A DNA stretch of 45,751 nucleotides. Origin: Acidobacteriota bacterium. GTDB taxonomy: Bacteria > Acidobacteriota > Vicinamibacteria > Vicinamibacterales > UBA8438. The notes under the pieces were generated by a model that did not search any database, was not told the DNA's origin, and saw only the letters and a list, made by a program, of their open reading frames with translations. Each line of letters begins with the position of its first letter. Within the stretch, counting starts at the first letter, position 1. The position numbers and the translations under genes are program-made. The stretch covers positions 6,575 through 52,325 of the forward strand of contig VXME01000059.1 of NCBI GenBank assembly GCA_009861545.1, written 5' to 3'. Shown piece by piece: positions 1 to 45,751 of the stretch.

Positions 1-118
1 ACTACCACCCCCCCCCCCTCCCCCCCCCCCCCCCCGGCCCGCGCCGCCGCGCGCCGGCGCCCGCCCGCCCGGCTCCCCGCCCCCGCCCCCCCGCGGGGGG
101 CGGGGGGGGGGGGCTCTC
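1..118. other. G/C homopolymer low-complexity contig end
   Basis: Apart from the first few bases the segment is almost only C, then only G, with C-runs facing G-runs so that it could fold on itself. It abuts the hydrophobic core of a signal peptide without a normal start region. No gene, promoter or repeat unit is visible. It is most simply a low-quality or foldback read end rather than biology. Confidence 0.75.
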
Positions 119-124
119 GCGGTC

Positions 125-1513
125 GTGGCCGCGTTCGCCTCGGCGCTGTTGCTGGCCCCGTCAGGGGCGCTGGCACAGGCGGGTGAGTCGGCCCCGGCGG
201 AGACTCGTGTCGCCGTCGGCGATGGGGGCGTGATCGATGCGGCCAGGGCGGGCGACGCCGCCCGCGTCCGGGCGTTGCTGGAAGCCGGCGCCGATGCGGG
301 CGCGGCCGAGTTGGACGGCTCGACCGCACTGCTCTGGGCGAGCCACCGCGACGACCGCGAGAGCGTACGCCTCCTCATCGACGCCGGCGCCGATGTCAGC
401 GCGGCGAACGATCTGGGTGCGACCCCGGTCTGGGCGGCCAGCGAGAACCGGAGCACCGCCGTGGTGCGGATGTTGCTGGAAGCGGGCGCCGACCCGAACC
501 GCGAGCTCCTGAGCGGCGAGACGCCGATCATGGTGGCGGCCCGCGCCGGGAGCACCGAGGTGGTTCGGCAGCTCGCGGCCGCCGGCGCCGATCTCGACCG
601 GCAGGGCTCGCGCGGACAGACGGCCCTGATGTGGGCTGCGGCACAGGGGCATCCCGACGTCGTCGAGGCGCTGCTCGGGGCCGGTGCGGACCTGGGCGTG
701 CGCTCGGACGTCTGGACGCAGGTCATGGCGGTGCCCCCGCACAGCCGGCCGGAGTACAACCGCGAGATTCCCCACGGCGGCAACACCGCGCTGCTGTTCG
801 CCGTCCGCGCCGGCGATCTGGCGTCTGCGCGCGTCCTGGTCGAGGCGGGAGCGGACGTCGACGACGCCGACGCCTGGGGGGTCGGTGCGGTCGTGCTGGC
901 AGCCCACGGCGGCCACCGCGAGCTGTTGGAGTTCCTCCTCGAGAACGGTGCCGACCCGAACGCCGCCGCTGCGGGCTTCGCGGCGCTGCACGACGCGGTG
1001 ATGCGCAACGACAGCCGGATGGTCGCGGCGCTCCTCGCACATGGAGCCGACCCCAACCAGCGCCTACTGACCTGGACGCCGACGCGGCGCGCGTCACGCG
1101 ACCATCACTACCCGCCGCCGCTCGTCGGCGCCAGCCCCTTCTGGCTCGCCGCCCGGTTCGCGCGCATCGACCTGATGCGCCTGCTCGCGGATCACGGCGC
1201 CGACCCGCACTTCGTGCACGAGGTCGACTACATCGTCGACGGCCGCATGCAGTGGCAGACGGAGCGCACCACGGCCCTGATGGCTGCCTTCGGGATGGGC
1301 GGCCGCCGCGCCCGGCCCTGGGTGCCGTACGGCGGTGCTCCCACGGCGGAATTGCGAACCCTCGAAGCGGTCATGCTCGCCGTCGATCTCGGCATCGACG
1401 TCAACGCGGTCGACGCCGCCGGCCGCACCGTGCTCGACGAGGCCGAGGCGCTTCAGTACGAGAGCGTCGTCGAGTATCTCGTCGAGGTCGGCGCCGAGCC
1501 CGGGGTGAACTGA
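125..1513 (+). CDS. Secreted ankyrin-repeat protein (5' end probably damaged)
   Basis: The protein has about 462 residues, almost all ankyrin repeats with the recurring pattern TALLWA...LLxAGADxN. Repeats fill residues ~35-300, followed by a degenerate part with an insert (~315-410) and a last repeat near the C-terminus. Such repeats bind other proteins. The N-terminus reads as the hydrophobic core and cleavage region of a signal peptide (ending SGALAQA), so export to the periplasm or outside is likely. The only start, GTG at 125, leaves no positively charged n-region and no ribosome site, and the reading frame runs back into the G-homopolymer. The true start was probably lost there. It resembles the ankyrin protein at 39301-40914, which sits behind DUF1592/DUF1552 genes, so similar genes may lie upstream of this window. 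Confidence 0.85.
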   Translation: MAAFASALLLAPSGALAQAGESAPAETRVAVGDGGVIDAARAGDAARVRALLEAGADAGAAELDGSTALLWASHRDDRESVRLLIDAGADVSAANDLGATPVWAASENRSTAVVRMLLEAGADPNRELLSGETPIMVAARAGSTEVVRQLAAAGADLDRQGSRGQTALMWAAAQGHPDVVEALLGAGADLGVRSDVWTQVMAVPPHSRPEYNREIPHGGNTALLFAVRAGDLASARVLVEAGADVDDADAWGVGAVVLAAHGGHRELLEFLLENGADPNAAAAGFAALHDAVMRNDSRMVAALLAHGADPNQRLLTWTPTRRASRDHHYPPPLVGASPFWLAARFARIDLMRLLADHGADPHFVHEVDYIVDGRMQWQTERTTALMAAFGMGGRRARPWVPYGGAPTAELRTLEAVMLAVDLGIDVNAVDAAGRTVLDEAEALQYESVVEYLVEVGAEPGVN

Positions 1514-1557
1514 GTTCGGCGACGGTTGTTCCTAAAGCAAATCCAGCCAGCGAAAGA

Positions 1558-2277
1558 CTACGGCGTGGCGCGGATGCGCCGCGCGCGCGCTTCGAGCGGG
1601 CCCGCCTCGACCCCCCGGTTGGTCGCCCGCAGCAGCTCCGCGTATTCCTCCAGTATCTCGGCCAGCCGCACGTTGTCCGGTTCCAGTGCGAGATCCAGGA
1701 CGGCCAGGGCCCGCTCGAAGAGCGGCTCGGCCTCCGCGTGCAGGCCCTGGCGGTGGTAGACGGAGGCCAGAGAGGCGAAGTGGGCGGCCAGGTCGGGGTG
1801 CGCCCACCCGAGCGCCGGCTCCATGATCGCTACGGCGCGCTCGTAGCGCGGCTCGGCCTCGGTGTAGATCCCCTGCGCCGCATAGAACGCGGCGACCGTC
1901 GCGAGGTGAGCGGCCAGATCGAGGTGCTCCGGACCGAGTGCCGCCTCGATGACCTCGGTAGCCTGTCGGTAGAGCACCTCGACCTCCGAATGGCGCTGTT
2001 CCGCGATGCAGATCTCCGCGAGGTCGTTCAGCGTCATGGCTCGCCGCAGGTCATCCGGGGGAAAGGTCGCCGCCTGGTCGGCCGCCACGAGAAGCAGCTC
2101 CTCGGCCTCGCGGTAGCGGCCGTCCTGGCGGGCGTGGTAGGCGGCCTCCATGTAGTCCTCCCATTGCAGTCCGCGGCAGGCGGCCGGGCCGAGGCAGACA
2201 ACGAGCAGGACGAGAACGAAGATTGGCGGCCGGTGCCGCCGTGGGTGCGCGATGGCGCCCGGCGTGGAGTCGATCAT
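1558..2277 (-). CDS. TPR-repeat lipoprotein-like protein
   Basis: This is a 239-residue protein starting at ATG 2277. A basic, then hydrophobic N-terminus (about residues 14-32) ends in PAAC, a plausible though imperfect lipobox, so it is likely secreted or membrane-tethered. Residues ~40-230 form successive TPR units of the kinesin-light-chain type, with repeated AEPLFERALAVLDLALEPDN-like 42-residue periods (for example around EALYRQA, AEPRYERAVAI and AEPLFERALAV). These are protein-interaction scaffolds without enzymatic activity. The frame stays open upstream to 2538, but that part has no domain and overlaps the neighbouring permease, so the start was set at the signal sequence. It is convergent with the ankyrin gene. 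A specific partner cannot be named. Confidence 0.8.
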   Translation of the reverse strand: MIDSTPGAIAHPRRHRPPIFVLVLLVVCLGPAACRGLQWEDYMEAAYHARQDGRYREAEELLLVAADQAATFPPDDLRRAMTLNDLAEICIAEQRHSEVEVLYRQATEVIEAALGPEHLDLAAHLATVAAFYAAQGIYTEAEPRYERAVAIMEPALGWAHPDLAAHFASLASVYHRQGLHAEAEPLFERALAVLDLALEPDNVRLAEILEEYAELLRATNRGVEAGPLEARARRIRATP

Positions 2278-2363
2278 CCAACAGCGATTATAGGTAGCCA
2301 GGGCGGACAGCACGGCGCGTTTGCACTGGCCGGCGATCCGGAGTTGGTCTATCTCGACGAGCT

Positions 2364-3110
2364 TCAGGCGCCCGTTGCGTCGTACAACAGCTTGACCCCG
2401 ATCACGAACAGCGACGCGTGAACGACGCGGAAGAAGAGCTCGTCGTCCACCCGGTCGTGCAGATAGCGGCCGAGGAAAACGCCCACCGGCGCCAACGGCA
2501 AGAGAACCAGCGACGTCAGCAGGTTGTCCGTCGTCCACTGGCCGAGCCAGTAGTACGGACCCACCTTCGACCAGTTGACCACGAAGAAGAACATCACGCT
2601 GGTGGCCTGGAACGTCGTCCGGTGCATGCGCTGCGGCAGCAGGAACGCCTGCAGCGGCGGCCCGCCGGCGTGGATCGAGAAGCTGGTGAACCCGGCCGTG
2701 GCGCCCCAGAACACGCCGGGGCCGGTCCGCGGTGGACGGCTACGGTCGCCGGGGCGGCGGCGGAAGTACTGGATCGCGTAGACGAGCGCGACGACGGCGA
2801 CCAGGACGCGAAGACCGTCGGCGGAGATCGCGCGGGCGGTCACGAAGCCGAGAAGCGTGCCCAGCATCGCGGCCGGCAGCAGGATCCTGAGGTTGCGCCA
2901 GTCCCACCGGCCCCAGTAGGCGCGCATCGCCAGGACGTCCATCACCATCAGGATCGGCAGCATCACGGCGGCCGCCTGGAAGGGGCTGACGACCATGGCC
3001 ATCAGCGGCACGCCGACGACGGCGATGCCCCCGCCGAAGCCGCCCTTGGCCATGCCGACGATGAGCACGGCGACGGTGGCGGCGAGATAGAAGTACGGAT
3101 CGACGATCAT
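2364..3110 (-). CDS. TauE/SafE-family membrane permease
   Basis: This 248-residue integral membrane protein starts at ATG 3110 and reads MIVDPYFYLAATVAVLIVG. It shows about eight hydrophobic segments and the glycine-rich GMAKGGFGGG motif in the first hairpin that marks the TauE/SafE (DUF81) family. A second half begins near GPGVFWGATAGFTSFSIHAGGPP, which mirrors the first as usual for this duplicated fold. Family members export small anions such as sulfite, sulfoacetate or other organosulfonates. The substrate here cannot be read from the sequence and no sulfur-metabolism genes are adjacent. The frame remains open upstream to 3299, but that stretch is arginine/proline-rich and unlike protein. 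The gene is not obviously in an operon with the Uma2 gene 150 bp upstream. Confidence 0.88.
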   Translation of the reverse strand: MIVDPYFYLAATVAVLIVGMAKGGFGGGIAVVGVPLMAMVVSPFQAAAVMLPILMVMDVLAMRAYWGRWDWRNLRILLPAAMLGTLLGFVTARAISADGLRVLVAVVALVYAIQYFRRRPGDRSRPPRTGPGVFWGATAGFTSFSIHAGGPPLQAFLLPQRMHRTTFQATSVMFFFVVNWSKVGPYYWLGQWTTDNLLTSLVLLPLAPVGVFLGRYLHDRVDDELFFRVVHASLFVIGVKLLYDATGA

Positions 3111-3261
3111 TGTGGGGAAGCGTACCCGACATCGGCCGTCTGGCCGATCAGCCAGTCGTCGAATCGAGCGGACCCCTTGCCGACGCAGGTCGGGAGCGGT
3201 GATGCAGGATGTCGGCCTGGAGCAGAGGGTGCCTGGGGACAGTGAGGGAGCGCCCGGGGGC

Positions 3262-3996
3262 CTACGACGCGGCCGCCATGCGCTTGACGAACGCGGCATG
3301 CTCGTCGGTGTCGAGACCGCGCCGCAGCTCGGCGAGCACGGTCGCGACGTTACCGGCCAACAGCGCCTTTGCGGCGAGCCGCAGGCCGGGGAAGACGGTG
3401 CTGTGGAGAACCCCGTCCGTGTCGGGCTCCAGCCGGCGGTACTCGTCGTCCGCCAGCACGAACCAGTCGATCCGCCGGTCGTGGACGCGCCAGACGACGT
3501 ACTCCCGGACCCCGTTGCGGCGGTATACCCGCAGCTTGTCGTGCAGGTCGTACGTCGCGCTGCTGGCTGCTATCTCGACGATCAGCTCCGGCGCCCCGTC
3601 GAGGTAGTCGTCGTCGCTGACTTGCGACTGGCCGCCGGCCTGCGGCTCGATGCGCAGCAGGACGTCCGGCTGGGGCTCGTTGTCGAGGTCGAGACGCACC
3701 GTGGCGTTGTCTGCCACCCGAACTCTCGGTGTGTGGGCGCAGTAGTTTCCGAGCCAGGTCAGAGCCACGGAGTGCGGCTCCGCGTGGCTGGTGAGACGAA
3801 CGGCGGCTGACACGTAGACGACTCCTTCGATCAACTCCGCCTTCTTGATGTCGGGCCGCGTCGCGTACCGCCGCTCGAACTCCCGCCGGGTGAGCCGGTC
3901 GCCGTTCTCCAGGGAAAGTCGGTGCACCGCGGCCGGCGCATTGCTCTCGTCCGTGGCGAGCGGAGCGGATTCCGCTGGAGCGGCCTGGACTGTCAT
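3262..3996 (-). CDS. Uma2-family (DUF820) putative restriction-endonuclease-fold protein
   Basis: This 244-residue protein starts at ATG 3996. It carries the PD-(D/E)xK-like Uma2 core: EPQPD at residues 107-111, PELIVEIAASS at 136-146, then DLHDKLRVYRRNGVREYVVW at 150-169, in which K154 is the expected catalytic lysine. The ~35 residues before the domain are low-complexity. Uma2 proteins are abundant, often in many copies, in cyanobacteria, Acidobacteriota and relatives. Their substrate and role are unproven, although the fold is that of nucleases. Only 20 bp separate it from the DUF4340 gene upstream on the same strand, so the two are probably co-transcribed. A second, divergent Uma2 gene lies at 16585-17364. 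Confidence 0.88.
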   Translation of the reverse strand: MTVQAAPAESAPLATDESNAPAAVHRLSLENGDRLTRREFERRYATRPDIKKAELIEGVVYVSAAVRLTSHAEPHSVALTWLGNYCAHTPRVRVADNATVRLDLDNEPQPDVLLRIEPQAGGQSQVSDDDYLDGAPELIVEIAASSATYDLHDKLRVYRRNGVREYVVWRVHDRRIDWFVLADDEYRRLEPDTDGVLHSTVFPGLRLAAKALLAGNVATVLAELRRGLDTDEHAAFVKRMAAAS

Positions 3997-4016
3997 GTGG
4001 AGCGGCCCCTGAATTC

Positions 4017-5336
4017 CTACGCGCCCGCTGCGTCCACTTCCTCGATTTCCTTCAGGAAGTCCTCGCGCGGCTTGTGGATGCGGTCGTAGCTGCTGGCCGC
4101 GACGACGTAGTACCAGCGGGAGAAGCGCGCAGCCAGTCGTTCCGCCTTCTCGCGCCCCTCGGCGACCCGCCGTTCCCACGAGGCGTGCGCATCGGCGTCC
4201 GCTGCGTCCGGCTCGGGAAGGGCCGCCTCGTCGAACGCCGCGGTGATGAACACGTAGCGGTTCTCGCCCGGTCCGGCCTCCTCGTCGTCGCTCTCGTCGC
4301 TGCCGAGCAGGATGGCGTCGCCCCGGCCGTAGACGATCTCGCCGAAGCGCAGCGTGTACAGCACGCCCTCGGTGGTGCGCACGAGCAGCTCGCCCTCGTT
4401 GGAGAGCAGGCCCCCCTCGGCGGTGGGGTAGAAGCCCTTGTTGATCAGGTCGATGATGTCGGTCTGGCCGATGCGGCCGGCCATGGCGGCGTCGCGCAGG
4501 TTGCCGGTCATCCCCGCCGGCTTGGGGCGGACGCCGGCGATGCGCATGCCGATGATCGCGCCGACGAGGCGGTTGACCTCGACGAAGTCGACCTCCTGGT
4601 CCTCCGTGACCCCGGAGCCGTTCCACGTCGTGTCGTCGACCTTGTCCAGCGTGAACTCGCTGGGCGGCGAGGCCCGGCGGGTGACCTCGTCGACGGTGTA
4701 CTCGTTCAGCACGATGTGGTCCACCTGGTCGCGCTCCACCTCCAGCAGGTTGCGCTCGATCCAGTCCTCGAAGCGGGTGGAGATGTCGGCCTCGAAGCGG
4801 GCGGTGTAGACCCGTTTCTGCTCGGGGATTCGCACGAAGCGCAGTCCGGGCCGGTTCGGGACCCGGTTGCCGACGATCAGGTCGGCGAGGATCTCGGTGT
4901 TGGTGTCCCGGACGGTCACCCGGGTGCCGCGGCCCACCAGGCTGGAGGTGGTCAGATCGGAGGGCTCGATGACTCCGAGCGCCTCGTGGTCGGCGACGTT
5001 GTCCGAGCGGAAGTCCTCCTTGACCAGGCTGATGATGTCCGCCGCGATGTTGGACAGCCGCTCGGCGCCGTCGGCCTGGTAGTCGTGGTGCGACGGGATG
5101 GTCCACAACCCGCCCTGGTTGGTCACCTGGAACGGGGTGGCCGAGGCGGTATCCTCGTCGAATTCCATCACCTCCAGCGACGCGGCCGCGTCCGGGTCGG
5201 CGAACTCGGGGAAGAACGCCTCGCCGACGTCGAAGAAGAGATCGGGAGCCGCCCGGCGCGGGGCGCTGGCGAACGCCACGACGCCGAGGACGAGGGCGAC
5301 GCCGACGAAGATGGCCGTCTTGTTGAGTTCGTTCAT
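4017..5336 (-). CDS. DUF4340 domain protein, membrane-anchored
   Basis: This 439-residue protein starts at ATG 5336 (MNELNKTAIFVGVALVLGVV). It has one N-terminal transmembrane or signal-anchor segment (~8-26) followed by a large, acidic, presumably periplasmic region matching the DUF4340 pattern, including WTIPSHHDYQADGAERLSN, DIISLVKEDFRSDN and FVRIPEQKRVYTARF. DUF4340 proteins typically accompany ABC-transport/Gld-like systems and are thought to act on the outer face of the membrane, but no ABC genes are present here. The frame is open to 5474. That longer start would place the 15-bp palindrome and a TTGACA element inside the coding region, which favours 5336. It is divergent from moxR and probably shares its operator, and it is followed after 20 bp by a Uma2 gene. 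Confidence 0.82.
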   Translation of the reverse strand: MNELNKTAIFVGVALVLGVVAFASAPRRAAPDLFFDVGEAFFPEFADPDAAASLEVMEFDEDTASATPFQVTNQGGLWTIPSHHDYQADGAERLSNIAADIISLVKEDFRSDNVADHEALGVIEPSDLTTSSLVGRGTRVTVRDTNTEILADLIVGNRVPNRPGLRFVRIPEQKRVYTARFEADISTRFEDWIERNLLEVERDQVDHIVLNEYTVDEVTRRASPPSEFTLDKVDDTTWNGSGVTEDQEVDFVEVNRLVGAIIGMRIAGVRPKPAGMTGNLRDAAMAGRIGQTDIIDLINKGFYPTAEGGLLSNEGELLVRTTEGVLYTLRFGEIVYGRGDAILLGSDESDDEEAGPGENRYVFITAAFDEAALPEPDAADADAHASWERRVAEGREKAERLAARFSRWYYVVAASSYDRIHKPREDFLKEIEEVDAAGA

Positions 5337-5423
5337 GATCTTGTCCCGGATCTTACTCTCTGCGGCGCGAGAGCCCGCTTCCGCTCCTGCCGTCGACTCC
5401 GGTTCGCTCCGCGCGACGTCGAG

Positions 5424-5452
5424 AGGTACCACGCGCCATGACTCTGTGTCAA
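5424..5452 (-). promoter_or_regulatory. Putative promoter for the DUF4340-Uma2 unit
   Basis: On the minus strand a perfect TTGACA (-35; 5447-5452) is followed after 17 bp by GTACCT, a weak -10. The -35 element overlaps the palindrome at 5448-5462, so a bound repressor would block it. The weak -10 limits confidence. Confidence 0.4.
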
Positions 5453-5462
5453 GATTCTTGAT
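5448..5462. promoter_or_regulatory. Palindromic operator, probable MarR site 1
   Basis: GTCAAGATTCTTGAT is a near-perfect inverted repeat (TCAAGA-N-TCTTGA core) in the 246-bp divergent region between the DUF4340 and moxR genes. The same core occurs once more in the window, at 15745-15759 next to marR. MarR dimers typically bind palindromes of this size. The site overlaps -35 elements on both strands. Confidence 0.6.
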
Positions 5463-5486
5463 CGCAAGCGACATTCAGGGCATATT
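5458..5486 (+). promoter_or_regulatory. Putative promoter of the moxR-bat operon
   Basis: TTGATC (5458-5463), a 17-bp spacer and CATATT (5481-5486) form a plausible sigma-70 promoter upstream of moxR. Its -35 box overlaps the right half of the palindromic operator. A second possible -10 (TACGAT, 5565-5570) lies nearer the start codon without a good -35. Confidence 0.4.
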
Positions 5487-5582
5487 CGACGGAGGCGCGG
5501 CGGGTCCCGGCAGGGTGCACCGCCGGTCGAACGCCGCGGGGACCTGCGCCCCGGGCTGCTCCGTTACGATCGGATACGCGAC

Positions 5583-6572
5583 ATGCACCACGACATCGAA
5601 GCGATACAGGAGAAGATCCACCAGGAGAGCGCCTTCGTCGAGCGGTTGCTCGGCGAGGTCGGACGGGTCATCGTCGGGCAGCGGGCCATGGTGGAGCGGC
5701 TCGTCATCGGCCTGCTGGCCGACGGGCACGTCCTGATGGAGGGGGTGCCGGGGCTGGCCAAGACCCTGACCGTCAGGACCCTGGCGCGAGCCATCGACAC
5801 GACGTTCCGGCGGATCCAGTTCACGCCCGACCTGCTGCCCGCCGACTTGATCGGGACCCTGATCTACGACCCGCAGCACTCGGCATTCCGGACGAAGAAG
5901 GGGCCCATCTTCTCGAACCTGATCCTCGCCGACGAGATCAACCGCTCGCCCGCCAAGGTGCAGTCGGCGCTGCTCGAGGCCATGGCGGAGCGGACGGTGA
6001 CGATCGGCGACACGACGTATCCGCTCGAGCAGCCGTTTCTGGTGCTCGCCACCCAGAACCCGATCGAGCAGGAGGGGACGTATCCGCTGCCCGAGGCGCA
6101 GGTCGACCGGTTCATGTTCAAGGTCGTCGTCGGGTACCCGGGGAGGGACGACGAGATCGAGGTTATGCGCCGGATGGCCACCGGCGACGAGGCGAAAATC
6201 GAGCCCGTCGTTCATCCCGACGACATCCGCCGCGCGCGGTCCGCGGTGGAGATGATCTACATGGACCCGCAGGTGGAGCGCTACATCGTCGATCTGGTGT
6301 TCGCCACCCGCGAGCCGGCGGGCTGCGGCCTGCAGGACCTGGGCCAGCTCATCGCGTTCGGCGCCTCGCCGCGCGCCACGATCAACCTGGCCCGGGCGGC
6401 GCGGGCCCATGCGTTCCTCCGCCGGCGCGGCTACGTGACGCCGGAGGACGTCCGCTCCATCGGCCTCGACGTGCTTCGCCACCGGGTGCTGCTCACCTAC
6501 GAGGCGGAGGCCGAGGAGGTGTCCGCGGACGACGTCGTCAACCGCGTGCTGGGCAAGGTGGAAGTGCCGTAG
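5583..6572 (+). CDS. moxR: MoxR-family AAA+ ATPase
   Basis: This 329-residue cytoplasmic AAA+ protein has Walker A GVPGLAKT at 54-61, Walker B LILADEINR at 113-121 and sensor-1 region LATQNP at 155-160, followed by the typical EGTYPLPEAQVDRFMFK and the C-terminal lid domain. This is the standard MoxR (AAA_3) layout and length. MoxR ATPases act as chaperones that assemble or remodel complexes containing von Willebrand A proteins. Four vWA or vWA-associated proteins follow directly, which fits the classic MoxR-DUF58-Bat arrangement. The next gene starts 8 bp downstream, so this is the operon's first gene. The start ATG at 5583 follows a modest upstream region without a strong ribosome site. Confidence 0.95.
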   Translation: MHHDIEAIQEKIHQESAFVERLLGEVGRVIVGQRAMVERLVIGLLADGHVLMEGVPGLAKTLTVRTLARAIDTTFRRIQFTPDLLPADLIGTLIYDPQHSAFRTKKGPIFSNLILADEINRSPAKVQSALLEAMAERTVTIGDTTYPLEQPFLVLATQNPIEQEGTYPLPEAQVDRFMFKVVVGYPGRDDEIEVMRRMATGDEAKIEPVVHPDDIRRARSAVEMIYMDPQVERYIVDLVFATREPAGCGLQDLGQLIAFGASPRATINLARAARAHAFLRRRGYVTPEDVRSIGLDVLRHRVLLTYEAEAEEVSADDVVNRVLGKVEVP

Positions 6573-6580
6573 ATCGGGTC

Positions 6581-7459
6581 ATGATTCCGCGCGAGGTCCT
6601 CAGGCAGGTGCGGCGGGTGGAGATCGCGACGCGCGGTCTGGTGAACGACGTGTTCTCCGGGGAGTACCACTCCGTCTTCAAGGGCCGCGGAATGAGCTTC
6701 GCCGAAGTGCGCGAGTACCAGTACGGTGACGACATCCGCAGCATCGACTGGAACGTCACCGCGCGCACCGGCGCCCCGTTCGTGAAGGTGTTCGAGGAGG
6801 AGCGCGAGCTGACCGTCGTGCTGCTGGTGGACGTGAGCGGCTCGGGAGACTTCGGCTCGGGCGGGCGCATGAAGGAAGAGGTGGCGGCGGAGATCTGCGC
6901 GATCCTCGCGTTCAGCGCGATCAAGAACAACGACAAGGTGGGATTGATCCTGTTCAGCGACCGCATCGAGAAGTTCGTCCCGCCGCGCAAGGGCCGGCGG
7001 CACGTGCTGCGGGTGCTGCGCGAGCTGATCTACACGCGGGCGGAGGGGCGGGGCACCGACGTCGGCGGTGCGCTGGAATACCTCGCGCGGGTGGTCTCGC
7101 GCCGCGCCGTGGTGTTCGTGGTCTCCGACTTCCTTGCCGGGGGCCACCACCAGGCGCTGGCCGTCGCAGCGCGTCGGCACGACCTGGTCGCCATCCGCAT
7201 CGGAGACCGGCGGGAGGCCGAGCTGCCCGACATCGGCCTGGTCGACTTCGAGGACGCCGAGACGGGAGCGCGGCTGACCGTGAACCTGTCGGATCGGGCG
7301 TTCCGGGAGGCATTCGCGGCCGACGCGCGGTCGGCCGAGGAGGGGCGCACGCAGCTCTTCCGGCGGACCGGGGTCGACGTGATCGAGGTGGCCGCGGACC
7401 GTCCCTACATCGAGCGGTTGATGCGATTCTTCCGCGAGCGGGCGAGGCGGTTCCGATGA
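6581..7459 (+). CDS. DUF58 domain (vWA-like) protein
   Basis: This 292-residue soluble protein has the DUF58 signature FAEVREYQYGDDIRSIDWNV at ~40-59, continuing into TARTG. A vWA-type metal site follows, with DVSGS at 84-88 (DxSxS). The rest gives the Rossmann-like vWA fold, with LFSDRIEKFVPPRKGRRHVLRVL and VVSDFLAG as further landmarks. DUF58 proteins are the regular partners of MoxR ATPases. The gene lies 8 bp after moxR and its stop overlaps the next start (ATGA), implying translational coupling. Its exact role in the Bat system is not established. Confidence 0.92.
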   Translation: MIPREVLRQVRRVEIATRGLVNDVFSGEYHSVFKGRGMSFAEVREYQYGDDIRSIDWNVTARTGAPFVKVFEEERELTVVLLVDVSGSGDFGSGGRMKEEVAAEICAILAFSAIKNNDKVGLILFSDRIEKFVPPRKGRRHVLRVLRELIYTRAEGRGTDVGGALEYLARVVSRRAVVFVVSDFLAGGHHQALAVAARRHDLVAIRIGDRREAELPDIGLVDFEDAETGARLTVNLSDRAFREAFAADARSAEEGRTQLFRRTGVDVIEVAADRPYIERLMRFFRERARRFR

Positions 7460-8469
7460 GGCCGCGCTCGACGGCCGCCGCGTGGCTACTCGCCGGCGTG
7501 TCCGTCGTCCCGGCGGCGCTGTCGGTCGGTCTTGCGCCAGGCGCCGCGGTTGCCGGGCAGAGCGGGAGGCCCGCGGTCAGCACCACGCTGGCGCCGGCGC
7601 AGATCGCGGTGGGGGACCGCGTACGGCTCACCATCGAGGTCGAGCACGAGGCCGACGGGGCCGTGGTCTGGCCGGAGCTGGAGAGCCTGGGGCCGTTCGA
7701 GGTGCTGGAGCGGCGCGTGGCCGCACCGGCAGTCGAGGGCGACCGCGCGATAGCGAGCGCGGAACTGATCCTCACCGCGTTCGAGCTGGGCGACCTGGAA
7801 GTGCCCGCGGTCGGGATCGAGGTGCTCGACGCGAACGGCAGCGCGACGAATCTGGAGACGGAGTCCCGGACGGTCACCGTGGTGAGCGTCGGCCTCGACG
7901 AGGGCGGCGACATCCGCGCCATCAAGGGACCTCTCGACATTCCCTTGAGCGTGCTGACCCTCCTGCCGTGGCTGGCCGGGATTCTGCTGCTGGCGGGCGG
8001 GCTGTACTGGCTCTGGCGGCGGAGCCGCCGGCGTGCGCCGGGCAGCATCCTCGCGCCGGCCGAGCCGCCGCGTCCCGCGCACGAGACGGCCTACGAAGCA
8101 TTTCGTACCCTGGAGGCCGAGCGCCTGCCCGACAGGGGAGAGATCAAGGTCTTCCACATCCGGGCGTCCGACATCGTCCGGGCGTACGTCGAGGGACGCT
8201 TCGGCATGGACGCGCTGGAAATGACGACCGGCGAGGTGCTCGACGGGCTGCGCGGCCAGGAGGTGGACGACGAGGTGTTGCTCGATTTCCGGCGGCTGCT
8301 CCAAGGTTGCGATCTCGTGAAGTTCGCCAAGCACCGGCCGGCCCTCGAACGTTGCCGCGAGGTGATCCCGCTGGGGCGGAGTCTGGTGGATCGGACGCGG
8401 GTGGTGGCCTCGTCGGCGGAGGCCGCGCCGGACGCGGCACCGGCGCCCGCGGAGGCGGGCACGGCATGA
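7456..8469 (+). CDS. BatD-like / DUF4381-like membrane protein
   Basis: This 337-residue protein has an N-terminal signal peptide (~1-34), then a beta-rich domain (~40-150, motifs GDRVRLTIEVEHEADGAVVWP and ESLGPFEVLE) resembling the repeats of BatD oxygen-tolerance proteins. One transmembrane helix (~172-190, LTLLPWLAGILLLAGGLYWLW) and a cytoplasmic C-terminal domain follow (~210-310, HETAYEAFRTLEAERL...FVRAYVEGRFG-like), similar to DUF4381 proteins found in bat operons. It overlaps DUF58 by 4 bp at its start and batA by 4 bp at its end. It most likely presents a periplasmic adaptor domain to the vWA proteins. Assignment to one named family is uncertain. Confidence 0.8.
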   Translation: MRPRSTAAAWLLAGVSVVPAALSVGLAPGAAVAGQSGRPAVSTTLAPAQIAVGDRVRLTIEVEHEADGAVVWPELESLGPFEVLERRVAAPAVEGDRAIASAELILTAFELGDLEVPAVGIEVLDANGSATNLETESRTVTVVSVGLDEGGDIRAIKGPLDIPLSVLTLLPWLAGILLLAGGLYWLWRRSRRRAPGSILAPAEPPRPAHETAYEAFRTLEAERLPDRGEIKVFHIRASDIVRAYVEGRFGMDALEMTTGEVLDGLRGQEVDDEVLLDFRRLLQGCDLVKFAKHRPALERCREVIPLGRSLVDRTRVVASSAEAAPDAAPAPAEAGTA

Positions 8470-9458
8470 TCGACCGGTTCGTGGACCCGCACTACCTGCT
8501 GCTCCTGTTGCTGTTGCCGCCGCTCGCCTGGTGGTACGCCACCCGCGCGGAGCGCTCGCTCGGCGCCGTGCGGTACCCGGTGGTCGACCGGCTGGTGCGT
8601 GCGGACCGGCGCCGCACCGGGCGCTGGCGGCACGTGCCCTTCGGGTTGCGCATCCTGGCGCTGGCGCTGCTGCTGATCGCGTTCGCCCGCCCGCAGACCG
8701 GGGTGACGGCCGAGAACGTCGCCACCGACGGCATCGACATCGTGCTGGTGCTGGACCTGTCGAGTTCCATGCTGGCCGAGGACCTGGAGCCGAACCGCAT
8801 CGGGGCGGCCCGGGAGGCGGCCGCGAGCTTCGTGCGGCGGCGGTCGAACGATCGCATCGGGCTGGTCGTCTTCGCCGGCGAGGCGTTCACGCAGGCGCCG
8901 CTCACCCTCGACCACCGCGTGGTGACCACGCTGATCGAGGAGCTGGAGGTAGGCGTCATCGAGGACGGCACGGCGATCGGCATGGGGCTGGCCACCGCCG
9001 TCAAGCGGCTCGACGATTCGAGCGCCGAATCGAAGGTCGTCGTGCTGCTCACCGACGGCCGGAACAACCGGGGCTCGATCGATCCGCCGACGGCGGCCCA
9101 GATGGCCCAGGCGCTGGGAGTACGCATCTATGCCGTCGGGGCGGGCACGCGCGGCGCGGCGCCCATACCGGTGGACGATCCGCTGTTCGGCCGCCGCACC
9201 GTCCAGGTGCAGGTCGACATCGACGACGAGGCGCTCGAGGGGATCGCATCGCTGACCGGCGGCCGCTACTTTCGGGCGACCGACCGGGAGAGCCTGGAGC
9301 GCGTCTATGAGGAAATAGACGCCCTGGAGACGACCGCGATCGAGATGACCTCGTTCACGCGCTACGGCGAGCTGTTCCACCTGCCGCTCGGCGCCGGGCT
9401 CGGGCTGCTGCTGCTGGAGGCGGCGCTCGGCCGGACCGTGCTGAGGCGCTTGCCGTAA
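8466..9458 (+). CDS. batA: BatA-type von Willebrand factor A membrane protein
   Basis: This 330-residue protein has two N-terminal hydrophobic segments (~9-22 and ~62-75), a vWA domain (~90-285) and a C-terminal helix (~303-322), the BatA/BatB topology. The metal-ion-dependent adhesion site is intact: DLSSS (D97, S99, S101), the downstream threonine region, and LLTDGRNN as the third loop. The start ATG 8466 overlaps the stop of the previous gene by 4 bp. The frame is open far upstream, but that part overlaps the real preceding gene and has no domain. Bat proteins are linked to aerotolerance and stress resistance in Bacteroides and Leptospira studies; the molecular function remains unclear. 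Confidence 0.93.
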   Translation: MIDRFVDPHYLLLLLLLPPLAWWYATRAERSLGAVRYPVVDRLVRADRRRTGRWRHVPFGLRILALALLLIAFARPQTGVTAENVATDGIDIVLVLDLSSSMLAEDLEPNRIGAAREAAASFVRRRSNDRIGLVVFAGEAFTQAPLTLDHRVVTTLIEELEVGVIEDGTAIGMGLATAVKRLDDSSAESKVVVLLTDGRNNRGSIDPPTAAQMAQALGVRIYAVGAGTRGAAPIPVDDPLFGRRTVQVQVDIDDEALEGIASLTGGRYFRATDRESLERVYEEIDALETTAIEMTSFTRYGELFHLPLGAGLGLLLLEAALGRTVLRRLP

Positions 9459-9487
9459 GCGTTCGGGGAAGGGAAAGAGGCGAGCCG

Positions 9488-10522
9488 ATGTTCCGTTTCG
9501 GGTTCGAGGGCCTGCTCTACGCGTACCTGCTACTGCCGGCGCTGGCGGCGCTGGAGTGGTGGGCGGCCGCGCGGCGGCGGCGCGCGCTCGATCGGTTCGG
9601 TGAGCGCGGGCGGATCGACCGGCTGACCGCCGCGGTCAGCCGCCGCGGCCGGGCGGCGCGTACGGCGCTGATGCTCGCGGCGGTGATGCTGCTGGTGACG
9701 GCGCTCGCCCGACCGCAGTTCGGCGACCGCGTCGAGACGGTGCGGCGCGAGGGGCAGGACGTGGTGGTGGCGCTCGATCTGTCGGCGTCGATGGAGGCCG
9801 AGGACGCCGCTCCCAACCGGCTCGCCGCGGCCAAGCTGGCCGTCGGCCGTCTGATCCAGCGGCTCGACGGGGACAGGATCGGATTGGTGGCGTTCGCCGG
9901 CGAGGCTTTCGTGCAGAGCCCCCTGACGCTGGACTACGCAGCGGCGGCGTTGTTCCTCAACGCGATGGAGCCGGGGCTGGTGCCGGTGCCGGGGACCGAT
10001 CTCGGCCAGGCCCTGGAAGTGGCGCTCGACGGCTTCGGCGAGCTGGAAGGGCGGAGTCGTCAACTCGTGGTCATCACGGACGGGGAAGATCACGAGGGCG
10101 CGATCGACGCGGCCGTCGAACGCGCCGTGGACGAGGGCGTACAGGTCCACACCGTCGGCATGGGGTCGACCGAGGGCGTGCCGATTCCGAGCTTCGACGA
10201 GGCGGGCGAGCCGAACGGCTTCCTGCGGGACGCGGAGGGAAGCGTCGTCACGACGCGTCTCGACGACGCAACGCTGCGGCGGGTGGCGGACCGGACGGGC
10301 GGCGCCTATTATCACGCGGCGGCCGGTGCGGGGGCCGCGTTCGATCGGCTCGTGGAGGAGCTGACGGGCGGCGAGGGCGCGGAGATCGAGTCGCGCGAGG
10401 TGACCCGCTACGAGGAGCAGTACCAGATCTTTCTCGGCCTGGCACTGGTGTTGCTGCTGGCCGAGACGTTGGTTCCGGAGCGGCGTCGGGCCGCGGAGGC
10501 CTGGATCGGGAGGTTGCGCTGA
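9488..10522 (+). CDS. batB: BatB-type von Willebrand factor A membrane protein
   Basis: This 344-residue paralogue of the upstream batA has the same arrangement: two N-terminal hydrophobic segments (~9-25 and ~58-74), a vWA domain with MIDAS DLSAS (D97, S99, S101) and a VITDGEDHEG loop, and a C-terminal helix (~313-330). It is preceded by a purine-rich ribosome site (GGGAAAGAGGCGA) just before ATG 9488. The 29-bp gap from batA is the largest within the bat genes proper. Its stop and the next start share one base (TGATG). BatA and BatB are thought to form a membrane complex with MoxR. Confidence 0.93.
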   Translation: MFRFGFEGLLYAYLLLPALAALEWWAAARRRRALDRFGERGRIDRLTAAVSRRGRAARTALMLAAVMLLVTALARPQFGDRVETVRREGQDVVVALDLSASMEAEDAAPNRLAAAKLAVGRLIQRLDGDRIGLVAFAGEAFVQSPLTLDYAAAALFLNAMEPGLVPVPGTDLGQALEVALDGFGELEGRSRQLVVITDGEDHEGAIDAAVERAVDEGVQVHTVGMGSTEGVPIPSFDEAGEPNGFLRDAEGSVVTTRLDDATLRRVADRTGGAYYHAAAGAGAAFDRLVEELTGGEGAEIESREVTRYEEQYQIFLGLALVLLLAETLVPERRRAAEAWIGRLR

Positions 10523-11328
10523 TGCGGGTGTCACCGGTCGTCGTGCTGGTGCTGGCCATGGTCAGCGTCGGGTTGCCGTCGTTCTCGGTGGCGCAGGCGG
10601 GACGGGCCGACGTGCAGGAGGGAAACCGTCTCTATCGCGAAGGCCGCTACGACGAGGCCCACGAGAAGTACCTCGATGGCCTGCGCGCCGCTCCGGACTC
10701 GCCGGTGATCCGCTTCAACGACGCCAACGCGCTGTACCAATCGGACGATTTCGGGAGGGCCGTCGACGCCTATCGCGGGGCTCTCGAGGCGGCCGACCCG
10801 GCGCTGCAGGCGCAGGCCTGGTACAACCTGGGGAACGCTCTCTACCGGCAGCGGCAGGTGGAGGGCGCGCGAGAGGCCTACAAGGAGGCGCTGCGGCGCA
10901 ACCCCGGGGATACCGACGCGAAGCACAACCTGGAGGTGGCCCTGGAGCAGTTGCAGCAGCAGGAACAGCAGCAGCAACGACAGCAACAGCAGTCCGACGA
11001 CTCCGAGGACCAGGACCAGCAGAATCAGGACCGGCAGCAATCGGGACAGGACGGACAGGAGCAGGCGTCCGAATCCCGGCAACCCCCGGAGCAGCCGCCG
11101 GAGGAGAACCCGGAGGATCAGCCGGGGCGGGACGGGCAGGAGGAGCGGCAGTCGAGCGGCGCGCAGCCCGAACCGGAAACCGGCGAGGGGGACGCGCAGC
11201 CGCAGCCCGGGCAGATGAGTCGTGAGGAGGCGGAGCGGCTGCTGCAGGCGATTACCGAGGATCCCGGCCGGATTCAGCGGCAGCGACGGTCCGCCGATCC
11301 CGGCCGGCGCACGCGACGACCGTGGTGA
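10522..11328 (+). CDS. batC: BatC-type TPR protein with Gln-rich tail
   Basis: This 268-residue protein has a signal peptide (~1-26), about three TPR units (~28-145, for example EGNRLYREGRYDEAHEKYLDG, AWYNLGNALYRQRQVEGA), then a strongly charged Gln/Asp/Glu/Pro-rich low-complexity region (~147-235). A conserved-looking C-terminal motif, MSREEAERLLQAITEDPG, follows at ~232-249. This TPR plus Q-rich layout with a terminal 'EEAERLLxAL' motif is characteristic of the BatC/BatB C-terminal TPR proteins. The C-terminal motif is probably a docking element. It is translationally coupled to batB (TGATG), and its end overlaps the batD start by 7 bp. Confidence 0.88.
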   Translation: MRVSPVVVLVLAMVSVGLPSFSVAQAGRADVQEGNRLYREGRYDEAHEKYLDGLRAAPDSPVIRFNDANALYQSDDFGRAVDAYRGALEAADPALQAQAWYNLGNALYRQRQVEGAREAYKEALRRNPGDTDAKHNLEVALEQLQQQEQQQQRQQQQSDDSEDQDQQNQDRQQSGQDGQEQASESRQPPEQPPEENPEDQPGRDGQEERQSSGAQPEPETGEGDAQPQPGQMSREEAERLLQAITEDPGRIQRQRRSADPGRRTRRPW

Positions 11329-13190
11329 AGACGATGCAGGTGAAGGGGACCCCTGCGTGCATCCTGACCGGGAGCGTCCTGGTTCTGCTGGTGCTCGGGG
11401 CGGCCGCTTCCACGGCGGCCCAGGGGGTGGAGGTCCGCGCCTACCTCGACCGTGCCGAGGTGGACGTAGACGGCCGGTTCACGCTGAACGTCGAGGTTTC
11501 GGGGGCGGGGCGGCCGAACGAGGAGCCGCGTCTGCCGGACTTGTCCGACTTCGCGGCCTACGAGGGCGTGGGCACCCAGACGTCGATGCAGTTCGTGAAC
11601 GGCCGTACGTCGACGTCGCTCACCTACCAGTACCGTTTCCGTGCGATTGCGGAAGGCACGCACCGGATCGGTCCGGTGCGGGTGCGGGCCGGCGGAGAGG
11701 ACCACGCGACCGAGCCGCTCGCCATCCGGGTGACGCCCGCCGGAACGGCCTCCGCGCAGAGCGCGCCGGACGCGTCGCGGAACGGCGTGGACATCGGGCC
11801 CGAGGATCTGTTCGTCGAGGCTTCGGTGAGCACTCGGGGGCCGTGGGTGAACGAGTCGGTGCTCGTCGAGTACCGGTTGTTCACGCGGGTGGACGTCGAA
11901 TCGTACGGCATCACGCGGCTACCCGCCACGACCGGCTTCTGGGTCGAGGAGATTGCCGTCCCGCGGGCGCCGCGCGTGGAGCAGGCGGTACGGGGCGGGG
12001 TGCAGTATGCGACCACCGTCGTACGCCGCGCGGCGCTGTTTCCGACCGGCGCCGGCTCGCGCACCATCGAGCCGCTGGCGCTCGAGGCGCAGGTGCGGGT
12101 CCGTTCCCGCCGGTTCTTCAGCGATCCCTTCGGTTTCGGCGATCCCTTCGGCGGCGGGCTGTTCGGCCGCAGCGTGCCGGTGCCGGTGCAGTCCGAGGCG
12201 ATCGAGATCGAGGTGCGGCCGCTGCCTCCCGCGGGCCGCCCGGACGCCTTCAGCGGCCTGGTCGGCAGCGTGGACGTCACGGCCTCGCTGGATCCGACGG
12301 CGGCGGCGACCAACGAGGCGCTCACCTTCCGGCTCGCCGTGCGCGGTGCAGGCAACCTGCGGGCGCTCACCGACCCCGAGGTGTCGTTTCCGCCGGATTT
12401 CGACGTGTATCCCCCGGATGTGAGCGAAGAGATCGACGCCGGCGCGGGCGGTGTGAGCGGGGTCAAGCGCTACGAGTACGTCCTGGTTCCCCGCGCTCCC
12501 GGCTCGCACGTCATTCCCGCCGTGGAGCTGCCCTACTTCGATGCGGCCGGCGGCCGTTACGCGGTTGCCGCGTCGAATCCCGTCGCGGTGGAGGTGACGG
12601 GCGACGCGGCGGCCGGCGGTCCGGCCCTCATCGGAAGTGGCAGGGCGCCGCTGGAGACGGCGCGTGAGGATATCCGGTTCATACGCGTCGCGACCTCGGC
12701 GTTCGTGCCGATCGACCGGCAACTGTTCGGGAGCGGCGTCTTCTGGATCCTGCTCCTGGTGCCGCTTCTCGGTTTCGCGGGCGCGCTCGCGCTGCGCCGC
12801 CACCGCGACCGTCTGGAGGGGAACGTCGCTTACGCCCGCCGGCGGCGGGCGTCGCGCACGGCGCGCTCGCGGCTGGCCCAGGCCCGGACGCTCCGCGCTC
12901 CGGAGCAGCACCAGGCGTTCGTCGCCGGTATCAGCCAGGCGCTGCTCGGCTTTCTGGGCGACTCGCTGAACGTCGCCGAGGCCGGGCTGGTGCGCGACGA
13001 CATCCGGCGTGCGCTGGCGGCGCGCGGCGTGCCCGACGACGTCGTCGAGCGCTACCTGGCGTGTCTCGACAAGTGCGACCAGCGGCGGTTCGCGCCGCCG
13101 GCGGCGGGGGACGACGGCGACGGCGCGGCGGCCGCCCTGCTCGCAGAAGCCGAGCGGGCGATGACCGCGTTGGGGGAAGCGCTGCGATGA
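11322..13190 (+). CDS. batD: BatD oxygen-tolerance-type protein
   Basis: This protein of about 622 residues has a signal peptide (~8-34), tandem beta-sandwich domains through residue ~450 and one transmembrane helix (~473-492, FWILLLVPLLGFAGALAL), then a basic cytoplasmic tail (~495-622). Typical BatD landmarks include YLDRAEVDVDGRFTLNVEVSG and QYRFRAIAEGTHRIGPVRV. A Phe/Gly-rich insert around residue 268-288 (DPFGFGDPFGGGLFG) is also common in the family. The GTG at 11322 overlaps batC. ATG 11334 (MQVKGTPACIL) is an equally good start and would only shorten the n-region. The stop overlaps the batE start (ATGA). BatD likely provides the periplasmic portion of the Bat complex. Confidence 0.9.
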   Translation: MVKTMQVKGTPACILTGSVLVLLVLGAAASTAAQGVEVRAYLDRAEVDVDGRFTLNVEVSGAGRPNEEPRLPDLSDFAAYEGVGTQTSMQFVNGRTSTSLTYQYRFRAIAEGTHRIGPVRVRAGGEDHATEPLAIRVTPAGTASAQSAPDASRNGVDIGPEDLFVEASVSTRGPWVNESVLVEYRLFTRVDVESYGITRLPATTGFWVEEIAVPRAPRVEQAVRGGVQYATTVVRRAALFPTGAGSRTIEPLALEAQVRVRSRRFFSDPFGFGDPFGGGLFGRSVPVPVQSEAIEIEVRPLPPAGRPDAFSGLVGSVDVTASLDPTAAATNEALTFRLAVRGAGNLRALTDPEVSFPPDFDVYPPDVSEEIDAGAGGVSGVKRYEYVLVPRAPGSHVIPAVELPYFDAAGGRYAVAASNPVAVEVTGDAAAGGPALIGSGRAPLETAREDIRFIRVATSAFVPIDRQLFGSGVFWILLLVPLLGFAGALALRRHRDRLEGNVAYARRRRASRTARSRLAQARTLRAPEQHQAFVAGISQALLGFLGDSLNVAEAGLVRDDIRRALAARGVPDDVVERYLACLDKCDQRRFAPPAAGDDGDGAAAALLAEAERAMTALGEALR

Positions 13191-13960
13191 CGAGGCGCAT
13201 CGAGCTCTCGCGCGCCGTCGGCGCGGCGCTGCTGCTCGTGGCCTGCTCGGCGCCGCTCGCGGCGCAGGAGGCGTTCTTCGAGGAGGGGAACCGTCTGTAC
13301 CAGGAGGGTGACTTCGCCGGCGCGGTCGCGCTGTACGAGCGGATCCTGGAGACCGGGGTCGAGAGCGGCGAGTTGCACTACAACCTCGGCAATGCGTGGT
13401 TCCGCCTGGGCGAGATGGGCCCGGCCGTGCTCCACTACGAGCGCGCGAGGCGGATGATGCCGCGCGACGACGACCTGCGCGCGAACCTGGAGCTGGCGCG
13501 CTCGCTGACGGTGGACGAGATCACGCCGCTGCCGGGCTTCTGGTTGTTGCGCGTCGCCCGCTGGTGGATCGACCTGCTGTCCCGCCCGGTGCTGCTGGCC
13601 GTCGTGACGCTGACCTGGCTGACGGCGATGGGCGCGTTGATCGTCGCCGTCGCGGGGCGGGCCGAATCTCTCCTGGCCTGGTCGCGGCGTGTCGCGGCGG
13701 TGGCCGGAGGCTTGACGCTCGTCTTCGGCCTGAGCCTCATGGCGCGCGAGCTCGGCGTGGGCCGGCCCGACGAGGCGGTTATCATGGCGGCGGCGGCGGC
13801 GGTGCACAGCGCGCCGTCCGACGACCGGGAGTTGCTGATCTTCACCGTGCACGAGGGGACCCGCGTGCGGGTCGAGCGGCGCAGCGACGCGTGGGTCGAG
13901 ATCGTCCTGGAGGACGGCAGGGTCGGATGGGTGCGCAGCGGCCAGCTCGTGCTCATCTGA
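13187..13960 (+). CDS. batE: BatE-type TPR/SH3 membrane protein
   Basis: This 257-residue protein starts at ATG 13187, overlapping batD by 4 bp. A signal peptide (~1-26) precedes two TPR units (~28-100, EEGNRLYQEGDFAGAVALYE and LHYNLGNAWFRLGEMGPAVL). Two transmembrane helices follow (~130-155 and ~165-185), and a small SH3-like domain closes the protein (~198-257, ending GRVGWVRSGQLVLI). This is the standard BatE architecture. It closes the Bat set; a protease gene begins 29 bp later with a strong ribosome site, so transcription may continue. An open frame further upstream is overlap with batD and was discarded. Confidence 0.9.
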   Translation: MTRRIELSRAVGAALLLVACSAPLAAQEAFFEEGNRLYQEGDFAGAVALYERILETGVESGELHYNLGNAWFRLGEMGPAVLHYERARRMMPRDDDLRANLELARSLTVDEITPLPGFWLLRVARWWIDLLSRPVLLAVVTLTWLTAMGALIVAVAGRAESLLAWSRRVAAVAGGLTLVFGLSLMARELGVGRPDEAVIMAAAAAVHSAPSDDRELLIFTVHEGTRVRVERRSDAWVEIVLEDGRVGWVRSGQLVLI

Positions 13961-13989
13961 TCGAACGCCGGAAAGAAGGAGCCCGGACA

Positions 13990-15159
13990 ATGAGAGACGC
14001 ACGACCTCGCCCGCGCGCCGGCCGGCTCGTCCTGCCCTTCGCGGCATTGTCGATCCTGCCGGCGATCGTCGCGGCCGCCTGCGCGCCCGGCCCGCTTCCA
14101 CCCCCGCCCGCGCATCGGATTGCCGCGCCGCTGCCTTCGGCCGGACAGCCGCAGCGGGCCCTGCCGCCGATCCCGGCCGATCTGCGGCCGGACGAGCGGG
14201 CGACGGTCGAGCTGTTCGAGCGCACCAGCCCGTCGGTGGTCTACATCACCACGCTCGCCAGGCGCACGGACTGGTTCGGGCGTCCCATGGGCGGCGAGGT
14301 GCCGCAGGGCACCGGGACCGGCTTCGTCTGGGACGATGACGGGCACGTGATCACCAATGCCCACGTGGTACGGGGCGCAGAGGCCGTCGAGGTCGTCATG
14401 TCCGACCAGACCACCTACGATGCCGAGTGGGTCGGCGGGTCGGCGTCCCACGATCTGGCCGTGCTGCGCATCGAGGCGCCGGCGCTGCGCCCCGTGACCA
14501 TCGGCGCCAGCGACCGGTTGCGGGTGGGGCAGAGGGTCTATGCCATCGGCAACCCCTTCGGTCTGAGCGCAACGCTCACCACGGGAATCGTGTCGGCCCT
14601 CGGGCGGCGTATCGAAGGACTCGACGGGACGCCCATCGAGGACGTGATCCAGACCGACGCGGCAATCAACACGGGCAACTCGGGTGGACCGCTGCTGGAC
14701 AGCGGGGGGCGCCTGATAGGCGTCAACACGCAGATCGCCAGCCCGTCGGGGGCGTCGGCGGGCGTCGGCTTCGCCGTGCCGGTCAACACGGTAAGTCGGG
14801 TCGTGCCGCAGATCATCGACACCGGCGAATACACGCCTCCCCGGCTCGGGATCAGGATGGACGGGCGTGGCTACCTGAGTCGCTACGTTCTCGGGCGGCT
14901 GCGCGCCAGCGGCGTGCTGGTGGTCGGGACGGAACGCGGCGGCGGCGCCGCGGCAGCCGGGTTGCGCGGCACGGAGCTGTCCCGCAACGGCCGGCAGGTC
15001 ACGCAGGTCGGCGACGTCATCCAGGCCGTCGACGGCGAGCGGATCAGATCGCAGGGAGAATTGCGGGCCGTCCTCGACCGGTACAGTCCCGGCGACGACG
15101 TGACGGTGACGATCCTGCGCGACGGCGACACGCTCGACGTCGTCGTGCCCCTCTCCTAG
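13990..15159 (+). CDS. HtrA/DegP-type trypsin-like serine protease with PDZ domain, putative lipoprotein
   Basis: This 389-residue protein starts at ATG 13990 behind a strong AGAAGGAG ribosome site. The N-terminus has arginines, a hydrophobic core and AAAC31, a plausible lipobox, then a Pro/Ala linker. The protease domain (~72-260) carries the full catalytic triad: H125 in ITNAHVV, D155 in SHDLAVLRI and S231 in NTGNSGGPLL. One PDZ domain fills ~275-389. HtrA proteases clear or refold damaged periplasmic proteins. Being last in the moxR-bat operon, and close to a MarR gene at its far end, suggests an envelope-stress role for the cluster; that link is inference. An internal frame extending upstream to 13396 is overlap with batE. 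Confidence 0.93.
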   Translation: MRDARPRPRAGRLVLPFAALSILPAIVAAACAPGPLPPPPAHRIAAPLPSAGQPQRALPPIPADLRPDERATVELFERTSPSVVYITTLARRTDWFGRPMGGEVPQGTGTGFVWDDDGHVITNAHVVRGAEAVEVVMSDQTTYDAEWVGGSASHDLAVLRIEAPALRPVTIGASDRLRVGQRVYAIGNPFGLSATLTTGIVSALGRRIEGLDGTPIEDVIQTDAAINTGNSGGPLLDSGGRLIGVNTQIASPSGASAGVGFAVPVNTVSRVVPQIIDTGEYTPPRLGIRMDGRGYLSRYVLGRLRASGVLVVGTERGGGAAAAGLRGTELSRNGRQVTQVGDVIQAVDGERIRSQGELRAVLDRYSPGDDVTVTILRDGDTLDVVVPLS

Positions 15160-15178
15160 AAGCGCGGTCCGGTTGCCG

Positions 15179-15715
15179 TCAGATTGCGGACTCCGCAGGC
15201 GGGATCGGCTTGCGCTTGGTATTGCGCGCCGAGAGCGAGTCGAGGAGCTTGCGCAACAGCGGCGCCAGCCGCGTGCGCTCCTCGGCGGTGAGGGCTTCCC
15301 GCAGCAGCTCCCCCTGGTTCCGCAGGTACGCCGCGGTCACGCGATCCACCAGCTCGCGGCCGCTTGTGGTGAGTTCCAGGAAGACGCCGCGCCGGTCGTC
15401 CGGGTTGGGCGCGCGCACCACCCAACCCGCGGCCTCGAGCCGGTCGATCCGGTTGGTCAATCCCCCCGACGTCACCATCAGCGGCTGCAGCAGGGTGCGC
15501 GGGGCGGCGCGGCTCTCGGGGGCGGTGCGGATGGCGGCGAGCAACTGGAACTCGACGTCGGTCAGGTTGTATTCCTGCAGCACCGCGGCGGCGTCCTCGT
15601 CGATCGCACGGGCCAGACGCGACAGGCGGGCGATGATCTGCAGCGACGAGGCGTCGAGGTCGGGGCGCTCGCGCTCCCAGCGCTCGATCATCACCTCGAC
15701 CGGTCCGCGGTCCAT
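15179..15715 (-). CDS. MarR-family transcriptional regulator
   Basis: This 178-residue protein has a winged-helix MarR core at ~30-150. Landmarks are LTDVEFQLLAAIRTAPESRAA, the recognition-helix region LMVTSGGLTNRIDRLEAAGWVVRAPNPDDRRG and the wing/after-wing LTTSGRELVDRV. MarR proteins bind DNA as dimers and are released by small ligands or oxidation. No cysteine-based redox switch is evident. It is convergent with the protease gene (19 bp between stops) and divergent from a small secreted protein. The 110-bp divergent region contains a perfect 15-bp palindrome (15745-15759), the probable autoregulatory operator, and an almost identical site lies before moxR. Confidence 0.93.
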   Translation of the reverse strand: MDRGPVEVMIERWERERPDLDASSLQIIARLSRLARAIDEDAAAVLQEYNLTDVEFQLLAAIRTAPESRAAPRTLLQPLMVTSGGLTNRIDRLEAAGWVVRAPNPDDRRGVFLELTTSGRELVDRVTAAYLRNQGELLREALTAEERTRLAPLLRKLLDSLSARNTKRKPIPPAESAI

Positions 15716-15737
15716 GCACGGAGTGTAGCGTCATCTG

Positions 15738-15758
15738 TCTTTTGGTCAAGACTCTTGA
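15738..15758 (-). promoter_or_regulatory. Putative -35 region of marR promoter inside operator
   Basis: On the minus strand the palindrome supplies TTGACC as a -35-like box, followed after 16 bp by TACACT near 15722-15727. This is a plausible though weak promoter firing into marR. Repressor binding to 15745-15759 would cover its -35, consistent with autoregulation. Confidence 0.3.
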
Positions 15759-15759
15759 C
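15745..15759. promoter_or_regulatory. Palindromic operator, probable MarR site 2
   Basis: GTCAAGACTCTTGAC is a perfect 7-1-7 inverted repeat in the marR/secreted-protein divergent region. It differs from site 1 (5448-5462) only at the centre and the last base. A 12-base specified palindrome occurring twice in 45 kb, both times in divergent promoter regions at the two ends of one gene cluster, is very unlikely by chance. Confidence 0.7.
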
Positions 15760-15784
15760 ACGGACACAGATGGACGGGAATACT
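15755..15784 (+). promoter_or_regulatory. Putative promoter of the small secreted-protein gene
   Basis: A perfect TTGACA (15755-15760) is followed after 18 bp by AATACT (15779-15784). The -35 box is formed by the right half of the palindromic operator, so this promoter should be under MarR control. Confidence 0.45.
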
Positions 15785-15825
15785 TCGACGTCGACTGCGT
15801 CACTCTACTCATACCGAGGTGTCCG

Positions 15826-16464
15826 ATGCCTGCACCCGCGACTCTCGTGAATCGCGTCGTCGTCCTCGCTCCGCTCCTGGCGTTCGCGATTGCTGCGCCG
15901 GCCCCGGCGGCTGCGCAGACCGATGACCTGGAGACCTTCCGGGGCACGACCACCGGCGCCGTGAGCACCGAAGGGGTGGAGTTGCGGATTAACGTCCTCC
16001 GCTGGACCGGCGACGAGGATCGGGGCACGGTCCTGTCGCTGATCACGCCGGCGGCCGGGCAGACCGCCGGGGAGGGTGAGGACCTCGAGAGCGCGTTGCA
16101 GGATCTGCCGACGGTGGGGTTCATCTGGACGGGCGGCAGCCTGGGCTACGCCCTGAAGTACGCGCACCGCACCGAGGACGACGATGGCGGCGAGCGCATC
16201 GTCCTGGTGACCGACCGCCCCCTCGGAAGGTGGGATCGCAACGGACCGTGGGCGGGCAGCGACGGCTCGGGTCCTGCGGCGGCCGCCTTCACCGTGGTCG
16301 AGTTGCACCTCGACGCGGAGGACCAGGGCGAAGGCAAGATGTCGGTAGGCGCGCCGATCGAATTCAATCCGCCGGCCGGAACCGTCGGGTTGGCCGACTA
16401 CGCGTCGGCGGCGGTGCACCTGAGCAACGTCTACCGCGAGCCGCCGCCGTACTCGGCGCGGTGA
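15826..16464 (+). CDS. Secreted protein of unknown function
   Basis: This 212-residue protein starts at ATG 15826 (MPAPATLVNRVVVLAPLLAFA) with a clear signal peptide cleaved near AAAQ-TD (~27). The mature part reads as a beta-rich domain (LETFRGTTTGAVSTEGVELRI, GFIWTGGSLGYALKYAHRTE, FTVVELHLDAEDQGEGKM). It looks like a small family of acidobacterial secreted proteins, but I do not recognise a named domain. It is divergent from marR and probably MarR-controlled, so its product may be relevant to the stress or ligand that the regulator senses. An earlier in-frame GTG at 15742 is rejected because it would cross the operator and promoter. Confidence 0.75.
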   Translation: MPAPATLVNRVVVLAPLLAFAIAAPAPAAAQTDDLETFRGTTTGAVSTEGVELRINVLRWTGDEDRGTVLSLITPAAGQTAGEGEDLESALQDLPTVGFIWTGGSLGYALKYAHRTEDDDGGERIVLVTDRPLGRWDRNGPWAGSDGSGPAAAAFTVVELHLDAEDQGEGKMSVGAPIEFNPPAGTVGLADYASAAVHLSNVYREPPPYSAR

Positions 16465-16584
16465 TCGACCGTCGGCCTTGGCCGATTTGCTCCGCACCGG
16501 TCCAACGTCTCTGCGTCGGGGGACCAGCGCCGGGTCGTTTGCCAGGGCCTCGGTCGGCCAGGCTGCGAAGAGCGGCGTGCCACT

Positions 16585-17364
16585 TCAACCGGTGCGCGCC
16601 GCGTACGGCGGCGCCTCGTCGCGTACGCGCACGCTGGCGCGCCGGCGGCGGCGCACGATGCGGGCGACGGCTGACGTCCACTCGTCGATTGTCACACTCA
16701 GGCGCACTCCATCCACGGCCTCGCAGATGTCGTCCGGCGTGAGGCCGCCGAGAACCTCGGAGGCCGCGAGTTCGCGCGGCATCGTCCCGGGCCGGAGGGC
16801 AAGGAACTCCACTCGCAGGTCGCGGGTGCCCTTGCGGCCGTGCAGCCGCCAGAGCTCGCGCACTCCCAAGTCTGCGTAGCGTCCGATCCTGCTCTCGTCG
16901 CCGTGCGTGATCTCGGCTTCGACCACGAGGTCGAGCGGAGTCCGTTCCAGGAAGGCGTCCGCCGCGGCTTCGCCCTCGGCGAGGGCGTTGCGGTATGCCC
17001 TCGCTCGCTCGCCGAGGTAGAAGGCGCAGTCCGGCTCCATTCCCGTGTCCGGCGGATCGTCGGGTGCACGGAGACGGGTATGCCGGAGATCTCTGGCGGC
17101 GCCGGTGATCGCGTTTCCCGCGGCGTCCACGATACGGGCGAGGATGTCGGTGAGATCCTCGTGCAGCCGCGAGGGCGTCATCAGGGTGATGAGCCCCCGT
17201 AGCGGATCGAGGCACACACGCGAGAACGACCGGTTCCAGTCGATGCCGGCGAGCGCGGCGATAGTTCCGGCGTCGGCGCGCAGCACGTGGATCGTGGACC
17301 CGAGCGGCCCGGTTTGCATCGTGTTCTCCCGGCCGGCCGCGACCCGTTCGTCATGCTCCGCCAT
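16585..17364 (-). CDS. Uma2-family (DUF820) nuclease-fold protein, altered active site
   Basis: This 259-residue protein starts at ATG 17364 (MAEHDERVAAG). It has the Uma2 landmarks EPDCAFYLG at 110-118, DLVVEAEITHG at 145-155 and a Y-x-x-x-GVRELWRL segment at 163-174. In related proteins a lysine precedes the Tyr segment; here the position reads RIG (R159), so the PD-(D/E)xK lysine may be replaced by arginine. The C-terminal ~60 residues end in a basic stretch (VARIVRRRRRA). It is divergent from the DUF4143 ATPase with a palindrome-rich 157-bp region between them. It is only distantly similar to the Uma2 protein at 3262-3996. Confidence 0.78.
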   Translation of the reverse strand: MAEHDERVAAGRENTMQTGPLGSTIHVLRADAGTIAALAGIDWNRSFSRVCLDPLRGLITLMTPSRLHEDLTDILARIVDAAGNAITGAARDLRHTRLRAPDDPPDTGMEPDCAFYLGERARAYRNALAEGEAAADAFLERTPLDLVVEAEITHGDESRIGRYADLGVRELWRLHGRKGTRDLRVEFLALRPGTMPRELAASEVLGGLTPDDICEAVDGVRLSVTIDEWTSAVARIVRRRRRASVRVRDEAPPYAARTG

Positions 17365-17437
17365 GTGTTCACGATAGCACGCCGCGGAGGGGACGGAAGC
17401 CACCCGTGCGGTGGCTTTCGCAGCCCTCGTCCCCCGC

Positions 17438-17483
17438 CAGTGTCGGACACTGCGGGAAGGATTGATTCTGGATGCCCGCAGTG
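17438..17483. promoter_or_regulatory. Overlapping palindromes between Uma2 and DUF4143 genes
   Basis: CAGTGTCGGACACTG (17438-17452) is a perfect 7-1-7 palindrome. Its right half also pairs with a third copy: CACTGCGGG (17448-17456) against CCCGCAGTG (17475-17483), an inverted repeat with an 18-base loop. These could be operator half-sites for a repressor, or alternative RNA hairpins in the leader of the ATPase gene. Confidence 0.5.
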
Positions 17484-17521
17484 CTTAAACTGGAATCAGT
17501 ATCTCCACTTTCCAACTCATA

Positions 17522-18679
17522 ATGGAACTTATAGGTCGATTTCTTAAGGTTCCGAACCAGAGCTGCTTCTTGTTCGGCCCCCGTGGAACGGGGAAATCCA
17601 CGTGGTTGCACGACCGAATCCCCGACGCCCTGTTCGTCGACCTGCTCGATCCATCGACTCACCGCAACCTGAGTGCCCGCCCCGAGCGCCTGCGAGAACT
17701 GCTCGCAGGCGCACCCGGAAGAGAGACGGTGGTCATCGACGAGATCCAGCGCGTGCCGGAGCTGCTCACGGTTGTTCATGCAGTCATGGAGGAGCCGTCG
17801 CCGCCGCGCTTCATCCTGACAGGATCGAGCGCCCGGAAGCTGCGACGCGGCGGCGTGGACCTGCTCGGTGGCCGGGCCGTTCAACGCACGCTGCATCCGT
17901 TCATGGCGGCCGAGCTGCCGGGATTCGACCTTCAGCGGGCATTGCGATTCGGCCTGGTACCCCTCGTGGTCGGCGCTTTCGATCCCGCGGAGGTCCTGGC
18001 CGGCTACGCGAGCCTGTACCTCGACCAGGAAGTGCGGGCGGAGGGCCTGACTCGCAACGTCGGGAGCTTCACCCGCTTTCTGGAGGCGATCAGCTTCTCC
18101 CACGGCGCGCAGCTCAACGCTTCGGCGGTCGCCCGCGAGTGCGAGGTCGAGCGGAAGGTCGTCGCCGGATACGTCGGCATTCTGGAGGACCTGCTGCTGG
18201 CGTTCCGGCTGCCGGTCTTCCGGAAACGGGCTAAGCGCGCGACCGTGAGGCACGACAAGCTCTACCTGTTCGACGCTGGCGTGTTCCGGTCGCTGCGCCC
18301 GAAGGGGCCGCTGGACCGTCCCGAGGAGATCGACGGGCAGGCGCTGGAAGGACTGGTGGCCCAGCATCTTCGGGCTTGGGTAGCGTATTCCGGACGCGAC
18401 GCGAAGCTCTTCTTCTGGCGGACGCGGGCGGGTGCGGAGGTCGACTTCGTCGTCTATGGGGAAGCGGGCGTACAGGCGTTCGAGGTCAAGAACGCGGCCA
18501 GGGTGCATTCCACGGATCTGCGGTCGCTGCGGGCATTCCGCGACGACTACCCGGAGGCCGAGACCGCGGTGCTCTACCGCGGCCGAGAGCGTCTGCGGAT
18601 CAACGGTGTCTGGTGTCTGCCGGTCGAGGAGTTCCTGCGGCGCGTGTTGCCGGATCGAGGGCTGCTGGCCTGGTTGTGA
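17522..18679 (+). CDS. AAA ATPase with DUF4143 C-terminal domain
   Basis: This 385-residue protein has an N-terminal P-loop: Walker A GPRGTGKS at 19-26 and Walker B VVIDE at 70-74 followed by IQRVPELL, with the LTGSSARKLRR sensor region at ~100-110. The C-terminal DUF4143 domain (~170-370) carries a nuclease-like signature, AEVDFVV (~305-311) and FEVKN (~320-324). Length and layout are standard for this family (AAA_14 plus DUF4143), which is common on accessory DNA with no settled function; proposals include toxin-antitoxin-like or defence roles. The start lacks an obvious ribosome site. A palindromic leader precedes it. The TIR-like gene is convergent, 92 bp away. Confidence 0.9.
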   Translation: MELIGRFLKVPNQSCFLFGPRGTGKSTWLHDRIPDALFVDLLDPSTHRNLSARPERLRELLAGAPGRETVVIDEIQRVPELLTVVHAVMEEPSPPRFILTGSSARKLRRGGVDLLGGRAVQRTLHPFMAAELPGFDLQRALRFGLVPLVVGAFDPAEVLAGYASLYLDQEVRAEGLTRNVGSFTRFLEAISFSHGAQLNASAVARECEVERKVVAGYVGILEDLLLAFRLPVFRKRAKRATVRHDKLYLFDAGVFRSLRPKGPLDRPEEIDGQALEGLVAQHLRAWVAYSGRDAKLFFWRTRAGAEVDFVVYGEAGVQAFEVKNAARVHSTDLRSLRAFRDDYPEAETAVLYRGRERLRINGVWCLPVEEFLRRVLPDRGLLAWL

Positions 18680-18771
18680 TCTGTTTCGTTCGGTCGTCGC
18701 GCAGCGCTCGTCGGGTATGTGACCCAGTCGGTAATAGCCATTGAAGCTTCGGCGAGTCGAGCGTCGTGTGC

Positions 18772-19569
18772 TCATAAGGCCCGGTTCGCATCGACGTCGA
18801 AACCGGCAGTCTGGAGCTCCTTGACGAGCGTCAACTTCCACGCACCAGGCTCGTCCAACGTAATGTACACGACACCCGAGTAGTCGGAGGGAATGTCTAC
18901 CTCGCCCTTGGTCAGCGCGCAGACTCCTTTCCGACCGAGCTTGCCTATGAAGTAGCCGAGTTCGAAGATCACGTTCTGTCTGGCTCGATGCGTCGGAAGT
19001 TCACCCTCAAGCGACCCGGTATCGTCAGGTGTCAGCAACGCAATGGCGAACTTGACGTGCGCATATTTCTCGAATTTCTCGATGATTGTCTGTCCGTGAC
19101 TCGGCTGCTCGCCCAACACCACCGCTTCAAGTGTCAATTGCTCGAGAAATCTCGCCACGGTTTGCGTGGCACCGTCATCGCGGCCGTGAACAAGAAACAC
19201 CTCATGGCCCATTACTAATCGTTCCTGCTGGCTCCGAGCAGGGGGCTTGGACTGATCATCGCTCGGCCAATATTCCGTGACTTCGTCAATCATCGATGCG
19301 AGGACAGAAGCAGCAGACACCAAGCCTTTGACATAAGCTTCATGAGTCTCGTGTAAGGATGCGGGAGCGAACATAACGCAATAGTTGATAGAAGTGAAGT
19401 CCTGAAGGTGGCGGGTGTCGTCGCCGAAGGTGTTCGTGATGGCTACCTCGGTGTTTCTTGTCCACCTGCTGAATCTGGGAGACTCAGCATTTAGTGCCTT
19501 CAAATCGGGGATTTCGTCCAGCGCTGCTTGGAGACGCTCGAGAGCCTTAACCTTGGTTGGTTTCACCAT
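18772..19569 (-). CDS. TIR-like nucleotide-binding protein (PF10137 type), probable defence gene
   Basis: This 265-residue protein starts at ATG 19569. The N-terminal ~115 residues are helical (FSRWTRNTEVAITNTFGDD, INYCVMFAP). The C-terminal ~140 residues form the TIR-like domain with EVFLVHGRDDGATQTVARFL (123-142), FAIALLTPDD (174-183) and RARQNVIFELGYFIGKLGRK (196-214). E203 is the likely catalytic glutamate of NAD-cleaving TIR-type enzymes. The same domain appears as effector (Cap12, PycTIR) in CBASS and Pycsar systems, but no cyclase gene is adjacent. The sequence is less GC-rich than its neighbours, suggesting transfer. A role in abortive anti-phage defence or NAD turnover is inferred, not shown. 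In-frame sequence upstream to 19617 has no domain. Confidence 0.85.
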   Translation of the reverse strand: MVKPTKVKALERLQAALDEIPDLKALNAESPRFSRWTRNTEVAITNTFGDDTRHLQDFTSINYCVMFAPASLHETHEAYVKGLVSAASVLASMIDEVTEYWPSDDQSKPPARSQQERLVMGHEVFLVHGRDDGATQTVARFLEQLTLEAVVLGEQPSHGQTIIEKFEKYAHVKFAIALLTPDDTGSLEGELPTHRARQNVIFELGYFIGKLGRKGVCALTKGEVDIPSDYSGVVYITLDEPGAWKLTLVKELQTAGFDVDANRAL

Positions 19570-19777
19570 TCTGTGCTTCTTGGGATTCCGGCCACTTCGC
19601 CGCGATGGCGAACTCACCGTCCATTCGTCGGCGTCGTTCGGACAGTACCCTGGCCCGGCATTGGCGCTTCCTCAACGTGACCTGTTCAGTCCATCATTGT
19701 AGCCGCACGATGAACGCCGTAGTTGTTTTCGTACACAGTTGCCAGCAGAACGGTACGCGCACCGGCTGCTCAGGCCA

Positions 19778-20887
19778 TCAGGTCTCAGTGAGGGAGACAC
19801 AGCTCAGACCGTGGGCGGCGGCCACCGCCTCGTGCGTCACGTGCCCGTCGACGACGTTGACGCCCTTCGCGAGTGCCGGGTCGCGCGCGGCGGCGACGCG
19901 CCAGCCGCGGTCGGCGATCTCCAGTGCGTAGGCCATCGTGGCGTTGGTCAGGGCGTAGGTCGACGTATGGGGCACGGCGCCGGGCATATTCGAGACGCAG
20001 TAGTGGACCACGCCTTCCTCGACGTAGCGCGGGTCGTGGTGGGTGGTCGGCCGGCTGGTCTCGGCGCAGCCCCCCTGATCGACGGCGACATCGACGAGCG
20101 CCGATCCCGGTTCCATCTGCGCCAGGTGGGCGCGGGTGACGAGGCGCGGGGTGCGGGCGCCGGGGATGAGGACGGAGCAGAGGACCAGGTCGGCGGACGC
20201 CACCGCGCCCTCGATGTTGGCGGCGTTCGACATCAGCGTGGTGACGTGGCCCTGGACGACGTCCCGGACGTAGGCCAGGCGTAACGGATTGATGTCGATG
20301 ATCGTGACGTCCGCCCCGAACCCGACGCCCACCACGCAGGCGTTGAGGCCGACGACGCCGGCCCCGATGATGGTCACGCGGCCGCGGCGGACGCCCGAGA
20401 CCCCGGGCAGCAGGATGCCCTTGCCGCCGGAACGCATCTCCAGCGACGTGGCGCCGGCCTGGATCGACAGCCGCCCCGCGACCTCTGACATCGGCACGAG
20501 CAACGGGAGCGTCCCGTCGGCGAACTGCACCGTCTCGTAGCCGATTCCGACCACGCGGCGATCGAGCAGCCGGGTGGTCAACTCACGCGATGCGGCCAGA
20601 TGGAGGTAGGTGAAGACGATCTGGCCGGGCCGCATCCGGTCGAACTCGGGATCGAGCGGTTCCTTCACCTTGAGGACGAGATCCGCGCGTTCCCATACCG
20701 CGTCCGGACCGTCGACCACGCCGGCGCCGGCGGCCTGGTAGGCCTGGTCGGGGATCGCGCTGCCGACCCCGGCTCCCGCCTCGATGACCACCTCGTGCCC
20801 GCGCGCCATGAACGCGGCGACGCCGGACGGGGTGATGGCGACGCGGTGCTCGTCCGCCTTGATCTCCGCAGGGATGCCGATGCGCAT
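19778..20887 (-). CDS. ald: Alanine dehydrogenase
   Basis: This 369-residue enzyme matches alanine dehydrogenase throughout. The N-terminus is MRIGIPAEIKADEHRVAITP, with KVKEPL (~74-79) and FTYLHLAA (~91-98). The Rossmann motif is GAGVVGLNA near 175-183, followed by DINPLRL, and the conserved Asp region AVDQGGC and the ending NMPGAVPHTSTYALTNAT are present. It interconverts L-alanine and pyruvate plus ammonia with NAD(H), in the cytosol. The length is normal. It lies 93 bp downstream of the NhaC-type gene on the same strand and may be read with it, but its own start has a TAGTCT box six bases before ATG, so independent expression is possible. Confidence 0.96.
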   Translation of the reverse strand: MRIGIPAEIKADEHRVAITPSGVAAFMARGHEVVIEAGAGVGSAIPDQAYQAAGAGVVDGPDAVWERADLVLKVKEPLDPEFDRMRPGQIVFTYLHLAASRELTTRLLDRRVVGIGYETVQFADGTLPLLVPMSEVAGRLSIQAGATSLEMRSGGKGILLPGVSGVRRGRVTIIGAGVVGLNACVVGVGFGADVTIIDINPLRLAYVRDVVQGHVTTLMSNAANIEGAVASADLVLCSVLIPGARTPRLVTRAHLAQMEPGSALVDVAVDQGGCAETSRPTTHHDPRYVEEGVVHYCVSNMPGAVPHTSTYALTNATMAYALEIADRGWRVAAARDPALAKGVNVVDGHVTHEAVAAAHGLSCVSLTET

Positions 20888-20980
20888 GCTACGAGACTAC
20901 ACCGTCGCGGCTCGGGCGGCGCCCGCTTCGCGCACGCGGATGGCGGCCCGTCGCGCCGGCGGTGAGTGGTCCCGCGCAGC

Positions 20981-22717
20981 TCACGCCGTGAAGAACGCCA
21001 GCACGGTCCAGCAGACCGCGGCCAGTCCGGCGGCCACCGACGCCTGCGGGATCTGCGTCTTCACGTGATCCATCAGGTCGCAGCCGGTGCAGACCGAGCT
21101 GAGCACGGTGGTGTCCGAGATCGGCGAGCACTGGTCGCCGTAGACGCTGCCGTCCATGACCGAGGCGAAGCAGAGGGTCATGAACAACTCCGGGTGCGAC
21201 AGCCCTTGTGCGCCCGCCACCGCCCACGCGAGCGGCATCGCCAGCGGGAACGCCACCGCGTAGGTGCCCCAGCTCGTGCCGGTGGAGAAGGCGATGACCA
21301 TCGTCATCAGTTGCAGCATCACCGGCAGCAGGAAGTAGGGCAACGCGTCCCCGAGCTGCTCCACCAGGAAGACGCCCCCGCCGGTCTCGGTGCTGACGTT
21401 GCCGATGGTGATCGCGAGCAGGAGGATGACCGAACCGAGGACCACGCCCTTGATGCCGTCGTGGAAGCCCGAGATGAGGTCCTTGAGCGACATCCCCTTG
21501 CCCAGGGCCATGCCCGCGGCGAGCAGCAGCGCCGTTCCGAACGCCCACTGCACGTTGGGAGAGCCGTAGGCGACGAACGTGCCGATGGCGATGGCGATGA
21601 GCACGCCGAGCGGCAGGAAGAACTCCAGGACGTGGGGCGTGTAGCCGGCCGGCACCTTGCTCGCCTGCAGCTCCTTCGTGCTCAGCGGGTCGGCCCCTTC
21701 GGCGTCGAGCTGGCCCGTCGTGCGGGCGCGCTGCATGGCCGCTCCCAGGCGCTTGCCGAGGTAGATCGGCTTCTCGATGCTCAGCAGGAACGTGCCCAGG
21801 ACGGCGAAGATCGCGTAGAAGCAGAACGGCACGCTCTGGAAGAAGAAGGCGATGCGGTCCGCCTCGGTGGCGAGGAAGCCGACCCCGGAAACGAAGATGA
21901 ACGCCTGCACGTAGCCCGGCCAGGCGTTGAAGGCGAGTTGCGAGGCGATCGGCGAAGCGGTCGAGTCGACGATGTAGGCCAGCTCTTCGTGGCTGACCTT
22001 CTGCTGGTCGGCGATCGGCTTGACGGTGGTGCCGACCACGACGGTGCTGACCGTCCCGCCCTGGAAAAACACGATGCCGAGCGCCCACGCCACCAGCTTC
22101 GCGGTCTTCGGTCCCCGAACGAACTTCGCGGTCATGAACTCGGCGAACGCCTGCGCGGCGCCGGTGCGCGACCAGACGCCCATCAGCCCGCCGAGCAGCC
22201 AGAGGTACAGCAGCAGGACCCCAGCGGAGTTGGTGGATGCGAGCGACGGGATCATCACCTCGCCCGTGATGTCGTACTTGCCGAGCAGCAGCGCGCCAGA
22301 GACGATGCCGGCGGCCAGGGAGGTGACCGGCTCGCGCGTCAGCCAGCAGAGCATCACGGCCACCGCGGCCGGCAGCAGCGACCACCAGCCCCAGTGCGCT
22401 CGCGCCTCGAGCCGGTAGTAGACGGTCTCGGTCCGCCCGTCGCGCGTCTCCACCGCCGAGACGAACTCCTCGGTGAGGTCCGGCGATCCGCCGGAGGCGG
22501 CGAGCGCCGCGGCATCGAGCTGCGCCTCCTCGATGGGGACGGCGTCGAAGTAGGCGGGGCTGCCCTCGGACAGGTAGTACAGCCCGCCGTCGTCGTCCGT
22601 CAGCACGTCCAGCGTGACCCGGTTGACGGTCCACGTCGGGGGGACGCTGGCCCCGGCGATCCAGGAAACCAGGATCGCGACGGCGAAGACGGTGAACTTC
22701 CGGATGCCGGTGGTCAT
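20981..22717 (-). CDS. nhaC: NhaC-family Na+/H+ antiporter with N-terminal insert
   Basis: This 578-residue membrane protein has about 12 hydrophobic segments and NhaC-family features, such as LWLLGGLMGVWSRTGAAQAF, FFQGGTVSTVVVGTTVKPI and the C-terminal MDGSVYGDQCSPISDTTVLS. Between the first and second hydrophobic segments is an acidic ~85-residue soluble insert (~25-110, including LDVLTDDDGGLYYLSEGSP), longer than in classic NhaC. Members exchange Na+ with H+ or couple to organic acids. The true substrate is unknown. It begins 27 bp after the beta-propeller gene and probably forms an operon with it. Confidence 0.9.
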   Translation of the reverse strand: MTTGIRKFTVFAVAILVSWIAGASVPPTWTVNRVTLDVLTDDDGGLYYLSEGSPAYFDAVPIEEAQLDAAALAASGGSPDLTEEFVSAVETRDGRTETVYYRLEARAHWGWWSLLPAAVAVMLCWLTREPVTSLAAGIVSGALLLGKYDITGEVMIPSLASTNSAGVLLLYLWLLGGLMGVWSRTGAAQAFAEFMTAKFVRGPKTAKLVAWALGIVFFQGGTVSTVVVGTTVKPIADQQKVSHEELAYIVDSTASPIASQLAFNAWPGYVQAFIFVSGVGFLATEADRIAFFFQSVPFCFYAIFAVLGTFLLSIEKPIYLGKRLGAAMQRARTTGQLDAEGADPLSTKELQASKVPAGYTPHVLEFFLPLGVLIAIAIGTFVAYGSPNVQWAFGTALLLAAGMALGKGMSLKDLISGFHDGIKGVVLGSVILLLAITIGNVSTETGGGVFLVEQLGDALPYFLLPVMLQLMTMVIAFSTGTSWGTYAVAFPLAMPLAWAVAGAQGLSHPELFMTLCFASVMDGSVYGDQCSPISDTTVLSSVCTGCDLMDHVKTQIPQASVAAGLAAVCWTVLAFFTA

Positions 22718-22744
22718 GGCGTGCCTCGTCCGGTTCCGTGGAGG

Positions 22745-23761
22745 CTACGGCGCGGGGAAGCGCCCGATGCGCGTGCCGCCGCCGACCGCGCCGACCCAGA
22801 TCTCGTCGCCGACCTGGATGCCGACGGTGCCCAGAATGATGCGATCGTTCGAGGGATAACGAACGATCTCCTCCTGGGCAAGGCTGTTGGGGATGATCTT
22901 CGCCACCCGCGACGTGACCCCGTCGCACGCGCCCTGGCCGAGACAGGCGAAAATGGAGTCCGGCCCAGTGCCCGCGTGGCCGGCCGCCAGCAGCGTGCCG
23001 TCCGGCGCCCAGTGGACGTTGTCGACGTGGAAACCGACGTCGACCGAGTCGACCACCACCGGCGTCCGGCCCCGCGACAGTCGGATCAGCGACTGCGTGC
23101 CCCAGCCGCCGATGTAGAGCCATTCACCGTCGGGCGACGCTTCGATGCCGTTGGGGCCGGCGGTCGCGCTGCCCGGCACCTCCGTCCAGCCGGCGCCCGG
23201 CTGCCATTCCCACAGCTCGCCGGTCGAGCGCTGGAAGTTGGTGGCGACGAAGGCGCCGTCCGGGAGCGCCGCTACCGAGTTCAGGCCGACGCCTGCGGGC
23301 GCCACGGCGCAACCGATCCAGGTGGCGGCGGGCACCTCGCCGCGCGCGTCGAGCTCGAAGACCTCCACCGACTCGCGGGCGCCGTGGCGCACCACGTACA
23401 GGGTGTGCACCCCCTCGTCGCCGGGGCGCAGGCCGAGCCCGTGCGGCTGGAAGCCGCTGGTGTCCGGACCGGGGCAGGCGCCGTACAGCGCGGTGTCGTG
23501 GCGCGGCGCCGAGGTGTCGAGCGGGAAGATCGGCCGCGAGGAGTGGTCGCGGGCATCGGTCGCATAAAGGTGGCCATCATCCATCATGCTCGAGACGATG
23601 ACCCAGGGAGAGTCCGGCACCGCGGCCAGGTCTTCGGGACTCACCGGCCCGCAGACGAACTCGACGTCGCCGTCCGGATCGCACTGCGCCGCACCCGCGG
23701 CGGGCAGAATGAGCAGGCAGGCGGCCGCCACCGCTGACATCAGGTACATCCGCGCCCTCAT
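22745..23761 (-). CDS. Secreted SMP-30/paraoxonase-like beta-propeller
   Basis: This 338-residue protein has a signal peptide (MRARMYLMSAVAAACLLILP, cleavage after AGAA near residue 24) and then about six propeller blades. Landmarks are HGLGLRPGDEGVHTLYVV, VEVFELD, LNSVAALPDGAFVATNF, PNGIEASPDGEWLYIGGWG and HVDNVHWAPDGTLLAAGHAG. These match the SMP-30/gluconolactonase and paraoxonase/arylesterase superfamily, calcium-dependent lactone or ester hydrolases. The substrate cannot be assigned. A perfect AGGAGG ribosome site precedes the ATG, and CATAAT (23802-23807, minus strand) is a possible -10. It is likely first in an operon with the NhaC-type gene. Confidence 0.82.
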   Translation of the reverse strand: MRARMYLMSAVAAACLLILPAAGAAQCDPDGDVEFVCGPVSPEDLAAVPDSPWVIVSSMMDDGHLYATDARDHSSRPIFPLDTSAPRHDTALYGACPGPDTSGFQPHGLGLRPGDEGVHTLYVVRHGARESVEVFELDARGEVPAATWIGCAVAPAGVGLNSVAALPDGAFVATNFQRSTGELWEWQPGAGWTEVPGSATAGPNGIEASPDGEWLYIGGWGTQSLIRLSRGRTPVVVDSVDVGFHVDNVHWAPDGTLLAAGHAGTGPDSIFACLGQGACDGVTSRVAKIIPNSLAQEEIVRYPSNDRIILGTVGIQVGDEIWVGAVGGGTRIGRFPAP

Positions 23762-23801
23762 GAGTCCTCCTTTCGCGGGCTACGTGCCCGAACCCGCCGC
23801 G

Positions 23802-23807
23802 ATTATG
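23802..23807 (-). promoter_or_regulatory. Possible -10 box for the propeller-nhaC operon
   Basis: CATAAT on the minus strand lies about 40 bp upstream of the propeller start, with no convincing -35. The remaining divergent gap up to the penicillin acylase gene (23762-24048) shows no gene or repeat that I can support. Confidence 0.3.
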
Positions 23808-24048
23808 TCACGTGGTCGGGATGGCGTCCGCCCGTGGAAGCGGGCCCCACGTGCTGCCGCGGCCTGGCGCGCGTCGGAGGGATTGCGCCCGCGCCGCGGA
23901 AAGGCGATGATCGGTGGCAGGCGCCGGTGGACCGCGCGCCGGCGCAATCCGTGCCGCCGGACGAACCGCTGCCTGGCGGTCACGGTCTCTCCCCGAGCGC
24001 ATGCGGTCGAGCCGCCGGGAACGCTCGAGAACGTCGAGGATGCAGACG

Positions 24049-26451
24049 ATGTCAGAACTCTTCGCAAGGACGTCGGAAGGTTTCGGCCGCCGGTTCGGAC
24101 ACCGCGGCCCCGGGTTCGGGCTCGCGTGGTTCGCCCGCGCGGCGCTGATCGCGTTGGCGGCGGCCACGGCCGGCTGCGCCGCCGATGAATCCGGAGGCCC
24201 CGCCTCGCTCGACGAGCTCGCACGAGGCGCGCTGGCCACGATCGACGGGGAGTTGGCGGTGCCCGGCCTGAAGGAGCCGGTCGAGGTGATCCGCGACGAG
24301 TGGGGCGTGCCGCACATCTACGCGCAGAACGACGACGACCTGTTCTTCGCGCAGGGCTACGTCATGGCCCAGGACCGGCTGTGGCAGATGGAGATGTGGC
24401 GCCGCTGGCGCGAGGGGCGGCTGGCCGAGGTCTTCGGGCCGGAGGCGCTCGACTACGACCGCCGCACCCGGCTGATGATGTTCCGCGGGCCGTGGGACGA
24501 GACCGAGTGGACCAGCTATCACCCCGACGCCCACCGGCTGTTCACCGCGCACGCCAGCGGGGTCAACGCCTTCATCGAGCAGAACCGAGACAATCTGCCG
24601 GTGGAGTTCCAGCTCACCGGCGTCGAGCCGTTGCCCTGGACGGCGGAGACTGCCGTGCTGCGCTGGGCCGCGCTCGGCGTGCCGAGCGTGCGGGGGCACG
24701 CCATCCACGAGATGCAGCTCGCCCTCGACGTCGCCCGTTACGGCGCGGAGGAGGCGAACCGGCGCTTCGCCCCGGACCCGTGGGACAACCTGGTCGTACC
24801 GGAGGGGCTCGACGTCAGCATCATCACCGAGGAGATCCTCGACGCCATGCGCGCCGGGGACGGCGACCCGTTCGTGACGGGGCGTCTGCCCGCGCTGGAG
24901 ATCGTCGAGCCGTACCGTGCACTGGTCGCGGCTCCGGGGTTGCAGACCCGCCAGGTCTCGCCCCGGCCGATCGCGACCGAAGGGAGCAACAACTGGGTCA
25001 TGACCGGCGAGCGCTCGCCGTCCGGGGTGCCGATTCTCGCCAACGATCCCCACCGGCGCATCGAAATGCCGGCGCTGCGCTACTTCGTGCACCTGGTGGC
25101 GCCCGGCTGGAACGTCATCGGGGGCGGCGAGCCGCCCTTCGCCGGGGTCGACGCGGGCAGCAACGACCGCATGGCGTGGGGCTTCACCTTCGCCGGCACC
25201 GACATGGTCGACGTCTACGTCGAGGAGCTGCACCCGGAGGATCCGGACCTGGTGCGCTGGCAGGACGGCTGGGAGCCGCTGCGGGTCATCGAGGAGGAGA
25301 TCCCGGTCAAGGGGCAGGAGCCCGAGCCGGTGGTGCTGAAGTTCAGCCGGCACGGCCCCGTCTTCTACGAGGATCTGGAGAACCGCGTCGCCTACGCCGT
25401 GCGCTCGGTCGTGCAAGAGCCCGGCACCGCCGCCTACAAGGGCAGCTTCCAGCTCGCCCAGGCGGAGAGCTGCGCCGATTTCTTCGAGCGCGCGATGCAC
25501 TGGTTGGTCCCGACGCACAGCCTGGTCTGCGGCGACGCGGACGGCAACATCGCCCTGCAGGTGACCGGCCTGACCCCGGACCGCGACGGCTGGAATGGCC
25601 GGCTGCCGGTGCCCGGCAACGGCGACTACGAGTGGCAAGGGTTTCGGGAGGACCTGCCGCGGGAGTTCAATCCCGAGCGGGGCTACGTCGCGACGGCCAA
25701 CAACAATGTTCACCCGCCCGGCTACGAGGGGCGGCCGGTCTTCTACCACACCTCGCGCGGCGTGGAGACGTCGCGCATAGCGCGCCTGCACCAGATCCTC
25801 GGCGCGGGCGAGGTGCTCTCCGTGGAGGACCACAAGCGCATCCAGCACGACTCTCGCCTGCTCGCGGCCGAGCGGGACATCCCGGCCTTCCGGGGCTGGA
25901 CGTCCGACGACCCGGATGTGGAATGGGCGCGCGGCCTGATCGCCGACTGGGACGCTACGGTCTCGCGGGAGAGCATCGCGGGAGCGCTCTACGTGCGCTG
26001 GAACGCCGCAGTCGACGATGCCGTCCGGGACGATGAAACGCCCGCGGCCGAGCGGCAGGCGCTTGTCGAGCAGGGCTTGACGGCCGCGATCGAGCGGCTT
26101 GGCGAGGAGCTCGGTCCCGACCGGGCCGAGTGGCGCCACGGCCGGGTCCACGCCAGCGAGCTGGCGCACATGCTGGCCCCGGCGTTCGACCTGCCGGCGG
26201 TGGAGCGTCCCGGCGGCTTCGGCTCGCTCAACGCCACCGGCGCCAACTTCCGGCGCATCATCGACCTTGCGGATCCGGATCGCTCCGTCGCGAGCAACGC
26301 CCCGGGGCAGTCGGCCCAGCCCGGCAGCCCGTACTACGGCAACCTGGCGCCGAACCTCGGCAACGGCGAGTACTTCCCCCTGCTCTTTACGCGTGGGGCG
26401 GTGGAGGAGCGGGCCGCGCACCGGTTGACGCTACGGCCGGCCGAGGACTGA
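24049..26451 (+). CDS. Penicillin acylase family (Ntn hydrolase) lipoprotein
   Basis: This 800-residue protein starts at ATG 24049, placed 9 bases after GAGGA. A basic N-terminus and hydrophobic stretch end in TAGC, a good lipobox, so it is an envelope lipoprotein. The chain is laid out as alpha subunit, linker and beta subunit. EVIRDEWGVPHIYAQNDDD and AQGYVMAQDRLWQMEMWRR mark the alpha subunit. The catalytic beta-subunit N-terminal serine is S313 in EGSNNWVM, where self-cleavage is expected. NDPHRRIEMPA, FAGVDAGSNDRMAWGFT and the asparagine-bearing YVATANNNVHPPGY region follow. Such enzymes hydrolyse amides, including beta-lactam side chains or acyl-homoserine lactones; the substrate here is unknown. 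ATG 24040 and upstream starts are alternatives. Confidence 0.92.
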   Translation: MSELFARTSEGFGRRFGHRGPGFGLAWFARAALIALAAATAGCAADESGGPASLDELARGALATIDGELAVPGLKEPVEVIRDEWGVPHIYAQNDDDLFFAQGYVMAQDRLWQMEMWRRWREGRLAEVFGPEALDYDRRTRLMMFRGPWDETEWTSYHPDAHRLFTAHASGVNAFIEQNRDNLPVEFQLTGVEPLPWTAETAVLRWAALGVPSVRGHAIHEMQLALDVARYGAEEANRRFAPDPWDNLVVPEGLDVSIITEEILDAMRAGDGDPFVTGRLPALEIVEPYRALVAAPGLQTRQVSPRPIATEGSNNWVMTGERSPSGVPILANDPHRRIEMPALRYFVHLVAPGWNVIGGGEPPFAGVDAGSNDRMAWGFTFAGTDMVDVYVEELHPEDPDLVRWQDGWEPLRVIEEEIPVKGQEPEPVVLKFSRHGPVFYEDLENRVAYAVRSVVQEPGTAAYKGSFQLAQAESCADFFERAMHWLVPTHSLVCGDADGNIALQVTGLTPDRDGWNGRLPVPGNGDYEWQGFREDLPREFNPERGYVATANNNVHPPGYEGRPVFYHTSRGVETSRIARLHQILGAGEVLSVEDHKRIQHDSRLLAAERDIPAFRGWTSDDPDVEWARGLIADWDATVSRESIAGALYVRWNAAVDDAVRDDETPAAERQALVEQGLTAAIERLGEELGPDRAEWRHGRVHASELAHMLAPAFDLPAVERPGGFGSLNATGANFRRIIDLADPDRSVASNAPGQSAQPGSPYYGNLAPNLGNGEYFPLLFTRGAVEERAAHRLTLRPAED

Positions 26452-26646
26452 CGCGCCGTCGCGACGACCCGTTCGAGCGGTGTCTCCTCAACCGGTCCGC
26501 CCGGCGATGCCGCCCGGCGGCTGGCCGACGCTGTTGCCGAACGGCAACGCGTTAGACGAGGCAGGTGATGGCGGCGTTCCGGGCCGGCTCCAATGCGCTC
26601 CGGTGAGGGCGTCTCCATCGCCTGCCAACAGCAGGATCCGGACCGC

Positions 26647-27000
26647 TCACTCGCCGGGTCCGTCTCGCTCATGCCCGTCGAGGTGATCGATCAACAATCC
26701 GCGCACGCCCCCCAGTTCGTCGCGCACGTCCCGGAGTTCAACTCGTACGTCCCGGATCTCCGCTCGGACGCCCTCCAGTTCGTCGCGCACGCTCCGAATC
26801 TCGCCGCGCACGCTCTGAATCTCGCCGCGCACTTCGTCGCGCACGCTCTGGAACTCCGCGCGAACAGCCGCTCGGAAATCCATCAGGTTGGCGTGGAGAT
26901 CGTCGATTCTCGCGTTCGTCGAGCTCGAGGAGCCTGCGACCGTCGTGCAGATGGCGCCAACCCCCAGCGCAGCGCTGAGCAGAACCTGCCTGTCCGTCAT
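26647..27000 (-). CDS. Small coiled-coil protein with N-terminal hydrophobic segment (copy A)
   Basis: This 117-residue protein starts MTDRQVLLSAALGVGAICTT, a short hydrophobic segment that could be a signal or membrane anchor (~6-24). A long uninterrupted amphipathic coiled coil follows (~30-100) built from seven-residue units of the form E(I/L)xxVRx, repeated about seven times. It is a paralogue of the 78-residue protein at 29949-30185, which has fewer heptads, and both share the same upstream promoter block and sit just before a 346-aa PDLQGVW gene on the opposite strand. It may oligomerise at the membrane. No function is known to me. Confidence 0.75.
   Translation of the reverse strand: MTDRQVLLSAALGVGAICTTVAGSSSSTNARIDDLHANLMDFRAAVRAEFQSVRDEVRGEIQSVRGEIRSVRDELEGVRAEIRDVRVELRDVRDELGGVRGLLIDHLDGHERDGPGE
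26698..26865. repeat. Degenerate 21-bp tandem repeat coding heptads
   Basis: About seven copies of a 21-bp unit (typified by GAATCTCGCCGCGCACGCTCT) encode the coiled-coil heptads of copy A. The shorter paralogue at 29949-30185 has only about two or three units, so the repeat number has changed since duplication. Confidence 0.7.
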
Positions 27001-27007
27001 GTCGTCA

Positions 27008-27043
27008 CTCCCGGGGGTTCATGCCTATAGTATGGCACGTATC
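27008..27043 (-). promoter_or_regulatory. Conserved promoter block of coiled-coil gene, copy A
   Basis: On the minus strand GATACGTG, ATACTATAG (-10 TACTAT at 27027-27032), CATGAACCCCC and a GGGAG ribosome site precede the start by a short leader. The same order and nearly the same bases occur at 30193-30229 before the paralogue, so the block is functional or was duplicated together with the gene. Confidence 0.6.
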
Positions 27044-27073
27044 ATCGGGCGGGCGTCATGCGCCTTCGCGCCC

Positions 27074-27088
27074 AGCGCCTATAATGCG
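27074..27088 (+). promoter_or_regulatory. TATAAT promoter of PDLQGVW gene, copy A
   Basis: AGCGCCTATAATGCG contains a consensus -10 (27080-27085) about 70 bp before the start codon. The identical 15 bases occur at 30392-30406 before copy B. No good -35 is visible in either copy, so an activator may be needed. Confidence 0.6.
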
Positions 27089-27153
27089 AAAGAGTGCCTG
27101 GAACCCGCCGGAGGCGGAGCGTCCCGCCGGCACGGCCAAGCGAGGAGCATGCG

Positions 27154-28194
27154 ATGAGTAACCGGGGATTCGCCTTCGTTCTGATTTTGCTCGCCTTCGC
27201 GCCGGTGTCCGCCGCGCCGGCCGCGGCCCAGTCCGAGTTCGAGCCGCCGCGCCTCGCGGACGGCAAGCCGGACCTGCAGGGGGTCTGGGACTTCCGCACG
27301 CTGACCCCGCTGCAGCGGCCCGAGGACCGCGCCGACCAGGCGTTGCTGACGCCGGAGGAGGCGGCGGAGATCGAGGCGGCCGCGGTGCAGCGGGCCATCG
27401 AGGCGGATCGGCCGAGCGAGATTCGCACCGAGCCGTTGCCGGTCGGCGGCAATGTCGGCGGGTACAACAACTTCTGGTTCGACCGCGGGGCCGGCGTGGT
27501 GGACGACCACCGCACGTCCCTCATCGTCGACCCGCCGAACGGGCGGATTCCCGAGCCGAAGCCGGAGGCCAGGCGGCAGGAGACGACCAACGACGACACG
27601 TCGCTGCCGGACCGGCCGGTGCGCTTCCGCGTGGGCGGCATCGGGACGCACGGTCCCGAGGACCGCGGTCTGGCCGAGCGCTGCCTGCTCGGATTCAACA
27701 CCGGCCCGCCTATCGTGCCCGGCGGCTACAACCAGAACATGCAGCTCTTCCAGACGTCGGACCACGTGGTCATCCTCAACGAGATGGTCCACGACGCGCG
27801 CATCGTGCCGCTCGACGGGCGTGACGCGCTGCCCGAGGACATGCGGCAGTGGATGGGCAGCTCGCGCGGCCACTGGGAGGGCGACACCCTGGTGGTGCAG
27901 ACCACCAACTTCACCGGCCTGACCGCGAGCTTTGCTCCCTCGGTGCGTTCGGCAGTGGGAACCGGCGCCACGCTGCATCTGACCGAGCGGTTCAGCCGCA
28001 TTGCCGAGGACACGCTTCTCTACGAGTTCACCGTCAACGACCCGGCCAGCTTCACCCGGCCGTTCACGGCGGCGATACCGATGAAGCGCGGGGCGGCGCC
28101 GCTCTTCGAGTACGCCTGCCACGAGGGGAACTACGGGATGCTCAATCTGCTCTCCGGCGCCCGCGCGCAGGAGCGGGAGGCGTCCGAGCAGTAG
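27154..28194 (+). CDS. Secreted 'PDLQGVW' family protein, copy A (unknown function)
   Basis: This 346-residue protein starts at ATG 27154 after GAGGAG; the open frame reaches a GTG at 27094 but that part lacks a signal sequence. A signal peptide (MSNRGFAFVLILLAFAP, cleaved near AAAQ, ~25) precedes a single domain with ADGKPDLQGVWDFRTLTPLQ, FWFDRGAGVV, RTSLIVDPPNGRIPEP, GYNQNMQLFQTSDHVVILNE, MVHDARIVPLDG, GSSRGHWEGDTLVV and FEYACHEGNYGM. I know this pattern from many acidobacterial and related genomes as a recurrent uncharacterised secreted family. The conserved acidic, histidine and tryptophan residues suggest a ligand-binding beta domain, but the function is unknown. A tannase-type esterase starts 28 bp downstream, probably in the same operon. 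Copy B is at 30467-31507, and a distant relative at 34429-35439. Confidence 0.85.
   Translation: MSNRGFAFVLILLAFAPVSAAPAAAQSEFEPPRLADGKPDLQGVWDFRTLTPLQRPEDRADQALLTPEEAAEIEAAAVQRAIEADRPSEIRTEPLPVGGNVGGYNNFWFDRGAGVVDDHRTSLIVDPPNGRIPEPKPEARRQETTNDDTSLPDRPVRFRVGGIGTHGPEDRGLAERCLLGFNTGPPIVPGGYNQNMQLFQTSDHVVILNEMVHDARIVPLDGRDALPEDMRQWMGSSRGHWEGDTLVVQTTNFTGLTASFAPSVRSAVGTGATLHLTERFSRIAEDTLLYEFTVNDPASFTRPFTAAIPMKRGAAPLFEYACHEGNYGMLNLLSGARAQEREASEQ
27673..27881 (+). repeat. 209-bp block identical to 30986-31194
   Basis: Within the two PDLQGVW paralogues this stretch matches base for base with no third-position change, while the surrounding coding sequence has many silent and some replacement differences. 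This points to recent gene conversion or recombination between the copies. Confidence 0.85.
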
Positions 28195-28221
28195 CCGGGT
28201 CACGTCCGGCGGGGAGGTTCC

Positions 28222-29865
28222 ATGACGGCCCGGTTGTTCCATGCGTTCTGTCTCGCGACGGTCTGTGCCACTCTCGGGACGCTGTCGTCCGTCGGAATCG
28301 GCGCTCACCGCGCGGTTGGGGCGCCGGCCGTCGCAGCCGCCGCTCAGGGTGACGCCTGCGCCGCCGTCATGGGGGCCGACCTCGGCCTGCCGCATACGAC
28401 GATCACCGTCGCGGAGGAGATAACGCCTCCCTTTGCGCCGCCCGAGACCTTCAGTTCGCGCGGCTTCACGGTGGAGGACGTCTCCTTCTGCCGTGTGGCG
28501 GGCCTGGCGAGTCCGGAGGCAGGCTCGGAGATCCGGTTCGAGGTCTGGCTGCCTCCCGCGGACGACTGGAACGGCCGGTTCCAGGGCATCGGATCCGGGG
28601 GCTCGGCCGGCGCCATCCGCTACCGGCAGCTCGCCGCGGCGGTGGCCGGAGGGTACGCGGCGGTGGCGACCGACAACGGCCACACCAGCACGAGCGGCTT
28701 CGACGGAAGCTGGTCGCTGGGACACCCGGTGCGGCTGGTCGACTTCGGGTACCGCGCGCAGCACGAGGCAACCGTGGCCGGAAAAGCGGTTGCCCGCGCC
28801 TACTACGGCCGCGATGCCGACTTCTCATACTTCGTCGGTTGCTCGCAGGGCGGTCATCACGCGTTGATGGAGGCGCAACGCTACCCCGAAGATTACGACG
28901 GCATCGTGGCGGGCGCGCCGGCCAACCACTGGATCGGCCTGATGACCGCTGAGCTCTGGGCCGGGCTCGCTACCACTCGGGACCCGGAGCAGGACCTCCC
29001 GCGCGCCAAGCTGCCCGTGCTCGGAGCCGCCGTGATGGCGGCGTGCGACGGACTGGACGGGCTGGAGGACGAATTGATCGACGATCCCCGCAACTGCGAC
29101 TTCGATCCCGGCGTGCTGCAGTGCGAGGGGGAGGACGCCGGGGACTGCCTGACCGCGGGACAGGTCGCCGCGGCGCGGGCGATCTACGCCGGACCGGTGC
29201 GGCCAAGCACCGGGGAGTCGCTGTTTCCCGGCTACGCGCTGGGCAGCGAGCACTTCGAGGCGCCGGACGGCCTCGGCGGCTGGGCCCGCTATTGGTCGGG
29301 CATCACCGAGCCGGGCGGCAGCACCGCCCAGTTCATGAAGTACAGCGTTTTCGAGGATCCGGACTACGACCTCAACCGCTTCGACTTCGACGCGGACTGG
29401 GACCGCGCCAACAACCGTTCCCTGGGCAACGACGAAACGCTGGCCACGGCGCTGAACGCCATCGACCCGGACCTGTCGGCGTTCAAGGCGCGGGGCGGCA
29501 AGCTCATCAGCTACCACGGTTGGGCCGACGCGCTCATCACCGGTCACTACGCGGTGCAGTACTACGAGGACGTGCTGGCCGCGATGGGCGGCCTGGAGCA
29601 GACCACCGACTTCTACCGCCTGTTCATGGCGCCGGGGGTGGCGCACTGCCGCGGCGGTCCCGGTCCCGACCGCTTCGACGCGGTGGCGGCCATCGAGCGC
29701 TGGGTGGAACAGGGCGAGGCGCCGGACCGGATCATCGCGTCGAAGGTGGTGAACGGCGAGGTGCGCCGTTCACGCCCGCTCTGCGTCTATCCGCGGGTGG
29801 CCCGCTACGACGGCAGCGGCAGCATCGACGACGCGGCGAACTTCGCCTGCGTCAATCCGGACTGA
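28222..29865 (+). CDS. Secreted tannase/feruloyl esterase-family hydrolase
   Basis: This 547-residue alpha/beta hydrolase has a signal peptide (~1-40). It shows the CS-D-HC arrangement typical of the tannase/feruloyl esterase family: C207-S208 in VGCSQGG, D436 in HGWADALI, and H475-C476 in GVAHCRGGPG, where the two cysteines usually pair to hold the Ser and His together. Further family marks are WNGRFQGIGSGGSAG and FDADWDRANNR. These enzymes cleave esters of gallic, ferulic or related aromatic acids, or MHET-like compounds, in the periplasm or outside. The natural substrate is unknown. It follows a PDLQGVW gene by 28 bp with a GGGGAGG ribosome site, so the two are probably one transcript. Confidence 0.93.
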   Translation: MTARLFHAFCLATVCATLGTLSSVGIGAHRAVGAPAVAAAAQGDACAAVMGADLGLPHTTITVAEEITPPFAPPETFSSRGFTVEDVSFCRVAGLASPEAGSEIRFEVWLPPADDWNGRFQGIGSGGSAGAIRYRQLAAAVAGGYAAVATDNGHTSTSGFDGSWSLGHPVRLVDFGYRAQHEATVAGKAVARAYYGRDADFSYFVGCSQGGHHALMEAQRYPEDYDGIVAGAPANHWIGLMTAELWAGLATTRDPEQDLPRAKLPVLGAAVMAACDGLDGLEDELIDDPRNCDFDPGVLQCEGEDAGDCLTAGQVAAARAIYAGPVRPSTGESLFPGYALGSEHFEAPDGLGGWARYWSGITEPGGSTAQFMKYSVFEDPDYDLNRFDFDADWDRANNRSLGNDETLATALNAIDPDLSAFKARGGKLISYHGWADALITGHYAVQYYEDVLAAMGGLEQTTDFYRLFMAPGVAHCRGGPGPDRFDAVAAIERWVEQGEAPDRIIASKVVNGEVRRSRPLCVYPRVARYDGSGSIDDAANFACVNPD

Positions 29866-29948
29866 CCGGACGCCGGCTCGCAGACAACGCGCTGTCGGTG
29901 CTGGACCCGCCGCAAGGACGGTGACCGCCGTTTAGCTTTAGCCGCGTG

Positions 29949-30185
29949 TCAGTCGTCCGGCGCGCCTTGATCGTGCCCCTCGAGGTGGTCGATCAAGAGG
30001 CTCCGCACGCCCTGTATCTCGTCGCGCACGCTTTGGATCTCCGATCTGACCTCTGCTCGGAAATCGAGCAGGTTCGCCTGGAGATCACCGATCCGCGCGT
30101 TCGTCGAGCACGAGGATCCCGCGACAGTGGCGCAGATGGCCCCAACCCCCAGTGCGGCGCTGAGCAGAGCCTGTTGGTCCGTCAT
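29949..30185 (-). CDS. Small coiled-coil protein with N-terminal hydrophobic segment (copy B)
   Basis: This 78-residue protein begins MTDQQALLSAALGVGAICAT and is clearly related to the 117-residue protein at 26647-27000: the same hydrophobic N-terminus, SSCSTNARIGDLQANLLDFR, and the same ending LLIDHLEGHDQ. It has a shorter coiled coil (~35-60) because several heptad units are missing. It sits divergently upstream of PDLQGVW copy B with a conserved promoter block. The function is unknown. Confidence 0.75.
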   Translation of the reverse strand: MTDQQALLSAALGVGAICATVAGSSCSTNARIGDLQANLLDFRAEVRSEIQSVRDEIQGVRSLLIDHLEGHDQGAPDD

Positions 30186-30192
30186 GGTCTCT

Positions 30193-30229
30193 CTCCCGGG
30201 GGGTTCATGTCTATAGTATCACACGTATC
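30193..30229 (-). promoter_or_regulatory. Conserved promoter block of coiled-coil gene, copy B
   Basis: The block has the same order as before copy A: GATACGTG, ATACTATAG (-10 TACTAT, 30213-30218), CATGAACCCCCC and GGGAG. The rest of the 281-bp divergent region up to 30466 holds the copy-B TATAAT promoter and no further gene. Confidence 0.6.
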
Positions 30230-30391
30230 CGCGCGCAGATCGGACGCCGAGGCGCGCCTTCCTGACCCGGCATCCGGACAGTCGGAACAGCCGACTCGGT
30301 TGCGCTGCAACTGCAGACGAGCGACGTCAACCCCGACGCAGCGGGCTCGCGTGGACCACGGCAGTCCGGATTCGATGAGGCGAGCGTCCGT

Positions 30392-30406
30392 AGCGCCTAT
30401 AATGCG
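30392..30406 (+). promoter_or_regulatory. TATAAT promoter of PDLQGVW gene, copy B
   Basis: AGCGCCTATAATGCG, identical to 27074-27088, has its -10 at 30398-30403, about 64 bp before the start codon of copy B. Confidence 0.6.
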
Positions 30407-30466
30407 GCGACGCTCGTTGATCCGCACGAGTTGCGACTTGCCCCCATGAACATCCAGGAGCTTGCT

Positions 30467-31507
30467 ATGAGTAACCGACGATGCGCCGTAGCGCTGATCG
30501 TATTCGCGCTCGCCCTGGGCTCGACGGCGCCGGCCGCGGCCCAGCCCAGGTTCGAGCCGCCGCGCCTCGCCGACGGCAAGCCGAACCTGCAGGGGGTCTG
30601 GGACTTCCGCACGCTGACGCCGTTGCAGCGGCCCGAGGACCGCGCCGACCAGGCGCTGCTGACGCCGGAAGAGGCCGCGGAGATCGAAACGGCCGCGGTG
30701 CAGCGGGCCATCGAGGCGGATCGGCCGAGCGAGATCCGCACCGAGCCGTTGCCGGTCGGCGGCGACGTCGGCGCCTACAACAACTTCTGGTTCGACCGCG
30801 GAGCCGGCGTGGTGGATGACCGCCGCACGTCGCTGATTGTCGAGCCGCCGACCGGCCGGCTCCCCGAGCCGCGGCCGGAAGCGAAGCGGCAGGCCACGTC
30901 CAACGACGACACGGCGCCGCCGGATCGCCCGGTACGGTTCCGGGTGGGCGGCATCGGGACGCACGGTCCGGAGGACCGCGGGCTCGCCGAGCGCTGCCTG
31001 CTCGGATTCAACACCGGCCCGCCTATCGTGCCCGGCGGCTACAACCAGAACATGCAGCTCTTCCAGACGTCGGACCACGTGGTCATCCTCAACGAGATGG
31101 TCCACGACGCGCGCATCGTGCCGCTCGACGGGCGTGACGCGCTGCCCGAGGACATGCGGCAGTGGATGGGCAGCTCGCGCGGCCACTGGGAGGGTGACAC
31201 GCTGGTCGTCGAGACCACCAACTTCACCGGCCTCACCTCCAGCTTCAGTCCATCGGTGGTATCGGCGATCGGGACAGGACGAACCCTCCACCTGACGGAG
31301 CGGTTCCGGCGGGTGGCGGAGGATACGCTTCTCTACGAGTTCACCGTCGACGACCCGACCAGCTTCACGCGGCCGTTCACGGCGGCGATACCGATGAAGC
31401 GCGGGGCGGCGCCGTTGTTCGAGTACGCCTGCCACGAGGGGAACTACGGGATGCTCAATCTGCTCTCCGGCGCCCGCGCGCAAGAGCGGGAAGCGTCCGA
31501 GCAGTAG
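30467..31507 (+). CDS. Secreted 'PDLQGVW' family protein, copy B (unknown function)
   Basis: This 346-residue protein has exactly the length of copy A and is largely identical to it, with a different signal peptide (MSNRRCAVALIVFALALGS, cleaved near AAAQ). ATG 30467 is preceded by CCAGGAG at good spacing; upstream in-frame starts are rejected. Replacement differences cluster in the first 140 residues and in short later segments, while a central 209-bp block (30986-31194) is identical to copy A. All family motifs (PNLQGVW, RTSLIVEPPTGRLPEP, GYNQNMQLFQ, MVHDARIVPLDG, CHEGNYGM) are kept, so it is likely functional. No esterase follows it; the next gene is a cytochrome/copper protein 138 bp downstream. 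Confidence 0.85.
   Translation: MSNRRCAVALIVFALALGSTAPAAAQPRFEPPRLADGKPNLQGVWDFRTLTPLQRPEDRADQALLTPEEAAEIETAAVQRAIEADRPSEIRTEPLPVGGDVGAYNNFWFDRGAGVVDDRRTSLIVEPPTGRLPEPRPEAKRQATSNDDTAPPDRPVRFRVGGIGTHGPEDRGLAERCLLGFNTGPPIVPGGYNQNMQLFQTSDHVVILNEMVHDARIVPLDGRDALPEDMRQWMGSSRGHWEGDTLVVETTNFTGLTSSFSPSVVSAIGTGRTLHLTERFRRVAEDTLLYEFTVDDPTSFTRPFTAAIPMKRGAAPLFEYACHEGNYGMLNLLSGARAQEREASEQ
30986..31194 (+). repeat. 209-bp block identical to 27673-27881
   Basis: This is the partner of the identical block in copy A, lying 3,313 bp away in direct orientation. Recombination between the two would delete the tannase gene and copy B of the coiled-coil protein. Confidence 0.85.
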
Positions 31508-31645
31508 AAGACGGCACGTTGAACCCCCGTCGATGGTCGATGGAGGTGTCGACAGGGGCGCTTGTTCGGGTGTCGGGTAGATCGTGTACCCTTGTGAGTC
31601 GAGATGCATCAGTCGGCCTTCCGCGGACGGTGAGGAGATCCAGGA

Positions 31646-32950
31646 ATGACCACGTTTTCACGCATCGTGTCGGTCGTCGCGGCGCTCGGCGTCGTGATCG
31701 GGTTGGCGGGTCCGGCGTCGGCGGCCAACGAGGCTGCGGCGACGTACTACAAGGACGTGCTGCCCATCGTCCAGGAGAACTGCCAGACCTGTCACCGTCC
31801 GTCGGGCCACAACATCAGCGGTCTGGTAGCTCCCATGTCGTTCATGACCTACGAGGAGACCCGCCCCTGGGCCCGCGCCATCGCCCGCAAGGTCGAGTCG
31901 CGCGAGATGCCGCCCTGGTTCGCTTCCGAGCCGAAGGGGGTCTTCGAGAACGAGCGCGGGCTGACCGACGCCGAGATCGACACGATCCTGACCTGGGTCG
32001 ACGCGGGCGCGCCCGCCGGCGACCGGGCCGCTGCGCCGCCGGCGCCGGTCTGGCCGGAAGACCTGCATGACGGCTGGTCCCACGGCACGCCCGACTTCGT
32101 CGTGCGCATGGAAGAGCCGTTCGTGGTGCCGGACGACGCCTTCGACATCAACATCTCGTTCGACGTCCGGATCCCGGAGGACGTGGTGCCGGAGGACGTC
32201 TGGGTGCGCGGCTGGGAGCTGCGGACCGGCGCCGAGGGCTCGGGCGTGCATCACATGTGCGCGTTCGTGCGGCCCGAGGACGGCAAGGTCATCACGGGCG
32301 CGAACAAGTCGGCGGTGGCCCTGGGCGGCCTGCTGAGCTGCGTGGCGGAGGGCGGCGAGTCGGGTATGCTCCCCGACGGCTACGGCCTGCTGGTCGAGAA
32401 GGGGTCGGTCCTCAACTTCAACATGCACTTCAACAAGGAGCCGGGCCCCGGGACGTCGTTCACGAGCCAGGCGGAGGTCGGGTTCTTCGTCGAGGATCGG
32501 CCGGTCGCCCACCAGGTGATCACCGATACCCTCGGCAACAACGGGTTCGAAATTCCGCCGAACCACCCCCGCTACCGGGTCGGCATGGCCCGCACGCTCG
32601 AGAAGGACATCCTGGTGCTGAACCTGTGGCCGCACGCGCACCTGCGCGCGATCGCGTCCCGCTACACCGCCTACTATCCCGACGGTACGGAGGAGCTGTT
32701 GCTCGACGTGCCGCACTACGACCAGGGCTGGCAGGTGACCTACAAGTACCGCGAGCCGAAGCTGCTGCCGAAGGGCACCCGCATCGAGGCGAGCTTCTGG
32801 TACGACAGCACGGAGGAGCGTGGGGTGCGGCGCGGCTTCAACGCCGACCGCAGCGTCGGCTTCGGACAGCGAACCAACGACGAGATGGCCCTCGCGTTCC
32901 TCAGCTACACCGAGCTCGACGACGCCTCGACGACGAACGATCAGGACTAG
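31646..32950 (+). CDS. Cytochrome c fused to PHM-like copper type II monooxygenase domains
   Basis: This 434-residue secreted protein has a signal peptide (~1-27) and an N-terminal c-type haem site C46-Q-T-C49-H50 in a short cytochrome-like domain, followed by REMPPWFA (~87-93). The rest aligns by motif with the two copper domains of peptidylglycine/dopamine beta monooxygenases. H202-H203 in GVHHMC and H261 in NMHFN correspond to CuH; H330-x-H332 in WPHAHLR and M414 in TNDEM correspond to CuM. All six ligands appear present. Known relatives hydroxylate C-H bonds using copper, O2 and a reductant. Here the attached haem could supply electrons. The substrate is unknown. A DUF2911-like gene starts 31 bp later. 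Confidence 0.85.
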   Translation: MTTFSRIVSVVAALGVVIGLAGPASAANEAAATYYKDVLPIVQENCQTCHRPSGHNISGLVAPMSFMTYEETRPWARAIARKVESREMPPWFASEPKGVFENERGLTDAEIDTILTWVDAGAPAGDRAAAPPAPVWPEDLHDGWSHGTPDFVVRMEEPFVVPDDAFDINISFDVRIPEDVVPEDVWVRGWELRTGAEGSGVHHMCAFVRPEDGKVITGANKSAVALGGLLSCVAEGGESGMLPDGYGLLVEKGSVLNFNMHFNKEPGPGTSFTSQAEVGFFVEDRPVAHQVITDTLGNNGFEIPPNHPRYRVGMARTLEKDILVLNLWPHAHLRAIASRYTAYYPDGTEELLLDVPHYDQGWQVTYKYREPKLLPKGTRIEASFWYDSTEERGVRRGFNADRSVGFGQRTNDEMALAFLSYTELDDASTTNDQD

Positions 32951-32980
32951 ACGAGGCTCGCCGACACGCACGGATAGCCG

Positions 32981-34297
32981 ATGTCTTCGACGAAGTCAGG
33001 TCTGCTGGTGTGCGGACTCGGCGCGTGCCTGCTGGTTCCGGTTGCCGCCGGGGCCCAGCAGGGCAGTGCCGATTCCGCGCCGGTGGACGTCGTCCGCACG
33101 GAGCTCACCCTGAACCTGCGCCCGGTCGCGGTCTCCTTCGAGCCGGGACTCGACGCCGGTGACCCCGTTTATCGGGGGCTGTTGACGGCTAACGATTCCG
33201 CGTCGAGCACGCGGGTCCGCGTCGGCGAAATCGAGGCCATGCCGCGGCTGCGCATCGGTACGCTCGACGGTTCGCAGCCCGGCGGCAGCGAGTCGCCGGA
33301 CCCCGCCACGAAGACCCTGGAACTGTGGCTGGCGCGCACCGCCGGCGGTTGGTCGGTCGACCTGCGGGGGAAACCGGACGCCGACCGGGACGAGACGGGC
33401 GACGCTGGGGAAGACGGGCACGAGGCGGGCGCGGACGCCGACGCCGCCGGGCGGGACACGACCGTGCTCGGTCAGGTCGCGCTGGCCCGTGCGGCCGCGG
33501 GCATGCAGGAGGCCTTCTCTGCCGCGCTGGTTCCCACCGGGGAGTCCACCGGGCAGTTGGTGTTGCGCTGGCGCGACCACCGCTGGGCGGCCGATTTCCG
33601 CTTCGCCGATCCTCCGGAACCCGACGAGGGCGAGGAGGAAGAGGCGCCGGAGCTGGCGGAGGAGAGCGACGAAGCCAACGCGGCTGTCGTCGAGTCGGAG
33701 GGGGACGAAACGGAAGGGGAAGAACCGGAGGAGGACGAGGGCCCTCGCGTTGCCAACGAGACGGAATCGCTTCGGTTCGACTCCGACACGAGCGCCGGCG
33801 CCCGCTTCCTGCGGCTCTCCGAGAGGCACGAATCGGCCGTCGAGTTGCCGGGCGACGCGCGCCTCGCGGTGCTCTTCTGGCAGGAGCAGAGCGCGGATCT
33901 CGAGGACTTCGCCGGGGTCGAGACGCTGGCTGAGGGAGAAGTCGTGAGGTTGACGCGCGCGGCGGTAATTCGGCTCCGGAACGAGACCCCGCTACGTTTC
34001 GGCGACGTGACGCTTCCGACCGGCAATCTCGCCCCGGGGTTTGCCGGCTCGTACGGCCTGTGGCTGAAGCGGAGCGGGAGCGGGTGGCGCCTCGTCTTCA
34101 ACCACGAGGCGGACTCGTGGGGCACGCAGCACGATCCGGCCTTCGACGCCGCCGAGATCGACTTGGCCTATTCGCAGGATGGGCTCGACACCCGCCCGCT
34201 CGGCGCCGCTCTCGTGCCGGCAACGGCTGACGCCGGTCGGCTGGTCATTCATTGGGGCGTCCACGAGTGGGCGGCCGACTACACGATCCCGGAGTGA
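32981..34297 (+). CDS. Secreted DUF2911-like protein with duplicated domain
   Basis: This 438-residue protein has a signal peptide (~1-24, cleaved near AGAQQ). Two similar halves, about 30-205 and 270-438, each contain an ELWLxR-GGW or LWLKRSGSGWRLVFN segment and end LVPT..GQLVLRWRDHRWAADF and LVPA..GRLVIHWGVHEWAADY respectively. They are joined by a strongly acidic linker (~207-255, many Glu/Asp). The C-terminal half resembles DUF2911 proteins (APGFAGSYGLWL, HEADSWGTQHDP). The function is unknown. It lies 31 bp behind the copper-monooxygenase fusion, probably co-transcribed, so it may serve as an accessory factor. Confidence 0.75.
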   Translation: MSSTKSGLLVCGLGACLLVPVAAGAQQGSADSAPVDVVRTELTLNLRPVAVSFEPGLDAGDPVYRGLLTANDSASSTRVRVGEIEAMPRLRIGTLDGSQPGGSESPDPATKTLELWLARTAGGWSVDLRGKPDADRDETGDAGEDGHEAGADADAAGRDTTVLGQVALARAAAGMQEAFSAALVPTGESTGQLVLRWRDHRWAADFRFADPPEPDEGEEEEAPELAEESDEANAAVVESEGDETEGEEPEEDEGPRVANETESLRFDSDTSAGARFLRLSERHESAVELPGDARLAVLFWQEQSADLEDFAGVETLAEGEVVRLTRAAVIRLRNETPLRFGDVTLPTGNLAPGFAGSYGLWLKRSGSGWRLVFNHEADSWGTQHDPAFDAAEIDLAYSQDGLDTRPLGAALVPATADAGRLVIHWGVHEWAADYTIPE

Positions 34298-34428
34298 CCC
34301 GGCCGCGGCAGTCTGTTGCAGCGGAGAGCTCGGAAGTCAGCGCCGCAGGGCTCGGAATTCCAGTGCCGTAGGGAACGGTCCGGGCGCGCCGGACACGACA
34401 GCGGACGGTCGAGAAAGCGAGGGTACCG

Positions 34429-35439
34429 ATGGCTGGACGGTTTGTCGTTGCCGGCGTCGGAGCGGCCGTCGTGTTGACGATGCTCGCCCCTTCCCTGGTG
34501 TGGGCGCAACCGGCCGCTGACGAGTGGAGAGTCCCCCGAACCCCCGACGGCTACCCGGATCTGCAGGGCGTCTGGGCGAACAACAGTGCGACGCCCTTGG
34601 AGCGGCCGGAGGTGTGGGCCGGCCGGTCCCGGTTGACCGACGAGGAGCTCGCGGCGTTCAGGGCGGCCGCGGCCGACGTCACGGCGAGCGGCCTCGACGC
34701 CGTCTTCGGCGATCAGTTGGCGCTGGCGGCCTTGGCCGGGATCACCGACGTCGAGTCGTACGATGCGGGGACCGGAAACTACAACCAGTTCTGGCTGGTG
34801 GAGCGTGACTTCGACAACCGGACCTCGCTGATTGTCGACCCTCCCGACGGGCGCATTCCGGCGCGGACGCCGGACGCCGAGCGCGTCGGGCGCGGACAGC
34901 CCCCGGCGCCCATAGCCGAAAAGGCCGACTCGTGGGTCGACCGGCCGCTGAGCGAGCGCTGCATCACGTTCGGCGTGCCGTCGCTCTTCGCCGGCTACAA
35001 CAGCTATTACCAGATCTTTCAGAGTCGCGACTACGCGGTGGTCCTGATGGAGATGATCCACGACGCGCGCGTGATTCCGATTGACGGACCGCCGCACCCG
35101 AGCAGCCGGATCCGGCAGTTGCACGGCGATTCGCGCGGCCGCTGGGAACGCGACACCCTGGTGGTGGAGACGAAGAACTACTCGCGCCTGGGGGCCTTCT
35201 GGGGCGCGTCCGAGGATCTGACTGTTGTGGAGCGATTCACGCGCGTCGGACCGGACACGCTCAACTACGAGGTCACGTTCGAGGACTCCACTACGTGGAC
35301 TCGTCCCTGGACGGTAATGATTCCGCTCCGACGCAGCGAGGATCCGCTGTTCGAATACGCCTGCCACGAGGGTAACCTCGGCATGGAGGGCATTCTGGCC
35401 GGTTACCGGGCGCAGGAGCGCACCGGCGAAGCCAGATAG
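34429..35439 (+). CDS. Secreted 'PDLQGVW' family protein, distant third member
   Basis: This 336-residue protein starts at ATG 34429 with a signal peptide ending near VWAQ (~26). It shares the family skeleton with the two 346-aa paralogues: GYPDLQGVWANNSATPLERP, FWLVERDFDNRTSLIVDPPD, LSERCITFG, GYNSYYQIFQSRDYAVVLME, MIHDARVIPIDG, DSRGRWERDTLVVETKNY and LFEYACHEGNLGME. The rest is only moderately similar, so it is an older relative rather than part of the recent duplication. The residues shared by all three (the NYNQFW/FWF, SxRCxxxx, GYN, MxHDAR, GDTLVV/RDTLVV and YACHEGN motifs) are the best guide to functional sites. It precedes the DUF1592 gene, which has its own promoter. Confidence 0.82.
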   Translation: MAGRFVVAGVGAAVVLTMLAPSLVWAQPAADEWRVPRTPDGYPDLQGVWANNSATPLERPEVWAGRSRLTDEELAAFRAAAADVTASGLDAVFGDQLALAALAGITDVESYDAGTGNYNQFWLVERDFDNRTSLIVDPPDGRIPARTPDAERVGRGQPPAPIAEKADSWVDRPLSERCITFGVPSLFAGYNSYYQIFQSRDYAVVLMEMIHDARVIPIDGPPHPSSRIRQLHGDSRGRWERDTLVVETKNYSRLGAFWGASEDLTVVERFTRVGPDTLNYEVTFEDSTTWTRPWTVMIPLRRSEDPLFEYACHEGNLGMEGILAGYRAQERTGEAR

Positions 35440-35463
35440 ACGCCGACGCTTGCGACTTCTTCC

Positions 35464-35492
35464 TTGAATTTCACCGGGTCGAAACCTACAAT
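35464..35492 (+). promoter_or_regulatory. Promoter of the DUF1592-DUF1552-ankyrin operon, leaderless layout
   Basis: TTGAAT (35464-35469), a 17-bp spacer and TACAAT (35487-35492) form a strong sigma-70-like promoter. Its expected transcription start falls at or next to the ATG at 35499, leaving no room for a ribosome site, as in leaderless mRNAs. Confidence 0.6.
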
Positions 35493-35498
35493 GCGCGG

Positions 35499-37922
35499 AT
35501 GACTCACAGCATGCGGAAGTGCATCCCCAGGATCGGAATCCTGTACGCGGGGCTGGTCCTGGCGGCGTCGGCGGGTTTGCCCGCCGAACTCTCCGCACAG
35601 GAGCCGGCTTCGCCGCCGGCGAGCGCCGGCGCGCCGGCGGCAGCCGAGGTGCCGGCCGGTGCGACCGACAGCCGGCAGTTGCTCAACCGCTACTGCGTGA
35701 CCTGCCACAACGACAGGCTCGAGACAGCGGGTCTCACCCTGCAGGAACTCGATACGCTGCACGTCGCCGAGGGTGCCGAGACGTGGGAAAAGGTGGTGCA
35801 GAAGCTGCGCACCGGCACCATGCCGCCGTCCAATCGGCCGCAGCCGCCCGCCGAGGCCCGTCAGGCGATGCTCGAGTGGCTGGAGACGTCGCTCGATGCC
35901 GCGTCGGAGGCGAATCCGAATCCGGGTCGGACGGAGACGCTCCGGCGTCTCAATCGCACCGAGTATCAGAACTCCATCCGCGATCTGCTGGCGCTGGACA
36001 TCGACGCCACCACGCTGCTGCTGCCGGACGAGAGCGGATACGGTTTCGACAACGTGACGGTGGGGAATCTCTCGCCGGCGCTTCTGGACCGCTACATCTC
36101 CGCGGCGCGCAAGATCAGCCGGCTGGCCGTCGGCGCGCAGCAGGAATCCGTCGAGAGCGCCGTGATCCGCGTGCCTCCGGACACCACGCAGGAAGCGCAC
36201 GTGCCGGGGCTGCCGATCGGCACGCGGGGCGGCGTGGTCGTGTCGCACACCTTCCCGCAGGACGGACAGTACGACATACAGGTGCTCCTCGCCCGCAATC
36301 GCAGCGGCAACATCGGCGGCCTGCGCGATCCGCGGTCGCACGAGCTGCAGTTCCTGCTCGACCGCATGCCGATAGCGAGCTTCACGATCGCGCGGCCGGA
36401 AGGCAACGACGACACGCTGCTGGATCGGAACCTGAAGGTACGCGTGCCCGTCGCCGCCGGTCCGCACCAGCTCGGCGTGACGTTCGCGCGGGACGGAGAC
36501 TCGGTGCCCGAGACCGAGCGCCAGCCCCTGCAGTCGCACTTCAACGAGACCCGGCATCCCCGGCAGACGCCCGCCGTCTACCAGGTGACGGTGACCGGAC
36601 CGTACGCGCCGCAGGGCGCGACCGAGACGCCGAGCCGCAACCGCATCTTCGTCTGCCGGCCGGATGGGTCGGCCGACGAAGAACCGTGCGCGCGGGAGAT
36701 CCTCTCGACCCTGATGCGCCGCGCCTACCGCCGGCCCGTTTCCGTGGAGGACCTCGAAGGGCCGCTGGCCTTCTACCGCGAAGGGCGCGCGGCGGGCGAC
36801 TTCGACAGCGGTATCGAGAAAGCGCTCGGCGCGGTCCTCATCAATCCGGAGTTCCTCTTCCGCGTGGAGCTGGATCCGCTGGACATCGCCGGCGGCGCGT
36901 ACCCGATAGGCGATCTCGAGCTGGCGTCCCGCCTGTCGTTTTTCCTGTGGAGCAGCGTCCCGGACGACGAGCTCCTCGATGCCGCGGTTCGCGGCGAGTT
37001 GAGCAATCCCGACGAGTTGGAGCGGCAGACCCGCCGGATGCTGGCCGATCCGCGCTCCTACAACCTCGCGAGCAACTTCGCGGGACAGTGGCTGCAACTC
37101 CGCAACCTGGTCTCCGTCAGCCCGAACCCGCGCCTGTTCACGGACTTCGACGACAACCTGCGCCGGGCGATGCGGGAGGAGACGGAGCGCTTCTTCGACA
37201 GCGTGCTGCGCGAGGACCGCGGCGTGGCGGAGCTGCTCGACGCGGACTACACGTTCCTCAACGAGCGGCTCGCCAAGCACTACGGCATTCCCGGCGTGTA
37301 CGGGACGCGCTTCCGCCGCGTGCAGCTCGATCCGGAGAGCCGGCGCGGCGGGCTGCTGCGGCACGGCAGCATCCTGTCGGTGACCTCTTACGCAACGCGC
37401 ACCTCGCCGGTGATCCGCGGCGTGTGGGTGCTGTCGAACATCTTCGGTGCGCCGCCTCCGCCGCCGCTGCCGAACGTGCCGGCGCTCGAAGAGAACGAGG
37501 TCGTCGCCAACCTGCCGATGCGGGAGCGGCTCGCCGCACACCGCAGCAACCCGGTCTGCGCGAACTGTCACCGCACCATCGATCCGGTCGGTTTCGCGCT
37601 CGAGAATTTCGACGCCGTCGGCCGCTGGCGCGATCACGAGGGCGACACCGCGTCCATCGACGTCTCCGGGGGCCTGCCCCTGGTGGGTGAGTTCAACGGG
37701 ATCGACGGCCTGGAAGCGGGACTGCTGACCCGCACCGACCTGTTCGCCGGCACGATTGCCGAGAAGCTGCTCACGTTCGCGCTCGGGCGCGGCGTCGAGT
37801 ACTACGACCAGCCGACCATTCGCCGGATCCTGCGCGCCACCGAGCAGGACGGTTACCGCCTGTCGTCGCTCGTAGTGGAAATCGTCAAGAGCGTTCCATT
37901 CCAGATGAGGAGATCGTCATGA
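35499..37922 (+). CDS. DUF1592/DUF1588/DUF1587/DUF1585/DUF1595 cytochrome-like protein
   Basis: This 807-residue secreted protein has a signal peptide (~1-33), a c-type haem motif C66-V-T-C69-H70 and then the multi-DUF array known from Planctomycetes and Acidobacteriota: DUF1587 (TLRRLNRTEYQNSIRDLLAL, ~148-167), a beta/CBM-like segment, DUF1595 and DUF1592 (LGAVLINPEFLFRVELDP onward), DUF1588 (HYGIPGVYGTRFRRVQL, SVTSYATRTSPVIRGVWVL) and DUF1585 at the end. A second CxxCH, NPVCANCH, lies near residue ~687. The function is unproven; a role in extracellular redox chemistry or polymer use is often suggested. The start is 35499 or the internal ATG 35511. Its stop overlaps the DUF1552 start by 4 bp, so the two are coupled. 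Confidence 0.93.
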   Translation: MTHSMRKCIPRIGILYAGLVLAASAGLPAELSAQEPASPPASAGAPAAAEVPAGATDSRQLLNRYCVTCHNDRLETAGLTLQELDTLHVAEGAETWEKVVQKLRTGTMPPSNRPQPPAEARQAMLEWLETSLDAASEANPNPGRTETLRRLNRTEYQNSIRDLLALDIDATTLLLPDESGYGFDNVTVGNLSPALLDRYISAARKISRLAVGAQQESVESAVIRVPPDTTQEAHVPGLPIGTRGGVVVSHTFPQDGQYDIQVLLARNRSGNIGGLRDPRSHELQFLLDRMPIASFTIARPEGNDDTLLDRNLKVRVPVAAGPHQLGVTFARDGDSVPETERQPLQSHFNETRHPRQTPAVYQVTVTGPYAPQGATETPSRNRIFVCRPDGSADEEPCAREILSTLMRRAYRRPVSVEDLEGPLAFYREGRAAGDFDSGIEKALGAVLINPEFLFRVELDPLDIAGGAYPIGDLELASRLSFFLWSSVPDDELLDAAVRGELSNPDELERQTRRMLADPRSYNLASNFAGQWLQLRNLVSVSPNPRLFTDFDDNLRRAMREETERFFDSVLREDRGVAELLDADYTFLNERLAKHYGIPGVYGTRFRRVQLDPESRRGGLLRHGSILSVTSYATRTSPVIRGVWVLSNIFGAPPPPPLPNVPALEENEVVANLPMRERLAAHRSNPVCANCHRTIDPVGFALENFDAVGRWRDHEGDTASIDVSGGLPLVGEFNGIDGLEAGLLTRTDLFAGTIAEKLLTFALGRGVEYYDQPTIRRILRATEQDGYRLSSLVVEIVKSVPFQMRRSS

Positions 37923-39262
37923 TCATCACGAAGAAGGCCCTCCCGCGGCGTACTTTCCTGCGCGGGCTGCAGGCCACCCTGGCGTTGCCGCTGCTCGACG
38001 CGATGGTGCCCGCGGCGACCGCGCTGGCCAACACGCCGGCCCGTCCGGTGTCGAGGCTCGGCTTCGTGTTCATCCCGATGGGATGCGACCACGGGCGCTG
38101 GACGCCGGCCGAGGACGGGCCCCTGGGGCAGTTGACCCCGATACTGAGTCCGCTCGAGCCGGTCAAGGAGCAGTTGACGGTCGTCACCAACCTTGAGCTG
38201 CAGCTCTCGTATCCGGGGACGCACGACACGTCGAACTCCGGATTCCTCAGCGCGGCCTACGCCAAGCACACCGAGAGCTCCGACTATCACCTGGGGACGA
38301 CGGTCGACCAGATCGCGGCGAAGAAGATCGGGCGGGACACGCAGCTTCCCTCGCTGGAGCTGTCGATGGACCTGAACCCGCTCGCCGGGGTGTGCAACAA
38401 CGGCTACGCCTGCGTCTACCAGAACTGCCTGTCGTGGTCGTCGCCGACCACGCCGCTGCCGTCCGAGGCGCATCCGCGCATCGTCTTCGAGCGCCTGTTC
38501 GGCGAGGGCGGCACGGCCGCCGAGCGGCAGGCGGCACTCCGGAGCCGAGGCAGCCTGCTCGATTCGTTCAGCGCCGACATCGCGCGCCTGAAGCGCGAGG
38601 TGGGGGCGGCCGACCGCGTGCGCGTCGACCAGTACATCGACAGCGTCCGCGAGATCGAGCGGCAGATCCAGCGGGCGGAGAACAGCGCCATCGACAACGA
38701 GATGCCTGACGTGGATCGCCCCGTCGGGGTTCCTGCCTCGTTCGCGGATCACGCGCGGCTCATGTTCGACCTGCAGGCGCTCGCTTTCCAGGCGGACATC
38801 ACGCGTGTAGTCAGTTTCCAGCTCACCCGCGAGCTGAGCAACCGCACGTATCCCGAGATTGGGGTGCCGGACCCGCACCACCCGACCAGCCACCACGGGA
38901 ACGATCCGGAGAAGCTGCTGAAGATCTCCATGATCAACACGTTCCACCTGTCGCTGTTCGCCGAGTTCCTCGAGAAGCTGAAGAACACGCCGGACGGGGA
39001 CGGGTCGCTGCTCGACAACACCGTCTACATGTATGGCAGCGGGATGGGCAACTCCAGTCTGCACGACCACGAGAACCTGCCGATCCTGGTGACCGGCGGT
39101 GCCGCGTGCGGCATGAACGGCGGGCAGCACATCCGCTACGACAAGGGTGTCTCGCTAGGCAACCTGCATCTGACGCTGCTCGACCGGGTGGGCGTGCACC
39201 TGGATTCGTTCGGCGACGGCGACGGCCGGATCGAGAGGCTGGTCGACGCGGTGCCGGTCTAG
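37919..39262 (+). CDS. DUF1552 protein with twin-arginine signal
   Basis: This 447-residue protein begins with a Tat-type signal (ALPRRTFLRGLQATLALPLL, twin arginines at 10-11), indicating folded export, often with a cofactor. The body matches DUF1552: GFVFIPMGCDHGRWTPAEDG, DTSNSGFLSAAY, GTTVDQIAAKKIG, the helical VGAADRVRVDQYIDSVREIE segment and a terminal metal-site-like LLDNTVYMYGSGMGNSSLHD. That layout resembles the alkaline-phosphatase/sulfatase-type DUF1501 relatives. Partnership with DUF1592 proteins is a widespread conserved pair. It overlaps the preceding gene by 4 bp, and an ankyrin protein follows after 38 bp. Confidence 0.93.
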   Translation: MIITKKALPRRTFLRGLQATLALPLLDAMVPAATALANTPARPVSRLGFVFIPMGCDHGRWTPAEDGPLGQLTPILSPLEPVKEQLTVVTNLELQLSYPGTHDTSNSGFLSAAYAKHTESSDYHLGTTVDQIAAKKIGRDTQLPSLELSMDLNPLAGVCNNGYACVYQNCLSWSSPTTPLPSEAHPRIVFERLFGEGGTAAERQAALRSRGSLLDSFSADIARLKREVGAADRVRVDQYIDSVREIERQIQRAENSAIDNEMPDVDRPVGVPASFADHARLMFDLQALAFQADITRVVSFQLTRELSNRTYPEIGVPDPHHPTSHHGNDPEKLLKISMINTFHLSLFAEFLEKLKNTPDGDGSLLDNTVYMYGSGMGNSSLHDHENLPILVTGGAACGMNGGQHIRYDKGVSLGNLHLTLLDRVGVHLDSFGDGDGRIERLVDAVPV

Positions 39263-39300
39263 CGGTGGTTCGGTCACCTGGAAGTGACGGGAGACGACAC

Positions 39301-40914
39301 ATGGATTGGCGACGACTGATCGCTGGACTCTCCGTCCTGACGCTCGCCGCGGCCGGTGCGGCCACGGCGGCGGAGGAGACCACCCTCGCAGACGCGGCCG
39401 AGCAGGGGCAGGGCAAGATCGTCCGCACCCTGCTCGCCGACGGCGCGGACGTGAACGCCCCGCAGGTCGACGGAACGACCGCCCTGCACTGGGCGGCCTA
39501 CCACGACGACCTCGATACGGCCCGGCTGCTGCTCGAGGCGGGCGCCGACGCCAACGCGGTGAACCGCTACGGCGTGCCGGCGCTGTCGCTGGTTGCCACC
39601 AACGGCAACGCCGACTTCGTGCGTCTCCTGCTCGACGCAGGGGCCGACCCGAACGTGGCGCTGCTGGGCGGAGAGACGGTGCTGATGACCGCGGCGCGCA
39701 CCGGAAGCCTCGCCGCGGTGAAGGCGCTGCTGTCCGCGGGCGCCGACCCGGATGCTCGCGAGCGGCGGGAGCAGACCGCGCTGATGTGGGCTGCCTCGGA
39801 GGGGCACCTGGGCATCGTCAATGCCCTGCTCGACGCGGGCGGGGATGTGCACGCGTCTCTGAGGTCCGGGTTCACACCGCTGTTCTTCGCGGTGCGCGAG
39901 GGCAACATCGACGTCGTGCACCGGCTCCTCGAGGCAGGAGTGGATGTGAACGCGGTCCTCGAACGCGTGAAGGACGGTCCTGACGCTGCGGTCAACAACG
40001 CCAGCTACCGGCCGATCGACGACGGCATGAGCCCGCTGCTCTTTGCGGTCCGCAATGGCCACTTCGAGCTCGCGGTCGACTTGATCGAGGCCGGCGCCGA
40101 CCCGAACGACCAGCGCAGCGGATTCGCTCCGCTGCACACGATGTCGTGGGTGAGGAAGCCGGATGCAAGCGACCGCGGCGACCCGCCGCCCATCGGGTCC
40201 GGCAGCCTGACCGGGCTGCAGTTCGTGCGCAAGCTCGCGGATCTGGGTGCGGACGTCAACCTGCAGCTCAACAGCGCCGTCCGTCCGCCGCACACCGCGT
40301 CGCGGCTCGGCATGGAGGGAGCAACGGCGTTCCTGATGGCCGCGGACAGGGCCGACGCGCCGTTCATGCAGTTGCTGCTGGAACTCGGTGCGGACCCGTT
40401 CATTCCGAACGTCGAGGGCTCCACGCCGCTGATGGCGGCAGCCGGGCTCGGCACCACGGCGCCGGAGGAGGAAGCCGGCTCGGAGGCCGAGGCGCGTGAC
40501 GCGGTCGAGTTGCTGGTCGAGCTCGGCGCCAACCTCGACGCCGTCGACGACAACGGCGACACCGCGGTGCACGGCGCCGCGTTCGCCAGCTTCCCGACGG
40601 TGGTGCAGCAGCTCGCCGACTACGGAGCCGATATCCACGTCTGGACGCAGCCGAACGAGCAGGGCCGCACGCCGCTGTTCATCGCCGAGGGGTTCCGTGG
40701 CGGGCTCCCGCGGCCGTCGCGCGCCACCATCGAGGTGGTCACGTTCCTGATGGACGGCGCCGGCATTTCCACGGCCGGGCCGCGGCCGGAGCTCATCGAC
40801 CAGTACTCGCTGCCCGCGCAGCAGCCGCAGCCGCCTCCGGCGCAGCCTGCCAAGCCCGAGGAGAAGCAGGAGAAGTCCGACCAGGCTGCCAAGGCGCAGC
40901 CGCAGGTGCGTTAG
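39301..40914 (+). CDS. Secreted ankyrin-repeat protein
   Basis: This 537-residue protein starts at ATG 39301 (MDWRRLIAGLSVLTLAAAG). A signal peptide is cleaved near ATAA (~24). About ten ankyrin repeats follow (DGTTALHWAAYHDDLDTARL, LLEAGADANAV and so on), interrupted near residue 275-330 by an insert rich in Pro/Gly (RKPDASDRGDPPPIGSG), and the protein ends in a Gln/Pro/Lys-rich tail (~505-537). Third gene of the DUF1592-DUF1552 operon, a recurrent association in this group; a role in holding the exported enzymes together is inference. It is the same kind of protein as the ankyrin gene at 125-1513. A strong terminator lies 28 bp after its stop. Confidence 0.92.
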   Translation: MDWRRLIAGLSVLTLAAAGAATAAEETTLADAAEQGQGKIVRTLLADGADVNAPQVDGTTALHWAAYHDDLDTARLLLEAGADANAVNRYGVPALSLVATNGNADFVRLLLDAGADPNVALLGGETVLMTAARTGSLAAVKALLSAGADPDARERREQTALMWAASEGHLGIVNALLDAGGDVHASLRSGFTPLFFAVREGNIDVVHRLLEAGVDVNAVLERVKDGPDAAVNNASYRPIDDGMSPLLFAVRNGHFELAVDLIEAGADPNDQRSGFAPLHTMSWVRKPDASDRGDPPPIGSGSLTGLQFVRKLADLGADVNLQLNSAVRPPHTASRLGMEGATAFLMAADRADAPFMQLLLELGADPFIPNVEGSTPLMAAAGLGTTAPEEEAGSEAEARDAVELLVELGANLDAVDDNGDTAVHGAAFASFPTVVQQLADYGADIHVWTQPNEQGRTPLFIAEGFRGGLPRPSRATIEVVTFLMDGAGISTAGPRPELIDQYSLPAQQPQPPPAQPAKPEEKQEKSDQAAKAQPQVR

Positions 40915-40941
40915 CCGCTCTTGCACGGAACTACAGCAAAC

Positions 40942-40989
40942 GCCTCGGGCGGCTGGTCCGGTTCGACCACCGCCCGGGGCTTTTTCTTT
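40942..40989 (+). terminator. Rho-independent terminator of the DUF1592-DUF1552-ankyrin operon
   Basis: GCCTCGGGCGG pairs with CCGCCCGGGGC (one G-T pair), and the inner TGGTC/GACCA extends the stem around a short loop. A T-rich tract (TTTTTCTTT) follows at 40981-40989. This is the clearest intrinsic terminator in the window. Confidence 0.9.
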
Positions 40990-41364
40990 GGGGCGGCCGC
41001 AGCAAGACCTCGTGCGCGATGGGTTGGAAGGATCATTTGGCGGGTGATGAGCGCTTGGCTGATGTGGCGGGTGGTTCGACGCTCGACGGATCAGAGCTCG
41101 GCGACGGTTGCGTGTTCCCGCTCGTTAGCGGCGCCACGGGGCCCATTCTGCGTCGACTGAGAGGCGGTCGCGCCCAGCGGCTCCTCGACGAAGATGACGT
41201 CGACCGCGAAGTCCATTCTCGCTGAGGTCAATGTGTGGCTAGGCGACGTTGGTCGCGCTTCGCACTTCCGCCGCAGCCCCGCACTGTCATCGGTCGGAAA
41301 CGTCTCCGGCAACCGCTGCGTGATCTCGCCGGTGATTCCTTCCTGAACGCTCCCGCACGGCAGA
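40990..41364. other. Gap without a recognisable gene
   Basis: This ~375-bp stretch separates the terminator from the lower-GC island. Short open frames exist on both strands, including a 73-codon minus-strand frame at 41091-41312, but none has a ribosome site, a known motif or continuity. It may be decayed coding sequence. Confidence 0.5.
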
Positions 41365-41394
41365 TTGGTTGATTCGGTGTTCGGATACTATACT
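41365..41394 (+). promoter_or_regulatory. Promoter of the split dCTP-deaminase-like locus
   Basis: TTGGTT (41365-41370), an 18-bp spacer and TATACT (41389-41394) precede the gene by ~25 bp. A strong GGGAGGA ribosome site (41403-41409) follows. The AT-rich promoter matches the shift in base composition that starts here. Confidence 0.5.
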
Positions 41395-41417
41395 GACCAG
41401 ATGGGAGGACGCGAGAC

Positions 41418-41648
41418 TTGACATTCATCAGGACATCTGAGTGGGCGACGCACAATGTAGAGATACGAGAAAAGAAACCTGATGGGGAATTGAGGGTTCT
41501 CGAGTACACCGGTGCGGGCGGAATGAGCCGCGATCTCTCGATAAAGGGCGTTCACGTAAAGAGGGGCGGTGCGTCCGTTCACAAAGTGCACGAAGACTTC
41601 GTCCTCAAGCCGAACGATGCGTTGTTCTTGAAACAATGGAACATATAA
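41418..41648 (+). CDS. N-terminal half of a dCTP-deaminase/dUTPase-like protein
   Basis: This 76-residue product starts at TTG 41418, nine bases after GGGAGG; no ATG is in frame. The end, HEDFVLKPNDALFLKQWNI, corresponds to the segment of dCTP deaminases (PGEFVLxxTLExVxLP-like) that immediately precedes the core strand encoded by the next overlapping frame. Alone it is too short for the fold. It overlaps the following gene by 13 bp in another frame. Either the two make separate subunits, or they are one gene broken by a frameshift, or a -1 recoding event joins them. The region is visibly lower in GC than both flanks. Confidence 0.6.
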   Translation: MTFIRTSEWATHNVEIREKKPDGELRVLEYTGAGGMSRDLSIKGVHVKRGGASVHKVHEDFVLKPNDALFLKQWNI

Positions 41649-42001
41649 CGACTGGTCCTCAAGTGCTGGGCTTCATATGTTCTCGGGCTTCTTTGGCGTC
41701 CAAGGGCCTCATTGTTTCTAACCTGAAGGTAGATCCAAATTACAGCGATACGCTTTACATCACCGTGTTTAATGCCGGCACTGGAAGTATTCCGCTCGAA
41801 CCGGGATACCCTTTTTGTGCGGTCGTTTTCTGTCAGACTGACGGAGAGTGCCAGGGTGAGACCCGTAGACCGGACCCGGAGGGGATCTCTGATGGCTGGG
41901 CCGAGAAGCTGATCAAGGCCCGCCCGCATATCGTTACGGGAGTGATTACTTTCGTTATCAGTGTTGTTGGTAGTATCGTGGCAATGCTGGTGATGGGTTA
42001 G
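41636..42001 (+). CDS. Core of dCTP-deaminase/dUTPase-like fold with C-terminal membrane anchor
   Basis: This 121-residue protein reads VLGFICSRASLASKGLIVSN (10-29), KVDPNYSDTLYITVFNAGT (31-49) and IPLEPGYPFCAVVF (52-65). This follows dCTP deaminases and trimeric dUTPases (VGxxxGRSSLARxGL, IDPGxxG, LxPGMxIxxLxF). Compared with E. coli Dcd, the positions of S111, R115 and E138 appear here as A18, S22 and T43, so deaminase chemistry is probably lost while the nucleotide-binding shape is kept; D33 matches the dUTPase/Dcd aspartate. A transmembrane helix (98-119) ends the protein. Family membership is judged by motifs only. Confidence 0.65.
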   Translation: MEHITTGPQVLGFICSRASLASKGLIVSNLKVDPNYSDTLYITVFNAGTGSIPLEPGYPFCAVVFCQTDGECQGETRRPDPEGISDGWAEKLIKARPHIVTGVITFVISVVGSIVAMLVMG

Positions 42002-42037
42002 AGATGGACTGAGAGGCCAGGATGGAGGGTATGTGAT

Positions 42038-42448
42038 ATGTCAGAAAGACACCATAGCTCTAGAGATGATCCGCGCTACATGGCCCTGAGAAAAGGGATC
42101 GAACAGCTCAACCGGAATCAGTTGACGGTGCTTGTCGAGTCGGTGGAGTCTGGCGATCCCATGGTCGTTGACGGGTGCAACTATGATCCGGTGAGCCGCA
42201 CTTGGTGTCCTCTCGCCGTCGCCCTGGAAGTTGAGCGCATTCTACGTGACGAAGGTATAACGGCTGCGACGGACGAAGAAGCCAAGGAGCATATTGTAAG
42301 AATTGGCACAAGAACGAACCCCGGGTTTGGCTTGAACCCGATGAGCGGTGTTGTCGGGAGCTTCTTCACTCGTTCTCGCAGAGACGACCTGCTGCAGGCA
42401 TGTAGGGACGTGCTGGACGAGAGTACCTACTATAACGGAGGATACTGA
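42038..42448 (+). CDS. Protein of unknown function, 136 aa, in low-GC island
   Basis: This soluble-looking 136-residue protein has a good GGAGGG ribosome site eight bases before ATG 42038. Notable segments are LNRNQLTVLVESVESGDPMV (24-43), a Cys/Asp region GCNYDPVSRTWCPLAVALEV and RTNPGFGLNPMSGVVGSFF. The WCPLAVAL segment recalls the 'CCLGV' motif of some phage-linked small proteins, but the match is weak. I do not recognise a family. It shares base composition and direction with the split dCTP-deaminase-like locus 36 bp upstream and is probably part of the same unit. Confidence 0.75.
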   Translation: MSERHHSSRDDPRYMALRKGIEQLNRNQLTVLVESVESGDPMVVDGCNYDPVSRTWCPLAVALEVERILRDEGITAATDEEAKEHIVRIGTRTNPGFGLNPMSGVVGSFFTRSRRDDLLQACRDVLDESTYYNGGY

Positions 42449-42514
42449 AGGCGGAGAACGGGTAACGGCGTCGACGGTCTGCACGTACGAGTGGAGCCGG
42501 AACAGGAAACCTCA

Positions 42515-43465
42515 ATGACGATTCAGACGCTTCTTCACCGCGTTCTTGCTGCAATCATGATCTTCCCCGCTCTCGGCGCCGCGCAGACCGAGCCGCCTGG
42601 ATTCGTCATGTGGAGCGCGGCGGAGCTCGCGCAACGGAACGCGGCTCTTGCGGAGCAGGCACGCCCGGACGGCTCCGCCCGCGAGACGCTGGCCGACTAC
42701 GGCAACCCGGGCGGCGCCCACCGGTTTCGCTTTATTCGGCGGGATGTCGATGGCATGCCCGAGCAGCACGCGAACATTGAGGACGTGGTGTTCATCCAGA
42801 GCGGGGCGGGCACGCTCGTGGTCGGCGGTGAGATGGTCGACCGGGCCGGCGCCAACGGCGAGTACCGGGGAAGTGACATAGCCGGTGGGGTGGAATATCC
42901 GGTCGGTGCGGGTGACGTTGCCCATATTCCGGCGGACACGCCGCACCGTTACCTGGTGCCGGAGGGCGGCCACCTGACTTACGTGCTGGTCAGGCTCCCG
43001 GCGTTCACCGGCGAGCCGGTGGCGCGCGCCGACACACCGGTGCTCGACTTCGAGCCGCCGGGGTTCGCGATGTGGAGCGCGGCGGAGCTGGATCGGCGCA
43101 ACGCGGCCCTGGCGACCAGGATTCGCCCGGACCGCTCCGCCCGCGAGACGCTGGCCGACTACGGCAACCCGAGCGGCGCCCACCGCTTCCGCTTCATCCA
43201 CCGCGATGCGGATGGGGTGCCGGAGATCCACGACGAGATCATCGACGTGGTGCTGATTCAGAGCGGTGCCGGGAGCCTACTGGTGGGCGGAGAGATGCTG
43301 GACCGGGACGGCAGCCGGGGCAGCGGCATCGCGGGTGGTGAACGTCATCCGGTAGCGGCCGGCGACGTGCTCCATATCCCGGCGCGAACGCCGCACGGCT
43401 ACCTGGTGCCGGATGGCGGTCACGTCACGTACGTGCTTGTGCGGACCCCGGCATTCGTTCCGTAG
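42515..43465 (+). CDS. Secreted bicupin protein (tandem cupin duplication)
   Basis: This 316-residue protein starts at ATG 42515. A signal peptide (~1-24, ending LGAAQ) precedes two nearly identical cupin halves, about 27-170 and 178-314. Each begins PPGFxMWSAAEL and contains ARETLADYGNPxGAHRFRF, a GAGxLxVGGEM strand and HIPAxTPHxYLVPxGGHxTYVLVR. Cupins bind a metal through His/Glu. The histidines in EQHANIEDVV/EIHDEIIDVV and TPHxYLVP are candidates. The halves are far more alike than most cupin duplications, so the fusion is recent. Enzymatic role unknown. It starts where high GC resumes after the island. Confidence 0.82.
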   Translation: MTIQTLLHRVLAAIMIFPALGAAQTEPPGFVMWSAAELAQRNAALAEQARPDGSARETLADYGNPGGAHRFRFIRRDVDGMPEQHANIEDVVFIQSGAGTLVVGGEMVDRAGANGEYRGSDIAGGVEYPVGAGDVAHIPADTPHRYLVPEGGHLTYVLVRLPAFTGEPVARADTPVLDFEPPGFAMWSAAELDRRNAALATRIRPDRSARETLADYGNPSGAHRFRFIHRDADGVPEIHDEIIDVVLIQSGAGSLLVGGEMLDRDGSRGSGIAGGERHPVAAGDVLHIPARTPHGYLVPDGGHVTYVLVRTPAFVP

Positions 43466-43506
43466 ACCGCGTGGAGCGCGGTTCCGGCGCCGGATCGCAT
43501 CCGCTT

Positions 43507-43698
43507 CTACGGGATTACGTCCCACGGGCGCTCCCACGGTCGGAGCGGGCGTTGGCGGGCGAGGAGGGGCAGATCCTGCCGCTGCAACTCCAGGAGGATA
43601 CGTACCTTTTCCTGGAGGGGCGCCTTCGATTGCTCCCGGTGCCAACGCCGCTTTCGTTGCAGGAGGTCCTTCACCTCGGCCGGCAGGTGATCAGGCAT
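43507..43698 (-). CDS. Small helical partner protein of a nucleotidyltransferase-type gene
   Basis: This 63-residue, highly basic and helical protein has LPAEVKDLLQRKRRWHREQS and EKVRILLELQRQDLPLLARQ. The pattern (a repeat of K/R-rich helix, then an EKL/EKVxxLxELxxxxLxL helix) is familiar to me as the short second gene of pairs with nucleotidyltransferase-like proteins. Here the upstream partner, overlapping by 8 bp, is a remnant (43691-43849). Whether it is still expressed is unknown. Confidence 0.55.
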   Translation of the reverse strand: MPDHLPAEVKDLLQRKRRWHREQSKAPLQEKVRILLELQRQDLPLLARQRPLRPWERPWDVIP

Positions 43699-43849
43699 CG
43701 TTCGGGATCTCCGCCGCGATGGCGTGGGTGGTCAGGATCCGTCGCAGGCGCTCCCGGTCGGCGTAGAACAGGACAGCGGTCGCGCCGCCTACGGGGTACT
43801 GCGCTACGATTCGCTCGTCGCGCATCCGGTTCAGCACGCGGAAAGACAT
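43691..43849 (-). pseudogene. Internally deleted nucleotidyltransferase-like gene remnant
   Basis: This 52-codon frame starts at ATG 43849. It begins RVLNRMRDERIVAQYPVGGATAVLFYA, like the N-terminus of a family whose full members continue EPxxTxDIDVF. It then jumps to DRERLRRILTTHAIAAEIPN, like their C-terminus, so about 100 codons in the middle, including the catalytic Asp residues, are missing in frame. The stop overlaps the start of the small partner gene, as in intact pairs. The comparison rests on recalled family patterns. Confidence 0.5.
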
Positions 43850-43874
43850 CGGCCAGCGAGCTCATCGCCGCCAT

Positions 43875-45230
43875 CTACCGCCGGACGGCGTACAGGTGCG
43901 ACGCTGTGCGCAGCAGCAGGGTGCGCCCCACCACAGCGGGGGAAGCGAGCGCCATTTCGCCGAGGACGTTTTTGCCGAGCACCGAGAAGTCCGGCCCGGC
44001 CGCGATGACGTAGGTGTCGCCGTCCTCGCTCAGGGCGAAGATCTTGCCGTTGTAGGCCCAGGGCGACGACGTGAAGGTCGCGCCGCGCTCGATGCGGACG
44101 CGGTCGTAGACCGTGCGGCCCGTGCGCGCGTCGTGGGCGGTGAAGAACCCCCGGTCGTGCAGCGTGTAGTAGATGCCCCGGTAGAGCAGCGGCGACGGGT
44201 TGTAGGACCCGATGCGCGGCTGGTACCAGCGGATGTATTCGTTGGCGCGCTGATTGGGCCCGAGGGTGATGTCGCCCTCGGCGCCCGGCAGCACGGCGTA
44301 GACCGGCCGGTGGTTGTTGCCGACGTAGCCGGAGCTGACGTAGAGGATCCCGTCGCCCGGGATCGGGGTCGGCACCGTCACGTTCGTCATGCGGCCCGCG
44401 AACCACCAGAGCAGTTTGCCGGACGGGTCGTACGACCGCACCTGGGTCTTGGCGACCGTCACGATCTCGGTGCGCAGGTCGTTGCGCCAGATGAACGGCG
44501 TCGACCAGGCGCTCACCTCGTCGCGCGCTACCCGCCAGTTCTGCTCGCCGGTGGCCGTGTCGAACGACGCCAGGTAGGACTCCTCGTCGTTGTCGTGCAT
44601 CACGAGCACCTGATCGTCCAGCAGGGTGGGCGACGAGCCGGCGCCCCATCCCCACTGATCCATGTGGTGCTCCACCGGGCGGGACCAGACGAGGTTGCCG
44701 TCGAGGTCGTAGGCGAACAGGCCGAGATTGCCGAACAGGGCGTAGACCCGCTCGCCGTCGGTGACCGGCGTGGCCGACGCGAAGGAGTTTTTCGGGTGGA
44801 TGGTCGACGCGACGAGGCCGGAATGCGCCGTGCGCTGCCAGACGAGCGCGCCGCTCTCCAGGTCGAGGCAGAACACCATCCAGTGATGGGTGCCCGGCGG
44901 CGGATCGGGCGGTGTCTCGTTGCCGGTTTCCGGCAGGTACAGCCCCGGCCGCGGACCCTGGTAGTCCTCCTCGGCGACCACCGACGTCACGAAGACGCGA
45001 TCGCCCCGGACGATGGGGCTCGACCATCCCCGACCCGGGATCGGCGTCTTCCAGGCTACGTTCTCCGTTGCGCTCCAGATCTCGGGGAGCGCGGGGTCGT
45101 CGGCCACCACGGCCGTCCCCTCGGGTCCCCGGAACTGCGGCCAGTCGTCGGATGCGGTGGCCGTGTACGGCGCGAGCAGCAGAAGCAATGGCAGCGTCGT
45201 CCCCACCAGCCAACCGGAGTGTCCCTTCAC
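43875..45230 (-). CDS. Secreted PQQ-like beta-propeller protein
   Basis: This 451-residue protein has GTG 45230 preceded by AGGGAGG at ideal spacing; ATG 45251 adds seven residues but lacks such a site. A signal peptide (hydrophobic TTLPLLLLLAPYTATAS) precedes an eight-bladed PQQ-like propeller. The start DDWPQFRGPEGTAVV is typical of the WPQFRGP subfamily common in Planctomycetes and Acidobacteriota. Blade motifs are VAWKTPIPGRGWSSPIVRGD, FCLDLESGALVWQRTA, FASATPVTDGERVYALFG and SSPTLLDDQVLVMHDND. The family includes BamB-like scaffolds and quinoproteins. There is no obvious PQQ-ligand set, so enzymatic activity is uncertain. The gene ends 26 bp before the remnant gene pair. Confidence 0.92.
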   Translation of the reverse strand: MKGHSGWLVGTTLPLLLLLAPYTATASDDWPQFRGPEGTAVVADDPALPEIWSATENVAWKTPIPGRGWSSPIVRGDRVFVTSVVAEEDYQGPRPGLYLPETGNETPPDPPPGTHHWMVFCLDLESGALVWQRTAHSGLVASTIHPKNSFASATPVTDGERVYALFGNLGLFAYDLDGNLVWSRPVEHHMDQWGWGAGSSPTLLDDQVLVMHDNDEESYLASFDTATGEQNWRVARDEVSAWSTPFIWRNDLRTEIVTVAKTQVRSYDPSGKLLWWFAGRMTNVTVPTPIPGDGILYVSSGYVGNNHRPVYAVLPGAEGDITLGPNQRANEYIRWYQPRIGSYNPSPLLYRGIYYTLHDRGFFTAHDARTGRTVYDRVRIERGATFTSSPWAYNGKIFALSEDGDTYVIAAGPDFSVLGKNVLGEMALASPAVVGRTLLLRTASHLYAVRR

Positions 45231-45318
45231 CTTTGCCTCCCTGGCAGCCATCCTCTTCGGCGACAGGCTGCAGCGGCGTCCGCCCGACCGCCCGCAGTGC
45301 CCCGCGGCCGGCCGAGAA

Positions 45319-45751
45319 TCAATTGTCCCGTGCGCCGTCGTTGATCCACCGCTTGATGATGTCGAGCGCCTCGTCCGTGATGAAGGGACCGTTCGGGGGC
45401 ATTCGTGCGCCGACGATCCCCGCCCGGCCGTCGAGCTTGTGAATCAGGTAGCTGTTCTCTGCATCGCCCGGTTCGACGAGGTCCAATCCCACCTGGGTGC
45501 TCATCACATTCACGAGATTCTCGAACGAGCGACCCTCCGAGATGTCGAGATCGGCCTCAGTCACGGAGGGGCCGTGGTGCCCGACGCACGACGGATTGAA
45601 CAGCTCTGTCTGAATACTAGACAACGTAGCCGTCAGAGTGCCCGTGGGCGGGGTCGTCGGGGTCGTGGGGGTCCTCGGGTTCCGCCGGGTCGGCGCCGTC
45701 GGAGAATCGCCGCCGCAGGCGACGAGTCCCAAGACGACCAGCAGCAGACAA
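45319..45751 (-). CDS. Partial lipoprotein with cytochrome-like domain and altered haem motif
   Basis: The start lies beyond the window. The visible N-terminus CLLLVVLGLVACGGD is a lipoprotein signal with lipobox LVAC, followed by a Pro/Thr linker. The rest follows the 'planctomycete-type' cytochrome c pattern: LSSIQTELFNPSCVGHHG, LDISEGRSFENLVNV, VEPGDAENSYLIHKLDGR and RMPPNGPFITDEALDIIKRW. The haem site, normally CxxCH, reads CVGHH, so the second cysteine is histidine. Covalent haem binding would be absent or single-thioether. Confidence 0.8.
   Translation of the reverse strand, partial: CLLLVVLGLVACGGDSPTAPTRRNPRTPTTPTTPPTGTLTATLSSIQTELFNPSCVGHHGPSVTEADLDISEGRSFENLVNVMSTQVGLDLVEPGDAENSYLIHKLDGRAGIVGARMPPNGPFITDEALDIIKRWINDGARDN

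Follow-up and report, generated by a model that had tools for sequence, protein, structure and literature searches.

A low-GC gene pair from an acidobacterium: a membrane-anchored, apparently non-catalytic DCD-like protein and a new 136-residue partner

A low-GC segment with small, co-directed genes raises the question of whether its DCD-like gene encodes a working enzyme, a nucleotide-binding protein with another task or the remains of an acquired gene, and what the adjoining gene for a 136-aa protein contributes. The segment lies in a stretch of 45,751 nucleotides, here called the window (G000:C59:6575-52325), which belongs to an assembly of 6.35 Mb in 174 contigs. Comparisons were made with a family sample of 28 genomes and an order sample of 162 genomes.

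Composition and layout of the cassette

The GC content of positions 41386-42448 was 0.532, about 4.6 SD below the mean of sliding 1063-bp windows across the whole window (0.691, SD 0.034), and the GC minimum for a kilobase was located at 41351-41401. The low-GC island described in an earlier sequence-only reading was confirmed as the lowest-GC kilobase of the window (53% versus 69%). GC3 was 0.55-0.65 for the three frames of the cassette versus 0.82-0.92 for the flanking genes. A second, milder GC dip (0.56-0.59) was present at about 18500-20000 and is unlinked to the cassette. The following features were assigned, in which L047 is the contig of a sister species:

41386..42460, + strand: low-GC cassette, delimited by composition and by blastn against L047
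41403..41409, + strand: Shine-Dalgarno-like GGGAGGA ahead of the TTG start, from the sequence
41418..41648, + strand: first frame of gene 1, 76 aa with a TTG start, from the ORF list; residues 1-66 form the N-terminal part of the DCD-like protein (intact homologue L047:7379-7963)
41610..41640, + strand: frameshift zone, one base fewer than in the intact sister-species copy (blastn gap at about 41617-41618)
41636..42001, + strand: second frame of gene 1, 121 aa, with the remaining DCD-like core and the membrane anchor and without a ribosome site (ORF list, profile match, hydropathy)
41681..41779, + strand: predicted nucleotide-site core SRASLASKGLIVSNLKVDPNYSDTLYITVFNAG, with catalytic S/R/E changed to A/S/T and Asp kept (alignment)
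41939..41998, + strand: predicted C-terminal transmembrane helix (tail anchor), hydropathy 2.5 over 19 residues
42024..42029, + strand: Shine-Dalgarno-like GGAGGG ahead of the 136-aa gene, from the sequence
42038..42448, + strand: 136-aa protein, predicted soluble, of a new family (ORF list, alignment; no family match)

The blastn homology with the L047 copy begins at 41386 and continues through the downstream cupin gene, so that the right edge of the cassette is approximate. The island had been credited with its own promoter and strong ribosome sites. A sigma-70 scan of 40900-43000 did not bear out the promoter (0 found, 0.8 expected); the ribosome sites stood for the TTG start and the 136-aa gene, but none was found before the ATG at 41636 of the second frame. 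No convincing target-site duplication was seen around the window cassette. The cassette is best explained as an acquired, foreign-looking low-GC unit of two genes.

Two observations concern its surroundings. Just upstream (41010-41257 of the window and L047:6891-7254) lies a remnant that by eye resembles vapBC toxin-antitoxin genes and had no Pfam match. The downstream cupin gene (42589-43457) looks internally duplicated, since either half can also be aligned to the opposite half of the gene in the relative, with a DNA identity of about 73-75%.

The apparent split of gene 1

The two frames of gene 1 overlap by 13 bases in the window and had been read as a split protein. This did not survive the comparison with the sister species, in which a single intact 194-aa ORF (L047:7379-7963) is found at the corresponding place, flanked by an ankyrin-repeat gene and the cupin gene. 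As the window copy is one base shorter, the split is a frameshift and not an arrangement. For the genes compared in the main syntenic blocks with L047 (leaving aside the gene limits around 34412 and 35442), no other gap was seen to break a reading frame. This makes general assembly noise unlikely as the cause of the gap near 41617; a local sequence error at this site is possible. If the sequence is correct, the window copy of gene 1 is probably inactive.

Domain, active site and membrane anchor of the DCD-like protein

The joined frames matched Pfam PF22769 (DCD) with an E value of 1e-10, and the intact L047 protein matched the same profile with 9e-13, both above the curated cut-off. NCBIfam dCTP_deam (TIGR02274) was matched at 1.3e-14, and the score of 54.3-54.7 bits is below the equivalog cut-off of 92.8. 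Further matches were obtained to PDB dCTP deaminases (5e-7) and to a PHROG dCTP deaminase family. The dUTPase profiles matched weakly (Pfam PF00692, 5e-5; NCBIfam dut, TIGR00576, 6e-5 to 2e-4, with 22.7 bits versus a cut-off of 102.6). The Dcd/dUTPase-like core proposed earlier was thus recovered by the profile search of the joined protein, as a member of the domain family and under the equivalog cut-off. Neither protein of the pair matched a PADLOC defence model. Two further, tandem-DCD genes elsewhere in the window genome serve housekeeping, so that the gene of the cassette is not the housekeeping one.

Structure prediction was too weak to favour any one reading. The AlphaFold models of both proteins were of low confidence (pLDDT 43.5 and 54.4), so that fold and site geometry rest on the sequence. 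Foldseek ranked dUTPases first for the DCD-like model, yet at an E value of 0.03, which is below significance and obtained with a low-confidence model; the equally low-confidence model of the 136-aa protein matched nothing.

In the alignment, S111, R115 and E138 of E. coli Dcd correspond to A, S and T in the window, L047 and G405, and D128 is retained. Both S111 and R115 were present in all soluble Dcds of the same alignment. The core SRASLASKGLIVSNLKVDPNYSDTLYITVFNAG was identical in copies from two to three genera, and the segment EHITTGP(Q/E)VLGFICSRASLASKGLIVSNLKVDPNYSDTLYITVFNAGTGSIPL was otherwise unchanged across three copies, from two genera and the sister species. As judged by eye, dUTPase motif 3 is kept (VDPNY resembles it), Ala stands in for the Ser of motif 2, and the membrane helix takes the place of the C-terminal, Gly-rich motif 5. 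The last 19 residues had a mean Kyte-Doolittle hydropathy of 2.5 (2.3-2.5 across copies), in agreement with the transmembrane helix noted before, and Lys/Arg immediately before the helix suggest a cytoplasmic domain with a tail anchor. The earlier proposal of a membrane-anchored, probably catalytically dead protein was therefore upheld by the A/S/T exchange and the terminal helix; as inferred from its residues, the DCD-like protein would be dead as a deaminase.

The 136-aa partner

The co-directed 136-aa protein was confirmed as an ORF at 42038-42448, on the same strand as the DCD-like frames. Its conserved stretches are VVDGCNY(D/N)P...TWCPLAVAL and TDEEAK...TNP.F.LNPM.G(I/V)VGSFFT. One scan of 84,980 species genomes yielded a single relative, in L047 (80% identical, MAG CO36386bin_12); judging from their matching proteins, L047 and G418:C157 are apparently one and the same contig. 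No relatives were found in plasmids, phages, viral contigs, Pfam, NCBIfam, PHROGs, PADLOC or PDB, and none outside the family. Weak matches from the phylum sample were rejected as apparent chance hits, since most lay in long GC-rich frames or spanned stop codons. A single decayed fragment of the gene was present in G405:C446.

Distribution, insertion sites and selection

The DCD-like gene was present in 4 of the 28 family genomes (the window genome, G418, G405 and G401), and no further close copy was found among the 162 genomes of the order. The G418 (L047) copy is intact. The G405 copy, 74% identical, is frameshifted near residue 24 and followed by the 136-aa gene, and the G401 copy is cut off after residue 87. 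One copy of gene 1 in four is thus intact, two are frameshifted at different sites and one is truncated, while the 136-aa frame was intact in all three copies where it was visible. With this pattern, it is unlikely that the 136-aa protein is a free toxin held in check by the DCD-like protein. The gene order proved to recur, the pair being present in two other genomes of the family (L047/G418 and G405); gene 1 is frameshifted in two of the three pairs.

The cassettes of G405 and G401 are both situated 3' of a gene that is sbcC-like by eye, and the one in G405 is flanked by a 165-bp imperfect direct repeat (85%) of the end of this gene. Together with the site shared by the window and L047, the unit occupies at least two sites. 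The 3' side of the sbcC-like gene is a variable site, with the DCD-like cassette in two genomes (L058 = G405:C122 and L059 = G401:C36) and a by-eye antitoxin-like gene in G400.

Selection was estimated by the method of Nei and Gojobori. Between the window and L047, dN/dS was 0.039 for the C-terminal 120 codons of gene 1 (35 synonymous and 6 non-synonymous changes), 0.23 for its N-terminal 66 codons and 0.20 for the 136-aa gene. Against G405, the 136-aa gene gave values of 0.07-0.11, with synonymous changes near saturation. Both genes are under purifying selection. The low values, which include the part behind the frameshift, indicate that if function has been lost in the lineage of the window, this happened recently.

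Other membrane-anchored DCD-like proteins

Thirteen further DCD-like proteins that end in a membrane helix (L014, L016, L023, L041-L045, L064-L068) were compared. R115 and E138 were absent in all 13 and S111 in 12 (L041 being the exception), and D128 was kept in all 13. Most of them adjoin 5-hmdU-kinase-like (HMUDK_hel), MazG, thymidylate-synthase or UDG genes or lie in prophages. On alphaproteobacterial plasmids and in the Acidobacteria G259 and G281, the neighbours were HMUDK_hel, MazG/MazG_C, thymidylate synthase, thymidylate kinase and uracil-DNA glycosylase, and these loci also carried XRE, ImmA/IrrE and papain-like peptidase genes. Prophage-like surroundings were seen for L064, with Nmad2 and UDG-like genes, and L072. 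HMUDK_hel was found in 6 of 396 sampled Acidobacteria genomes, with a membrane-anchored DCD beside it in two of the six.

None of the ORFs of the window beside the pair is an HMUDK_hel, MazG_C, thymidylate-synthase or UDG gene, and HMUDK_hel had no match in the window's own genome. The defence-gene neighbourhood looked for at this locus is therefore a feature of most other membrane-anchored DCDs and not of the window pair. In the tree, soluble and membrane-anchored proteins were parted (100/98) with L047 on the membrane-anchored side, but branches were very long, that of the L047 protein among them, and the alternative was not rejected (AU p 0.525). An independent origin of the window protein is possible. 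Anti-phage systems that have been validated by experiment include thymidylate-synthase and 5-hmdU-kinase domains (PMC13092281); the main text of that paper does not name a DCD or deaminase.

Several features of the wider group were recorded in passing. Triad-less membrane-anchored DCDs, labelled dCTP deaminase or hypothetical (L041-L044, L065-L068, L073, L074), were seen repeatedly in mobile operons. These operons combine HMUDK_hel, MazG_C, thymidylate synthase or UDG with genes for XRE, ImmA/IrrE and papain-like peptidase proteins, and several also encode AcpS and a small acyl-carrier-like protein. The gene immediately upstream of the membrane-anchored DCD-like one encodes a conserved partner, here called A5 (137-195 aa, motif RxKHxxLHxxKY...DHxE, no Pfam match), at L041:5258-5782, L043:5325-5828, L045:4218-4805, L066:5414-5995 and L068:5584-5997. 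The 136-aa protein has no similarity to A5. On a Gloeothece plasmid (L106, NC_011732.1) genes for a CBASS-type phospholipase and for TIR-domain proteins adjoin the 5-hmdU-kinase-like/MazG pair, which looks like an exchange of effectors at this locus. An Acinetobacter plasmid (L057, NZ_CP113934.1) carries two membrane-anchored DCD-like copies (10648-11400 and 23736-24494), one of which is in fragments ahead of a broken nucleotide-kinase-like gene.

Discussion

The gene pair is real and under-described; its DCD domain family is known and the 136-aa family is new. With E. coli Dcd (TIGR02274) the window protein shares the domain family (PF22769 above cut-off) and core motifs including VDP, but it differs by the A/S/T triad, a shortened N-terminus and the C-terminal membrane anchor. 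Trimeric dUTPases (PF00692, TIGR00576) are approached by a weak profile match and the motif-3-like VDPNY, whereas the window protein, as judged by eye, lacks the motif-2 Ser and motif 5; it also has a membrane anchor and scores far under the NCBIfam cut-off. The other membrane-anchored DCDs, for example those of S. fredii (WP_104840050.1) and Qipengyuania (WP_301643153.1), have likewise lost the triad, keep D128 and carry a C-terminal membrane helix, but their anchor is preceded by a longer linker, which in several is coiled-coil-like, and they have a GLINVSGFHVDPG core, A5 as upstream partner and mostly HMUDK_hel/MazG/thymidylate-synthase/UDG operons. AvcID-type nucleotide-depleting deaminase defences share the pyrimidine-nucleotide theme and the small unit. 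In AvcID, however, the deoxycytidylate deaminase is active and the antitoxin is an RNA (PMC10511110), whereas the window protein lacks the deaminase residues and its partner is a protein.

We tentatively favour the reading that the pair consists of a tail-anchored, non-catalytic nucleotide-binding sensor or effector and a new 136-aa partner, perhaps with an anti-phage role. The DCD/dUTPase-fold domain would most likely be cytoplasmic and trimeric beneath the membrane. Because the triad is lost and the pocket core with the D128 equivalent is invariant, the domain most likely binds, but does not deaminate, a pyrimidine (deoxy)nucleotide. The pair would most likely read a dUTP/dCTP/dTTP-type pool, which phages and stress alter, and its output would be at the membrane, with the DCD-like protein as sensor or effector and the 136-aa protein as its regulator or partner. 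Against this reading, the pair is confined to one bacterial family among the genomes searched, carries a frameshifted gene 1 in two of its three occurrences and lacks the defence and nucleotide-modification neighbours of the wider group.

The damage to three of the four copies of gene 1, and the lack of the cassette in most of the 28 family genomes, would also be expected if acquired genes without a present role were decaying, the function being lost in the family and the window copy being a pseudogene. This is somewhat unlikely given the strong purifying selection on both genes between the window and the sister species, which extends behind the frameshift, and given that indel errors can occur in metagenome assemblies. 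That gene 1 breaks while the 136-aa frame stays intact is what a costly gene 1 would show, and two small adjoining genes in variable sites, beside a decayed toxin-antitoxin-like remnant or 3' of sbcC, would suit a toxin-antitoxin-like pair with a harmful membrane DCD-like protein restrained by the 136-aa protein; we consider this rather improbable, as no known toxin or antitoxin family was matched and the sample is small.

Gene 1 might instead encode an enzyme that is altered yet active, a dUTPase-like pyrophosphatase at the membrane that works through the retained Asp and Tyr. The VDPNY motif and the weak dUTPase profile matches would agree with this, but the apparent loss of the motif-2 Ser, the apparent replacement of motif 5 by the helix and the low dut score make it very unlikely. 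Programmed frameshifting that fuses both frames into one protein is least likely, and extremely so: the frames overlap in the window, but the sister species has one continuous ORF and the shift in G405 is at another place. It is already refuted as a conserved mechanism by the intact copy, and a split-gene design was ruled out on the same two observations.

Going beyond the sensor or effector reading preferred here, the dead, tail-anchored DCD fold might be a receptor for phage-altered pyrimidine nucleotides at the membrane, paired in this family with the new 136-aa protein, the wider group being the same receptor in hypermodification defence operons; this extension is speculative and, on balance, unlikely. 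Members of the wider group are often publicly labelled "dCTP deaminase" in spite of their missing catalytic residues, so that entire operons may be mistaken for metabolic ones. With an invariant core, an anchor and an intact copy available, the idea can be tested directly. If it is true, dead enzymes serving as nucleotide sensors would be a new nucleotide-pool receptor in bacterial immunity.
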